DNA of 64,000 nucleotides. Origin: Hirudinaria manillensis (Eukaryota; Annelida; Clitellata; Hirudinida; Hirudinidae). Positions 1 through 64,000 of the stretch are shown here, in pieces; the first letter of the stretch is position 1; each line of letters opens with the position of its first letter. The stretch is taken from positions 9,441,629 to 9,505,628 of the forward strand of contig CM067526.1 of assembly GCA_034509925.1 (NCBI GenBank), in the 5' to 3' direction. The notes beneath the pieces were generated by a model that was given only the letters and a program-made list of their open reading frames with translations, was not told where the DNA came from and made no database searches. The position numbers and the translations under genes are program-made.

Positions 1-679
1 CACCTCCTCTGATAAATGTCAGTTGATGTAGTTATTTCCTATAAATGATAAGTTCTTACAAACATTAGATATTGTAAGAGTGTAGAACTAGTTGAGAGAG
101 TTGAAAGTGAGCCTCAAAAATATATTATACTTGTATTTGTGAATATTCTTGTTAAGATGTTACTGTGTAAAATCTTTTAATTAAATTTATTTTAATGTTG
201 TTTTTATAGTGCTGCTTTTGTATTTGATGAAATTGCTATAGCTTAGTCATCCTTGATAAATGATACTTTGGCTATTAATTTATTAAAATGCAACAACCAA
301 CATTTCTACTAGTGTCAACCGTTAACGAATTTCCTTTCATTTAAAAAATTCAAAATTTATTATAAAAATTAATGAAAAAATTGAAGTATTTTTTTTTATC
401 AGTTATACTATTTTAAAAAGTATTGGTTATAGTGATTTCAAGACTGGTGGCCAAAAGTATTGGCAATATCAATACTTTTGCAAAAAAGTATCAGCAGTTA
501 CTGTTACCATAATACAACTTCAGTATTAAAAACAATTTGTTTAATAGGTTGGAATTAGTGAAACTGGAATTATGTTGGAACTGAAAATATTTTATCTGGT
601 GTGCCAAATAATTTTCAAATTAAAATCCACAAATTCAATAAGAATATTTATAATTGCTCGTTAAATTTTTATTTATCAG
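1..679. other. AT-rich non-coding, probably intron of the PARP gene
   Basis: No exon supported on either strand. The first recognisable exon to the right begins after a clean acceptor (atttatcag, ending at 679), so this stretch is more likely intron than promoter. Upstream exons would then lie outside the window. Confidence 0.5.
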
Positions 680-3600
680 ATGAATTTTGACAAAAATTGT
701 CCTCATGTTCTTGAAGGCTTACCTTTTGTTGAGGTAAAAGCAATAATTTTATGTGAATTTAGAGTTTTTCCAAGATTCAGAAATTATTTGTTTATATGTA
801 ATTATTAATAATTAATAAAAATTATTGATAATATGTCTAAGAAACTTCTTTGATTTCGGTAAAAATTGTTCACTTTCCTTTGACGTAATGCAATATATTG
901 TATGTAAATATTTAATAATTCAAGTAATATTAAATTTAAATGGATAATTTGAACTAAGTTATCTTAACAGTGGATAAAGCTTGAGGAGGTGGACAGAGAA
1001 AAATGTCAATTGATGAAGAAATTATTAGTTGAACTGAGGAAAACTATGGCTTATGGCTGGAGGATTTGGATTGATGAGAAGAATCACAGAATTGGTGTTG
1101 GCCATTGTGATGAGATGAAGCTTCATGCTATTCTTTCTATAGTAAATACTATGATCACTCACATGACTTCAACATTCTTGCTTTTACCAAAGGAATTTGC
1201 CATGATTCTCAAATCCTCAAAAGGATACAGGTTCTGCAAACTAGTTTTTTTTATTCTATTTACAATTTTGTTGTCAAATTATAATTGTCATCATAATCAA
1301 TTAGTGATGGAGAATAAAAATTTCTTTAAAAAATGTTATTAGGTCTTTAAATGGATTTCTATGCATGTTTTTCAATTTTATTTGTTTTATTTGTAAAAAT
1401 TCTACAATGTTCATAGTGAAGGTTGTTTCATGACCCTTTTAGTTTTCTCATCAAGTTTTTTGAGAAGAGAGGGCTCAGAGTTGTGTATTTCTATGATAAC
1501 ATCAAACAAAGAGGAATGGTTCTTGGAGAAAACAGAGACGTTGCAAGATTTGCAGCTGAAGCCTTGACCAATGACTTTTGCCAAGAGATTTCTGAAGGAA
1601 CGTTAGTTACAGATGCACATGTTAGGGTTCAAGATTGGAATGCTTTTGCAGCAAAACTCATGAAAGAGTACCTGGTGTATATTTCATTAACAGTGGATGG
1701 TTATGGCAGTGAGTATTATTAAATTAAGTTGCAGGAATGATTTTTATTATAATACTTTTTGTTTCTTTTTAATTCTTCTATCCTTAAAATGATGACTTCT
1801 CAGATTTAATGAGATTAAACTTTTAATGTAATGGCAAAGTCTTATTCTTTACCGAATCTGCAACCTTGGATGGAGGCACTATACAAATGGCAATTGATTA
1901 AGAAGTGCCTTGACATCCCTTAAAGAATTGGCATAAGGTGCTCAGGATCAGTAGAATGGAAATACAAGTATAAACTAACACTAAAATTTATTTGTAGTAC
2001 TTTAACTTTTATGGGTCACATTTATAAAAAAAAACCCATGATTAATTGAGTAATAAGACCAGTTTATATCATATTTATTTTTAATAAGGCCTGAGTCCAA
2101 TTGGGTTAAGCACTTTTAAATAATGCAAAAAATGTTTTACAATTTTGTTGTCAATGTCATTATAATTGTCATCATAATCAATTAGTGATGGAGAATAAAA
2201 ATTGGAAAGATGATTAATTATGATCTGAGGATTAAAGCCTTAATTTCAAGAAGGAGGGATTTCCAAGATAAAGGGTTGCTAAAAAGTTTTAACCTGATGC
2301 TTGATTGTTGAGCTTTACCAATGATGCATTTAAAAGGTATGATGGAAAGTTAGAAGTTGGCAAGACTATAGTTATGCAACATTTGCTTTGTAGGAGCATT
2401 GCATTGTGCATTGCACAAATTATATAATGAATATATAATAACATAATATAATGAATATATGAATATGCAATGACATAATATAATGAAATAACATATTGAC
2501 ATAATAATGTAGTGACATTTAATTTTATTGCATAGCATAACATAATGAATAGCATGCAGTAACTTTTTACTAATTAATTGTAGCTGGAATTTCTCATGTA
2601 CAAAGAGTAATGTTGCAAGGCTTTAGAAGTGACCCAAATTTTGAACTTGTGAAGTGCAAAGTTAATGAAAAACTGAAAGCCTTATCCCTAGCTCAAGGTG
2701 TCGAAGGTATCAGTTTAACAACCAAAAATGATGACAGGGCAAAAGGGTGTCAAAAACAAATGGGTTCCTCACATTCTGTATCTCAGAGTAGCCGAAATGA
2801 AATGTTGAAATCAACTGCATTGCAAGGCTCCCAGAGTAACCCAAATTTTCCACTCAGTTCATGCAAAGGCAATGAAAAATTGGAAAACTCTGCATCTCCA
2901 AAAAATCAGTCAAGAAGGTCTCCAAGGGATGGAGGAGCAGCTCATACTAATTCCAAGGATCATACAAAGAATGCAGATCCAAATGCTGGCTCCCACTTTC
3001 TTAAAGTATCTCCTTTGGCCTATAAGTTTATTAAAACGCATCTTGCAAGTGTTACGTGAGTTTCTTTGCACTTGTAGTTGTTAAGCTAATCTTTCAATTA
3101 TTGAATTACTTTACTTTACAGATGTTGAATTTTGTAAAGTTGTAATAAAGGGCAAAGCAGTTATGTTATAAGTAGTTAGTTATAAGTGCTCAAGGCTTTC
3201 ACAACGATGGGTGTGTCCAAAGTGCTTGTCATAATTAATATTTTATTCTAAGTAATATTCAAGCTCTCAATGCTTTAAAAATATAAAATCTATTAAAAAG
3301 TGATGTGTGCATCTCAATAAATTTAATTATGTGATCATGCAAATAAATAAAATAATACACATTGGTCATTGGTCCATGTTGGTGTGCCACTCAAAAATGA
3401 AGTTGTTAATTTTAATTTGCCCATTCTCATATATTCATAATTATAATAATTTGTTAGTATACATAGTTAGTAAATAAATAAAAAGAATGTCCTAAATTTA
3501 AATGTATTTTGTCAATGTCTCATCGAGGACATGGAAACTTACATTCATTCTGTATTTATGGCTAGACATACAATTCCGTGAAAACTCTTAAACATTTTGT

Positions 3601-6600
3601 TATTTGGTTGACCACGTCATCCCATTGGTTTCAAGCACCTTTGTAGATGTTAATTTCATTATGTTCTGCCTACGCCAAGGTGATCAGGTTTCTTCAAAGG
3701 TTCTTTTTTTCAAGAGAACACGAGCACTAACTCGAACTTCTGGCTCTATTAACATAACGCATGAACACAATGTTATATGAAATTTTAAACACTACAATGT
3801 CTGTCTGTCTGTCTTATTTGTTTGGAAATGTTGTTACCCTTTGCAATTTCATTGTTTCTTCTCCAGATGCAAAAGCAGAAAATTTTGGCTTATCTTTTAC
3901 CTGCTTGATGCATTTCTTTGATCTATCAGGCAACATTTTGAAATCTCTGCAAAGTTAAAAGATATGCATTTTTATGATGCAATAACCATTAACAAATATC
4001 ACAATTGCCAGAGTTACTATTTTCAAGAAATAGAGATCAATTGGTGCAATGGTGCAATAATGTTTTTATCTTTTCACATTTATAGCACAACTACTTTGGA
4101 ATAGGTACCAAAGAGTATTAATATCATACATGAGGTATAAAATGGCTGCTTAATTCATTTCAGTTTGTTGATGCAAGTGTGATTGAAAGACACAATTTTA
4201 TTAAAATTTTGCATTATTGACAATTTTTGAAACCATCAAGGTACCAATAAATGCTATTATTTTAGGATTTGACACAATCACACCATAAAAGGAACATTAT
4301 GAGGGGAGTTAAATTTAAAATTAGGAAAGAATTTTAGCTGTTAAATTGAGTTGCAACCCATTTCTGTATCAAGTACATGCCAAACTCAATTAAAGAATTA
4401 TATGTGCTAATGATCACCACCTCAATGAAATGTAGTCATTAATCAGCAGGGCCATTTAATTTTCATTTCAGTGATAATAAAAGAACGAAATATTTAATGG
4501 CTAATGAAAAATTGGTGTTCCTTGGCAAGGAGGATGAGGTTTTACCAATGGTAGAAACTGTGCAGTCTCTTTTGAGCAGTCTTAAAGAAAAGCAGGCAAC
4601 TATTAAAATTGCCGGTGGGTTCAACATTGTTTGTTTTGGTGAAATTGTGATGAGGATGAGGTGTATTATTGACAGATGTTGTTGTATAAGGAAAAGCAAT
4701 TAAGCCAGAATAACTTAATAACATATAAATGTAATAATATGATGGCCTATATCAACCTACAATCAGTGGGATTTAGTTACTTGGAATGTGCATAAACTTC
4801 ATGATCTGATGGCAATTCCTTACATTTGTTAATATAGGCAGAATTAATTTTGAGTCATAATAACTTGTAATAAATAGAGGGATAGATGGAGGAATGGATG
4901 CGTGGATGGGTTCTTTGAATTATTGGGTATCTTTTTAAGTAAAGAAACCAGATGAAAGAGTGAATTGTTTCTAAGAATGCCTGAAGTATTTTTGTCTTGT
5001 CTTGGTTCAGAAATGACTTTGGCTTTGTCTTTACAGTTCAACTTATTTAGTCACACCTAAAAGATCTTTAACCTAATATCCAAAATTAACCTTTAATGAA
5101 TGGATATCAGTTTTAAATGGTTTAAAACAATATTACAAAACATATTCTGGATTTGATCATTCTTATTAATGAGTAATATTTTAAATGGAGATTTTGAACT
5201 CCTATTTTACTTAAGCTAATAGTTTTATTTGCTAAATATTTGAAAATTTCCCAAATGATATTTTAACAAGAGCATCATGATTTGTAGGAATAACAGAATC
5301 ATATTTTAGGGAAAATAACAGTGATTTGAAGGAGGAAATATCAAAGTTTGAACTTAGCAAAGTATTTGCCATTCATTTCAAAACTGACAGAAGTAGGTTC
5401 CTTCACAATGCATATGCATTGTCATTTTGTCAGTGACATACCTATATAACATAATAAATATGTTTATAAAATAAATAGTAATTATTATTATTATTATTAT
5501 TATTTGAGTGCAGTGCAGTAATTTTCATTTTCCATTGGCAGGTACCAAACAGACATTGTTGTCATACATGTTTCTCACATCTAACTCTGAAGCAGATAAA
5601 TTTCCTGAGTTGATAAAAGACGTTTTGATGAAATTCTCAAAGAAGAAAGTTATTAGCTGCACTGATTTGTTTAGAAAAGTTGATGTGGAAAATGGAATCA
5701 TGACAGATGAATTGCTAAAGTCAATCAAGTCAAAGTTCCAAACCGATCAAGTAAAGATAACTTTTGGTAAGCTATTTACATTTGCATGTCTTTATAATTT
5801 GACCTTATATTCTAGTTGACTAATTGAACTCCAGTTTTAGCTGGAAATCATTTATCATAATAAATATTTTACTTTATGATATATTTTTCAATATTGGCAG
5901 ATCTAATTGATATATTTTTGATCATTAAATTTGAATTCTGAAGATAGCAAAGCAAACGCAATCGTTCTTCAGGGAAGGGAGAAGTTTTTTGATTCTATTG
6001 TGCAAGCAATAAATGATGTAATCATTGAGGAGAACAGTGTAAGCTAGATGCCAATATTTTGAATATGTTTTGATGTCATGTGTCATTGACCCAGTTCTTA
6101 GTTCAACGATATTATATATCATAGCATATATCACAGCATTATTTGATCATTTAATGTAAGTTAATTAATGGAAGAAAAATTTTAATGGTTACATAAAATT
6201 GAAAATATGTCTGATGACAAGGGTCTAGCCAAACAAAGGAAAGTTGACATGAACCAGCCATTAAGGCAAAAGAACCTTCCAGAATTTCTCAGACTAATTG
6301 GACATGAGGACATTTATGCACCTGATCACTGGTCGACCTTTGCTGGCAACCTTAGAAATGTTTCAAACAACAAAGGTACTCAAATGCTTATTAATCTTAC
6401 AAAATATGAGAAAATCAGGAATACAATTTTTGTTTTTTTTTATTAAGTGCAGCTTTTCTTGTAAATGTTTCATTAAATTTTCATGACCAACAATGCAACT
6501 ACAATTCAGTTCCTTGAATTAAAGTGGCATCACTCTGAATCTTTATGTAATGAGCAATTAATTCTAACATCATAACTTTCTCCTGTAGGTGCTATTGTAC

Positions 6601-8148
6601 CCCTTCTCCCTAGTTCAGAGATGTACAAATACATCCTCAATATGGTCAACCAAACATGGAAATTTGGAGTTACTGGAGTTGGAAGAGATGCTTCCAAACT
6701 GCACCACAGGTAAGCATACACACTAACTTGTTGAAATGTTGTAAAAAGCTATTGTTTAATCATACTTGACATTACTAAAATATCAAGTATTTTATAATTT
6801 TCAGAAACATAGAAGTTGCTAACATCTACTCAGTAGAAAATGTTTTTCAATATAAACGATACATGACCAGAATTAAGGAATTCTGTCTGCAGAACAGTGT
6901 TCCTGGATTCAAGTCATTGGATAACAAAACAGGATCCCCTATACTTACCAGAGGTAAGCTTTGCAGGTCTCACTTTGCTTGTCTTGCAGGTTGGGCTCTC
7001 AGGAAAGGTTATCTAGTGCAGTGGTAATGGAATTACTTGTCATGAATTATGCTCAGCATGCACCATCAAGGAGCCCTTGTTTTGTTGTAATCATTTTATA
7101 TTAAATAAAAATAATGACTTTGAATTAGTTAAAAATTTAATAAATAATTTTGACCACGCTTTTGACAATTTTGGTGTTGTAAGGAAATGAATTTGGGTGA
7201 AATGGAAAACATATCACAAAATGATTATTTTAAGCTACTGCATAGGATGCAGATTATTTATTTTATCACATGTTTAAATTAAATAAATTGTTAAATCCAT
7301 TACACATTTTAACTCAGGAGCAGCTGATGCAGCTGGAATGTCTAAACTTCTTTGGGAAATAAATGAGTGCCACCTTTTCCATGGAACGAGACTTGAAAAG
7401 AAGGATGCAATCATTGATCAGGGATTGGACTTTAGACTTGGAAGTCAGCATGCTCTCTTTGGACAAGGCATATATTTTGCAGAGAGTTCAACCAAAGCTG
7501 ACCAGTATGCAGGTAAAATATCTGATGATTGCGCAATGAAGATAAGACTTCTAATTTGAAGTTAAGGAAATTAAGTGCTTTTTAATCAGGTCAATCTTGA
7601 GATCTGAGAAACTTTGATAACAATGAAATAGGAAATTAAAATAAAATAAAAACAAAATATGGAACAATAATAATAAATAAAAACAAATGGAAACTCTAAT
7701 TCCCACTGAATTTCAGTGTTACTACATAACTTTACTACTGGCCTTTTTAAAAACAGATTCAAGAGAAGACAGAAGTGCACCTGGAGACAACTTGTACATG
7801 TTTGTGGCAAGGGTCTTCCTGGGAAAGATGTATGAGGCCACTCGACCAGAGGCTTTCAAAAGACCACCTTGTGATTTTCCTGGGTGTTTTTCAGACAGGT
7901 GTTCTGTCCATCCACTGAACGATTCTGTCCTTGGCACACACACTACCACTTACACTCTGACGCATTACAATGCTCTCACCAGTAAGTTGAAAACATTGCA
8001 AACCAGTACTTCCCAGGCTGCTGCTGTGGAAACCCAGAAGATAACAAAATTGCTAGAGGATGTGCGACCCCTTTTGTTCAGAGAATTTGTAGTTTATGAT
8101 CATGCCCAATGCTTTCCTGAGTTCCTTGTGGAATACAAAAGAATCTAA
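680..8148 (+). CDS. KH-like / PARP-catalytic protein (ADP-ribosyltransferase), 5' partial
   Basis: Exons: 680-733, 971-1230, 1443-1708, 2584-3055, 4472-4614, 5542-5766, 5944-6038, 6222-6375, 6589-6709, 6805-6953, 7318-7512, 7757-8148. They give 841 codons plus stop, with all phases consistent. The C-terminal ~260 residues are a PARP catalytic domain. The NAD-binding triad is present: H668 in HLFHGT, Y699 in GQGIYFAE, and E821 in REFVVYD. An H-Y-E triad is known from poly-ADP-ribosylating enzymes. The N-terminal half shows repeated KH-like alpha/beta segments, a layout reminiscent of the PARP14 middle region; this is weaker. Exon 2584-3055 holds a serine-rich linker with an internal duplication. 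The exon 6/7 junction is ambiguous: 6038 to 6222 in phase 0, or 6036 to 6230 in phase 1. Transcription converges on CMTR1. The true start was not identified. Confidence 0.85.
1262..1322 (+). repeat. Intronic direct repeat, copy 1
   Basis: A block of about 61 nt, starting acaattttgttgtca, recurs almost exactly at 2139-2203. It begins about 30 nt after exon 971-1230. Confidence 0.8.
2139..2203 (+). repeat. Intronic direct repeat, copy 2
   Basis: Near-identical to 1262-1322 except for a few extra bases near position 15. Offset is about 880 bp. It lies in the next intron of the PARP gene. Confidence 0.8.
5480..5504. repeat. (ATT)n microsatellite
   Basis: Perfect ATT repeat, immediately upstream of the PARP exon that starts at 5542. 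Confidence 0.95.
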
Positions 8149-8880
8149 GTTTATTTTTATTTTAAATTTTAGTTTCTCTTATTAATTAAGATTTTGGGTG
8201 ATAGCTGCTCACTTCTGGGTCTTGAATCAGTTGGGAAGGGCCCTTTAACAAACATTTCTTTATCTAAGAATTTTTTGGCTGCAAAATTAAATAAAAGCCA
8301 GTGAGTTTATCATTGTCAGAAGTGGTATCGTTCTGGTTTGAGTGGACTTTCTATTTGAACTGATCTAGCATCTTTTGTGTACAGTATAGTTGTTGGGTTG
8401 CTTGGTGATTTCAGGCTTACAACTAATTAAATAGTATAACTATTAAATGGCCAATCATATTTAAGTAATTTGTTTCATTTGTATTTTGTCACGACATAGC
8501 TGTACGGTCAGAAATTTGGTGTTTGGTCTTGGACTGCAAATTACTGTATCGAAAGTTAGCAAGCTGACCCATTAATTTTCTGTTTTTGTAAACATAACTT
8601 GCACCCAATGGTAAGATATTAATGAATATCATTTGCACACGGGACAGTTGTAAGAAATGGACATAAAAAGCTTTATGCGAATGAAAATGGAAAAAGTTAA
8701 AACAACACTTAAAACAATTAGAAGTTAAAATTCCCATTTGGAAGTATAAAATCTCATTTTGGAAACATTATAAATAGATATTGAAAATATTCAGAATTAA
8801 TTAGTAAATGGTGATCATCAAATTGGCAATGTTCTGAGCAGAAAGTTCACAAGACGTCCAAATAGCAAAGGATGCGCAAA
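8149..8880. other. Convergent intergenic spacer (PARP 3' end / CMTR1 3' end)
   Basis: Between two stop codons on opposite strands. AATAAA at 8290-8295 (+) is the likely poly(A) signal of the PARP gene. For CMTR1 the only canonical signal I found on the minus strand is near 8151-8156, directly beside the PARP stop, so the two 3' UTRs may overlap. No further coding sequence seen. Confidence 0.6.
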
Positions 8881-11800
8881 TCACGGGTCGAGATCTGTCA
8901 GATATTGGAGCAGAGATTCTTGTCTGTTATCTTTACTCCAAATCCAAAGAAAGGAATTTTTCAAGCATTGAGAATAATTGGCAATGGCTCCCTCTGGCAC
9001 TTCAAACACAGATGTCCTCTTCAAAGTATGAAAAAAATATTCTTTCTGACGACTTTGACTCCAAGCTGTCATCCAAGGCTCATTGATAACTTTAACAAAA
9101 CAGATGCCATGTGGCACTATATATCTTTCCTCAGTGCTTGAAACTGGAAAAAGACGTGACTTGATGTGATTCTGCCCTTTATCCATTTCGAGTTCAATCT
9201 TTTGAAAGAATTCCTCCCCGATATTTTCCAACCCGCAAGTATTTTTTACATGGTATTTCAATAAATCATGTCTTCCTTCTTTGATCATGCTGCTCAGAAG
9301 AAGGGAGATAAGATGATGTCTTGATTCAAATGAGCGTCCGGAGAGATCCTTTCCATACCACATCAGGACGTCATTGACGTGAATGGCTGCCATTCTTTTT
9401 CTACTTCTTCCCTCCTTTTTCTAATTAAAACACAGAACTCTATTATTTATAAACAATAGTTAATATAAACTCCAGATAAATATTCAGACAACATGGCTAC
9501 CTCCCCTCTTTGTTCATCAACAAATTCAACATCGAGTATGGTGTCTTTTGGAAGTTCCACGTTATCGCACGACTCCCAAAATCCATCCGTCTGCTTATTT
9601 ATCAATGTTCTGTGTGCAATACCCTTTCCTGAGCCCATGAGAAAATATCTTTTTTTGCTTGAAATTGGCAAAACCACAAAATCCCTTTTCACTTTGATTA
9701 AATGGTCCATATTCCCAGCATCCAGGGATACAGGATCATAAAATTGAAGAGAAGGCTAGGAATGACATTAATGATGTTGCAATAAATTAGTCACCAATTT
9801 ATGCATTTTAATAATCAGCTTTGAAGTCAGTTGGACCCTTTCATTGCTAGTCCTTTACATTACCTACATTATTAAAATATAATACCAATACCTAAATACA
9901 GGAAGGCAAGAATGTCATGCCATGTCCTCATAAATGCAAAATTAAAAATGAATGAATTGCAAATCATGAATATGAATTCTTACCTGAACAAGTCTATTGA
10001 ACTTTGTCGAAGGATATTCGCGCAAATACAAATCTTTCTTTTGCATGTCTGGGATACACCACTTTTCAAGGCAGGATTTCCTGATACTAGTCTGTTTTGA
10101 ATCAGCAAGTGTCTTATTCAGAACAAATGTCTTGATCTTCATCAATGACATAATTTGTAAATCTCCTAATTTGTTGTTAGAGTCTTTCATGTAGTTGTAA
10201 AAGGACTCGTTTTTGGTAAGTAACTGTATAGGAACTATCTCTGAAATTGCCTGTTTGGAATCTTTATTTCCAGGATATATCTCTGACATTCTGTTGTTAA
10301 TCTGACGAAAATATTCTTTGACATCATCACAGTTGCCTTTCTTACCTTGGCATATTATGTATCTTTCTGAATTAGCAGGCCGACTTGTAACAGGCTTAAA
10401 AATGGCAATTCTTTCAAAACAACAACTCATGAGATAGACCAATCCAACACTAAATGGAGTAAATAAATCAAATAAATTTGAAACAAAATTTCCTCCTTCT
10501 CTGAGTACCAAGAGGGACACAAGAAACTGACAAAGATAAAGTCGATGTGACAAAATCTCTTGAATATTTTCCTGACCCTCAACAGAAAATCCCTAAATTA
10601 TAATAAGATTGACTTATTAGAGTGATACATATCATCCTTATTAATGGGGATTTAAAAAATTCATGTCATGTTATTTTGAAATATGTTTAAAACAGATTCA
10701 TTAGATCATTTAGTTATGTAATATTATTTTACTAACACCATCTGCCATAACCAAGTGGACTCCTCTGTTATTTGTGTTCTTCATAACAAATTCATGAAAG
10801 CTCCACTGGTTTCCATCATCATAAATATTTCCATCACCTGTGACACCTGCATTGCAAAAGATTGAAAATATTAATTCATTTTAATAGTTTGTATTTAATT
10901 TCCTTAAAATATATTAATCATAAAATGCAAATATTTTATGCAAATGTATTTATTTATATAGTAATTAATTTATAAGGCATCATATGCAATTTTTTTTCCA
11001 TGGGGTTTCATTCATATTCAAATTTTGCTCTACAAATATATTTATTAAGTGAGAACAGAGGTATGAAATAATTGAAACGTTGGGCAATTACATGCTACGG
11101 TTTTTCAGAAAACTAGACAAAATGTAAAATTTTAAGCCCCTGTCCCAACCTTATGACATGCACTGTAGTGAGTCAATTTTGCTAATCATACTTGTTCATA
11201 TTAATATTCATGCAAACTGTATCATCAGGACTCCAGTAATAGTCAATTTGAAATATAATATAGACAGAAATCACATCATTAAGGATATGTCTTAAGTGAT
11301 ATATTTTTGAAACATCTTAACACTACACAGAGGTTTGTGATCCCTAAATTAAGCAGTTGATTACTTAATATAATGCTTAGCAAACAATTAACTCACCATA
11401 ATGAGGTTGAAACATCTCAGGAGGTCCTGCATTAAAATCATGAAGTTTGAAGTCATTCTCTCCCTTCAGCGTAAATCCAAACCCTCGACAAATTCCACTT
11501 TTCTTCCACAGGACGTATTCACTGAAGCCTCCAGGTCCGGCACAAACATCAGCAAATGAGAACAACTCGTCTTCTTCAATCAAAGATGAATTTTCATCCT
11601 CAAAACTTCTCCTTGGATTTGTGAACATGAAGTCAAACACAGCATCCATGTTTGCCATTTTCATGGCAGCCCTTTGAAACAAACCTTGGTATTAAAATTT
11701 TATTGATATAACTCATATTGATGATTTACCTGTTTTGAAAGAAGGCTGACTTTATTGACTCAAAAGGATTTGATCTTGTCCTTGCCTGCCTCATTTCCTC

Positions 11801-13225
11801 GGCATCAACAACATCAAACACTGACTTGCTGTTAAGAATTCCTTTCAATATCTCTGGATCACAGAACGTTGTCTCATCATCAATAGTCAACTTGACTTGA
11901 CTTTCTTTCATCCATTCTTCCAAATCTTGATTGAAATAAATCAACAAATAATTTAAATTAATAAATAATCTTTTAAATTAAGAAATACCATAGACAAGAA
12001 TTACCTTCTAAATCCAGCTGATGATTCTCATACCATGCAAGCTGCTCACAACTTTGTAACTCTTTCTCCTCTGCTTCAAAGTTCCACCCAACATTGGAAG
12101 ATCCCTCCAAACCCTCTTTTGCTAGGAGACCCAAGCCCCTTCTCCCTTTCTGTTTGGAAGCCTCAATCGGTTGGACTATTCCCTGCTCTCGTTTCCCAAG
12201 ACCTTTGCCTTCTTTAAAGCCCATTTTTTTCTAAAGGTATCGACAACACTTATGAATAAAACTGAGTTAATTATTTAATCTGGTCAATGATTTTATTGGT
12301 CTATAACTTAAACATTTACAACTTAGTGCTTTGAACGAATCTGGGGAAATACCATTAGATTTTTCGATATGTTGCTGTAATGGGCATTTTGTGAGGAAGT
12401 TTCTGTTTCTGATTCAACAACATATTTCGACTTTTTGTTTGGTGGACCTCCTGATGTGAACATATATGATTATTGATAATTGTTTATTAATGTTGACTTT
12501 AAAGCTATTTTACGGTCCATCTATCTAGAATCTAGACCTGAATATAGAAGGCGCCCTTTTACACAATTACAAATCCTTATTATTTGACTTGGACATAGTC
12601 ACGCCTGTAAATATTTGCTTGGATGCTGTTAGATCTAATAATTTTAATAACGAAAAGCCATTACGACAGCTAAATAGCAAACCTTGTTTTCTGACAAAAT
12701 AGTAAATAATTGTGCTACATAACCGATAAAACCCTTGCTTTGTATGCCAAAGTAAAACATGTAATGTAGCTGTCATTTGAGTCACTCATGTTAACAATGT
12801 GTGAAGTATTTGCAAATCTTTTAATTAACTTTAAAAAAAGTCAAATCATGTCAGAATTTCAGTATTTAATTTCTACTAGCCATTAATAATATCCTTGGTT
12901 CTTTTAGGTCCACAGTCTTGATCTGATGGTGTGGTTTCTGATTCTGAGTCATCACTGCTCAGGGTATGCATGACTGAAATGGGTTAAAAAATAGGTTACA
13001 GAATGATTTGCTCCTTTCATTTTCGAATATAAAATATGTAATTTTATACATTTGTTCTGCTTCTAATATAGGTTTTTACTGTCAAACCTATGTTCTTGTG
13101 AATGGTTTAATCTCATAAAAAAAATCATGAAATAACTGATTATAGTCAAATACGGTAATATATTTTAAGATGAATGTGAAATCATCTTTCGTACCTTCTC
13201 TATTATTCGGAAACCGCGAATCCAT
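8881..13225 (-). CDS. CMTR1: Cap-specific mRNA (nucleoside-2'-O-)-methyltransferase 1
   Basis: Minus-strand exons: 13225-13195, 12450-12353, 12230-12005, 11925-11730, 11671-11397, 10846-10737, 10592-9984, 9755-9471, 9420-8881. They give 789 aa; human CMTR1 is 835. Cap-1 methylation of the first transcribed nucleotide of mRNA, nuclear. Order: short acidic N-terminus; G-patch starting [11 protein letters not shown]; RrmJ/FtsJ-type methyltransferase with SAM motif [15 protein letters not shown] and [19 protein letters not shown]-terminal guanylyltransferase-like region; WW-like segment EPWMTAW. Of the K-D-K-E tetrad, K188, D311 and E388 are present, but the position of human K404 is N351 (codon 10478-10476, AAT). 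The first exon lies in a duplicated region with an alternative copy at 13878-13839. Identity is secure; the N-terminal exon choice is less so. Confidence 0.93.
12894..12973 (-). other. Exon-like segment with defective donor in CMTR1 intron 1
   Basis: After a good acceptor (cccatttcag), 80 nt are open in phase 1 and read a Ser/Asp/Glu-rich peptide ([15 protein letters not shown]), much like the CMTR1 N-terminus. After AACCAAG the sequence is gatatt, without a GT. The duplicated copy has caag|gtagag at the equivalent place. Probably a decayed cassette exon. Confidence 0.4.
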
Positions 13226-13838
13226 GTCGGAAATAATTTTGAGCTCCAATTCGTGCCGGAATTGTTTGAGTTTAACATCAAACTTAATATTTTCTTTAAA
13301 CGTCGCTCATAACATCAAACTTCTAAATCTTTAAAAATCCATAAATACATATGATTATCAATTAACTTATTATTAATACAGACTTTAAAGCAATTTTAAG
13401 GCCCATCTCCTGTAACTAAATACAACTATAGAAGGCATCCTTTTACATAATTACAGACCATTATTACTTCACTTGAGCATAATTACATCTGAAATATTTG
13501 CGAAGATGATTTTAGATCTGATAGTTCTGTACTAATATATCTGACAATCTAAAAGTGAAAGTCATCTAAATAGCAGACCCTCTCTTCAGACAAAATAGTA
13601 ACTAATTGTGCTGCTTAAGTACCTTGGCTGCAAATGTAAAACATATTTTGCTGTTATTTGAGTCACTCATGTTAAGAATGTGACAAGTATTTGCAAATCT
13701 TTTAAGTAACTTTTCAAAAAACTCAAATCATGTCAGAATTTCACCATTTAATTTCTACTAGCCATTAATAGTATACTCACTCTACCTTGAAATACAATTG
13801 AAAAGTGTTCTGATATTTTCAGAAGAATCGGAAAGTAC

Positions 13839-13878
13839 CTTTGAAATTTTCTCCAATTTTCTGAAATCTAAATTCCAT
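13839..13878 (-). other. Alternative CMTR1 first coding exon (duplicated copy)
   Basis: ATG at 13878-13876, 13 codons, then a phase-1 donor (AAAG|gtactt), the same phase as the model first exon at 13225-13195. Both follow a similar leader with a gagctccaatt core. Splicing to 12450 would keep the frame. Inference only. Confidence 0.45.
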
Positions 13879-15004
13879 TTTAAAAATAATTTGGAGCTCC
13901 AATTTGCGTCGGATTTTCTTTTGCTCAATAACTAATCTAATATAATCCTTAACCCTATTGTATAATTTGCTTATAATATTTGCCTATACATGTAATATTA
14001 AAAACCCAACGCACTGTTCCCAACGATCTCTCAAAAATTCCCTTACTTTTGGTTTTGATTTTATGATCTGAAAAAGTACGGCCTTTTTCTTATTTTAAGA
14101 ATATTTTAGAGTTGTGGATTTGTTTAATTAAAGCTATTGATTCTAATGGCTTTTTTATTATTTGCTGTAATCGTAGTTCATTTTAAAAATATCACATTTG
14201 TGGCATTAGGGGCGCTATGTCACTAATCAGACCCCCAGACTTTGTAATTGGGTAGAGAGGGCATTTCAGAGTTCCACAGGGAACTCACTGAGTACCGATA
14301 TTGCCCCCACAAAGAAATACTGATAGAAATTCTTTGGTTTGAATCTCAGACCCTTCCATGCTTACAATGCTTATAACATGTCATTCCATTTTTTTTTAAA
14401 TATTAAGAACTCTAAATTATGTTTCCAATAAACTTTAAATATCTTCCCGATTAATTCGTATTTTTCCGAGGGGTTATCAGCATTCCACAAGATGTTTATT
14501 TATTATGGGCCAAAGAATTAATAAATTATTACTTGTTACGGTCTTTTTATATCAATATTTTTATGATGTTTAAGCTATCTCTTTTCAGGCAGATCCCCTT
14601 CTTTATGAAGTATGGACCATACATGAAATATGATGAGTAACCTTAGAAAGGACATCCTTTGAACCAAATTCAATCATTGAGTCTCTTATTCAAGAAAGAT
14701 TTGGTTGATATGGTTCACGAATGCAAAGTTATGAATTATTGTTTATGGATATTTGGCTTTTTACTGTATTGAATCAATTTATTAGCTTCTTGCAAATAAA
14801 TTCATTGATAATCATCATGATTGTTTTTTAAGGAGGTACATAAAGATGAAGCGGTTTCTATATATATATATATATATAAAATTCGGGAAGATGTGTTCTT
14901 TTCTGTGGCAGAGTGTACCAACGACTTCAGAAGAACCTATGAAAAGACTTAGGAAGGATCTTTGCTGAAAGTCTGACTTGTCAAAAGCCAAGAAGCCGCT
15001 ATGT

Positions 15005-15930
15005 AAAAGCTCGTTCAGGAAGAGATGGAGGCAATCGACATAATCTCTCTGCCGGGAAAGTTCAAGATGAGGCTATTGCATTTTGTCCTGCATCCAAGAC
15101 TCTTATTGCCGCATACCATTAATGAGATCGTCCTTTTTTCTATGGAGTCGCTGGGGAAGAGCTTCAGTCGCAGAATCAGAACATAGCTGGGTTCCCTCAG
15201 GGCCGTTGATCTCTTTCTCTAGCAAGAGTGCAAAACTGCGCCTTCGCTGAAATCCATTGTTGAAAAGTACAAGATTGGGAAGTTCCGAACGCAGCTAGTG
15301 GTCAACAACTGAGCGGATGCCGTAATCGAAAAATCACGCCGCTACTAAGATCAAGAAGGATTGTTCAGGGCCCAGGATGAGATAATCAAATCGTGAGAAG
15401 TCCTAAAGTTTGAAGAAATAAGGTGCCTAGTACAAAGCGACCGTCATGGCCTAGGCTGGTGCCGTTTCGCAAGATGGTCGAAGACGAGTGCAACAAGGGC
15501 AACGGACCACTTGGGGAGAAGTCTTCCGTCGACAATGACTGGGAAGTAGAGACAGACATCGTCAGGTGATGGCGGAAAATGCAAAAGGCCGGACATTGCA
15601 GTGTCATGAACCAAGGCAGATGCACTCGTCCTGGCAGAGTTGACAATGTCCTGGAAGGATAGGATGGATGTTAATAACAGTTTGAAGGAGGAAAGATATC
15701 CATACCCGACGATGGGCCTCCGGTAGAAAGGATCCTTTGCCATAGAGGTGGGAGCAAGAGGACTCGCTGGAAACTTGTACATTCTTGAGAGAAATCGCCC
15801 TAGGTTGAAATTTGTGGCGAAGATGTCCGGGGCTGCTAAAGCAGCGTCACAATGGATTTGGACAAAGAGAGACGCCTGATAGTCTCCCCTAATGGCAATC
15901 CAGCGACCGGCGTGAAGAACCATCTCTTGA
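15005..15930 (+). pseudogene. Degraded non-LTR retrotransposon, C-terminal part of RT ORF
   Basis: More GC-rich than its surroundings. Plus-strand translation, with several stops and frame changes, matches the region after the reverse transcriptase in LINE-type ORFs: LPGKFKMRLLHFVLHPRLLL (about 15051), a segment ending near 15660 with LAELTMSWKDRM (restriction-like-endonuclease style, cf. IELTVPWEE), then AIEVGARGLAGN and AASQWIWTKRDA near 15875. The reverse transcriptase core is not recognisable. The long minus-strand frame across 15444-15923 is a shadow. Confidence 0.6.
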
Positions 15931-16111
15931 CTTGGCCCAAGAATCGCGGCGAGTTATGATAAAGACGATGGCTAGAAGTCTTGTTCATTACGGAGGTGGT
16001 CAAAATTTCTTTAACTAGAATAAGGTTAGTGGTAATGATGGAATAATTATAGTAATAATAGTGTATTATTTTAATATGATAGTGAGATTCTGCTTTTAAA
16101 AAAATGATATA

Positions 16112-16540
16112 TTGGGATTCATTTCGACAAGACCTGTTTTAGTAGAATTTTTCTCCTCAGAGCTGAGCCGAACATTCCATGAGAAAATACCGAATTGTTT
16201 CATCAGTCTGATGCATACTTTGGCATTTTCCATCTGCATGAAGCTTCATTTGGAACAGGTATCGATTCAGGTGACATCTTCCAAGTCAGAGTTTGGAACT
16301 GCAGAAAAGGTATCCAATTTTTCCTGCCTTTCCTCTTCGAGTTTCTTTGCGACCAGCCTTCGTGCTATCTGACGATCTATCTGGCCTCTGACTGCTGCTG
16401 CTTTCGCCAGCTCTCTCGCTGCCTTGAATACCCACGTGTTCGGGATCCCACACTAGAGTGATTCCATGCCCTTCTTCAATGAATCTTGTAATCAAAGAAA
16501 GAATTATATGAGTTGAATGATAATTGATCATTGTGCGCAT
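16112..16540 (-). pseudogene. Degraded non-LTR retrotransposon, RNase H and C-terminal zinc region
   Basis: Minus-strand peptide ITLVWDPEHVGIQGSERAGE resembles the end of the RNase H domain in LINEs (typical W.PGH.GI.GNE.AD). Downstream on the same strand, near 16225-16158, TDETIRYFLMECSAQL matches the terminal zinc-binding tail (CxxC..ET..HFLLEC). Frames are interrupted. Different family and opposite orientation from the fragment at 15.0-15.9 kb. Confidence 0.5.
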
Positions 16541-17463
16541 TGTTACGATTACTTAGTAACTGTATAGCACTGATCTAGAGTGAAGATAATCCTAGGGGCC
16601 TCCCCTTGTAGGAGGTTTTTAAGAGCAGAAGGCAATCCTGCCATTTCATTAGGAATATATTCCGATGCCTTGTTCTTCAACTTTGATGACAAACTATGTT
16701 CCCTTAGGTCCTATCTTTTTTTTGAGCAACCAACAACATGAGAGAGAAGTCCAAGTTTTGTTAAACCTTCCCCCTTTCCGGCAATAGTCCAGTTTCGATC
16801 TTCCCCTTCGTGCAGATGTCTTTTATGAACGACCCTAATCTAACCATGAGCAAGGAAGGGCCAGAGACTAACTGAAGAATTTCTTTGTACTAGTAGATCC
16901 GTATTTTGAAGAAAACTCAGAAAATAAGATTTCTTTGAAAATTTATTTTTTTATTTTTTCTTTGTTTCTATTGAGTTTAATGTGTTTTTTTGTGCTTTTA
17001 ATAAATAAATTTCTTTTCTTAAATCGGTAAATTATTTGATTGGGTTTCATTCATAAAAGAGATTCTTATGAGGAGAAATGGATATAGAGCCAAAAGTGGA
17101 CTATTGCGGACAAAGAGGAAGGAAGGTTTGGCAAAATATGCATTTCCTCAAATTCCAATAAAGTCCAGAAAATTGAACGGCATAAAAAGTTTTGTTGGTT
17201 TGATGGGAAAAGCTGACTTGCAAAACAGGGAGAAGCTTGTTTAATTCCCTTAATGTTTGTACTTGGTACCCCCCTCCCCCCACCACGAAACTCTGAAGTT
17301 CCCTCCATCACCTATCTGAACGATATCAGAAGACTGATGTCAAGTCTGGTACGAGTGTCATAGGTTGCCGGCTCCTGTTATGGAAAAATGACTGGTGAGG
17401 CTTTTGGTATAATTTATCCTTAGGTTTTCTGACTTTAAAAACAATTTTTATGAAAATATCTAA

Positions 17464-17526
17464 AACCCGGCTAGCGTGATATCGTAGGCTTGGACCTACA
17501 ATTGGATTTTTTGCCCGGCTAGCCTT
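17464..17526. repeat. Small structured repeat: hairpin between two cccggctagc copies
   Basis: cccggctagc occurs near 17467 and again near 17514. Between them gtagg-cttgga-cctac forms a 5-bp hairpin. The outer core gctagc is palindromic, so the copies could also pair with each other. About 230 nt upstream of the CEP170-like start. Function unknown. Confidence 0.4.
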
Positions 17527-17751
17527 ACTCGAAGCAAAGCCAGAAGTGCTTGTGTATCATTTTCGTTGCAGAGGTCTGCTTGTATTTTCGATCAGTGGTC
17601 ATCAATAGAGGAAAACACTTAATGTAAATTTATGTTTCTGATTAATTATGTCGGATAAACTAACCGCCGAGGAGCGTGAATTATTTACTGAAATGTCCAG
17701 CATATGTGCGTTTTAGAATTATAAATAAATCATACGATTCAGTTATTTCTT

Positions 17752-20700
17752 ATGCATTCTCCGAACCAAGATGCAAGTGAAGCAGGTAGTGATGTTGGGA
17801 TTTGGGAAAAGTCTACTGTGATTTGCACGCCAATTTGTGATTCTTTCTTGGGTCATATCTCCACGATTCACATTTCGGGTTCAGAGAATTCAAAGAAATT
17901 CACCTGTCAGGTTTGTAAGTAATCTGAATAAGTTTCTGCCAACGAATCATCAATTACGTCGTTAATGTACATTTTTCGTAATTTTAGTTAGCTTAATAAA
18001 TGGATGTCGAACAAATGAATAGATAATAAATGGTTACATCGATGATATTGAATTTTGGTTCATTTGTAATTGAATTTCAAAAGTAATTTACTACTCAAAT
18101 TATTAAGATGATTAATCATTTATCAGTCATTTATTACTTTTGTAATAAGTATGCTAAGCATTGATTCTAGCAACACATATGAGTCATGTTAATGAAAGTA
18201 TATTTGGATGATTGTTTGGAATATTAAATGAAGAATATGAAGATGGTCAATGAATTCATTGTATTATTTTCTAACATACAACCTATTAGCAATATTCATT
18301 GGCAAAAAACCTTCAATTGTTTCTATTATGGAACCTTGTGCATTAGTGTTTATGTATGAGCATCATCCTATCCTTTTTGATCAGCCAAACAATGATCCCA
18401 ACAAATAATTACATAATTCTGTGTACATTAATCATTTAAAAGTTGTAAAAGTTATAAGAAATAATGCAGAATCTTGGCTTTCTATAGTTAATTTCTTTAT
18501 TAGTGATGTATTTAGCTAATAGTAATATTATATTACATTGCATTACATTACAATATAATTACAATTTGGATTTGCATAGTGATCTAATTGCTAAGAAAAG
18601 ACAATTGTAGCATAATAGTCACTATGACTTTGTATATAAATATACTTTGTGTATACCATAAACCATAACTACAACGTTAAAAATAATAAAATCATGTGAC
18701 ATTCGGGATCCAATTATGAGTGGAGGGGAGATCTAGCTATTATAATAATTGAGATAATAACTCCTCAATCAGTCACATGACCTTGAATTAGTCTGTATTT
18801 TGACAAAACATTAATCCTTTATCTATATCATTGTTTCTATTGACTTCTTAAATAAAAGCTATTAAAATATTTCAATAGGCTGTTTACATTTGTTTGATGT
18901 AAATGCTAACATTGAAATTAAAACAAAAAATAATAAATTTGGTCTTCAATTCTAAGTGGTACATTCAACAGTTTGCTAGTAAATATTTTATTGCACTTAT
19001 TCCACTAATAATTTTCTTTGAAATGATTCAATATTATTATTGGAAATAATTTTATCCTATAGTCTCATTGATGTGGACAGTAAAGAAAGTACAAAATGCT
19101 GTAAATGAAATGTAATTGTCTGTATGTTCTCCTTACCATGAATAATCACTGGGTGCAGTACCTTGGCATTGAAATTACATATTTGGGTCAAACATGAGAA
19201 AAATGTGGGAATGTGCAAACATGGCTGGCATCTCCTGAGAGGATGAATTGTTTGTTATTTGATATTCTTCCCTTTCTTATTGGTTCTGCTTTATAAGCTA
19301 TTTTAATGCTAAGATTTAATGACTTGAATTTGCCTTCTTTGTGAAGTTAGGATTTATTGTGAGGGTGTTAGTTCAATTCAAACATCTGAGTTAACTTTGT
19401 TCTATTTATGATTGCAATAGTGGAAGGTTTTACCTCATTTAACTCAAGGCCAATGTTGAGATGCAATCTGGTGACAAATGCATGAAACAGAATTTTCTGT
19501 GCTTTGTCAGCAAGTCTTACAAGAGTTCATAAAAGAGTCTTTGAGTTAATTAATTTATCATTTCAACAATTTTCAGGTGGTTGACTGAGTAAAACATTTA
19601 GTTGCATTTTTTAGTTGAGTTTTTTTGAGTTGTCATTAATTTTGTTATTTGTTGCAAAATGTTTGAGTCTCCACATTAAATCTTATGACTTCTTTTTAAA
19701 TATTTTTGTGATTTGTAATAGCAGTAGGAGCAGTAATAGCATTAGAAGTTCTATTCGTATTATGCCTATCCCTGATAGGCCTTATTTCTCTAATGCTAGG
19801 AGGTTTTTATGTTTTCAAAATTTTTTCCTTTTATCTCCCCAGCAGTTCATTTTGAACTTTATCTTTATTTTGTAAAATGGTTCTCACTTTGATCCAAAGT
19901 TTTTAAATCTGTCATAAGGATGCTTTGAAAATCACATTTGTTTTCTGCTCCACAAGCACATTTACAAAATTGGTTTGGAAAGTAATTTTACTTAATCTCT
20001 CAAAATTTAAAAAAAAAAGTAAGCTTTCTTTCTCACAACAATCACCATCCAATAAATTCTGTTTGGATTTTTATATATCTGAATTATTTGGAATCATCAT
20101 TAGGCAAGGTTGGTTGGAATAGGTTGTTCAGATCACATGCTGTTTTGCAAGCAATGATCTGATTCCACTCGGCGCAAGGAGTTGAAACTTCATGCATTCA
20201 AAATATTACATGGAATGCTGATGGTCATGGACCAATTATTTTTGTTGAGGTTGCTGACCTGAGTCACTCGGTAAGAGTGGATCTCCAATTGTCTTAACGC
20301 ATTGGGTTCGGGTTGAGCAAATCAAAGCGCTATTGGAACAGGTTCTCAGCTCCTCACGTTCTGCATTCTTTACATTGTTTTCCTTGCTCGTTTTTCTTTT
20401 TGCTTTCTGACTCATTGCTGCTCACAAGTATGCAAGATTGGATGCGTTTGTGTGATTTGAGAGATTTTCCAGGTTTGGCAAGCATCTGCTATATGGTGTT
20501 TGTTCGAGGTTCATCTATATTCAGTGAATGCGCTCTGGAGTGGATGATATTGGGGACAGAATGAATATGTGGACAATCCGGTGACGCAACAAACTTTATG
20601 CGCAGAGTTACAATCTAAATGTCGCTCTTCATCTTCCTTTTTGCCATTAATTAAGTGTTATGGCAGTAGACATGTCTGAAAAACCTCATCAATTTCTAAA

Positions 20701-23700
20701 ATGATGCTAATGTCCATTTGCAAGGGAATATCCGGTTTGGTTGATTTGTTGTTGAACAAAGTAATAAAAAGGAAGCCTAGGAAGGAGATATGACTTGCAT
20801 TGCTTTTGAAATCTGGATTGAAGTACTGAGACTGTAAGTGAAACTCAGTTATTGATATTCAGAAAGACTCGCTATGAAGGTAACTTCTGCGTTATTTTTT
20901 TATAGAAATACGTAAAAGTAGCGTTGAATACAAATGAAAATGCAAGTAAACTCCTTAATGGACTTGAAGAAGTTTGAAATTATGCATGCTGACTACCTCC
21001 AAACAAAAGATGTTCATTGTCTGAGTTTCGAATTCTTAGCCTTTGTTCCTCTATGCACCTGTAGTGCTGTACCCTCACTTTCACACTCTATTTTCTCTCT
21101 AATTATCATCATCTTACCAATCCAGGGCATACTCAATACCTTTAGATGTTATTTATATGGGCTTTTGATGTTTGCCTGGAGATTGAGGCATCTATGTTTT
21201 GAGTACAATTTGATTAAATTGGAACTTTAATCCTGCATGGATGTTTTGGCAACTTGGAGGCTGCTAATATGGTTGTTAAATTCATGCTTAATTTGTTTTC
21301 TAAATTAGGTTCCTGTTTCGCTTTTAATGGTTTTGCGTATTTCTGTCGCATCTATTAATCCGAAGTTTAGTTGTTTCATTATTTTTATTAAGTTTTTTTT
21401 ATTGTGTTTATTATTATTACTATTGTTTTTATTATGTTTTTTCAGACACTTGATTCGCTTCCAAAGATAACTGCGAGTGCAAGTCAAAGTTCAACTTATG
21501 TTCCCAGCGAATTTCCCATCTTAACATCTCCAGGAGATCAATCTAACATTAAGCTGCCATTTACTTCATCGGCCATTTGTCCAGTTGCATCAGTCACTTG
21601 TTCAACTTCATCATCACAACATCACGAAAGAACCTGCCAACATTTGATCCTCCTTGATCCTCTTTGTCCGACCTCTAATTCTTTAGAAGGAAAGGTAGGA
21701 ACAGAACCAGAGTTAGTACCAGCAATTAACAAAGAAAAGGAAGGATTCCTTAGCTTCCATCCGCATCACTTTCAGCAGGATAGTTCATCTCTCTTTGATC
21801 AGAAAGATTCCACTACTCCAACCAAAGATGGGACATTCCAGAAAAATTTAAATCTCCATTCGTCTCCTGAGTCTCATCCAATAAGGTTTTATCCTCTGTT
21901 TTTCTGCAGAACTCCAACTGGATGCCTGGAACCTGTACAATTTTACCCTGTATTTCGATCCTGTTGTGTTACTCATAACCAACAACAGTCATTTGAAAAC
22001 ACACTTCTTTGCTCATCTCAACCTCCTCCTCATCATCATCATTCCTTACCAATAAATGAATCAGTAGACAAGAATTGCCCAATCCATGGCTTTCAGCCAC
22101 GCCTATACTCCCGCGATTCAGGAGACACCGCCCATTGCACCTCGTTGACGCAGCCACCTGCGTTTACCTTTAGCAACTCCCACGTGTCTACTTCGTCATC
22201 AATTCCTGTACAAACAGGTTCTGCTAGTGATTCAGGTGTCCTTAGTCAACGTAACATTCATTGCCATCCTCATCCTCCTCCTTCCACTCCACATCATCAT
22301 CATCAACAGCAACAGCAGGGAATTGTTGCAGGCGAATTGAAAACACTCACTGAAAGAGAGGTGACGGTGACCATGGAAACATCAACTGAAGAAAGTGCTG
22401 CAGCTGTCGAGACAAATGACGACGACCTGTTATTGTCTGGCAATGGCGATGTTTCCAATGGCAACCTGGTTAAAGTTGATGGTGATGAAAAGGAAGATGG
22501 TGCTATTGTGGATGTTAATGTTGGAGGTATAATTTAATATGATGTAATTAATAATAATAATATCTAATTAAATATAAGTAACAGTAATACAGCTATAAAC
22601 AAACACAATATAGTATATATTTACTTAATACTTAATTGTGTTATAATTAGTGCCGCAATTATAAACAATTCTTGAAATTACTATAATTTCAAATTAGTTT
22701 CCCACTATTATACTTACTAAAATGGAAGAAATTACTATTTGCAATGTTCCGTAACAGTCATGACCATCGTATGTATATGTAGGTATGTGTAGCCATTAAT
22801 AACACCAATAGGCTTTTTTATTTTTGTGGATGTGAGGTTGCTTTGATAATTTCATAACATTTTTAACTTTATTATATTGTGGATGTCAAAATTTAAGAGC
22901 TTTGCAATAGCTTTGATGTTGATAGTGATGCCACTCACCCCTGGCTAGTTGGTTGCTAATTACTGAAAAGTCAACTGACTGAATCTCATCCTTTGTCTCA
23001 TCATAGTCAAAAATCGTCATCATCTTCTCCACAGGCAATGCTGAGAAACAATTGAAACTCATTTGACAAAGGATTTTTAAATATATTTTTATGTTCCATT
23101 TTAAAGCATTGCTTCAAACCATTAGCCTAATATCCACAGCCTCTGATGATTTGAAACTGTTATTGTTGTTATTACTATTATTATTGTTGTTGTTGTTGTT
23201 TGCTATTGTCATCTAAAAAAACCTTTGTCTCGACATCAGTTGTGATTTATTGCTTCAGTTTATCCTACAAGTCACACTCCACCAGAAAGAGATGTTCTCA
23301 TCGATCAGAAAATTTCTGACCTTCGAGAGGAAAGCGAAACCAAAACATTGAAAAACCAGAAAGAATTGGGTGGAATGGCCTTCACCATAGATTTCGGAAG
23401 CGATCCCGACAAACCCGAAATAACGGAGAACTGGAAGAAATTTGTTCCCTACAAAATCCATGCTGGAATCCAAGAAAGGCAGGAAGAGCAGAAGAGAAGG
23501 AGGCAGTCCAAGGAGTTGGCAGCTGAGGTTTGTGATGTCTGCTGGTGATGAATCATCTTTTGGCAGGACCTCATTTGCTTTTTATTACATACAATGTACA
23601 TAGTTACATATATTAAATGTAATGCCTTGTTACAGATTTCTTATTTATGTGGCTTTGTTTATGTGAGACAATACTTTCACTTTTTTTATTGGAAAAAAGA

Positions 23701-26700
23701 TGCACAATATAAGTTATACTATGCCAGTTATTTGAAGATTTTAGTATCACTTATATGATTTAATATCATTCTTGCCTCATTTTGTAACTTCATCGTTTAT
23801 GAATATGGTTGCTTACGACAACGACCTAAACTCAGCCTGAGAATCTTTTAAATCTAGCAAGACCTCTTAAGAACATATGCATCATTGTTGTTAAGGAGAA
23901 GAAAATGGAACAACTGAAGAAATCTCGAAGCCACAGCGGTTACATGTCGGAGGGACACGATGCCTCTTCCGTCGTTTCGACAGACATCGAAGAGGCCAGC
24001 ATATGCAGTGACTTTCTGTTCCAGCGTGGTGAGTACGATTCTCATAAAATGTCTGTTGATGTATTACAACAGTAAATTAATTAAAATTAAAAACAACAAC
24101 AAATTAGTAGTGTGAATAAAAAACACAAAATAACAATTTTTTTCTTTGCATTAACAATTCCTAATGTAATAAGTTATCAATAGAACTTTTCACCATATTG
24201 TGAAATCATGCATTATTTTCAGCTTCGATAATAACTTAAGACATACTCGAACCAACTTTAGGTCCCCAATATTCTTCTCCGAAACGCGTTCTCCCGAAAG
24301 AAAAGCGACCCGTCTCTTCCAAATGCACGACTCCTTCCGGTCAAAACACCTTGCAAAACAAAAAGGTCATAAGGTCGGCTCCGCCCGCAGGGAGGTCCGT
24401 TCGAACGGGCGTCGGACGGACGTCCGGTAACGTCGGACCCGGGAAAACCCCGTCGAGGGACGTCAAATCTTTTGACGATCCAAAACTTCTGAAAAGATTC
24501 AACGTCGACCGAACGAACGGCTCGAAGCAGACGACGAAACCTCGAGTCGTCGGATCCGCTCCGACGACCAAGTCGACGAAAATGCAGAAGAACTTTTCCG
24601 TCGGGTCGAGTTTCGACGCGGACGTGGAGGGGACGGCTTACCTCATCAAGAAGATGCTCGCCGACATTCCCTCCTCCGACTCCTCCGCGGCCAAGAACCT
24701 GGGGTCTCCCGGAATCGCCAGACGTCTCAAACTGGGCATGAGGCAGGCTCGCAACGAAGAGCCGGGCGACGAGGAGGAGGAGGACGACGACGAGGGTCGG
24801 GCGAAGCCGCCGAGCGAATCCGGGACGTATACCGTCGACGAGGACGAGGAAGGCGGCGACGTCGCGGGGGAAGTCGTGAAGGCCAGGAAGAAAATCGACG
24901 AGGCTTTTGGAGTCGTTTACAAATTGCCTGTCATCGACGACGAAGATGTCCAGGCCAAAAAGGCACAAAGCAACAAAAAAAGATCTTCAGCTGCTCTTCC
25001 AAAAAGACAATCCAGTTACACCAAGGAAGACAAAATCTCTCAGAAGGTGGATGGTTAATTCTTGTTTGATATGGTTATGCAATGTGTTACTGATGTTCAC
25101 ATATTGTAGTATTGTGAGAAAACACTCTCCTTGATCAGTATTCTGTTAGCTTAAGCACTACACAATCGCTGATCTCCATCTGTGAAGTCCCCAAGTGTAA
25201 AGTTAACAAGAAATTGTCATTACAAATGCCAGGATTTTGCCCATGATTACATGCTTTCTTTCGTTGTATGAGTATAAGTGGTCCTAATGCTTTTGATGTA
25301 TTCAAAATGGAGCTGCATTCAAATCAATGGACAAAGTTTCATTTTCATGCTCTTCATTCATCGTTTTTTTTTATAAATAATTCTTAATTTAATTTTTAAT
25401 CTGGAATAATGAGTTGTATACTGAGCTTTGCTTTATCCAGAATAGGGTCAGATAGTATGAGCAAATGTCATGAATAGTTGAAAACCAATTCACTCTTTTG
25501 TCACATCAGTGTGCAGGGATTCCATATTACAGCTAATTGAATAAGCCTAAACATAATCAAAGTTATAAGTTAAATTAAAGAGTTAGTATCTAATTAACAT
25601 ATGAAACAAGTATTTGTTTGCATTATGACTGAACTTCATTAAATTTATTTATTACAAATATCATTATAAATGTCTTCTGTTAATTTTTAAAGTCTTGCTT
25701 CAAATGTTGCAGATTACTGATATCAGTAATACATCACCTGCTGTGGAACAAACTTCTACCATTTTGGAGGAAAGCAGTAAGTGCTTTATAATCAAAGTAT
25801 CCTTCTTTCTGATGTTTTAAGATGTGCCCTACATTGCAAATCCTGAATGCTGATAATGACTGAAGTATGCAATTGTTGAAATTTTTAATTATAAAGTTGC
25901 ATTATAAGTTGCTGATGTTATTGTCATTATTTGTGTTTTTAATGCATAAATTAGTCATTGTCAAGAATTGCATCAGTGCATTTAATTAGTAATATTTTTT
26001 TTTCTTTAAAATTTAACCAGAAGGGAATGGAACTCCTCCGACAAGTTCCATCGATCGAGAAGATTCTTTTGAAAAACTCATGAACGAAACTTCGTCTCGC
26101 TTGAACGCCCTCATAGATGCAACGTCACGAGTCATCAGAGACGCCAAGTTTTCCGCGAAACCCGAGCCCCAAATCTCTTCGGCCACCTTTTCGAGGCCTC
26201 GTAAAACCGGTGCCATTGGCGGCACGATCAAAGAAGGGGCGGAGGAAGGCACGAAGGAAAGCACGAAGCTAACGAGTCCCGACGAATCGGGATTCTTCGT
26301 AGTGTCCTGCGACACTCCGGCCACTCGAAAGGCCAGGAGCATCTCGTCTTCGTGCGAGGCTGGAAGCGTCGGAGCAAAATCTCCGCCTAACCTTCACCTT
26401 TCCAGTCAATCCATTTCTCACACATCCTCCGGCAAGGCCGTGACTTCACTTCTTTCGAGGAGGGGAAAGTCTGCAGATGTTAAGACCACCAGCAGAGAGG
26501 CAAGCACGTGTATTGCATAATAACTTTAACATGGTTCATTGTCATCATCCATTTGCTTATTAATTTAGTTTCAAATATTAAAACTCGTTACAATTTTAAG
26601 ATTGATAACAATTATGATAGTGAATTCACATGATAGTGTCATAAGCATTAGCATCAGTGGGTACTTGCAAACCATTTTGCAAAGTATTGTTGTAAAGAGA

Positions 26701-29700
26701 TTGTGCAAACCGAACATGGATTGTGAAAACAGCACAAATGGACCTATGCTTTTTTATTGCTCTTTGCAGGAATATGGCCAATTATAGACCAACCTACAGG
26801 CCAATATTCCTTCAATTCATTCAGCCAATTCATAGTTTAATTAAATTGAAATGTTCATCTAATTAATGAGAATTAATTGATTAATTAATGGATTATATGG
26901 CATTTATTGTTATTTTAATTTTAAAAGATACAAAATGCACCTCTCAGGTCTCGAGATCACGTGATACGTTCAACACGACGCCAACTTCTTCTGGAAACCT
27001 CGAAAGAAAAGTCGTAAGGAAGTTCGTTGCCCCGTTTGCAAAGAGTCTCTCCAATGTAAACCAAGCCGGTCCCGGGCGAGAAGGCACCACGTTCATAAGA
27101 GACGTCGCCCTCATCAGGGACATCGTCGAGAACACTTCGGGGGGTTCGAACGGACTCGGAGGTTCGGAGAGAGCGAGGTCGGCAACCGGGAGACGACCTT
27201 TTGCGTCGTCCTCTTCGTCCGTGACCACGAGGACAAATAGGACCTTCGCCCTCAGGTGCTCGAAGGCAGCCCCGACCGGTGCGGCCGAAGTGCCGGACAG
27301 GCCCGGATCGTCCGCCAGACACCCTTCCAGGTCGAGGAGCGTCGGAAACGAGGAAGGAGTCGGACCGAAGTCTCGAGAATCTTCGGGGACGAGGCTCGAC
27401 GTCAGATCGTCTCAGAAGCATCTTTCGAATGCCTCTCGATCGAGCGACACGAGGCAGCGCAGGAGTTCGGGTGCTCTGCAAGAGAAAGAAGCTTCTGCAT
27501 TCACCAGAAGGGACGGAGGTCGATTCAGCATGAGGTTGGAAAAGTCAGAATCGAAGCCGAGCGAAGCCCCTCTTCCTACGACCAATGCCTGGCAGAGACG
27601 GAAGAACTACGATCCGAGGAAATCGGCAGAACTCTCTCGAAGCCGGTCGTCTTCCACCAGGCGGATCGGCGAGGATCGCAACGAGCCACGGAAAGAGGGA
27701 AGTCGCAACCCTCCGAAGGTCGTTCCCGGAAAGAAACTCGACAAGATTGCTCAGATGAGCCATGCGGTTGCTGACAACCTCAATGCACTTGCAAAGAACT
27801 CGGACCTTGAAAGACCCGTTTCGCTGGTTAGTTTGACCGTCTGCCTTTGTGAAGTCCGAGCGACAAGAGAAGTCTTTGCCTAGAGTTCCTTTCAGCTTTT
27901 GCTAATATTGGATATTTATTAATTTATTTATAATTCTTTCGAAAAGATTATTTAGGTGTTGTTTCAGGAATGATTGAAGTAGAAAAGAAGGACTTCAATG
28001 ATTTCATAGCTTCATTTCTTTTAAAATGACTTTTATAAAAAATAGTTTGATCATAGAGGTTTGCTGATATGTGTTGCATGCATGACTTCATTCGTAAATG
28101 CATAGCATCCAAAACGGCTTTAGTCTGCCGAGTCATGCCATCATGCTGGGCCTCGAACGCGGTTACCACGTTACCTTCTCTGGTCTTCAACTGTTTGCCA
28201 ATACTTTGGCACGCAGGAGTTTGTTAACCTCTCCATAAACTCTGTTGTTTTTAATTAACTTAATTTGTCTAATTTCATGCATGACAATTTCGTTTAGTGG
28301 TTGCAAAATAATTTATCTTTTATTTTATGCTTTTCATTTCAACTTAAATTTCATTACTAATCATTTTGACTAATGAGATGTTGTTGTTGTTGTCATAGAT
28401 TTTATAAATTATATTTTTAGCTTTTCAATGTTTTCACATTTTTGCCAGTTTTTTTTTCAAACATTAGATTTGATTTTTTAGATTTTTAGATTGTCTTTGA
28501 TTTTTGTTTTCATTTCAAATGTTTTGAAAACTGATGACTTTTAGAAGCAACTTCCCGTTTTCACTCACGACTCTCCCTCGTCTGCATTCTCAACGAACGC
28601 CATCGCCAAACGTAGGCCAATCAGGTCAACTGGGGGCGGAGACTTGTCCCCCGAAGAAGGGGTAAAACGTTTAAAAGTTCATCGCCGGTTAATGTTTCTA
28701 CGAACAGGAACCTCGAAGTGGACTATTGTTTCTATTGACCTTGCAATAACTTTCTAACTTTTAACAAAGTTATCAGCTCAGTGGCTCCCTTCTCAAAATG
28801 TCTGTGAATTCATTTCTGAATCCCTATCGAGCTGTTTTAATTTTTTAATTTTATGCACGTGATTGTTGCTTGCATTGAATTTCAAACATTACTTTTTACT
28901 AACTCGACTGATTGGGTTTTTATCGAGCTTTGTTTTTAGTTCATTTCTCGGCAAAACGTAATACGATATGACGATAGTTATTGTCAAATAATATCTTTCA
29001 TAATAACCATTTTCAGAGCCCCTATGACAGCATTCTCGTGGATTCCATACAACAGGTATCAAAGAAGGTCAAGTCCTTGGCCGATGTTCTCATTGGTAGA
29101 ATGAGGTCAGTTGGTTGAAAACTGAAGTAATTGATTGGATTGAAAAATATGGAATTTATTTCTTTGTTTTAAAGTAAAATATTTCTTTGAAAAAGCTCTG
29201 ATGCTGATCATAATCATACTTTAAGTTTCATGTTTTATGGTCAATATCATGTTGAGCTGCCTGTAATGTACATGGGTATTGTAATTATGTTTTGTTCTCT
29301 GTTTTAGATAAAAGGAATTACACCCAAATTTATATCTTTGTATATCCTTCCATTATATCTCCTCATAGTCGTTACATCACATTTATGAGCAAATCATAAA
29401 ATATCAAATGCATTATTTTGAATATAAGTAAACATGTCATTACAAATTTAATAATAAATTAATTCATCTAACCAGGGAGGATTGCACCTTTGAAGATGAT
29501 ACCTCCTCTTCTACCAAGAACTCTAGTGTCACTTCTCCAAACTCTTCTGATCCCACAACAATATGGCAAAGTGCCAATCCAGAACTGGCTGCCATACTTG
29601 AAAATCTCAAGAAAACAGAACTTCATTTGCAAGGTTTGATTTTAAATCCTTTAACTCAGAAACACGTTTTTGTTGATTTTAATTGTTTTATTTTATATAA

Positions 29701-30336
29701 ACATTAAGCATTGTTCACTTTTACATCTTTATTCTAAACAATGAACTCCAGAGTTGCTTAATTTCTTTGCATTAATTATTGTATTGTTCTTGTTCTTCTA
29801 TTGCATTGTTCTTGTTATCATATTATTGTTCAATAAGTAGTTCAGTGTAAGCAAGTAATAAATATTTGCAAAATGTGGGGCTCTGTGGATGTTTTTGGTT
29901 AATTTATATGTATAGATAGTAAGATAGTAATACCTAATTCAATTAATAATTGAATCAGTCAATATTGATTAATATTGAAACTATCCTGAACGCAGAGGTT
30001 CACAAAACCCTCTTCAGTGACCCAAGTGAACTCACTGCCTCAAGCGCAGGACCTCTGCCCATCAGCCCTCACTTGGCCCGCAAGTCGGGTTTCGTGCCCA
30101 TTGACAAGCCTCCCCTTGATGATGATGATGATTTCGATGGCGAGGAGGAGTTTGTTTCAGAAGCAAAAGTCTCGGTCAGGAGAGGTTCGGCCACTCAGGC
30201 CAATAGGCAAACCTTGAAAACATCTGAACTCAAGAAGACTTCTACTACTGCATTTGTCAATCCAGCCAATAGGAAGAAAGTGAGGCCGTTCAAAGCGACC
30301 AATCACAATCCACTTAATAGTGATGAATATTACTAG
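17752..30336 (+). CDS. CEP170-like centrosomal/microtubule-associated protein
   Basis: Exons: 17752-17910, 21446-22526, 23259-23527, 23896-24028, 24262-25046, 25713-25776, 26021-26499, 26948-27826, 28545-28661, 29017-29105, 29476-29633, 29996-30336. They give 1517 aa with phases consistent throughout; human CEP170 is ~1580. CEP170 binds microtubules and subdistal appendages. Support: GGMAFTIDFGS in exon 3; SGTYTVDEDEE with KARKKIDEAFGV in exon 5; MNETSSRLNALIDATSR in exon 7; and a C-terminal region with VSKKVKSLADVL plus NPELAAILENLKK, resembling the CEP170 C-terminal domain. Exon 2 encodes a Ser/Pro/His/Gln-rich disordered region. I do not see the N-terminal FHA domain of vertebrate CEP170. 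The intron after 26499 appears to use a GC donor (GAGAG|gcaagc). Exons 5, 7 and 8 are strikingly GC-rich. AATAAA at 30551-30556. Gene structure is firm; the family name is moderate; the first exon is the weakest. Confidence 0.75.
17911..21445 (+). other. Large intron 1 of the CEP170-like gene
   Basis: 3.5 kb between a phase-0 donor (TGTCAG|gtttgt) and a phase-0 acceptor (tttttcag at 21445). No FHA-like exon recognised inside. Apart from a tRNA-like stretch near 20.26-20.32 kb I see nothing. Confidence 0.5.
20251..20320 (+). repeat. tRNA-like head, possibly a SINE relic
   Basis: gagtcactcggtaagag resembles a tRNA D-arm/A-box, and gggttcgggtt about 40 nt later resembles the B-box (GGTTCGANTCC). 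The region cannot fold into a full functional tRNA by eye. Could be chance. Confidence 0.3.
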
Positions 30337-31665
30337 GCTGATCTTCACATGTAATGTGATCTGGTTTGTCAGTGTTGCTAATCGGTTGTCGATGATAATG
30401 AATATAACAATGGTGATGATGATGATACTATAAATTCCACGAGTAAGATGTAAGGCTGTCACTACTTGAAGATTTCAATACTTATTATTCCAATCTAATG
30501 AAACCACTTTCTGAATAACAAACAAATAATTAAATTACTACCAATGACCAAATAAATATTTGCTACTCCTGAAGCAATGAAAAATGAGGAAGCAAGCAAT
30601 GGCTCATCACATATTCAAAAGTGCTTGATTGATAGCATTAGGAAGCTTTGCAATGTGATTGTTAAACACTGTACTTGTTCCTGTTGAGGAATATAATATG
30701 CTGAGAAAGGTATATATAACTGGCCGTTAATACTTCAAATGCTCTTGCATGTTAATTAATGTTTGTTTAGGACCATTGGTGGTGGTAATGCATGAAATGT
30801 ATTCTTGTTGCACTTTTTCTGAATTGATTTCTTGCAACTTATAATTCAATTCCTTTTGAAAAAGAAACTGGTCCTGCTCTGATTAGCACACCTGTGCAAA
30901 ATATAAGTCACAGCCATTTATTATGAATTTTCTGACTGCTTCAGCAAAGTTTGTTTCTCAATAAGTTGCAAGTTGCAGAAGGGAGTTCTGGATTTTAAGT
31001 ACAATTTAGCAGGATGTTGAGTCTATTATGCTTTGGTTAGGGCCAGATGAGTGATCTACTAGCTAAAGTCAACAATGAACGTGCACTGACAAGTACAAAA
31101 TGTGCATGTCAAGACTCTTCAAATCTCTTCTATGTCTTTGACTATGCTTATTGTTTGATGTTCTAAAATTGCCTTTCGCATCGAGTCTCGTTACTCTATT
31201 CGGATCATTGTTAGTCAACGATTTGCTGTCACATTTTCTGGCATTTTTGTCTCCATAATCATGAAATTTAATGTTTCTCGTTCTTAACAGTGCATCAATT
31301 GCATTTTGGAACTAAATTTACATGTGTGCGTTTGCAAACTTGGATTGTTTTTTGGCCAATCCACTTTCTTCTACTTGTTTACAGATTTAAATTTTGGTAA
31401 ATTTATCCAATCAAGTTATGGATTTAAATTTTGGAATTAAAATTCTGTCTTTTGTCAAAAATTTCTTAATTTAATTTGAACAATATCTTGGGATCCACAA
31501 AGGGATACCTCACTTTAGTCAACTTGTGGCAAGTTCTCTCACCAGGAATGCTTCCATTCCTACTAACCAACAATATGTACAATATATATTAATATAGAAC
31601 AAGAAGCTTTCTTAATAATAGATAATTTATTAAATTGAAACCAGTCCCCGATCGTTTCATGGCTT
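30337..31665. other. Convergent spacer between the CEP170-like gene and BOP1
   Basis: Contains AATAAA at 30551-30556 (+), for the CEP170-like gene, and TTTATT at 31626-31631, which is AATAAA on the minus strand, only 35 nt beyond the BOP1 stop. Nothing else recognised. Confidence 0.7.
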
Positions 31666-34600
31666 TTAAATGTAAAGCCTGATGGTTTTGTCTGCACCTG
31701 CCGTGGCCACAATTGGATCCCTGGGGTGGAACTGACAGTCCAAGACGCAAAGGTTCTTTGTTTTTACGTGTCCACTCAACCTCTTCACTGGGACGATCAG
31801 TGGTTGAGTCAGGAGGTCGCTGCAGATGTTTGATGATTGGATTATGGTTTCGTATAGTTTAGCAGACTAGGTAGTTAATGGCATTGATATCAACAAATGT
31901 TTACAACAATAGCAGTGGATTTACATAGTTTTGGAATAGTTAACTTACTTATAGACCGTTGAGTGAGTGATTCTGGTGGTTCCATCATCAGAACAAGAAG
32001 CAAACAGTGGTAGGGTGTTGTGGAACACGACTTGTCTCACGGACGACTTGTGGTACCTTAAATATTAGGACAATGAATAGGGAATTGTAGCAGTGTTAGA
32101 CTCGTTTAATGTGATGCAAGTATTTGAGGAGAAGGTAAGCTAGGATATTTTCAACATTTGATAGACATGCTTGGATGTTATAATGACTTATGCTTTTGTT
32201 TAGATGCCCTCAGACTTAAAACACAATGTTCAAATCACATCGTGGGCACTTGTTTATCATTAGTTTTAATTTCTACGTTGATATGACTAAAAGCTTTGAC
32301 GTAAGGCTAATCAATCAAGACATTTAAAATTTGAGGATGTTCTTACTTGAGAACTTTGTAAGGCTTGGTAGACTGTTCAGTGTCAAACCAGGTGATGCGA
32401 TTGTCATAACTACCAACAATTATGTTTTCTCCTGAAAATTTGAAGTATTTTAATTAAAGTATTTCAATCAGATGTTGCTATGTCCAAGGTGCTATGATAT
32501 GTAATAATATTTTGTGAGGGAGCTATTATTAAGCAATAAACCAAGCATCTAAACATAGCACATGTTATAAATGGCATATGAGCAGACAACATGCTAAGGT
32601 AAGTGCAAGAGCAGTTCATTTAAATATGATTACATAATAAAAACTAGTTTGTCATCATGTAATTTAAATATTTAATTATATTATTTAATAAGAAGTAAAT
32701 AATTAACAACCTTTCGGGTGGATGGACATGCTCGATATCCAATTACAATTGGGGAACATCTTTTTGCTTCCTTTGGCAGTTGCCAAGTTGTATGACCTGA
32801 CACTCTGCTTAGTCTGTGAGCAAGCAGAATTTAAAAACAATTTAAATCCAATCATGCATTATTACAAAACAAAAAGAATGCTTGCATTTCAAAATTACTT
32901 AAAATTTATGATTTTAAATTAAGTGCAGCATCATTAATAAAGCTAAGGAAAGTATTAAGAAGTTTAAAAAAAAGAAAAAGAGAGAGAGAGAGTTGACTCA
33001 CAGCAACATAAAGAAGAGGCTTTGAGGGATGGAAAAGCACACATTGTGGATATCCCTTCATCTTCTCAATGGGTTTCTAAAATGAAAGACGAAGGACGTT
33101 TTCACTGTTCATGTTTTAACGTTTTAACAAAAATGCTATAAACTAATATATATACTAATCGCATTAGATTATAGCTAGTTTATATATATTCTATTAATCA
33201 GTGTAATATAATTTATATTATATTGGAGGATAAGCTTCATTATACAACCAATATAAATATTTGTATACATTAGCTTGAAGGTAGCTATTTATAATTACTT
33301 TATCATTGGAAATAATAATTAGGATTTATACATTTTACATTTATATATACACATTATACATTTAACAAAATGTAAAATGAGTGATCAACCAACCATCGTG
33401 GTTCTCGATGAGAGACGATGAATCAGCACTGAAAGAGATTTTCCTTCCGATAAGACGGCCGAGAAGTAATCGCCACCCTTCTGCCAGGACAGGTGAGTCA
33501 CAGTCTGACGGAAAAATATATAAATTTTATATCGAAATCCATTTAATTGTCAGTTAAATCAGCAATTAATTTTCTGAAGGATTCTTGACAAATACCTGTG
33601 GATGTGATATGATAATCCTGGTTCCTGCATTTCCAATGTTATCAGAAACCTCCCACTTCACAGGGATTGTCTCTTCCTTTTCTTCTGCTTGCATCAAATA
33701 ATTAACTCTTATTTATAGTAATAATTTAGTTATTTATCATTAAAAAATTTGTTTACAATCCAGCCAAGTGATAAGCAGCAACGATAGTAAACAATATTCA
33801 TGTGTAAACATCAAACTAATGACTGACCTGCTTCTGAATTCTCCAGTCCTTCAAGTGGATCTTCTTCTGCTTCTGTCAAATTGCAACTCATGACAAACAC
33901 CTTCCTGTCTCTGTTAACAAATGATTTTAAGAAATCAATGATTATATTTCATTTCATTGTCTAATCATAAAATCAATCTCATAACCATAAATAATATGAT
34001 TACAATGTAAAAAAAATCATTTTAGGGATGAACATGAACATGAACTGCAGAAGTAAAAACAGAAAATGTGCTTCAATGTGCTTACACAGCTGCTACAAGA
34101 ACCGATTTCTTGGGATTCCATTTGACGATTTTCACTGGACCTTCCATCTCAAAGACCCTAATGCACCGGCCAGTACTCATTTCCCAGAATCTGACAGTGC
34201 AGTCATCAGAACCTGGATGGACAGACAGATTCCAAGATGCATTTCAAAGGATTCTTGAACTATGGAATCTAACATCGTAATTGAAAATGTGTGATTCATT
34301 CACTCACCAGATGCCAGGAACTGTCCGCTGGGGTCAAAGGAAATTGACCTCACAATGTCTGTGTGACCTCTGAACAACTAATTGCAAAATTCCAGATTAA
34401 TTTCAATGAGCTTAATAGCAATTGTGGTGCAAGTATGTTATTAAGGAAACAATGGAAAATTATGATAATAACGGTAATATTACTAATAATATATTAATAT
34501 TATTAATACTATTAAATAATATTATTAATTATACCATTAATATTAAATAATATTTAAATAATTAAATAATATTATTAATTAATAGATGAACTCACCAGAG

Positions 34601-37216
34601 CTTGAAGGGTGGGGAATGGCAGAAGGTCTCTTGGGCTTGGAAGCTTCGGTAACAAATCCTCCATAGAGACTTTGGCCTATAGAAATTGATAATATTAGTA
34701 GTGATAAATATGTTTATCAGTTAAATCCTGTGATGTCAACCAAACAAAATGAGTGCAAGCGACGATAACATAAATAATTTGAATGCTGATATTCACAGAA
34801 AATATTACATTGTTTGAAATGGTGGCCATTTAATATACACAACATAACGAATAATTAACAAGTAGGAGGCAGTGACAAACCCTCATTTTAATTTGTCTCG
34901 GACACATGTAGAGGTCGAGGCATCTTTCGAATCTCTCGTTGACGAACTTGTTGTAACCCGGAACACTCCTCAGGTTGTTGTACTTTTTGGGGATGAAGTT
35001 CAATCGTCTTTCACTCGGTTCTTTGTCCAACCATTGTTTCTCCTTTGAAATTTTAATAAAATAACGATGAAAACAAATAAAAGAATTAACCAAAATAAAT
35101 TAATTATCGGCAATTTACCTCTTCGGGAGTAAAGAGATACTCGGGCGGAGGATTGTATGACTCGTAGTGACCAGGAAGAGCCATTTTTGGTGGAGCAATG
35201 TATTGATGGATTCTCTTTGGACCATGGGGCTGATGGATTTAAAAATAATATATTAATAATTTACATTATAATTTAAAAATAGTCGCAATTCATGATAACT
35301 TGGAGGCTTATATTGGCACCGCTATTAATTTATGCAACAACCACCACTGCAAACCTCAGTGTCTGTGCCCCAGATATCATGGAACTTTGGCATCTTGTTC
35401 TTTTCAAGGTCTTCCTCCTCTTCATCCGAGTCCTTCTTCTCTGTCAACTTGAGCCAACCCATTTTTATGGAGTGGACTATTTGACTCACCTGTTTCAACA
35501 ACGATTCTTGTGAGTATATCGATTAGTTATATTATATTATTATATTAGATTATATTGGTTAGTCTAAAAAATCGATATTAAATATTGAAATTTCTTGTAA
35601 CTCATAAAATTGACCTTTAATCTCTCCCACTTGGATGGCACAAAGCTCCTCTTGTGTTCCGGTTGGTTGGTTACAGGGTGAATCATCACGTCACGCACGA
35701 ATGGCTCAGAAAAATCCTGCATTAGTTTGAACATTAGTTTGGATAAATAATTTCTCAATATAAATAAAATATATGTTCAGAATGGCTCACATAATCGCTA
35801 TCAGTGGGCTTGACCATATATCTCCCTCTGAGATATTTTCTGATCAATTTGACATCTTCATCGCTAAGGACGACCTTCTTATTAGTCTGAGGATCTACCA
35901 CCTGTCTCCTGATTGGTTGCATTTTTTAACAATTTATGCCATTTTTATCAATAAATAAATTTGTAAAACATTTAATGATTTGCCAAACAAAAACAATAAT
36001 TAATAGAACAAATGCCAACCAATAATTAGGATCATCCATCTTCATGATGAGTTCTTCCAATTCATCCGATTGCTGTCCATCCTTCATTATCCTCTTTCCC
36101 TCCAGGTCATAACCGATGTGTCCCTTCTCCTTGTACCATTCAATTGGAATGTTTCCTATCGTGTTCCTTGCATCCTGAGTGGTTATATTTGAAACCATTG
36201 ACATTCATCGGATAAAAAGGTCTTTATAAACACTCCGTCGGCAATCAACATTATGTCATTAACAGGAATTAATTAATGAAATAAATAATTAATGATTTTT
36301 ATGTCATTATTTCAAAATTGCTTCTTACCTCCTCATCCGAGGAATCATTTTCGTATTCATCGATTTTACTTTCTTCTTTTGCCTTTTTTAATAAAACCAA
36401 CATAACTTTACTTTTTGTTGCACAAAGAAATGACTAATTGAACAATGTTCCAAAGGTTAATTCTTAAACTAATATAACATTTAAACTTCATTTCTTACAG
36501 ATGTCCCACTGGTTGACTCTTTTGCAGCATCTGCATCTTCCTCCACACCCTCGGCATTGCTCTCGCCCGATTCGACAGCTTCATCATCGCTTTCATCTTC
36601 AACATCACCATCTTCATCATCTATGATGTCTTCATCACTTCCTCCCTCAACTACACAGTCATCAACTTCCTCCTCTGATTCAGATTCATTATCTTGGATG
36701 TCACATTCTTTGAGCTTAGCAAATTCCTCTGTGATATTTGAACTGGTTCTATCTTCCTTTGTGATCTCTGAGTGAAGCTGCAATTTAGAAGATTTTGTAA
36801 AAAAAAATTGCGACTGCTTCATTTTCCTATTCACTCTTTAAAATGCAACCAAAATTGTGACCAAAGTAAAATAAAAGTTTTAAACTTAATGATCTGATCT
36901 TTAATGTTGAGTCAAGTCAATAGATTTAAAATAGTGACAAAATACGATAATGTTAACAAGAATTCCAAAGCTGAAAATGTAATATAGATATCTCAATGTG
37001 AAATCATGAAAAAATCATTATCATTTAAAGATCTGTAATTTGGAACATGGTACTTTTATAAATCTAGAAAAATTTAATTTAACGCGCATGTAAGATGACC
37101 ATTAAGTAAAACATTTCTCTTGAAAAAAGCACAACCAATTAATAAACTGTCCGTGGATGTAAATTCATTAATAAAGACAAGAATTGCAAGGCTTCTAAAC
37201 TTACTCTCTTTTTCAT
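31666..37216 (-). CDS. BOP1: Ribosome biogenesis protein BOP1 (WD40; PeBoW complex)
   Basis: Twenty exons: 37216-37205, 36777-36499, 36382-36329, 36174-36020, 35908-35791, 35716-35615, 35489-35355, 35229-35119, 35042-34881, 34676-34596, 34377-34308, 34212-34086, 33910-33828, 33684-33596, 33504-33394, 33076-33002, 32804-32711, 32431-32347, 32056-31949, 31819-31666. They give 734 aa (human 746), every junction in frame. Acts with PES1 and WDR12 in 60S subunit maturation in the nucleolus. The order is an acidic Ser/Asp/Glu N-terminus; BOP1NT domain ([53 protein letters not shown]); then [15 protein letters not shown] and WD repeats beginning [19 protein letters not shown] and ending [12 protein letters not shown]. 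The first coding exon is only 12 nt (Met-Lys-Lys-Arg) with a perfect gtaagt donor; reading instead into 36834 would run through a strong polypyrimidine acceptor. Confidence 0.95.
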
Positions 37217-39942
37217 TTCTGAGTTGCAATTTAAGCGAATAAACACAACGGTTACACGTGAAATCCGTAAACAAAGCGAGCGATAAACAAGCCCAGCCAA
37301 ATATCGGAATTGTTTTGATTGTAATTTTAAGAACTCCGTTGATTGTTCAAATTGATAAACACTTAATTTAATACTTAAATTACTAAATAATAGTAATTAT
37401 TGCAGATGATCACATTTAAAGTTTTGAAACCATTTCATCCATTGATCCAATATTTTTCGGTTCAATTTATTTCAATATTTTCAAGTAAAAATCAAATATT
37501 AATGATGTGCATTTTAATGAATTTAAATTAAAAGCATTTCACTAAAAATCTGACAATTCTTCTTTGATGACCAAATTTGGATCATATAATGATATAAACA
37601 CTATTGCAGCATTGATTTTTCGTGGGCCTTGCAGTTTCAAATCGTATTACTGGAACATTACTAATCTAATAATCACGGTACGCTATTAAATCAGTTAATT
37701 CTACCCTTAGCAGATTGAATTAGCAATGCTGTTGTGATTTTTGTGTCTAGTGATATTTTTTGTGTCCATATTTTGCTAGTCTAGCAGAAAAATTGTTTCA
37801 GCGATTGTTAATGGCCAGAGTTTTTTTAAATAAAATTTCTTAAAATCGAGTATGCCTCACATAACATCAACTTCTGGCAAGGCGAACCAGTCCAAAAATC
37901 GGGCGTGTTATACCAGCCACCGGCGCCCGAGGTTCATTGTTTCTTTCAGCCTTCCACCGGATAAATGCAAATCAAACAAAAATAAATTTAAAGTACATCG
38001 GATAGGACCAAATTTATAGTTTATAATACCTTAAAAGAAATAGAATGACTCCAGAAATGTAAGATCTTAACAATAGAAGAGCCTGAGACTCCAATAAAAA
38101 ATTTCTAGACATATGTCATATTGAAACTATAAGGTACTTAATAAAATAAGCTTATAAAATAAGTTGATGAGACCGTGTTTGCAGACTAAAAAAATTATAA
38201 GATATTACTTTTCCTCGATATTTTAAAATGTTATATTATTTTATATTATTTATATTATTTTAAATGTCTAGATAACTCTAAGCTAGCTAATAAAACAAAT
38301 AGAAATGATTCTAGTTGTTTGCCACCAAGCTTGAGAAGGTACCTCGGAGACACCAACCTAAGGGGTCCTTCAAACTTCAGCAATGTTCAATGCATTCAAA
38401 TTAGCTTTCCATTTTATGTCTCCCAAGATTTATTTTGTTCTCTTTTATCGTATCGACAACCTTCTGAACCGATAGGATTATATATTTAGTTTTCGATAAT
38501 TGCAAGCTGTTTGATGAAATTTGTCAAGCTTAACTGCATTCCTACATGCAATTCTGTCTTTAAAATTAACTTTCACCACATGTAAAAATATTTATTGCTT
38601 TTTTTGTGCGTGTTTTCAATCGATTGTTACAGATTGGATGAAGAAATTAGATTTTGTTGGTTCATAGCATTTATTTTAAATTTAGTTTTTTTTTATATCG
38701 AAGGAATATACAGATGAAATTCGATATCGGCTTATTACCGAGTTAATAGATGATTAAAGGAAGCATAGATCGAAGCCATATCAGGATCAATATTTTTGTC
38801 ATTTTAAGTATCCTATAAAAACTAATTAGAATTGAAACTAATCGGAATATTTTTTTTACTCTATCGACATTTAGCAAATAACGAGTTATTATAGTTTAAG
38901 TAATTTATTGATAAAATCTGAGATTAAAGGTCCTCCTCCGCTAAGGTCAGACTTGATATGGACAGAGCCTTTCGAAAGTCAATGAAGGAGTCGTCGAAAG
39001 GAAATTCATGAAGTTTGAATGGTTTCGTGAATGGAAATTCAGTGGTTCAAGTTGTTGTTTTCATTAAAAATCCTTTAGAATTAAATAACCGATATTGATT
39101 CTCGCACTTATTATTTCTCGGTGATTATAACTTCATTTCATCGTGCCGGAATATTCGTAAACCTAGATTGTTGGTCGATCGAAGGGTTAAGTCTTGGACT
39201 GGTCGCCAAATTGATGTATTAATGTCACGATATGTGCATACATGTATTAATTACGTAGCGAGATTGTCAGGACGGTGTCCCAAAGGTAGAAATCAATTCC
39301 GTGCTTCCACCTTAACCTGGTGGTTAATTACACCACACGTGAACTCACCTGACGCGGAGATCAGATTCTGTTCATATTTTATGTCGCCCCTAGAAATCTA
39401 ATTATTGTTTTTTTTTCAATTATTCATGGAAAAAGATCAGTCCTGGACAAGCAGAGATGAAATCCTTAACCCGAAAAAGTCGATTTGAAGCTCAAGTTTC
39501 TAAGACATTTTAGAATATTTTTAATCCATGAAAAATCGAAATGAATTTAAACGAGACACATAAATTAATTGTAGCAGAAATATTCATGAAAAAAAAACCC
39601 CCAATAACGTTCCTAGTGTGCCGTGACTTGTGGTGATCTGAGTACTTCAAAAGTGGCGAATCCATGATTTTAAAAGGTTACAGAAAGCCAATCGATATTC
39701 AACCCGCAAGGATGATGGAGTGCTTGTGGCGTTGTGAGGATGTGCTCAGATGCTTCTTAAGACTTTTATAAGAGATACGCTCGTCCGGATGATAAATTCA
39801 GAATCTTTAATCGCAGAAATACATTGACGATTAGCATAATTTATTATTTGAAACTAACCTTTTTAAGGGTGAACCACCAGTCTGATTATTAAAGTTATTT
39901 TATGTTCAGCAAAATATAAATCGTAAATCGTAGGGAGTTGGA
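37217..39942. other. Intergenic region, BOP1 promoter side
   Basis: BOP1 and the protease gene diverge from here. AT-rich; no exon, RNA gene or transposon recognised. The open frame at 39168-39401 has no similarity that I recognise and no splice context. Confidence 0.6.
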
Positions 39943-42647
39943 ATGAATAAATTTACTTTGATATCATGCATTTCATTCGGATTGGTTGTTGTCCAAACCA
40001 GGTGAGTCAACAAATTCCTGAGGACATTCTGGCTTTAAATATTCATAAACATTTAGTAATTATTTATTACGGAATGGGATGAAAGGTGTAAATATTTAGT
40101 ATTAATCGAAATCCACATTTCACTCACGAAATCAATTCAATTTAAATGAAAATTGAAATGAAAATCTTCAAATTCGGCTGTGAAACTCAAGAAATAACAA
40201 AAATGCAGTACACGCCAGCTTTCCGAAAATCAATTTCGTTCGATACTTTTTGTTTCTAAATGCCGTTTGTCAGAGAAATATTTCAACGTAAACAATATTG
40301 TAACTCTTTATTTAACTATTTATTTAAAAAATATATATTTATGTATATATATATATTTAATTATATAAAATAATAATTTCGGAACAAAAGTGACAATTTA
40401 AAATTTATAAATTATTTTTCTGGTGATGGAAACATTAACTTTCCAGTATTGTGACTTTCGGTGGATTGAAAGAATGCAAAAAAGTCCCGGATCCTGAAGA
40501 TTTTTCCTTCATGGACGACTGTCGCAGTGATGTTGAAATCAATTTTTGGCCCATTAAAAATAAGATACTAATTAATAATTTTAAAATCCATATTAATTAA
40601 AAGTTCCGATTAATTGGTTATAATTACTAGTCATTACAATTCCAATTTCATTATAATTGAACCAGAACGACATTAAATACATTAATTTCAGTAATAATAG
40701 CATCAATAACATTTTTAGCAAACCCATTGAGTCATTGTCTGTCTGTCTTTTTAAATCGTTTTTAATTGTGACTTATGATTAAAATCAATATGCTTCACTT
40801 CTTAAATGCGATTCCAACTTATTTCAATAGATATACGTAAATATATCTATTTATATATATATATATATTTAAATAAAGAATGGCCAGTAGTAGAACATTT
40901 ATGTATTAAAATATATTAATTACTGCATCAGCGTAATAATCTATTAATTAATTCTTCCTTCCAGAATTCTAAGTGCGGTCTGCCAGAAATAAAACCAACG
41001 CTATTGGGGGACACCAGAATCGTAGGTGGTAACATTTCACGTCCGAACTCGTGGCCCTGGCAAATAAGCCTCCAGTACATGGGCAGTGCCTGGGATTGGA
41101 GACACCTTTGTGGTGGGTCAATCATCAATCCCTGCTACGTTGTTACTGCTGCTCACTGCATGTAGGTTTCACTTTTATTTTATCTATTTGTTGTATTGGT
41201 TATTATTTAAAGTAAATTAGTGACTGTTTTTTTTGTTAATATTTAAACATTTTAACGTTTTTCATAATTTACGGAGTGAAGCTAGTTTTAGCGTTATCTG
41301 CGTACAAATGCTTTTGAAGTAGACAAGAAAGAATTGATATTTAGGATATCTACCAAACGATGCAATTTTTCTACCAATCTTAAGAACCCAAGAAATCTAT
41401 TTGCGGTGTCATCTTAATTATCATGTCCAACTAAACAATGTTGTAATCTAACAAACAAAACGATAAATGGTTTCGTTTTTGAAACAGAGAAGATTTCATC
41501 ACCCAGCCTTTCAACCTTCGAGTCGTAGCAGGCGTTCACGACATTAGAAAGGAGAAAGGATCGATTCATAATGTTACACGGGTTTATGCACACCCCCTAT
41601 TCAAAGGTTCGGCCACTCAATGGGACCACGACATTGCAATTGTGAAGGTGAGACCGCCATTGGTCTTCGATCGAAACATCTCACAGATATGCATACCGAG
41701 CGACACGACTTTGGAACAGAATATCGGCGTGGCAACGGGATGGGGTTATACGACTGACGGTACGTCATCACAATTAATTATTAATTAATTACCAGGCTAG
41801 TCTTGATGTTTGATCTGAAAATATTCAATTTTAGTTATTTACATAATTTCCCACAAATGCTTTTTCGCCAGCTGCAACCTAGAAGAATCACTTATATTTT
41901 GTTCTCTAGGAGGCAAACTGAGTGATGTACTCCGCCAGGTCGAACTACCCCTAATCACTTGGGAAGATTGCAAGCCCATTTACCCTAGTGTCATAAATTC
42001 CAACAAGCTTTGCGCTGGATACCTTCTCGAGGGAGGTCGAGACACGTGCCAAGGAGACTCTGGTGGACCCCTGGTAACGAGAATCAGTGCCAGGTTTTGG
42101 TTAACTGGTGTTACCAGCGTAGGATCCAATTGCGCTCTGCCGAAAAAGCCAGGCATCTACACAAATACTGCATCTTATAGGAACTGGTTACTGAAGTTTA
42201 TTAAAGGTCAATATATTTCTTAACCTTTTAATTTATTCGGAATCATTATTTAGTAAGATTACAGACCTAAAAATGGTATTTATGAATCTATCCATTTGAG
42301 TAAATGACTTAATTACAAACGTGTTTCAGATAAAAATGAGTGCAGGTCTAACAATACTAATAAATGCGAGCATGTTTGCCTAAATACTCCGGGAAGTTAT
42401 AAATGCGACTGTTGTGATGGCTACGTTCTCACGGAAGAAAGGAACTGCTTCGTTGGTGAAGTCCAATCTTTCATCCATTTAATTTGATTTCAGAACTTAA
42501 TCCATTATCCGTTCATCTTAATTCCAATTTTATTCTTTAATTTCCTTTCGTTTTATTAATTTAGCCGCTAGTTTGTGTCTGATGATGCTGTTTGTCAGTG
42601 CCCTTACATCTCTTTGGGATAAAATGGAGCACGTTAAAATTGGCTAA
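39943..42647 (+). CDS. Trypsin-like serine protease with EGF module and hydrophobic C-terminal tail (short form)
   Basis: Exons: 39943-40001, 40447-40531, 40965-41161, 41488-41759, 41910-42206, 42330-42455, 42565-42647. They give 372 aa. Signal peptide [18 protein letters not shown]; Cys-containing propeptide; activation site R66|IVGG; H112 in TAAHC; D162 in DHDIAIV; S255 in GDSGGPL. Asp249, six residues before the serine, predicts trypsin-type (Lys/Arg) specificity. Residues ~307-344 form an EGF-like module ([22 protein letters not shown]). The last exon encodes about 17 hydrophobic residues ([16 protein letters not shown]) and a short Lys-containing end, suggesting a membrane anchor. AATAAA overlaps the stop (42647-42652), consistent with a separate 3' end. 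The exon 2 donor (GAT|gttgaa) is weak. Confidence 0.88.
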
Positions 42648-42877
42648 ATAAATGTAAATGTAAATGTTTAGAAAATGTTTTGATTAATTTGATTAAGCCT
42701 GTAAGTATTTGAACTTAAGTCAAATTTATTAATGGATTCTAAATCCAACTTCGGCCTTATCCGTTCATCTCGAAACCCATTAACATCACCTTAACCTTTT
42801 AACCCAAAATATTTCTTAAATGAAGATTAAATGAAGATTTTCAACCAAAGATCAAATTAAATACTTTCGTTTCGAAG

Positions 42878-44282
42878 AATGTGGCAAAGCTGAGGAAATG
42901 GCTTTAATTATGGACAGGAACGATGTCCTGAACATCTCAGATCCACTAACACAACCGTGGATCGTCAGCCTTAGGCTGAACGACACACCTTCCGAACACA
43001 GGTGTTCTGGAGTCATCATAGCATCTAGGTGGATCTTGACGACAGCCTCTTGTCTGTAGGTGCTTCGTATCATCTTCTCATAATTTTCATTTTATCTCAT
43101 TCACATATTTTTCGTCAAATTGTTTTTTTTTATTTCGAATTCAATTTTTTGAACTTTTTTAATTAATTATTCGAATATATGCCAAGATTAGTCTATTTAA
43201 GTAAAAGTCAGGCCAAAATAAGCACCGATCTGTAGTTAAAATCGCATAATTAAAATTCTAATTTTGAAGGGTGAATGAAAATCAAAGTGTAATAAAAGCC
43301 AACCAAGTTATTGCATTGGCCGGCCTAACCACTGATTTGGAAGATGCTTATTATTACCACGACAACAACGACGATGAGAATGATATGGATGATGTCAAAG
43401 AATTCGATAGATGTGGATTTGACGGCGAAACTGATTGCCTGGAAAGCAGGAGTTCTTCCACAAATTCAACCGAGGAGTATGAACAAAAACTGACATTCAC
43501 CAGATTCAAGTTACACGAGAAATTTCTGAAGTTCTTGAAGAAGAAGCCGAAAAGGACTGCCGATGATCCAGACGACATTGTAAGCAAAGACTACGCAATC
43601 GCTCTCCTCAGGACAAGTTACCCCATCAAGTTCTCAGCCTTTGTGAAGCCAATATGCATATCCTTGGAGCAGGCGCAAAACGATGATCTTTGCTTGGTTC
43701 CAGGATGGCGAGGAGGTGAATATAGTTTATTAACATTTAGTAATTAATTAATTTTTATTTATTTATTTCACTATTACTAGAAGTATTAATGCCTGTTAAT
43801 AACCGTTACGATTATCTTTGCAGAGACTATTTTGACTCAAAAACAGGTGCTTGTGGCTTCCAAGGATTCTTGTGAAACTCAGACTCTCAGAAATTTGACA
43901 ACGAGAATGATATGCGCGGGAAACAACCACGATTGGGTTCAGAAATGCGATGAAGATTTGGGCAGTCCTCTCGTCTGCCTTTCAAACGAGAAGATGGTAA
44001 GATTTGACATTAACTGTTAAGAACACTTTAGTAGGAAACTTGTTAATGTTTCATTAACAATGTTATCTAGGCTTATCTAAGAAAAGTTATTTGTGCTATT
44101 TGTACAGCGCCATCTCCCATCATAAAAGAGTTCTTGAAATGTTTCTCAGTAATGTTTCGCCCATTCAGGTTGTCTCAGGAATCTCACTGCAACGCTGCGT
44201 CCCTCCTCGAAGCATGACAGCGTTTCTTCATCTTTCTTATTTTAGAGATTGGATTGTGGACGTTATAAAAGGGAACCTTTAA
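42878..44282 (+). CDS. Second S1 protease domain, catalytically degenerate (alternative 3' exons of the protease gene)
   Basis: Exons: 42878-43055, 43270-43715, 43824-43996, 44169-44282. No start codon or signal exon of its own was found. Its first exon accepts in the same phase as the hydrophobic-tail exon, so 42455|42878 keeps the frame and gives a 648-aa protein (protease, EGF, second protease). Chymotrypsin-fold landmarks remain: PWIVSLRL, CSGVIIASRWILTTASC, DYAIALL, MICAGN, SPLVCL and FRDWIVDVIKG. The catalytic His is Ser403 (TTASC) and the catalytic Ser is Leu599 (EDLGSP); the Asp (D512) is kept. An acidic insert rich in Asp/Asn/Tyr and with extra cysteines lies near residues 424-470. 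AATAAA at 44500-44505. Could instead be a neighbouring gene whose first exon I missed. Confidence 0.7.
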
Positions 44283-46571
44283 GATTTCGACGTTTTGCAG
44301 CATAGCCACCCTCCCTATGCGATTAAAATAAGCATGGAATGTGGTTACAATTTGCAAGTCATTTAAAATGATATGGAAAAGTCACCGATGCTGCTTTTAG
44401 GAATCGCAGTTCTGTAAAAAGTTGGGTTCTAGGTGTAACACTTACAAGGCGTAAAATGATGTTCAAATGATGTTTCATGAAGCATTGTACTTAAACCACA
44501 ATAAAAGATAAATGTTCTTTCATTGTTAAGTTGCTCAAAGTTACTTGCAAGGATTAATCACACAAAAATTACTGACCAAAGCAGTCCATTGAACCCCGAA
44601 AGCAGTTAGACTTCAAGAGTCGTCCTCCTCTGAATTTGCTTTTTTGTAGTTTAATGCAATTTTATTCGTTTAACCTGAAGAAATCGAACATAATTACAGT
44701 TAATAAAGCCAGCGCTAGGGTAACATCACCAACTCAGAAGATGAGAATGTGATAAATTATTGTTGTAACAAGGAATAATTTAAAAGATTAACAATGTTAC
44801 TGTTTAATATTTACTGTATACACGCATGATCCTGTGCAGACGCATCAAAGACAAGAGCACACCTTCCACTCCAGTCATAACCACAAAATTCAAGTATTTC
44901 AAAAACAACGGCAGTTGAAAATCCAAGACGGAGAAACGTTAATCGCGATCAAAATTAACGCTACCGAGGCCACGGACAGCAGTAGATGGCTTTGTAGCAG
45001 TTCACCAAACCATCGATTTCACAGGAGCGGAAAACACGGCACCGACGCCGGCAGTGGGGACGAAAACAGACATTAAAAGTAATGAAGACATCTACTGACG
45101 ACTGCTAATCTTATTCATTTATTTATTTTAAAATGCATATTGACTGTTCTTATGATCACAAAATGTGCTCAAGTATTAGTGATTCTGAATTATGCTCCAA
45201 AAGCAGAATTGACAAGCAATTGACGCCTTTGCGACGATAGGAGATCAAAGTGTTGATGACTGAAGGAATTGTGACTCACGAATATTTACAGCTCATAATA
45301 ATAATAATAAGAATAATCATAATAATAATAACGAAGAGTGGCACAAAGACAACCACAAATTGTTAATGAAGAGTAGAAAGTACACTGAAGGTATCACATT
45401 CCAATTAATCACACATTATATCCACTGCAATGCAAGAAATTAAGTTTTTACTTAACAACCAGATGGTTGTAATAAGGTAATAATAATAATAATAGTAATA
45501 ATTACAATTGCACCGACAAAGGTTTGGATCCAGATGTCTTAAAAAAAGTGTTCCAAATATACAAACAAATAGATGAACATCCATACCAAATGAGCAAGTA
45601 CAAATGGACTGATCCTTCCTTGTAACGACTAGGTGGACCAACACCATTAACAGATTTATGGCTAAGAATCCATTTCACTTCTCTAAGCATAAACAATGGC
45701 CTGACAAATACATCATTTAAATAATAATTATTTTGACATTAAGTTTGTAGAAGGCATTTAACCAGATAATAAAAAAGGAAAGGGTAAAGACTTGTGGACT
45801 TGTAGTTCCCCAAACACACTAGATTTTCATTATTTTATAATTATGTTTGATCATTTTCAGTAAAATGATTGACGATAATTGGACCAATTGTAAATCATTT
45901 CAAACACGAAGACATCAAAAAGCCACAATTATGGCGTGTAATAAGTAATTAATATCTTATAAATAAGTTATTAATTAGTAATTATTAAATGTTATTTTGA
46001 ATCAGATGGCAGAGCAGATGTCAACGAGTTTGAGAAAGACCAACAGTAACAAGAATAGAATTCTTAATTTACATTCTTATCCACTCAAAATAGTTACGAG
46101 TGCAGCAGAACTAAACAGGAATGAAAGTCAAAGTTAAACAAAAAAGCATCTTTTGAAAATCGTTTTCAGATCGAGTCATGATCACAGAAACCCTCCTTAA
46201 TCTTAAAGATACGAATTATCCGTGAATTACAAAAGAAACGAATACTGCTTTGCAATTGCACGCACGACTTGCGAATAAAACCCTTCAGTTCGGGAACGGG
46301 CCGAGCGAGTAAGAACCAATTTACATCGTTTATCACCGTTTTGACTGGAATTGCTGACAAAATGATGATAAAGGATGACTGTATTGTCTAAATAAAATGC
46401 TTTGATTTACAAAAAGAAACTGTTAGATATCTCTTTCATACCAGAATCAAGAATGCCCTGATAGTTACTGTCAGATAATTAAGTTAACATTTTTATGTTT
46501 TTTTATCCAAAATCATCATAATCCTCCAAAACAATTATTGTAATAATATGGGAAACTATAAATAGCTTCTT
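44283..46571. other. Spacer between the protease gene and the GRAMD1 3' end
   Basis: Contains AATAAA at 44500-44505 (+) and an (ATA/AAT)n patch near 45296-45345 and 45478-45500. The plus-strand open frame 44834-45076 is somewhat GC-richer but not recognisable. Probably includes the GRAMD1 3' UTR; its poly(A) signal was not found. Confidence 0.5.
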
Positions 46572-49500
46572 TCAGGCTTTGGCTCCTCCTCCTTCTTCTC
46601 CCACATGGCTCCCTCTTTTCATCTTCACGTTGGAGTTGGTCTGCTCCAGGTTTATTATGTTGTTTCGTAGTTCGACCAATGAGGCTCTCATGTGGTCCAT
46701 GAGACGAATCGACGTCAACAAGATGTTCTTCCATTGGTCGATATCCGGGTCGAGCCAAATTCTTCCTTTTGCCGACCTCAGTCCGCTTCGAAGCTGACCG
46801 TCGATCTTTGACCTCTGGAAGGATTCTTCGGTCATTTTCTTATCCAGGTAAGACTCGCTTCTGGATAGATAGGATTACTTGTTAGTGCGACATACATGAA
46901 CAGATCATCATCATCATCTATACATTAAATTATCATCTTAAATCATCATGCACTCATCACCTACTTATCAATCTGATGTGAGAAAGCAGGATGTTGATGT
47001 TCATAAAGTTTTGATTTCAATAGACTCGTGGCTGTCGATTCGAGACACCACAGTTTGTAGAACAACATCCCATTGAAGAGCATTAGAATGACCAGGCTAC
47101 AGGAATTAATGATAAAATCTTTATCATCTTAACTCATCTACATAATGTTACTCAAGAACAACTTAATGACTTAATATGCATAACATCAGCAATGATGTAA
47201 TTGATACTTGAGCAAGTTATTAATCAATGCTAACAATAACATTATTACTCAAATGATGACTAATCTTGTTTTTACAGTAATTGCAGGGAAAAAATTGTCA
47301 GGAATATTTCTTTTTAATACAACATGGCCACATCACATAACATGTTGTTTTAAATGATGAAGTAATTAATTCTTATTTTGATAACCGATAATTAGGAACA
47401 GGCACAAGAGATTTACTCACACTGTGCAGACAAACCATATTAAAGAGTCTATGTTCGGTTGTTGATTCGAATCGGAAGATAATTTGAATCTCGAGACAGA
47501 AGATGCTGCCATTTTAAAAACGATGTTCAGATTAAAGACTCAAAGTTCAAATTATTAATATAAATATCATATTAAATATTAATGCAAATATAACAAAAGA
47601 TATGTTAGAAGCACATCTAGGTCATTGGACTAAAAATTATGATCAATCAATCAATCAATTTACGATCAATCAATCAATCAATCAGTCAATCAATCAATCA
47701 TGGTCAGGTCACTGACAATATCTGGTGGTGCAGGTTGGTCAGATACGTGGCCACAACCTGCACTGCCAGGGAGGACCCTTAACATCATGTACTAGGATAC
47801 ATAATAGCATAAGTTACACATAAGATTAGCTAAATACAAACAGAAAAGTTATTTGTATGTTGCACTAATAAGGTACCACATATTTATATATTATATAACA
47901 TAGTATCCTCATATATTAGAATGCACGAGTTACTCAAAAGAACAGGTGAATACAAACAGAAAGGTCCCGAGGTCGTACTTCTCGAGCGATTGGCACCGCA
48001 GGGTTTGACGGGCGTCGAGGGATGCGACCGATCGAAACCCGACTCGGCGGAAGCGCTTCCTTCGCAAACCGCCGTCGCTCGCCTCCTCCTCAGGAATTTG
48101 TTCCTGGACAAGGAATGCTGGAGTTGGGAAGAAGCCCTCGCCATGGGGATGAGCTGTCGGTCCGACTCGAGTCTCAAGAGGTCGGCTGGTGCAAAACAAT
48201 GGGTCGTTAATTTAACCCCGGGGTTAACTTTACAAGTGGCAACGAATATTTTCATTAGTTAATAACTATGGTTAGCTGATCATAGGTATTGAAATGTTGA
48301 TTGCTAAGAGTAAATAATAGAGGGTTAGGAGGGATTGAAGTTATCAAGAAACTAGAAATTAATGATATTTTGGTGCAAGATTTCATTCACATCTTCATAT
48401 GATTAACCAATTGTTGAAGTTGTTGTGATGCATCAATTGTTTGATAAATAGTTTAATTATTAATTGAGAAACAAAAATCCATCAATCTGCAAAAAAAAAG
48501 TATCCAAAAAGTAATTGGCTGAGGTTAAGAATAATAATAGATTAAAATGGCCGTTAATCTAAGATGCTATGATTTAATATTCCAACCTAAAACGTTGAAA
48601 CTGGTAATGATGCCTGCAGTAACATTCTTCTCCAAGAAGTCTACATGATGAATGGTGAATAAGTTTATTAATAAATTAATTTGGGCAACCACTCCACAAA
48701 CAGCATTACCCTTGTGGTAATTATAATTCCATGATCACAAATTATTAATTTAAAAAAAACTTAAATTCACTTTTAATGAAGCCCCAGACATTCTTCTTGT
48801 AATTTATTTGACTGGTTATCTTGAGGCGACTTCTTTTTGATGACAGTCGTGATATGCAGTACCTGGGAAGTAACAGTAAAGTAATCTTAAAGCCACTCAC
48901 AAGAACATTAAAGTAAGCTTTTATTATTATCATCATCATCATCATCGTCGTCGTCATCATCACCATCCCTTATAAAAGCCAGGTTGACAAACCTGTTGGT
49001 GATGAAGAAGTTCTCCCCATAAGGGATTCCTTCGTTGATGCATTCCGTGTCAATGAGGTAGAAACGGCCGGGTTCTGATTCTTTGTGCATTATCTATTTT
49101 CGGGAGTTGATTTGTTTTGAGTGATGGAATAATATTAAAATTATGATAACCATCACCATGAATATTCAATAGGCAAATTCAAATGAATGTTTTGCATAAA
49201 GACTTTGACTTCACCTGCTTCTCCGTCGACGGCGAATGTTTTGGTCCGATGGAAAAGTCGAGGGTGAGTGTGTAGGAAATGTGTCTGACCTTTCCGCTGT
49301 TACCTTCTGCATCGCATTCCACAGTCCAAGGATTGAGCTTGACATCTGAAAACAATTACAGATGCATCCTGACAATTTGAAATGGCTTTTCCAAAGATCT
49401 AAATTATACATCATGATAATTACAAGCAAAGCATGCAGACGTTAAAGTTTGAGGTGCTTGAGTAATTCTAATTTCGAGGTTTGGTTCTGCTCACCAAAAG

Positions 49501-52500
49501 TTTTCTTGGCCTTAACGAACTCCCTGTAGATCTGCGAGTCGGAGAAGCAGTGGTGGAAGACGTCGTCCACTGACATGTTGAAAGCCTCGTCCAGGACGTC
49601 GATGGAAAAGTGGGAGTGGCCAGCACAATAATCGACTGTCGATTGGATGTCGCGATCGTCACTTTCGATAATCTCGTCGGTAGGAAACGCTTTGCGGTTC
49701 TAGTCTTACCGATTTCCTCGTCTTCTTCGTCGTCCTCGCTCGAAGCGCTTTCTGTGGCCAGCATCTCGTCCGGGTACTGGCCGCACTCGTGATAATCGAG
49801 GGACGCCTCCCTCCCGACCTTGCAATTGTCGACTTCCGTGACTCCCAACGCCACCTTCTTTGAAATCGCAGAAGTCGAAGGTGCAGAAGATGCTGTCGAC
49901 GGAGTCGGTTGTGAAAGGCTCATGTCTTCGAGGGCATCCTTTGAAACGGTGAATCATGAATTATCATAATTTAATGGATGACAACTTTTGTGATGATGAT
50001 GGTGATGTTCAAATGAGTATATGTAATTATGATTGACAGAAAATGCAGAATCACGTCCTGCCATAAAAAGCAAAGCACATATCGAATCAAAAAATTTCCA
50101 ACCTTGGCAATCTCGATGACCGTTCCATCTTGCGATTGGCCGAGTTCATTGGCCAAATAGGCCTGAAACTTTGACTTGTCCTCTGGCGTGACAGGCATGT
50201 AATCGTCATCGTCTGAGGTCAATCCAAGTTCGTCACCGTAATACAGGTGCACCCAGGACCAGAATTCTGATCTGCTCATTTGCTGAGAAAAAGGTGTTTC
50301 ATTAACTAATAATAATTAATTAATAATTTAATTAATAGTTTCAATAATTAATAATCCAAAATTCATTGAATTGAAAGCAACAACTGCTGTTGTCTTAAGT
50401 TAGGACACTGGAACTCACCACTTCATTGATGGCATTCTTCCTGACCAAATCCAGCTGGACAAAGACCTTGTCCCTGGCTCCGAACGAGGCGAAGAAGTAC
50501 CTGTCATCCCTCGTGCAAATCTGAATGGCATTCGGGATGACTCGGGCCGTCTTCTCCTTTGTCAGTTTCATTATGTCCTGGCATCTGATCATGAGCTGAT
50601 CGAATAATAAATAAGAACTTAAGTCAATTATAATTCGTATTTCATTTAAATTTCTTATAATTATAAATTTTTTATAAAGATTTTCTTTTTTTTAATGACT
50701 TCCTCTTGTATAATTGCCAACTCCATACATTACGAATGCATTAAGAATCAATCAAACTAAAGCAAGCCAAGTCAGGCGATCAAAATTTAGTTATTTTCAA
50801 GGCAAAACATGAACAAATTTGTTCAACAGCATCAAGGATCTTAATTAAGACCAATAAAATCTTCAAATCTAATAATAAATTTCTTCTGTTCAATCAACTA
50901 ATGTCTAACAATTGTCTCCCATCTGAAGATGTTGGCATAGAAACAGATCCAGTTCTGAGAGACGTACATTCTTCCTTGGATCAAAATGTCTTTCTGAAGT
51001 GCACAGGAATATTCTGGAAAGGTAAATAATGCAGATAAGAAGCAAGGTTTTCTAAAATATCTCTTTAATAAACAAAACCACTCAAATAAGTTTTATTTAC
51101 TGTTTATTATTATTATTATCATTATTATTATTATTATTGTTATTATTTATCTAACATTTAATGACAGCAAATGCTGTCCTGTCATTATCCATTGTTAAGA
51201 TTCAAATCATATTTGATTGAATGAAAAATTTAAAACTCACCAACAATGAGACGTTCAGAAGTTGGAAGAGCTTTGAAAATTCTCTTAAAGTCCTCACTCC
51301 TTGACTTGTAAGATGGACTTAGAACCTTGATAAAGTCAGAGGTTATTGAAAACAATGCACATTAACAAAGTAATATTATTAAAATATTATCATCATTACT
51401 ATATTATAACATTTTGGGAAACAAATAATCCTAAAATAATAAATACTAAATATTTCACTTTTCAGATCTACCTTGAAATACCAAGACACCACAAATCAAT
51501 TGTCAGTACTTACATTGCACCAAATACCTCAAAAGCAGTGCAATTTATCAGATGAAGTTGTTGAAATTGAAATAGAAAGTGAAACAAGAACTTGCAAGTG
51601 AGAAATATTTTTATATATTTCTTCAACAACATCTGGAACAGCTAATAATTTCTAAGCAAAAGCAAAAGCCGCCATAATTTAAAAAGTGACACAATCACCA
51701 CGAAAGAAAAATCTCCTCAAATCCAATAATTCAATTGATAATCATCCAACTAACAGCATAAAAAATATAACATTATTAAATTAAATATGTAAATAATACA
51801 AAACAAATGTGAGTTATTGTCCCCTATTAAGGCTAGAAAGTGTTAATCACAGGAAACACCCAATCCAAACCATGAAAACTAATCTGCAAAAGCTGTTCAC
51901 TTCCCAGATCTAATTTGAGAACTAGGAACATTGATTTTGATGAACTCATACTTTCATTACCAAATGCATCACAGAGCATTTTCATTGAGAAAATTAGCAA
52001 TTTTTAGCAACACAACACTGACAAGTTAAACTTATTTGTTGACAACAAGTTGCTCTTAAACCAAGTTCTTGTCAGAAGTACAAGAACAGGTGCTTCATCT
52101 CATAGCAGCTGTTCATTCTCACAAATGCAGGTGCTTCAAATGAACCTCTACGCAAAGCTTTACGTTGTTGTTGTCGTTCGTTAGTTATTCACTCATTCAT
52201 TCCGATGAATTTCTAAATATTAAACAGAACCAAAACCCCACCAGACACTAAAGCAAGTATTTCAGAAGCAAGTGATCAAACATAAACTCACAATTTTTTT
52301 TGGCTGCAAAAATAACCAGCGGCAAAAATTAGAGCAAAAATTATTGTAAAACTGTAATATTTACCTCTATATTTTCTAATAAGAATTGTCAAACTAATGC
52401 AACTTACTGATCGTTTCTAGCATTCATCAGCAACTAATCAATATGCAGTCACCAGAAAAAATATGATTCATTCAGAGCAGAGAGAAACATATTGATTGGC

Positions 52501-55500
52501 AATTTCACAACAATCTAGGGTCAATTTCAATATTCAATCAACGCAGCTGCAGGATATGGTTGTGGCTGTTTATGTCGATAATGATATTATTATTATTATT
52601 ATGTATTATGATTATTATTACCAACAAATATAATCAAAATTATAAACATCTAATCCTTATAATACATCTAGTTCATTTCATTCACCACCATTCAGAATTC
52701 TATTAAAAAAATCTAAAACTTTATGTATATTTTAGGCCACTATTTTTAGTATTTTCAAGCACATGACTTATTTGCATAAGTTCTTAATGACAATCACATA
52801 ACTATGACCAATCATAACCATCAGGATGAACCTGGAAGAAGGGCATGGTATTATGTTGTTTAACTTTTGTTATATATTGTAGTATCTGGCAAAAGAATTA
52901 ATAAACACTTTGTTTGAATTAATAAAGTTAATTAAAAGTCAGGTGAACCAAACCTTGCCTAATTAAAAGGAAAGTCAATCATCCCTAAATAAACTCAGAC
53001 ATTATTTTGTGGTCAGCTGAATCTATCCTCATCATCATCGTCATCATCTTCATTGTCCTAAGAAGACATTCATTAAACTCACATTGTACCAGGAACTGGT
53101 CTTTTTCTTTTTGCTCTCTGATGACGACGAAGACGACTTCCCAGCCTTGAAGCTTGCGTCACCGCTGCTGCTGCTCTTTCCGCCTGCCACCTTCTTCGGG
53201 GAGGTTCTGCCCGCGACGATCAGAGGAAGACTCAGGGGACCTGAACCACTCTTTTCGTAGGAGTCGGAAGTTCTGACGTCGAGTTCGCTCGGTGCAGTCT
53301 CCACCCCTCGGTCGTGGATCACGGTCTTGGCGCTGTCCATGCTGGCCACTCTCTGAATGACGTGTTTGCTCTGCAACCTTTGAAGCGCGGCCTCTTGGAA
53401 AAGATCCGTCAGAGGAGCGGGGCTGGTTTGACTGTCGATGCCCGCAAAATAAATCGAGATCAGAAATACGTACGCAAGATGAGTTCTGATGAGGGAATTT
53501 TGAATTCAAATTTTCAATTCAGATATATTTGGCAAAACAAAGTTTTTGTTTCATTTTGTTGCATAATCAGTGCAATTTTTATTTTACAGAGTAAATCTTA
53601 ATGAACATGATGAATATCCTTCTTTGATGAAGTAAAAAAAATACAGTAGTGATGGCAGTACCTTGCTGGTCCTCAACAGTTGTAAATGCATTTATTATTT
53701 GACAATTTATGAGCTAACAAATTGATTTCACTCATGAGTTTTGGGCACTCAGCTCATCTTTAAGTATTGCTATTATTATTATACACATTTTTCCTGCTTC
53801 TTCTCGGTCTCACAGCCGGTGATGAATGAATGCTGAGCACTACCAGTGCTCTCAGCAATTCACCCAAGAACTTTTCGAAGAATGTGGGCAGTGCCCAGCA
53901 AGGAGATCTTCTGAATCTCCGAAGTCTTTGGTCGTCCTGGTATCAACTCTACATACTTTGTAAAGTCTTTTCTTAGCGTTCCGAGCGCTCCTACAATTAC
54001 CGGAACGACTTTAGACTTCACTTTCCACATCCGGTTGATTTCAATCTCCAGGTCCTTGTATTTGCTAATTTTTTCAGCTTCTTTGAGCGCGATGTTCTTA
54101 TCATCCGGAACTGAAACATCGATTAGCATGCAAGACTTGGATCTCCTGTCATGGATAACAATGTCAGGTCTGTTGGCCAATATTTTCCTGTCCGTGATAA
54201 TCGCATAGTCCCATAGAATGGTGCAATCTTTTATATTCGTCACACTTTGGGGCGTGTGCTCGTACCATTTCTTTGGAACTTCCCATCCTAGCTCACGGCA
54301 TACAATCCAGTGGATGTAACTGGCCACCTTATTATGTCGGTGCAAATATTCAGTTGCTGCTAACACAGTGCAACCCGACGTTATGTGGCTTATCGTTTCT
54401 TGGGCCTTGCCACAGATCCTGCAATTGCCATCTATCTGCTGCTTCAATATCATACGTTGATGGTAACGTGTGTTTAGTGTCTGGTCTTGAGCTGCCATGA
54501 TCAAACTCTCAGTTTCGCCTTTGAGCCCAGCGCTTCTTAACCAAGCACAGCTTGCTTCTTTGTCCACCCAATTCTTTTCTAAGTTACAAAAGAATTGTCC
54601 ATGCATGGGCTTTTCCCTCAATTCATTTATTCTCTCCTTCTCCATGTTGTCCTTTAACATTTCTTTCACGGATGTTTGAACTGTGGGCAAGAACAGATAT
54701 TTATTTTTAATTGTCTTTGCTTCCTTAAGGAGAGAATATTTTGCCTTCCCTGCTTCATGCTTTTTGACAAGACTACAGAGCCTGTCTTTGCCCTGTTCAA
54801 TATAATCACTCAAGTTAACCATGGAGCATCTGTAAGCAGACATCAGTTGGATAAGTCCCCGGCCTCCATTGCGTCTCTTAATGTAGAGTCGACTAACATC
54901 TCCTTTTGGGTGATGAAGTCCATGCATCGTCAGCAACTTTCGAGTCTTGCGATCCATTTTGTCGATTTCAGACTTTCTCCAATCAATTATGCCAAAGCTA
55001 TAGGTGAGCACTGGAATTGCCAAAGCATTAATTGCCGATAACTTGTTCTTGGAATTTAACTCTGATTTGAGAATGAGACGCACTCTACGGTAATACTCTC
55101 TGGCTATTTTCTCCTTCATTTCAGGATGTTTAATGTCACCATTCTCATCGATTCCAAGATATTTGTACGCCTCCTCTTCGTTAAGGCTCTGAATTGAATT
55201 GTGATCGTCAAATGGCATGTTTCGGCTTTTGATCTGCTTGCCTCTCTTCATTATAGCTACGGCACACTTGTCTAAACCGAACTCCATGCAAATGTCATCA
55301 GTAAACGTTTTGACTGTGGTTAGGGCCTTGTTAAGTTGGGTTTCTGTTTTAGTAAATATTTTTAGATCATCCATGTAAAGTAAATGAGATATTTGTTCTT
55401 TTGGTTCTATTTCATATCCTACTTTTAATTTATTTAGCATATTTGATAAGGGTACTAAAGCCAAACAGAAAAGGAGGGGTGAGAGAGAGTCACCTTGGAA

Positions 55501-57385
55501 GATTCCTCTCTTAATGCTTATTCTATTGGTTTTTATGCAACCCAACTGATGACACAGCATAAGTTCGGTTTTCCATTCTTTCATCGAGCATTCCATGAAA
55601 CCGGTGATTCTAGCAGGGACTCCATACATCTTCATTGACGCCAAAATCCAAGAATGGGGGACACTATCGAATGCCTTCTTATAATCAATCCATGCCATTG
55701 CTAAATTCCTCTTCATTCTTTTGGCAGTACTTACAATCATCTTGTTTATAAGTAACTGGTCTTTACAACCTCTTGACCCTCGTTGACAGCCTTTCTGTTC
55801 TATAGGAAGGATGTTATTCTTATCAAGGTGTGTGTATAGCCGGTTTGATATTGCAGAGGTCAGCAATTTATATAAGGTGGGAAGACAGGTTATAGGTCGG
55901 TAATTTTTGGGATTGTTTTGGTTTGCACCTTTTGAGAGGAGAAATGTTACACCGGAGGTTAGCCAGGATGGTATATTTTCTGGGTTATTAATCAAATCAT
56001 TAAAAGCTATTGTAAGTATACTATGGAGAGAGGTAAAACGTTTAATCCAGAAATTTTGTATATTGTCAGGGCCTGGGGATTTCCAATTTGAAGATTTTTT
56101 AATAACTTCCTGAATTTCACTTATTGTAAATTCTTTCCATTCTTCTGTAACCACATTCCTAAATGCAATTTCCTCATCTCTTACCCAAGCTGCTTCAGTG
56201 TTGTGCACAATTTCATTCTCAAGAATTCCTCTCCAAAATTCTTCAATTTTCTCTGCAGAGGGTGGGTCACTAATTGCTTCGTTTCGTTTACATAAATGAC
56301 GGTAAAACTTCTTTGCATCCTCTTGGAAAAGCTTATTTTGATGGTACCCATCATTTCTTTTACAGTATCTCTTTAACCTTTGGGCAGTAGCCTGCAATTT
56401 CATCTTAATGTCTTGCTCCTTCTCTTCTAGGGACTTACTTTCGTCTTTGAAGAGGTGTTTAGCCTTATTGTGAACCCTCTTTGTTGCCACACCCTTTTTT
56501 ATTTCACTTATAATTGATAAATCCTTCCTGTACTGTTCTACTTTACTGCTGATCCGTACTTTCCATGCAGGTTCTTTCCTTCCGACGGGGCCATCTCGTG
56601 GTTTCTGTACCCCAGCTATGACACTGGCTGAGCAATAGATTAAATCATTAATTTCGCTTATATTAAGTTGCCTACCACCTATCATTTTGGATAAGATCTC
56701 ATTAGCTGCCTTTATCTTTTCTAAGGTATCCTTGCATATTCTTACTTTGTTAAGCTTTGGCCTATTATTGAAATCCAAGTGTTTATTTTCAAGCAATCTA
56801 CTTTTAATTTGTTGTTCTAAATCAGTAATATTTGTTGCTGGATCTTGGGGGTACTGAATGGTCAGAGAGTCAATTGCTTTCTGGGGAGACTGAAACTTTC
56901 CCTCACTTATCGATTCAATCACAATTTTAGTTTGTGTTTCTGATAGATGCCTCTCTGCGTTCTGACATGCACGATTTTTAATGTCTTGGAGTTCCATGTC
57001 ATTGAATTTCTTTGTGTTAATAATCCATCTTCTGGTGTTTGCTAGAGTATCCTTATTGATATTCTGGTGTATCTCAGGATTTCTACTTCTCCACGTCGTA
57101 TAAGTTCCTTTGACAACTCCTCCTTCATTTTTATTAGCTTGCGCATAATAAAAACACCACATCAGTTCAGCATACTGTTCCTTGGTCCACTGTTGCTTTT
57201 TATTCGCTAACTTCGAATTATTGACTTTTACAGTCGACCTGTAATCCTCAGATAGTCCATTTTGAGACTGTGTCTCGGTCTGGTGACTATTTGAAGAACT
57301 TAAGGAAACAACACTACGAATTTCCATTATTATTATTATATTATTATAATTATATTATTATTATTATATTATATTATTATTATTA

Positions 57386-57473
<88 letters not shown>

Positions 57474-57568
57474 ACACATTTTTCCTGCTTCTTCTCGGTC
57501 TCATAACCGGTGATGAATGAATGCTGAGCACTACCAGTGCTCTCAGCGATTCATCCAAGTACTTTCTG

Positions 57569-57610
<42 letters not shown>

Positions 57611-59939
57611 ACAAACCACTTGACCTTAACTTTTGCACCATAATTGAATTTTTCCTATTACACTTGGCCATGAAACAATTCAAAGGATTTTGTGTCAATT
57701 CATTTATAATTTTAGGAATTAAATAAATAATATTGAACTTTATCAATGGCTGATATTAAATTTAATCAAAATGTATACACAAGGCATCCTCATTCTATTT
57801 CCAGCATCTCTGGACATATTTGATTGCATCTTATACCATGTAACAACACATCTCTGCCACCGACCAATGGGATACTGACGGATGGGATTACTAATTGCAA
57901 CTCTTCTAATATGAGCAACACTTAATTAAGATTAGTACCAAGAAAATAACGGCAATTAACGAAATAAATAAGATCGCTAAGTGTAACCTAGGGATCAAAC
58001 TCCTTAATATAAGATCAGATTATAAAGAAAATAAAAATGAAATTTTGAAGTTAAAAAATTGTTGATGAATAGTTGAGGAAATAATAATTTAACAAACAAA
58101 AACAAAAAAATCCATAATTTTTAAGGAATGGGGAATGATTGAAGAAATAATAATAATACTTTAGCAAACAAATTAAACTGAAAAGACCTGCTTGAAATGG
58201 TTTTGCTAATGTGGCCAGTTGGCAGTTGGTCACAAGACAACGAGGAAGCACTCTGCGGGGAGTGGATGACAACCAACGGGATGCTTCCGGACATGGAAGT
58301 CGTCGTCATGGCAACCTCGTCCTCCGCCTTCATCTTTTCCGGCAAGGACAGAACGGATCCCGTCTCGCTCCCACGACCGACCTTCATGTCCACGAGGGAT
58401 CTGACCTCCGGGTCGAACGGCAAAGCTTCCCTTTCATCGGTTTCATTGCAAATGTCAGAATGCTTTTCTTTCGAGGGCGAACTCTGCCTCTTCCCGACGG
58501 GTGACTTGTCGAGATGCAAGCTCGACCTTATGACCTCCAGAGGAGATTTTCTACCGCTTTTCTTCCGCGGTGATTTTAGTTTCCCTTTCGTTTTAAAATT
58601 TTCACTTTCCACGGACTTTGCTCTCCTGGCACGATCCGAGGAGAGGTTGAGAAACTGACAATCGAGACTCCCCGATTTGTGACTCCTCGAAGCTACACTC
58701 AGTTTGTTGACATCCTCCAAACTGCAGTTAATGCTGCCAGCACCACTGCTACTGCTGCTGCTTTCTTTTTTCGATGCAAAGTTTCGAGCAGACGCCGAGA
58801 GTCGATTCCTGAGGAGCGAGAATCTCTGTCTGGGAACTTCAGTGGGGAGACTAATTCTGAGGACAGATGGATGGAAGGATGGATGGATGGATGGATTATG
58901 GACTAATAACTTAAAACTACTCTTTAATAAACTTAATAAACTCATCAAAGGTCACTAAGCATGCTAAAAACTAAACATTGACAACTATTCAGAAAACTAA
59001 ATGAGATCTAAATAAATAATTAACCATTTTAACAAAATTTAAATGGAATCAAGAAATAAAAAATATGAATAGAAGTAATGATACACATGTCTTAATATTC
59101 AGACATATTACAAATATTAATAATATTTATAAAATTATATAAAATGCTTGCCCAAAGAAGATGAGCAAATCAACATTTCATCGAAATTCTGAACTATATC
59201 TGAATATTGATCATAGTGTGTATGCAAACCTGATGATATTACATAGACACAGAGACCAATAATCACACCACGAGATAAGCAAACAGAAACAAATGCGTGT
59301 TGAAGCATATTTGTTACACAGACGTGTTTAAACTTAACTAGATTCAGTTTTAATGCTATCACCAAAGTTGTGATGAGAGTACTATGTCATAGTATTTTAA
59401 AAAAATGATTTGTACTTAGTCAGCTAAGACAAGACAACAGTGCATAAATAATGTAAATAATACTGATGATTGTGACCACAATCCAAGTAACTTCTTGTCA
59501 CATCACAGACAAAGAACATTATTATAATTAATGATGCCATAACCAATTTTGAAAGGACACCACCTAGTATATAAGAGCATCTTATATATTCATGATCATC
59601 AGCAAATAATGACATAGAATTGATAAAAAATGTATACTGGGACAATGTACAATATACAAATGGATGTAAACAAACTGATTTTTAATAATTGATTATTTAG
59701 TCTGACCTCCTGTGATCTTGATTGAGATGTTCTGGCAAGACTTGGAGCAACATGCAATCCCTTGGTTCCTGGAGAGTTCCAACATAAGTTGGGATGTTTC
59801 CTGTAGATGTAGCTGTCAATGTGTCCAAGTCATCCTTGACTGACTCAAACGGAAATACCACGGTGTCATGTCTGCATTCTAATGGGTTAAGACAGGCATC
59901 ACTGACTAAGGAAGATGAGGATACATTCAGTGCCTCCAT
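46572..59939 (-). CDS. GRAMD1/Aster-type ER-plasma membrane sterol transporter (GRAM, VASt, TM)
   Basis: Minus-strand exons: 59939-59707, 58856-58188, 53431-53083, 51325-51241, 51013-50910, 50595-50419, 50282-50103, 49938-49710, 49689-49495, 49345-49215, 49093-48993, 48862-48771, 48640-48587, 48185-47934, 47505-47421, 47096-46965, 46860-46572. They give 1118 aa. ER protein that senses PM sterol via GRAM and moves it with the VASt/ASTER domain. Disordered Ser-rich N-terminus (1-~405); GRAM (SSWYN, VLSPSYKSRSEDFKRIFK, QNWICFYANIFRWET, KLTKEKTARVIPNAIQICT, FASFGARDKVF); YGDELGLTSDDDDY linker; VASt (FNMSVDDVFHHCFSDS, LNPWTVECDAEG, INEGIPYGENFFITNRY); one TM (LIWFVCTVLVILMLF, ~972-992); C-terminal coiled region. 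Longer than vertebrate GRAMD1A-C (~700). The frame between exons 8 and 9 requires removal of 20 nt (49690-49709). The first Met at 59939 is preceded by an in-frame stop, but upstream splicing cannot be excluded. Confidence 0.9.
47641..47701. repeat. (AATC)n tetranucleotide microsatellite
   Basis: Two runs of caat/atca repeats interrupted by tacg and agtc, in the GRAMD1 intron between 47505 and 47934. Confidence 0.95.
48920..48965. repeat. (ATT/ATC/GTC)n compound microsatellite
   Basis: Trinucleotide run shifting from att to atc to gtc, in the short GRAMD1 intron between 48862 and 48993. Confidence 0.9.
49690..49709 (-). other. Candidate 20-nt intron (or 1-nt frame error) in GRAMD1
   Basis: On the minus strand it reads gtaagactagaaccgcaaag: a full gtaaga donor after ...GAAATCG, and an ag acceptor before CGTTTCC. 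Removing it changes the frame by exactly the amount needed to connect the acidic exon 8 (EDDEEDEEI) to the VASt exon (DYCAGHSHFSIDVLDEAF). Read through without splicing, the frame goes out of VASt and stops at 49468. Confidence 0.5.
51103..51147. repeat. (ATT)n microsatellite
   Basis: ATT/TTA repeats with single interruptions, in the GRAMD1 intron just downstream of exon 51325-51241. Confidence 0.9.
52581..52620. repeat. (ATT)n microsatellite
   Basis: ATT repeats interrupted by atgt/atg, in the GRAMD1 intron between 51325 and 53083. Confidence 0.85.
53832..53856 (-). other. 3'-UTR hairpin of the retrotransposon
   Basis: Perfect 7-bp stem gagcact/agtgctc around a 3-nt loop, extendable by gct/agc past a small bulge, just after the ORF stop. 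The sibling fragment at 57471-57565 keeps all of these bases. Plausible RNA signal for the element's own reverse transcriptase. Confidence 0.6.
53860..57327 (-). CDS. Retrotransposon ORF: reverse transcriptase + CCHC + restriction-like endonuclease (1155 aa, intact)
   Basis: Single uninterrupted frame. N-terminal ~60-200 holds a Trp-rich DNA-binding-like segment (WTKEQYAELMWCFYYA) and RRWIINTKK. RT domain ~420-700: D548 in IDYKKAFDS, GDSLSPLLF, and the catalytic YMDD at 651-654. A CCHC knuckle lies at 969-986 (CRIC..H..C). The C-terminal nuclease has PD at 1054-1055 and D1070 (IDVSVPDD), then a Lys/Glu-rich helix (KEAEKISKYKDLE), the PD-(D/E)xK-type pattern of R2/R4-group elements. Such proteins nick the target and prime reverse transcription from it. 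The ATG lies at the junction with the TAA tract, so either there is no 5' UTR or the copy is slightly 5'-truncated. The intact frame suggests recent activity. Confidence 0.92.
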   Translation of the reverse strand: MEIRSVVSLSSSNSHQTETQSQNGLSEDYRSTVKVNNSKLANKKQQWTKEQYAELMWCFYYAQANKNEGGVVKGTYTTWRSRNPEIHQNINKDTLANTRRWIINTKKFNDMELQDIKNRACQNAERHLSETQTKIVIESISEGKFQSPQKAIDSLTIQYPQDPATNITDLEQQIKSRLLENKHLDFNNRPKLNKVRICKDTLEKIKAANEILSKMIGGRQLNISEINDLIYCSASVIAGVQKPRDGPVGRKEPAWKVRISSKVEQYRKDLSIISEIKKGVATKRVHNKAKHLFKDESKSLEEKEQDIKMKLQATAQRLKRYCKRNDGYHQNKLFQEDAKKFYRHLCKRNEAISDPPSAEKIEEFWRGILENEIVHNTEAAWVRDEEIAFRNVVTEEWKEFTISEIQEVIKKSSNWKSPGPDNIQNFWIKRFTSLHSILTIAFNDLINNPENIPSWLTSGVTFLLSKGANQNNPKNYRPITCLPTLYKLLTSAISNRLYTHLDKNNILPIEQKGCQRGSRGCKDQLLINKMIVSTAKRMKRNLAMAWIDYKKAFDSVPHSWILASMKMYGVPARITGFMECSMKEWKTELMLCHQLGCIKTNRISIKRGIFQGDSLSPLLFCLALVPLSNMLNKLKVGYEIEPKEQISHLLYMDDLKIFTKTETQLNKALTTVKTFTDDICMEFGLDKCAVAIMKRGKQIKSRNMPFDDHNSIQSLNEEEAYKYLGIDENGDIKHPEMKEKIAREYYRRVRLILKSELNSKNKLSAINALAIPVLTYSFGIIDWRKSEIDKMDRKTRKLLTMHGLHHPKGDVSRLYIKRRNGGRGLIQLMSAYRCSMVNLSDYIEQGKDRLCSLVKKHEAGKAKYSLLKEAKTIKNKYLFLPTVQTSVKEMLKDNMEKERINELREKPMHGQFFCNLEKNWVDKEASCAWLRSAGLKGETESLIMAAQDQTLNTRYHQRMILKQQIDGNCRICGKAQETISHITSGCTVLAATEYLHRHNKVASYIHWIVCRELGWEVPKKWYEHTPQSVTNIKDCTILWDYAIITDRKILANRPDIVIHDRRSKSCMLIDVSVPDDKNIALKEAEKISKYKDLEIEINRMWKVKSKVVPVIVGALGTLRKDFTKYVELIPGRPKTSEIQKISLLGTAHILRKVLG
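57328..57470. repeat. (TAA)n/(ATT)n tract, target of the retrotransposon
   Basis: About 140 nt of mostly ATT units with a few ATATT and GTT interruptions, between the full element's 5' end and the 3' end of the truncated sibling copy. Confidence 0.95.
57471..57565 (-). mobile_element. 5'-truncated sibling copy (3' end only) of the same retrotransposon
   Basis: About 95 nt aligning to 53781-53874 of the full element with about five differences. It includes the conserved 3' hairpin and the gtgtataataat end, and is flanked on both sides by TAA repeats. Same orientation as the full copy. Confidence 0.9.
57566..57607. repeat. (TTA)n tract flanking the truncated element
   Basis: Perfect TTA/ATT units on the far side of the truncated copy; the remainder of the original insertion target. 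Confidence 0.95.
58865..58896. repeat. (GGAT)n microsatellite at a GRAMD1 splice acceptor
   Basis: On the minus strand it reads (CCAT)n followed by ctgtcctcag and the start of exon 58856-58188, so the repeat forms the pyrimidine-rich part of the acceptor. Confidence 0.85.
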
Positions 59940-62900
59940 GCTGGAGTATGATGATCCGGAATCACTCTTCTCCCTTTCAAAATTTGAATAACTAGTTTTG
60001 AATTAAAGCTAATAAATAAAGATATTAATAATGTTGTTGCATCTACAAATGCAGTGCATATGAAAAGTTTACAAAAACCCATAAATTTTAATACAGCTTA
60101 CAAAATATTGGACCCATATAATTAAAAATCGTTATTAGCCTGTGTGAGAAGATTACATTTGCAACTTATACATTATATAATCACAAAAATCACAAATCAT
60201 TAATTCTATAAAGTGATCCCTCTGGTCACTTAAGACCATTCTGCAGTTCAATAACCATTTACGTAGCACAGAATAAAATGGTTTGTGGTTTTTGTAATTT
60301 CCACCATATGCAGGAATGCCAACCATTCTGCCAACTGACACAAAATGTTTGCAAAGATGCAAAAAAATTTTTGGACTAATAATTCCTGAGCAAACCAATT
60401 TTTGCAAGCTAAACATTTTCCATATTTAGACCAAAGCACAACAACAACCATTAAAGTAACAACTGAAGAGACAAAATAATTGTAATACTTATAATATCTA
60501 ATCTTAAATTGTATATCAAATCTCAAAAAAGCTGACCTAAAATGGCAGTTTTAGAAATAGAATTTTAATTTTATATTTTTGGTCAAAGAACCAAACAATT
60601 CCAAAAACAAAAAAGGTCATCATTTTCACATGCAAACAAGCTAATTTCATATATACCATATATTTTAAATACAAATATGTTTATAAAATTAGATGATTTC
60701 TTTTAATATGAGATTGTAATAAAAGTTTATCTTTATGATGTTATTTTCCATTGCTCAAGTGAATATCAAGGATTTGAAATTTGAGAGAAGCATAAATTAA
60801 ATTAAGCTGAATTAAGAATTAAGCATACCAACACATATCAATGTTATTGCCGTATTATATTGGCTTATAATTAATATTATCTTGTATTATTATATTTTGT
60901 TTCAATTATTATTGTATTATTATATTTTGTTGATTATTTAATAAAAACTTGCTTAAAATGCATGCAACAGTCTCCATTGAACTTGTTGAACTGGAATTAA
61001 TGGATTCCGAGTATTTCCTTGTAAAGATTAGATAAATAATCAGATGTAGAACACATGCTGAGACTCCACACAAAGTCAAGTTGGACAGTAAGGTACAAAT
61101 GAATAAGGACTGAATGAAAAATCATGTTTGCAAAAGTGTGAGCAAATTTACCATAAATTATCATTAGAAAAAAATGTATTTACAAAAATTAAATTTTCTG
61201 CTGGTTATTCCATGATTCATTAGCGTTGAAATTGATGAAAATTGATTAGCAATCACTTACACACACCAGTTAAATGCTTTAGAACTCCCACAATTAATCA
61301 CCTTTTTACACACGAATGAGTAATACTCACATCTTAGAAATTGAGTTGAAGATTCATCATCCAAATTCAAAGTAAATTAAAACTCGCTCCAAAACACCAT
61401 CTTCTTTTTTTTGTGATAATTCATTACATCCACCAAAAAAAACAGGAATTATAAAATAAAGGTCAAGTTTTTTGACAAATATTGTTAAGCTCTAATCTCT
61501 CCGGAGCCAAAAAAACAAAAACAAATCTGTGACTGTCGAAACAAATGGAGAAGGAACACGAAAAACAGGCAAGGAAGAAACCAAAGGCTTTATAAGGGAA
61601 GTTGTTGGCTCTTGTTTTGTTCTAGTTATATGCAGAGGCAGCAGCAGCAAGAAAACAGCAATTAAACCAGTTTACATGTGGCAGTCATGAAAATCAAGCA
61701 TAAAATAATTATTCAATTATTCATTATTTGGCATTATATTAAATTTAAAAGAGGCTGCTGCTATAAACAAATGACTCAGGCAATAAATTTGTTTTTGAAC
61801 CAGAGGAAATAGTTAATCCGATAACAAAATAAACTCCCAGTCAGACTTCATAAGTCACAGGTGGATCAAATGCAAGTACCTCTGCTTTGGGAAGAGCAAT
61901 AAAACAATATCATCCAACATCTTCTCCAAACAATTTCACTCCCTTTCCTGCCAAACTTTCTTCTTGTTGGATTTTCTATAAAAAGATTGGATTTGTAACA
62001 AATGTGGCAGAAGAAATTATGGGAATGTGTTGCAATATAGGATTGCCAGCGATTACTTGTTTACATTAGAGGTGGCAGGCCAAAAAGACTGAAATATAGG
62101 CTGACAGAAGCAGATTACCTAAGGAATAGTTTATTATACAATGGTTATAATATAGTCCTAGAAAACATCAATCCACAAATATAAGCACGCACATGCCATT
62201 TAGATATGAACTTATCTTGAACAGCTAGTAGATTTGAAATTAGAAAAGGTGAAAAGTTGTTATGGTCTGAACAAGAGATAGAAGTTGAAGTGATGTACCA
62301 AAACAAAGAACAATTGTGAACAAAAAGTGAAGTCTAGTAAAGGATCTGTTGAGGATTGAAATAAACAGATGCATCTTTTAGTGTAATTGACAGAAACAAT
62401 TGTAAAACAAAAATGTTGTTAGGTGCCGGTTAAATTAACATTTAAGGAATGAATTAATGAAATTGTGTCAGTTGTACAGAATAATTTTGCTGTCTAGTTT
62501 CAATATATGTTTCTAAACAAATCAAGCCAAAATATAATAGACTTATAAAATGTAATAGCAACTTATGTAAATAAACAGTTCTTCCCAGACATTACATAAA
62601 ATGAAAGATATTCTAAAATATGAATGATCACTTAATGAAGTTGGTAAGGGCTGCAAATCAAGGTTTCGTACAGAAGGATTTATACCAAATTACAGTCTTT
62701 CTCTGAGGAAATCTGCATATATGTCCTTTTATAAGTCTTGTATAAACCAGGATATTCGCTAAAAAGCGAAACCGAAATTAATCAATGATGCCTCAAAATT
62801 CCAACGACGAGAGACTAAAAATTATAAGCATTTCGTCATCAGCAACTCATTCACTTAGAACCTTGGGACAAACCTTCCTTCTCAATACTCGCTCTATTTA

Positions 62901-64000
62901 TAGTTAGGATAGGTGCAGCGGATCCGTCACCTTTAATAGGACGATGTTAAATGCAGAACGAGAGAAGGTGAAGAAAGGAGGGCACTTCTAAGGACAAAGG
63001 AAATACACAATAGGGTATTGTCTAAATTCCGGTGTACGTATGTAATACTCCTAGCGTTTTCAATAGTTCGATCAACAATCACAACTGCAATAAGGCAGAA
63101 CCCTACTTAGCAAAATCAAGAAGCATTCAAAATCTCACCGTTACATATAAATACGTTATTTAACTCAGTATATATATAATTATGCAAAAAATCAAAGAAA
63201 CATTTTAAAGCATATCAAGACATTCAAATGAACTTACTAAACTAATTAAGTTTTCCTTTTGAAATGGTTTGTGTCTAATTACTATTGTTCGGAAATGGAG
63301 CTAAAATGTACACAAACTTATCTGAATATTCATGAAATGTAAGCACTTGGCAATTTAAAAATGAATTACATAGCTCCATGTTACTTAAATGTCATCCATT
63401 GTTCCGACGTAACACGTACTCGAGTGCCACCCTCTCGCCTAGTAGTAGCACCAGGGAAAGCGCTGTTTATTCAAAATCAATGATAAGAGGTTCCGCAGAA
63501 ATGAACCTTAATGTTGGGTAATGGAGAATAACTTCACGCTTACGTAATAAATTATGCCACTGACAATCTATTGGAAACCTAAGATCGAGGCCTTCACAGA
63601 CAATTTGAGCGATATCTGAATAGCTATCCTAAGAGTTTCAATAACAGTGTTTTTATCTTTTTGAAGTGTTATTCCCCTCTCATTAGACGATTAACCCATA
63701 CGAATGAGTAATTCATGGCACTATCGGCTTACAAGATAATTTATGATAATTCAAAGCAAACCACGCCCCACATTGAACATCTGAGACCTTTCGACCAATG
63801 ACGAAAGCTCAGACGATGGCGGTACAAAAATAAACACATCAATGTGTTATTTATCGAATGTGGAGTTTCATGGTGCAAGTCAGTAAAACATCACCAGGTT
63901 ACCAACGTGGCAAGCCTTGGCACATTTTAATAGAAAGTGGTGCAAACATTTTTGGCCACTGATTAATTTGCAGTAAGAACAAAACATCTGCCAACAACAA
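59940..64000. other. Region upstream of GRAMD1, no supported gene
   Basis: AT-rich with only short open frames that lack similarity and splice context. Non-coding 5' exons and the promoter of GRAMD1 probably lie here. The last ~0.6 kb is slightly less AT-rich, but I could not identify an exon. Confidence 0.5.

Follow-up and report, generated by a model that had tools for sequence, protein, structure and literature searches.

Human CMTR1 (hMTr1, ISG95) is a cap-1 2'-O-methyltransferase in which a G-patch, an FtsJ/RFM methyltransferase domain, a guanylyltransferase-like domain and a WW region follow one another in this order. DHX15 binds to the G-patch, and the interaction with the CTD of RNA polymerase II is reported to require the WW domain (PMC6071836). 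The catalytic tetrad K-D-K-E, formed in the human enzyme by K239, D364, K404 and E441, is described as strictly conserved among the animal, protist and viral CMTrs aligned in one study, which counts two CMTrs in all for animals generally (PMC9479742). In the homologous SARS-CoV nsp16, tetrad Ala mutants showed 0-2% activity, and K170A, a replacement of the second tetrad Lys, had 0% activity at 95% partner association (PMC3102710). K170 has been postulated as the general base (PMC8172916); in an alternative account the base is K46, whose pKa is lowered by K170 and E203 (PMC3102710), so that the lysine is needed under both. For the worm enzyme, K244A at the first tetrad Lys was made as a catalytically dead CMTR-1, and the phenotype of cmtr-1 loss in C. 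elegans was ascribed to lost methylation (PMC13129544). In the nsp16 and CMTR papers examined the tetrad mutants are Ala replacements, and no Asn test at this position was found there. Among the papers listed in literature searches, judged by titles and the beginnings of abstracts, none dealt with a CMTR1 lacking the Lys, although one may still be in print, and searches for CMTR1 with K404 or with annelid found no work. Pairs in which a deficient protein stands beside an active paralog are described from trypanosomes, as AdoMetDC with its prozyme and as deoxyhypusine synthase with its dead paralog (PMC6221367, PMC3663545).

The window analysed here is a stretch of 64,000 nucleotides (C1:9441629-9505628 of a 148 Mb assembly in 23 contigs) and carries on its minus strand a CMTR1 gene, which we call copy A. 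Like human CMTR1, copy A has the G-patch, the FtsJ/RFM domain, the guanylyltransferase-like domain and a WW-like region in the human order, aligns with it over the full length and keeps K239, D364 and E441; unlike human CMTR1, it has Asn for K404. It also departs from the situation in animals generally in being part of a three-copy CMTR1 family (copies A, B and C). With the trypanosome pairs the family would share a deficient protein beside an active paralog, the deficiency of A and C being predicted.

Our model of copy A comprises seven exons from position 12230 down to position 8881 of the window; more 5' exons lie upstream and are provisional, and residue numbering starts at the G-patch exon. 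Its elements are as follows.

12005..12230, minus strand: G-patch exon, exon 1 of the model (Pfam G-patch 47.5 bits against a cut-off of 22), with acceptor AG and donor GT
11730..11925, minus strand: exon 2, with an open frame, AG/GT borders and alignment to human CMTR1
11397..11671, minus strand: exon 3, with the first tetrad Lys (human K239) and the SAM loop CAGPGG
10737..10846, minus strand: exon 4, with the tetrad Asp (human D364) close to the exon end
9984..10592, minus strand: exon 5, 609 bases, open, with Asn at tetrad position 3 and with the Glu (human E441)
10476..10478, minus strand: codon AAT (Asn) at the position of human K404
9501..9755, minus strand: exon 6, guanylyltransferase-like domain by alignment to human CMTR1, with GT-AG borders
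8881..9414, minus strand: exon 7, remaining guanylyltransferase-like domain, WW-like region and stop

The preliminary description had named this gene CMTR1, which the comparison with human CMTR1 confirms. With copy A as the only query, phmmer matched PDB 8p4e chain O at E 4.5e-189 over query residues 1-717 of 719; among the 8 distinct solved-structure sequences matched, CMTR1 was the best and covered the whole length. The PF01728 FtsJ domain scored 118.2 bits in A, 123.8 in B and 123.7 in C, all far above the cut-off of 24.1. A G-patch precedes the methyltransferase domain in A and, at 47.3 bits, in B, and no Pfam G-patch match was obtained for C at E values up to 1; copy C thus appears to have lost the G-patch that copy A retains. 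The Pfam WW scores of 15.2 (A), 15.2 (B) and 16 bits (C) lie below the cut-off of 26.9, and the region of A aligns with human CMTR1.

The 5' region of copy A is matched at about 98% by that of copy B. A stretch of about 430 bases upstream of A (window 13349-13777) has a 76% match in the sequence upstream of B. This match is out of register with the main one between A and B, and the stretch may be a partial tandem repeat from the 5' region. Tail to tail with copy A lies a plus-strand gene (window 6186-8148) with the motifs HLFHGTRL, GIYFAESSTKADQYAG and REFVVYDHAQCFPEFLVEYK, which we take to encode a PARP-type ADP-ribosyltransferase domain. Four pieces of this gene had no match in the 50 kb around copy B or the 40 kb around copy C.

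The substitution itself is as the preliminary description had it: an AAT codon at 10476-10478, confirmed on the minus strand, places Asn opposite human K404 while the other three tetrad residues are kept. In the phmmer alignment the Asn sits ungapped opposite K404 of GGHFICKTFDLF, and the MAFFT alignment pairs K239 with K, D364 with D, K404 with N and E441 with E. The spacing of 40 residues from Asp to Asn, likewise noted beforehand, recurs here between D268 and N308 and equals the human one. The residue had been numbered Asn351; the residue stands, and its number depends on the provisional 5' exons, being 308 in our model.

Three CMTR1 loci, all on one chromosome (C1), and no fourth were found in the genome. 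Each of four queries, PF01728, a 121-base DNA piece and the proteins of exons 5 and 7, led to these three; the searches scored only the best candidates, and locus counts are lower bounds. Copy B (C1:9558038-9563714, plus strand) lies about 104 kb from A and is inverted relative to it, and copy C (C1:10619365-10624572, plus strand) lies 1.17 Mb from A. In every copy the seven modelled exons are open, with no internal stop, and AG/GT borders are present at all 6 introns and at the first acceptor; the exon 4 donor and exon 7 acceptor were picked among alternatives by frame and human alignment. For exon 7, the same acceptor AG was assigned in A and B, and C carries one of its own at the corresponding position. 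The proteins are identical at 699 of 734 residues (95%) between A and B, 566 of 730 (78%) between A and C and 561 of 730 between B and C. Intron 4 is 144 bases long in A but 2609 in copy B (C1:9559381-9561989), where it has been lengthened by an insertion. The longest open stretch of the insertion runs to 148 residues, and the insertion is probably a decayed mobile element.

A genome search for a second CMTR1 bearing the Lys, proposed in the preliminary description, leads to copy B, which retains Lys at the K404 position within GGNFVCKLFDLF. Copies A and C have Asn there, giving the tetrads K-D-N-E in A and C and K-D-K-E, as in active CMTR1, in B; the equivalents of K239, D364 and E441 are present in 3/3 copies. 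Through the K404N equivalent, A and C lack an essential catalytic residue while the rest of the domain is retained, as in pseudoenzymes. The SAM loop reads CAGPGG in A and B and CGGPGG in C. Beyond the trio, the FtsJ-family and exon-5 protein searches also matched a gene on C6, read as CMTR2-like, and the FtsJ-family search matched two more FtsJ genes on C5 and C12. Lys is found in the equivalent motif of three other FtsJ-type genes of the genome, with a search pattern that itself demanded Lys; for the CMTR2-like gene, a BLAST alignment free of that pattern likewise places Lys at the K404 position. The Asn is thus real as far as the assembly shows, is present in two of the three paralogs found and is not in the animal's only CMTR1.

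At the site itself, copy B reads TGC AAA TTG (Cys-Lys-Leu) and copies A and C read TCA AAT TTA (Ser-Asn-Leu), a signature of four base differences within 8 bp; human CMTR1 also has Cys-Lys, like copy B. Two bases before the signature C differs from A (GTC versus GTT). The Asn common to A and C within one four-base signature points to more than chance or one wrong base. For window positions 10473-10480, an alternative account is that one base was lost and another gained four bases away, with a single substitution besides; the step from Cys-Lys-Leu to Ser-Asn-Leu would then be a compensated frameshift, not four point changes. Around the signature, the copies group differently from the remainder of exon 5, where A and B agree against C at 84 of the 102 informative sites of the exon.

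10419..10480, minus strand: minimal tract in which 5 informative sites in a row have A=C against B, flanked by A=B sites at 10482 and 10380

A run of 5 A=C sites in exon 5 was reached by 19 of 200,000 shuffles, but significance is lost (0.19) once the four clustered sites are treated as a single event. The case for conversion therefore rests on the signature and on an identity of A and C over 101 bases (10481 to 10381), in an exon in which the two differ at 94 of 609 bases and in which their next longest identical run is 32. Across the same 101 bases, B and C differ at 5 positions, 4 of them the signature; the segment is hence either conserved or was exchanged earlier, and transfer could have run in either direction. 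Taken together, these patterns suggest A-C gene conversion, with either direction possible.

When exons 5-7 are taken together with their introns, no A=C run exceeds one of 6 sites in exon 7, a length reached by 143 of 50,000 shuffles. More A=C runs, together with many B=C sites, occur in exon 7 of copy A (window 8881-9190). Synonymous divergence between A and B, 0-0.05 in exons 1-4, climbs to 0.10 in exon 5 and reaches 0.27 in exon 7. These patterns suggest exchange elsewhere in the three genes too, and repeated ectopic gene conversion within the trio is the simplest reading.

Selection was assessed over the seven modelled exons, where dN/dS is 0.28 for A-C, 0.26 for B-C and 0.20 for A-B. Codons changed in a single copy were compared with an assumed neutral share of nonsynonymous changes (N, against synonymous, S) of 0.76, leaving out gapped codons and the 18 codons at which all three copies differ. 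Changes private to B number 15 N and 18 S (p 1.6e-4) and those private to A 11 N and 8 S (p 0.063, not clearly off the neutral share). For C the count is 141 N and 85 S (p 3.5e-6), which takes in changes on the branch leading to A and B. Copy C is thus under purifying selection. At 136 residues where A and B agree and C differs (human-gapped sites dropped), human CMTR1 has the A/B residue at 49, the C residue at 17 and neither at 70; as the human sequence sides more often with A/B than with C, copy C has evolved faster than A/B.

We assign a probability of about 0.7 to the following reading: B is the active enzyme, A and C are dead or impaired paralogs, and the two share their Asn through gene conversion between them, a role of A as a non-catalytic binder being its least supported step. 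Under this reading, a short ectopic conversion between A and C would have given both the same Asn. Lacking the third tetrad Lys, they would transfer little or no methyl, and B would make cap 1. From the published Ala mutants of the homologous nsp16 we infer that A and C probably have little or no 2'-O-methyltransferase activity. Copy A could still act as a competitor or scaffold that binds cap-0 RNA, RNA polymerase II and DHX15 but does not methylate, because it keeps the SAM loop, the other tetrad residues, the G-patch and a full-length human alignment that includes the WW region. The cmtr-1 loss phenotype, having been ascribed to lost methylation, speaks for methylation as the main role, one that B can fill, and lends no support to a non-catalytic one.

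The nearest rival to this reading is that copy A is a recent duplicate drifting to loss, still intact-looking but unneeded, with a dead active-site segment and no retained function; we regard this as somewhat unlikely. The closeness of A to B at 95% of residues fits such drift, as do the changes private to A, whose departure from neutrality is unclear, but its seven exons carry no stop, frameshift or broken splice site, and its 5' region still matches that of B at the level given above. That A and C remain methyltransferases, with another residue or water replacing the lysine or with a changed target, seems to us improbable. The three other tetrad residues are present in every copy, the FtsJ score of C equals that of B, and C has a Lys seven residues before its Asn (LRKGGNFVSN) that might be thought to stand in; A, however, has Glu and not Lys at this distance, and the residual activity of the nsp16 tetrad mutants cited above speaks against such a replacement.

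Two further explanations concern the origin of the Asn, and both fare worse. If it were ancestral to A, B and C, B would have regained its Lys, either by back-mutation or from a since-lost copy through conversion; two of three copies do carry the Asn, but the Cys-Lys of B is exactly that of human CMTR1, the CMTR2-like gene has Lys as well, and regaining Lys would need several matching base changes, so we hold this highly improbable. Still less weight, indeed almost none, falls to errors in sequencing or assembly or to a haplotype entered in duplicate. The preliminary description had listed a single wrong base and an allele among its options. The former is very unlikely: A differs from B by four bases in 8 bp and the same four recur in C, next to the GTC/GTT difference, which is a strong argument against sequencing error. 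The latter finds no support, and duplication of an allele or haplotig is set aside, since A and B are separate, inverted loci with differing flanks on one contig. Its option of a pseudoenzyme or adapted enzyme is still the best reading, though not for a sole CMTR1, given the Lys-bearing paralog B. Two other ways of recovering the Lys were considered and rejected. RNA editing would have to turn the T of AAT into A or G, which neither A-to-I nor C-to-U editing does, and for an alternative exon 5 spliced in at locus A, the exon-5 protein search gave only the three loci and the CMTR2-like gene.

Carried further, the preferred reading of one active and two impaired copies raises the possibility that A and C persist as regulators that bind the cap or the polymerase. 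In its fullest and doubtful form, CMTR1 would have split into one active enzyme and two K-to-N pseudoenzymes, with conversion passing a dead cassette between them and A, whose G-patch and cap site are intact, acting as a cap-0-binding brake or scaffold that limits cap 1 on chosen transcripts or in the immune response. If the reading holds, one intact and two Lys-to-Asn CMTR1 genes would offer a natural test of CMTR1 roles beyond methylation, since the WW domain (RNA polymerase II) and the G-patch (DHX15) could be tracked apart from catalysis. Short gene conversion could then also move a dead active site between paralogs with the reading frame unbroken. The finding is no hint that the animal is without cap 1, the sequence of copy B being intact.

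Two mitochondrial observations were made alongside. Contig C23, 15.6 kb long and partly N, starts with COX1, whose frame contains six AGR codons, presumably at the usual Ser positions; recognised by eye, what we take to be cox2, cox3, nad6 and later nad1 and nad3 follow, all on the same strand. Such a gene order is that of annelids, and the COX1 looks like that of leeches. A COX1 frame on C9 (C9:3026446-3027786) scores the same as the mitochondrial one (C23:31-1371) and is either a very recent nuclear copy or an assembly artefact.
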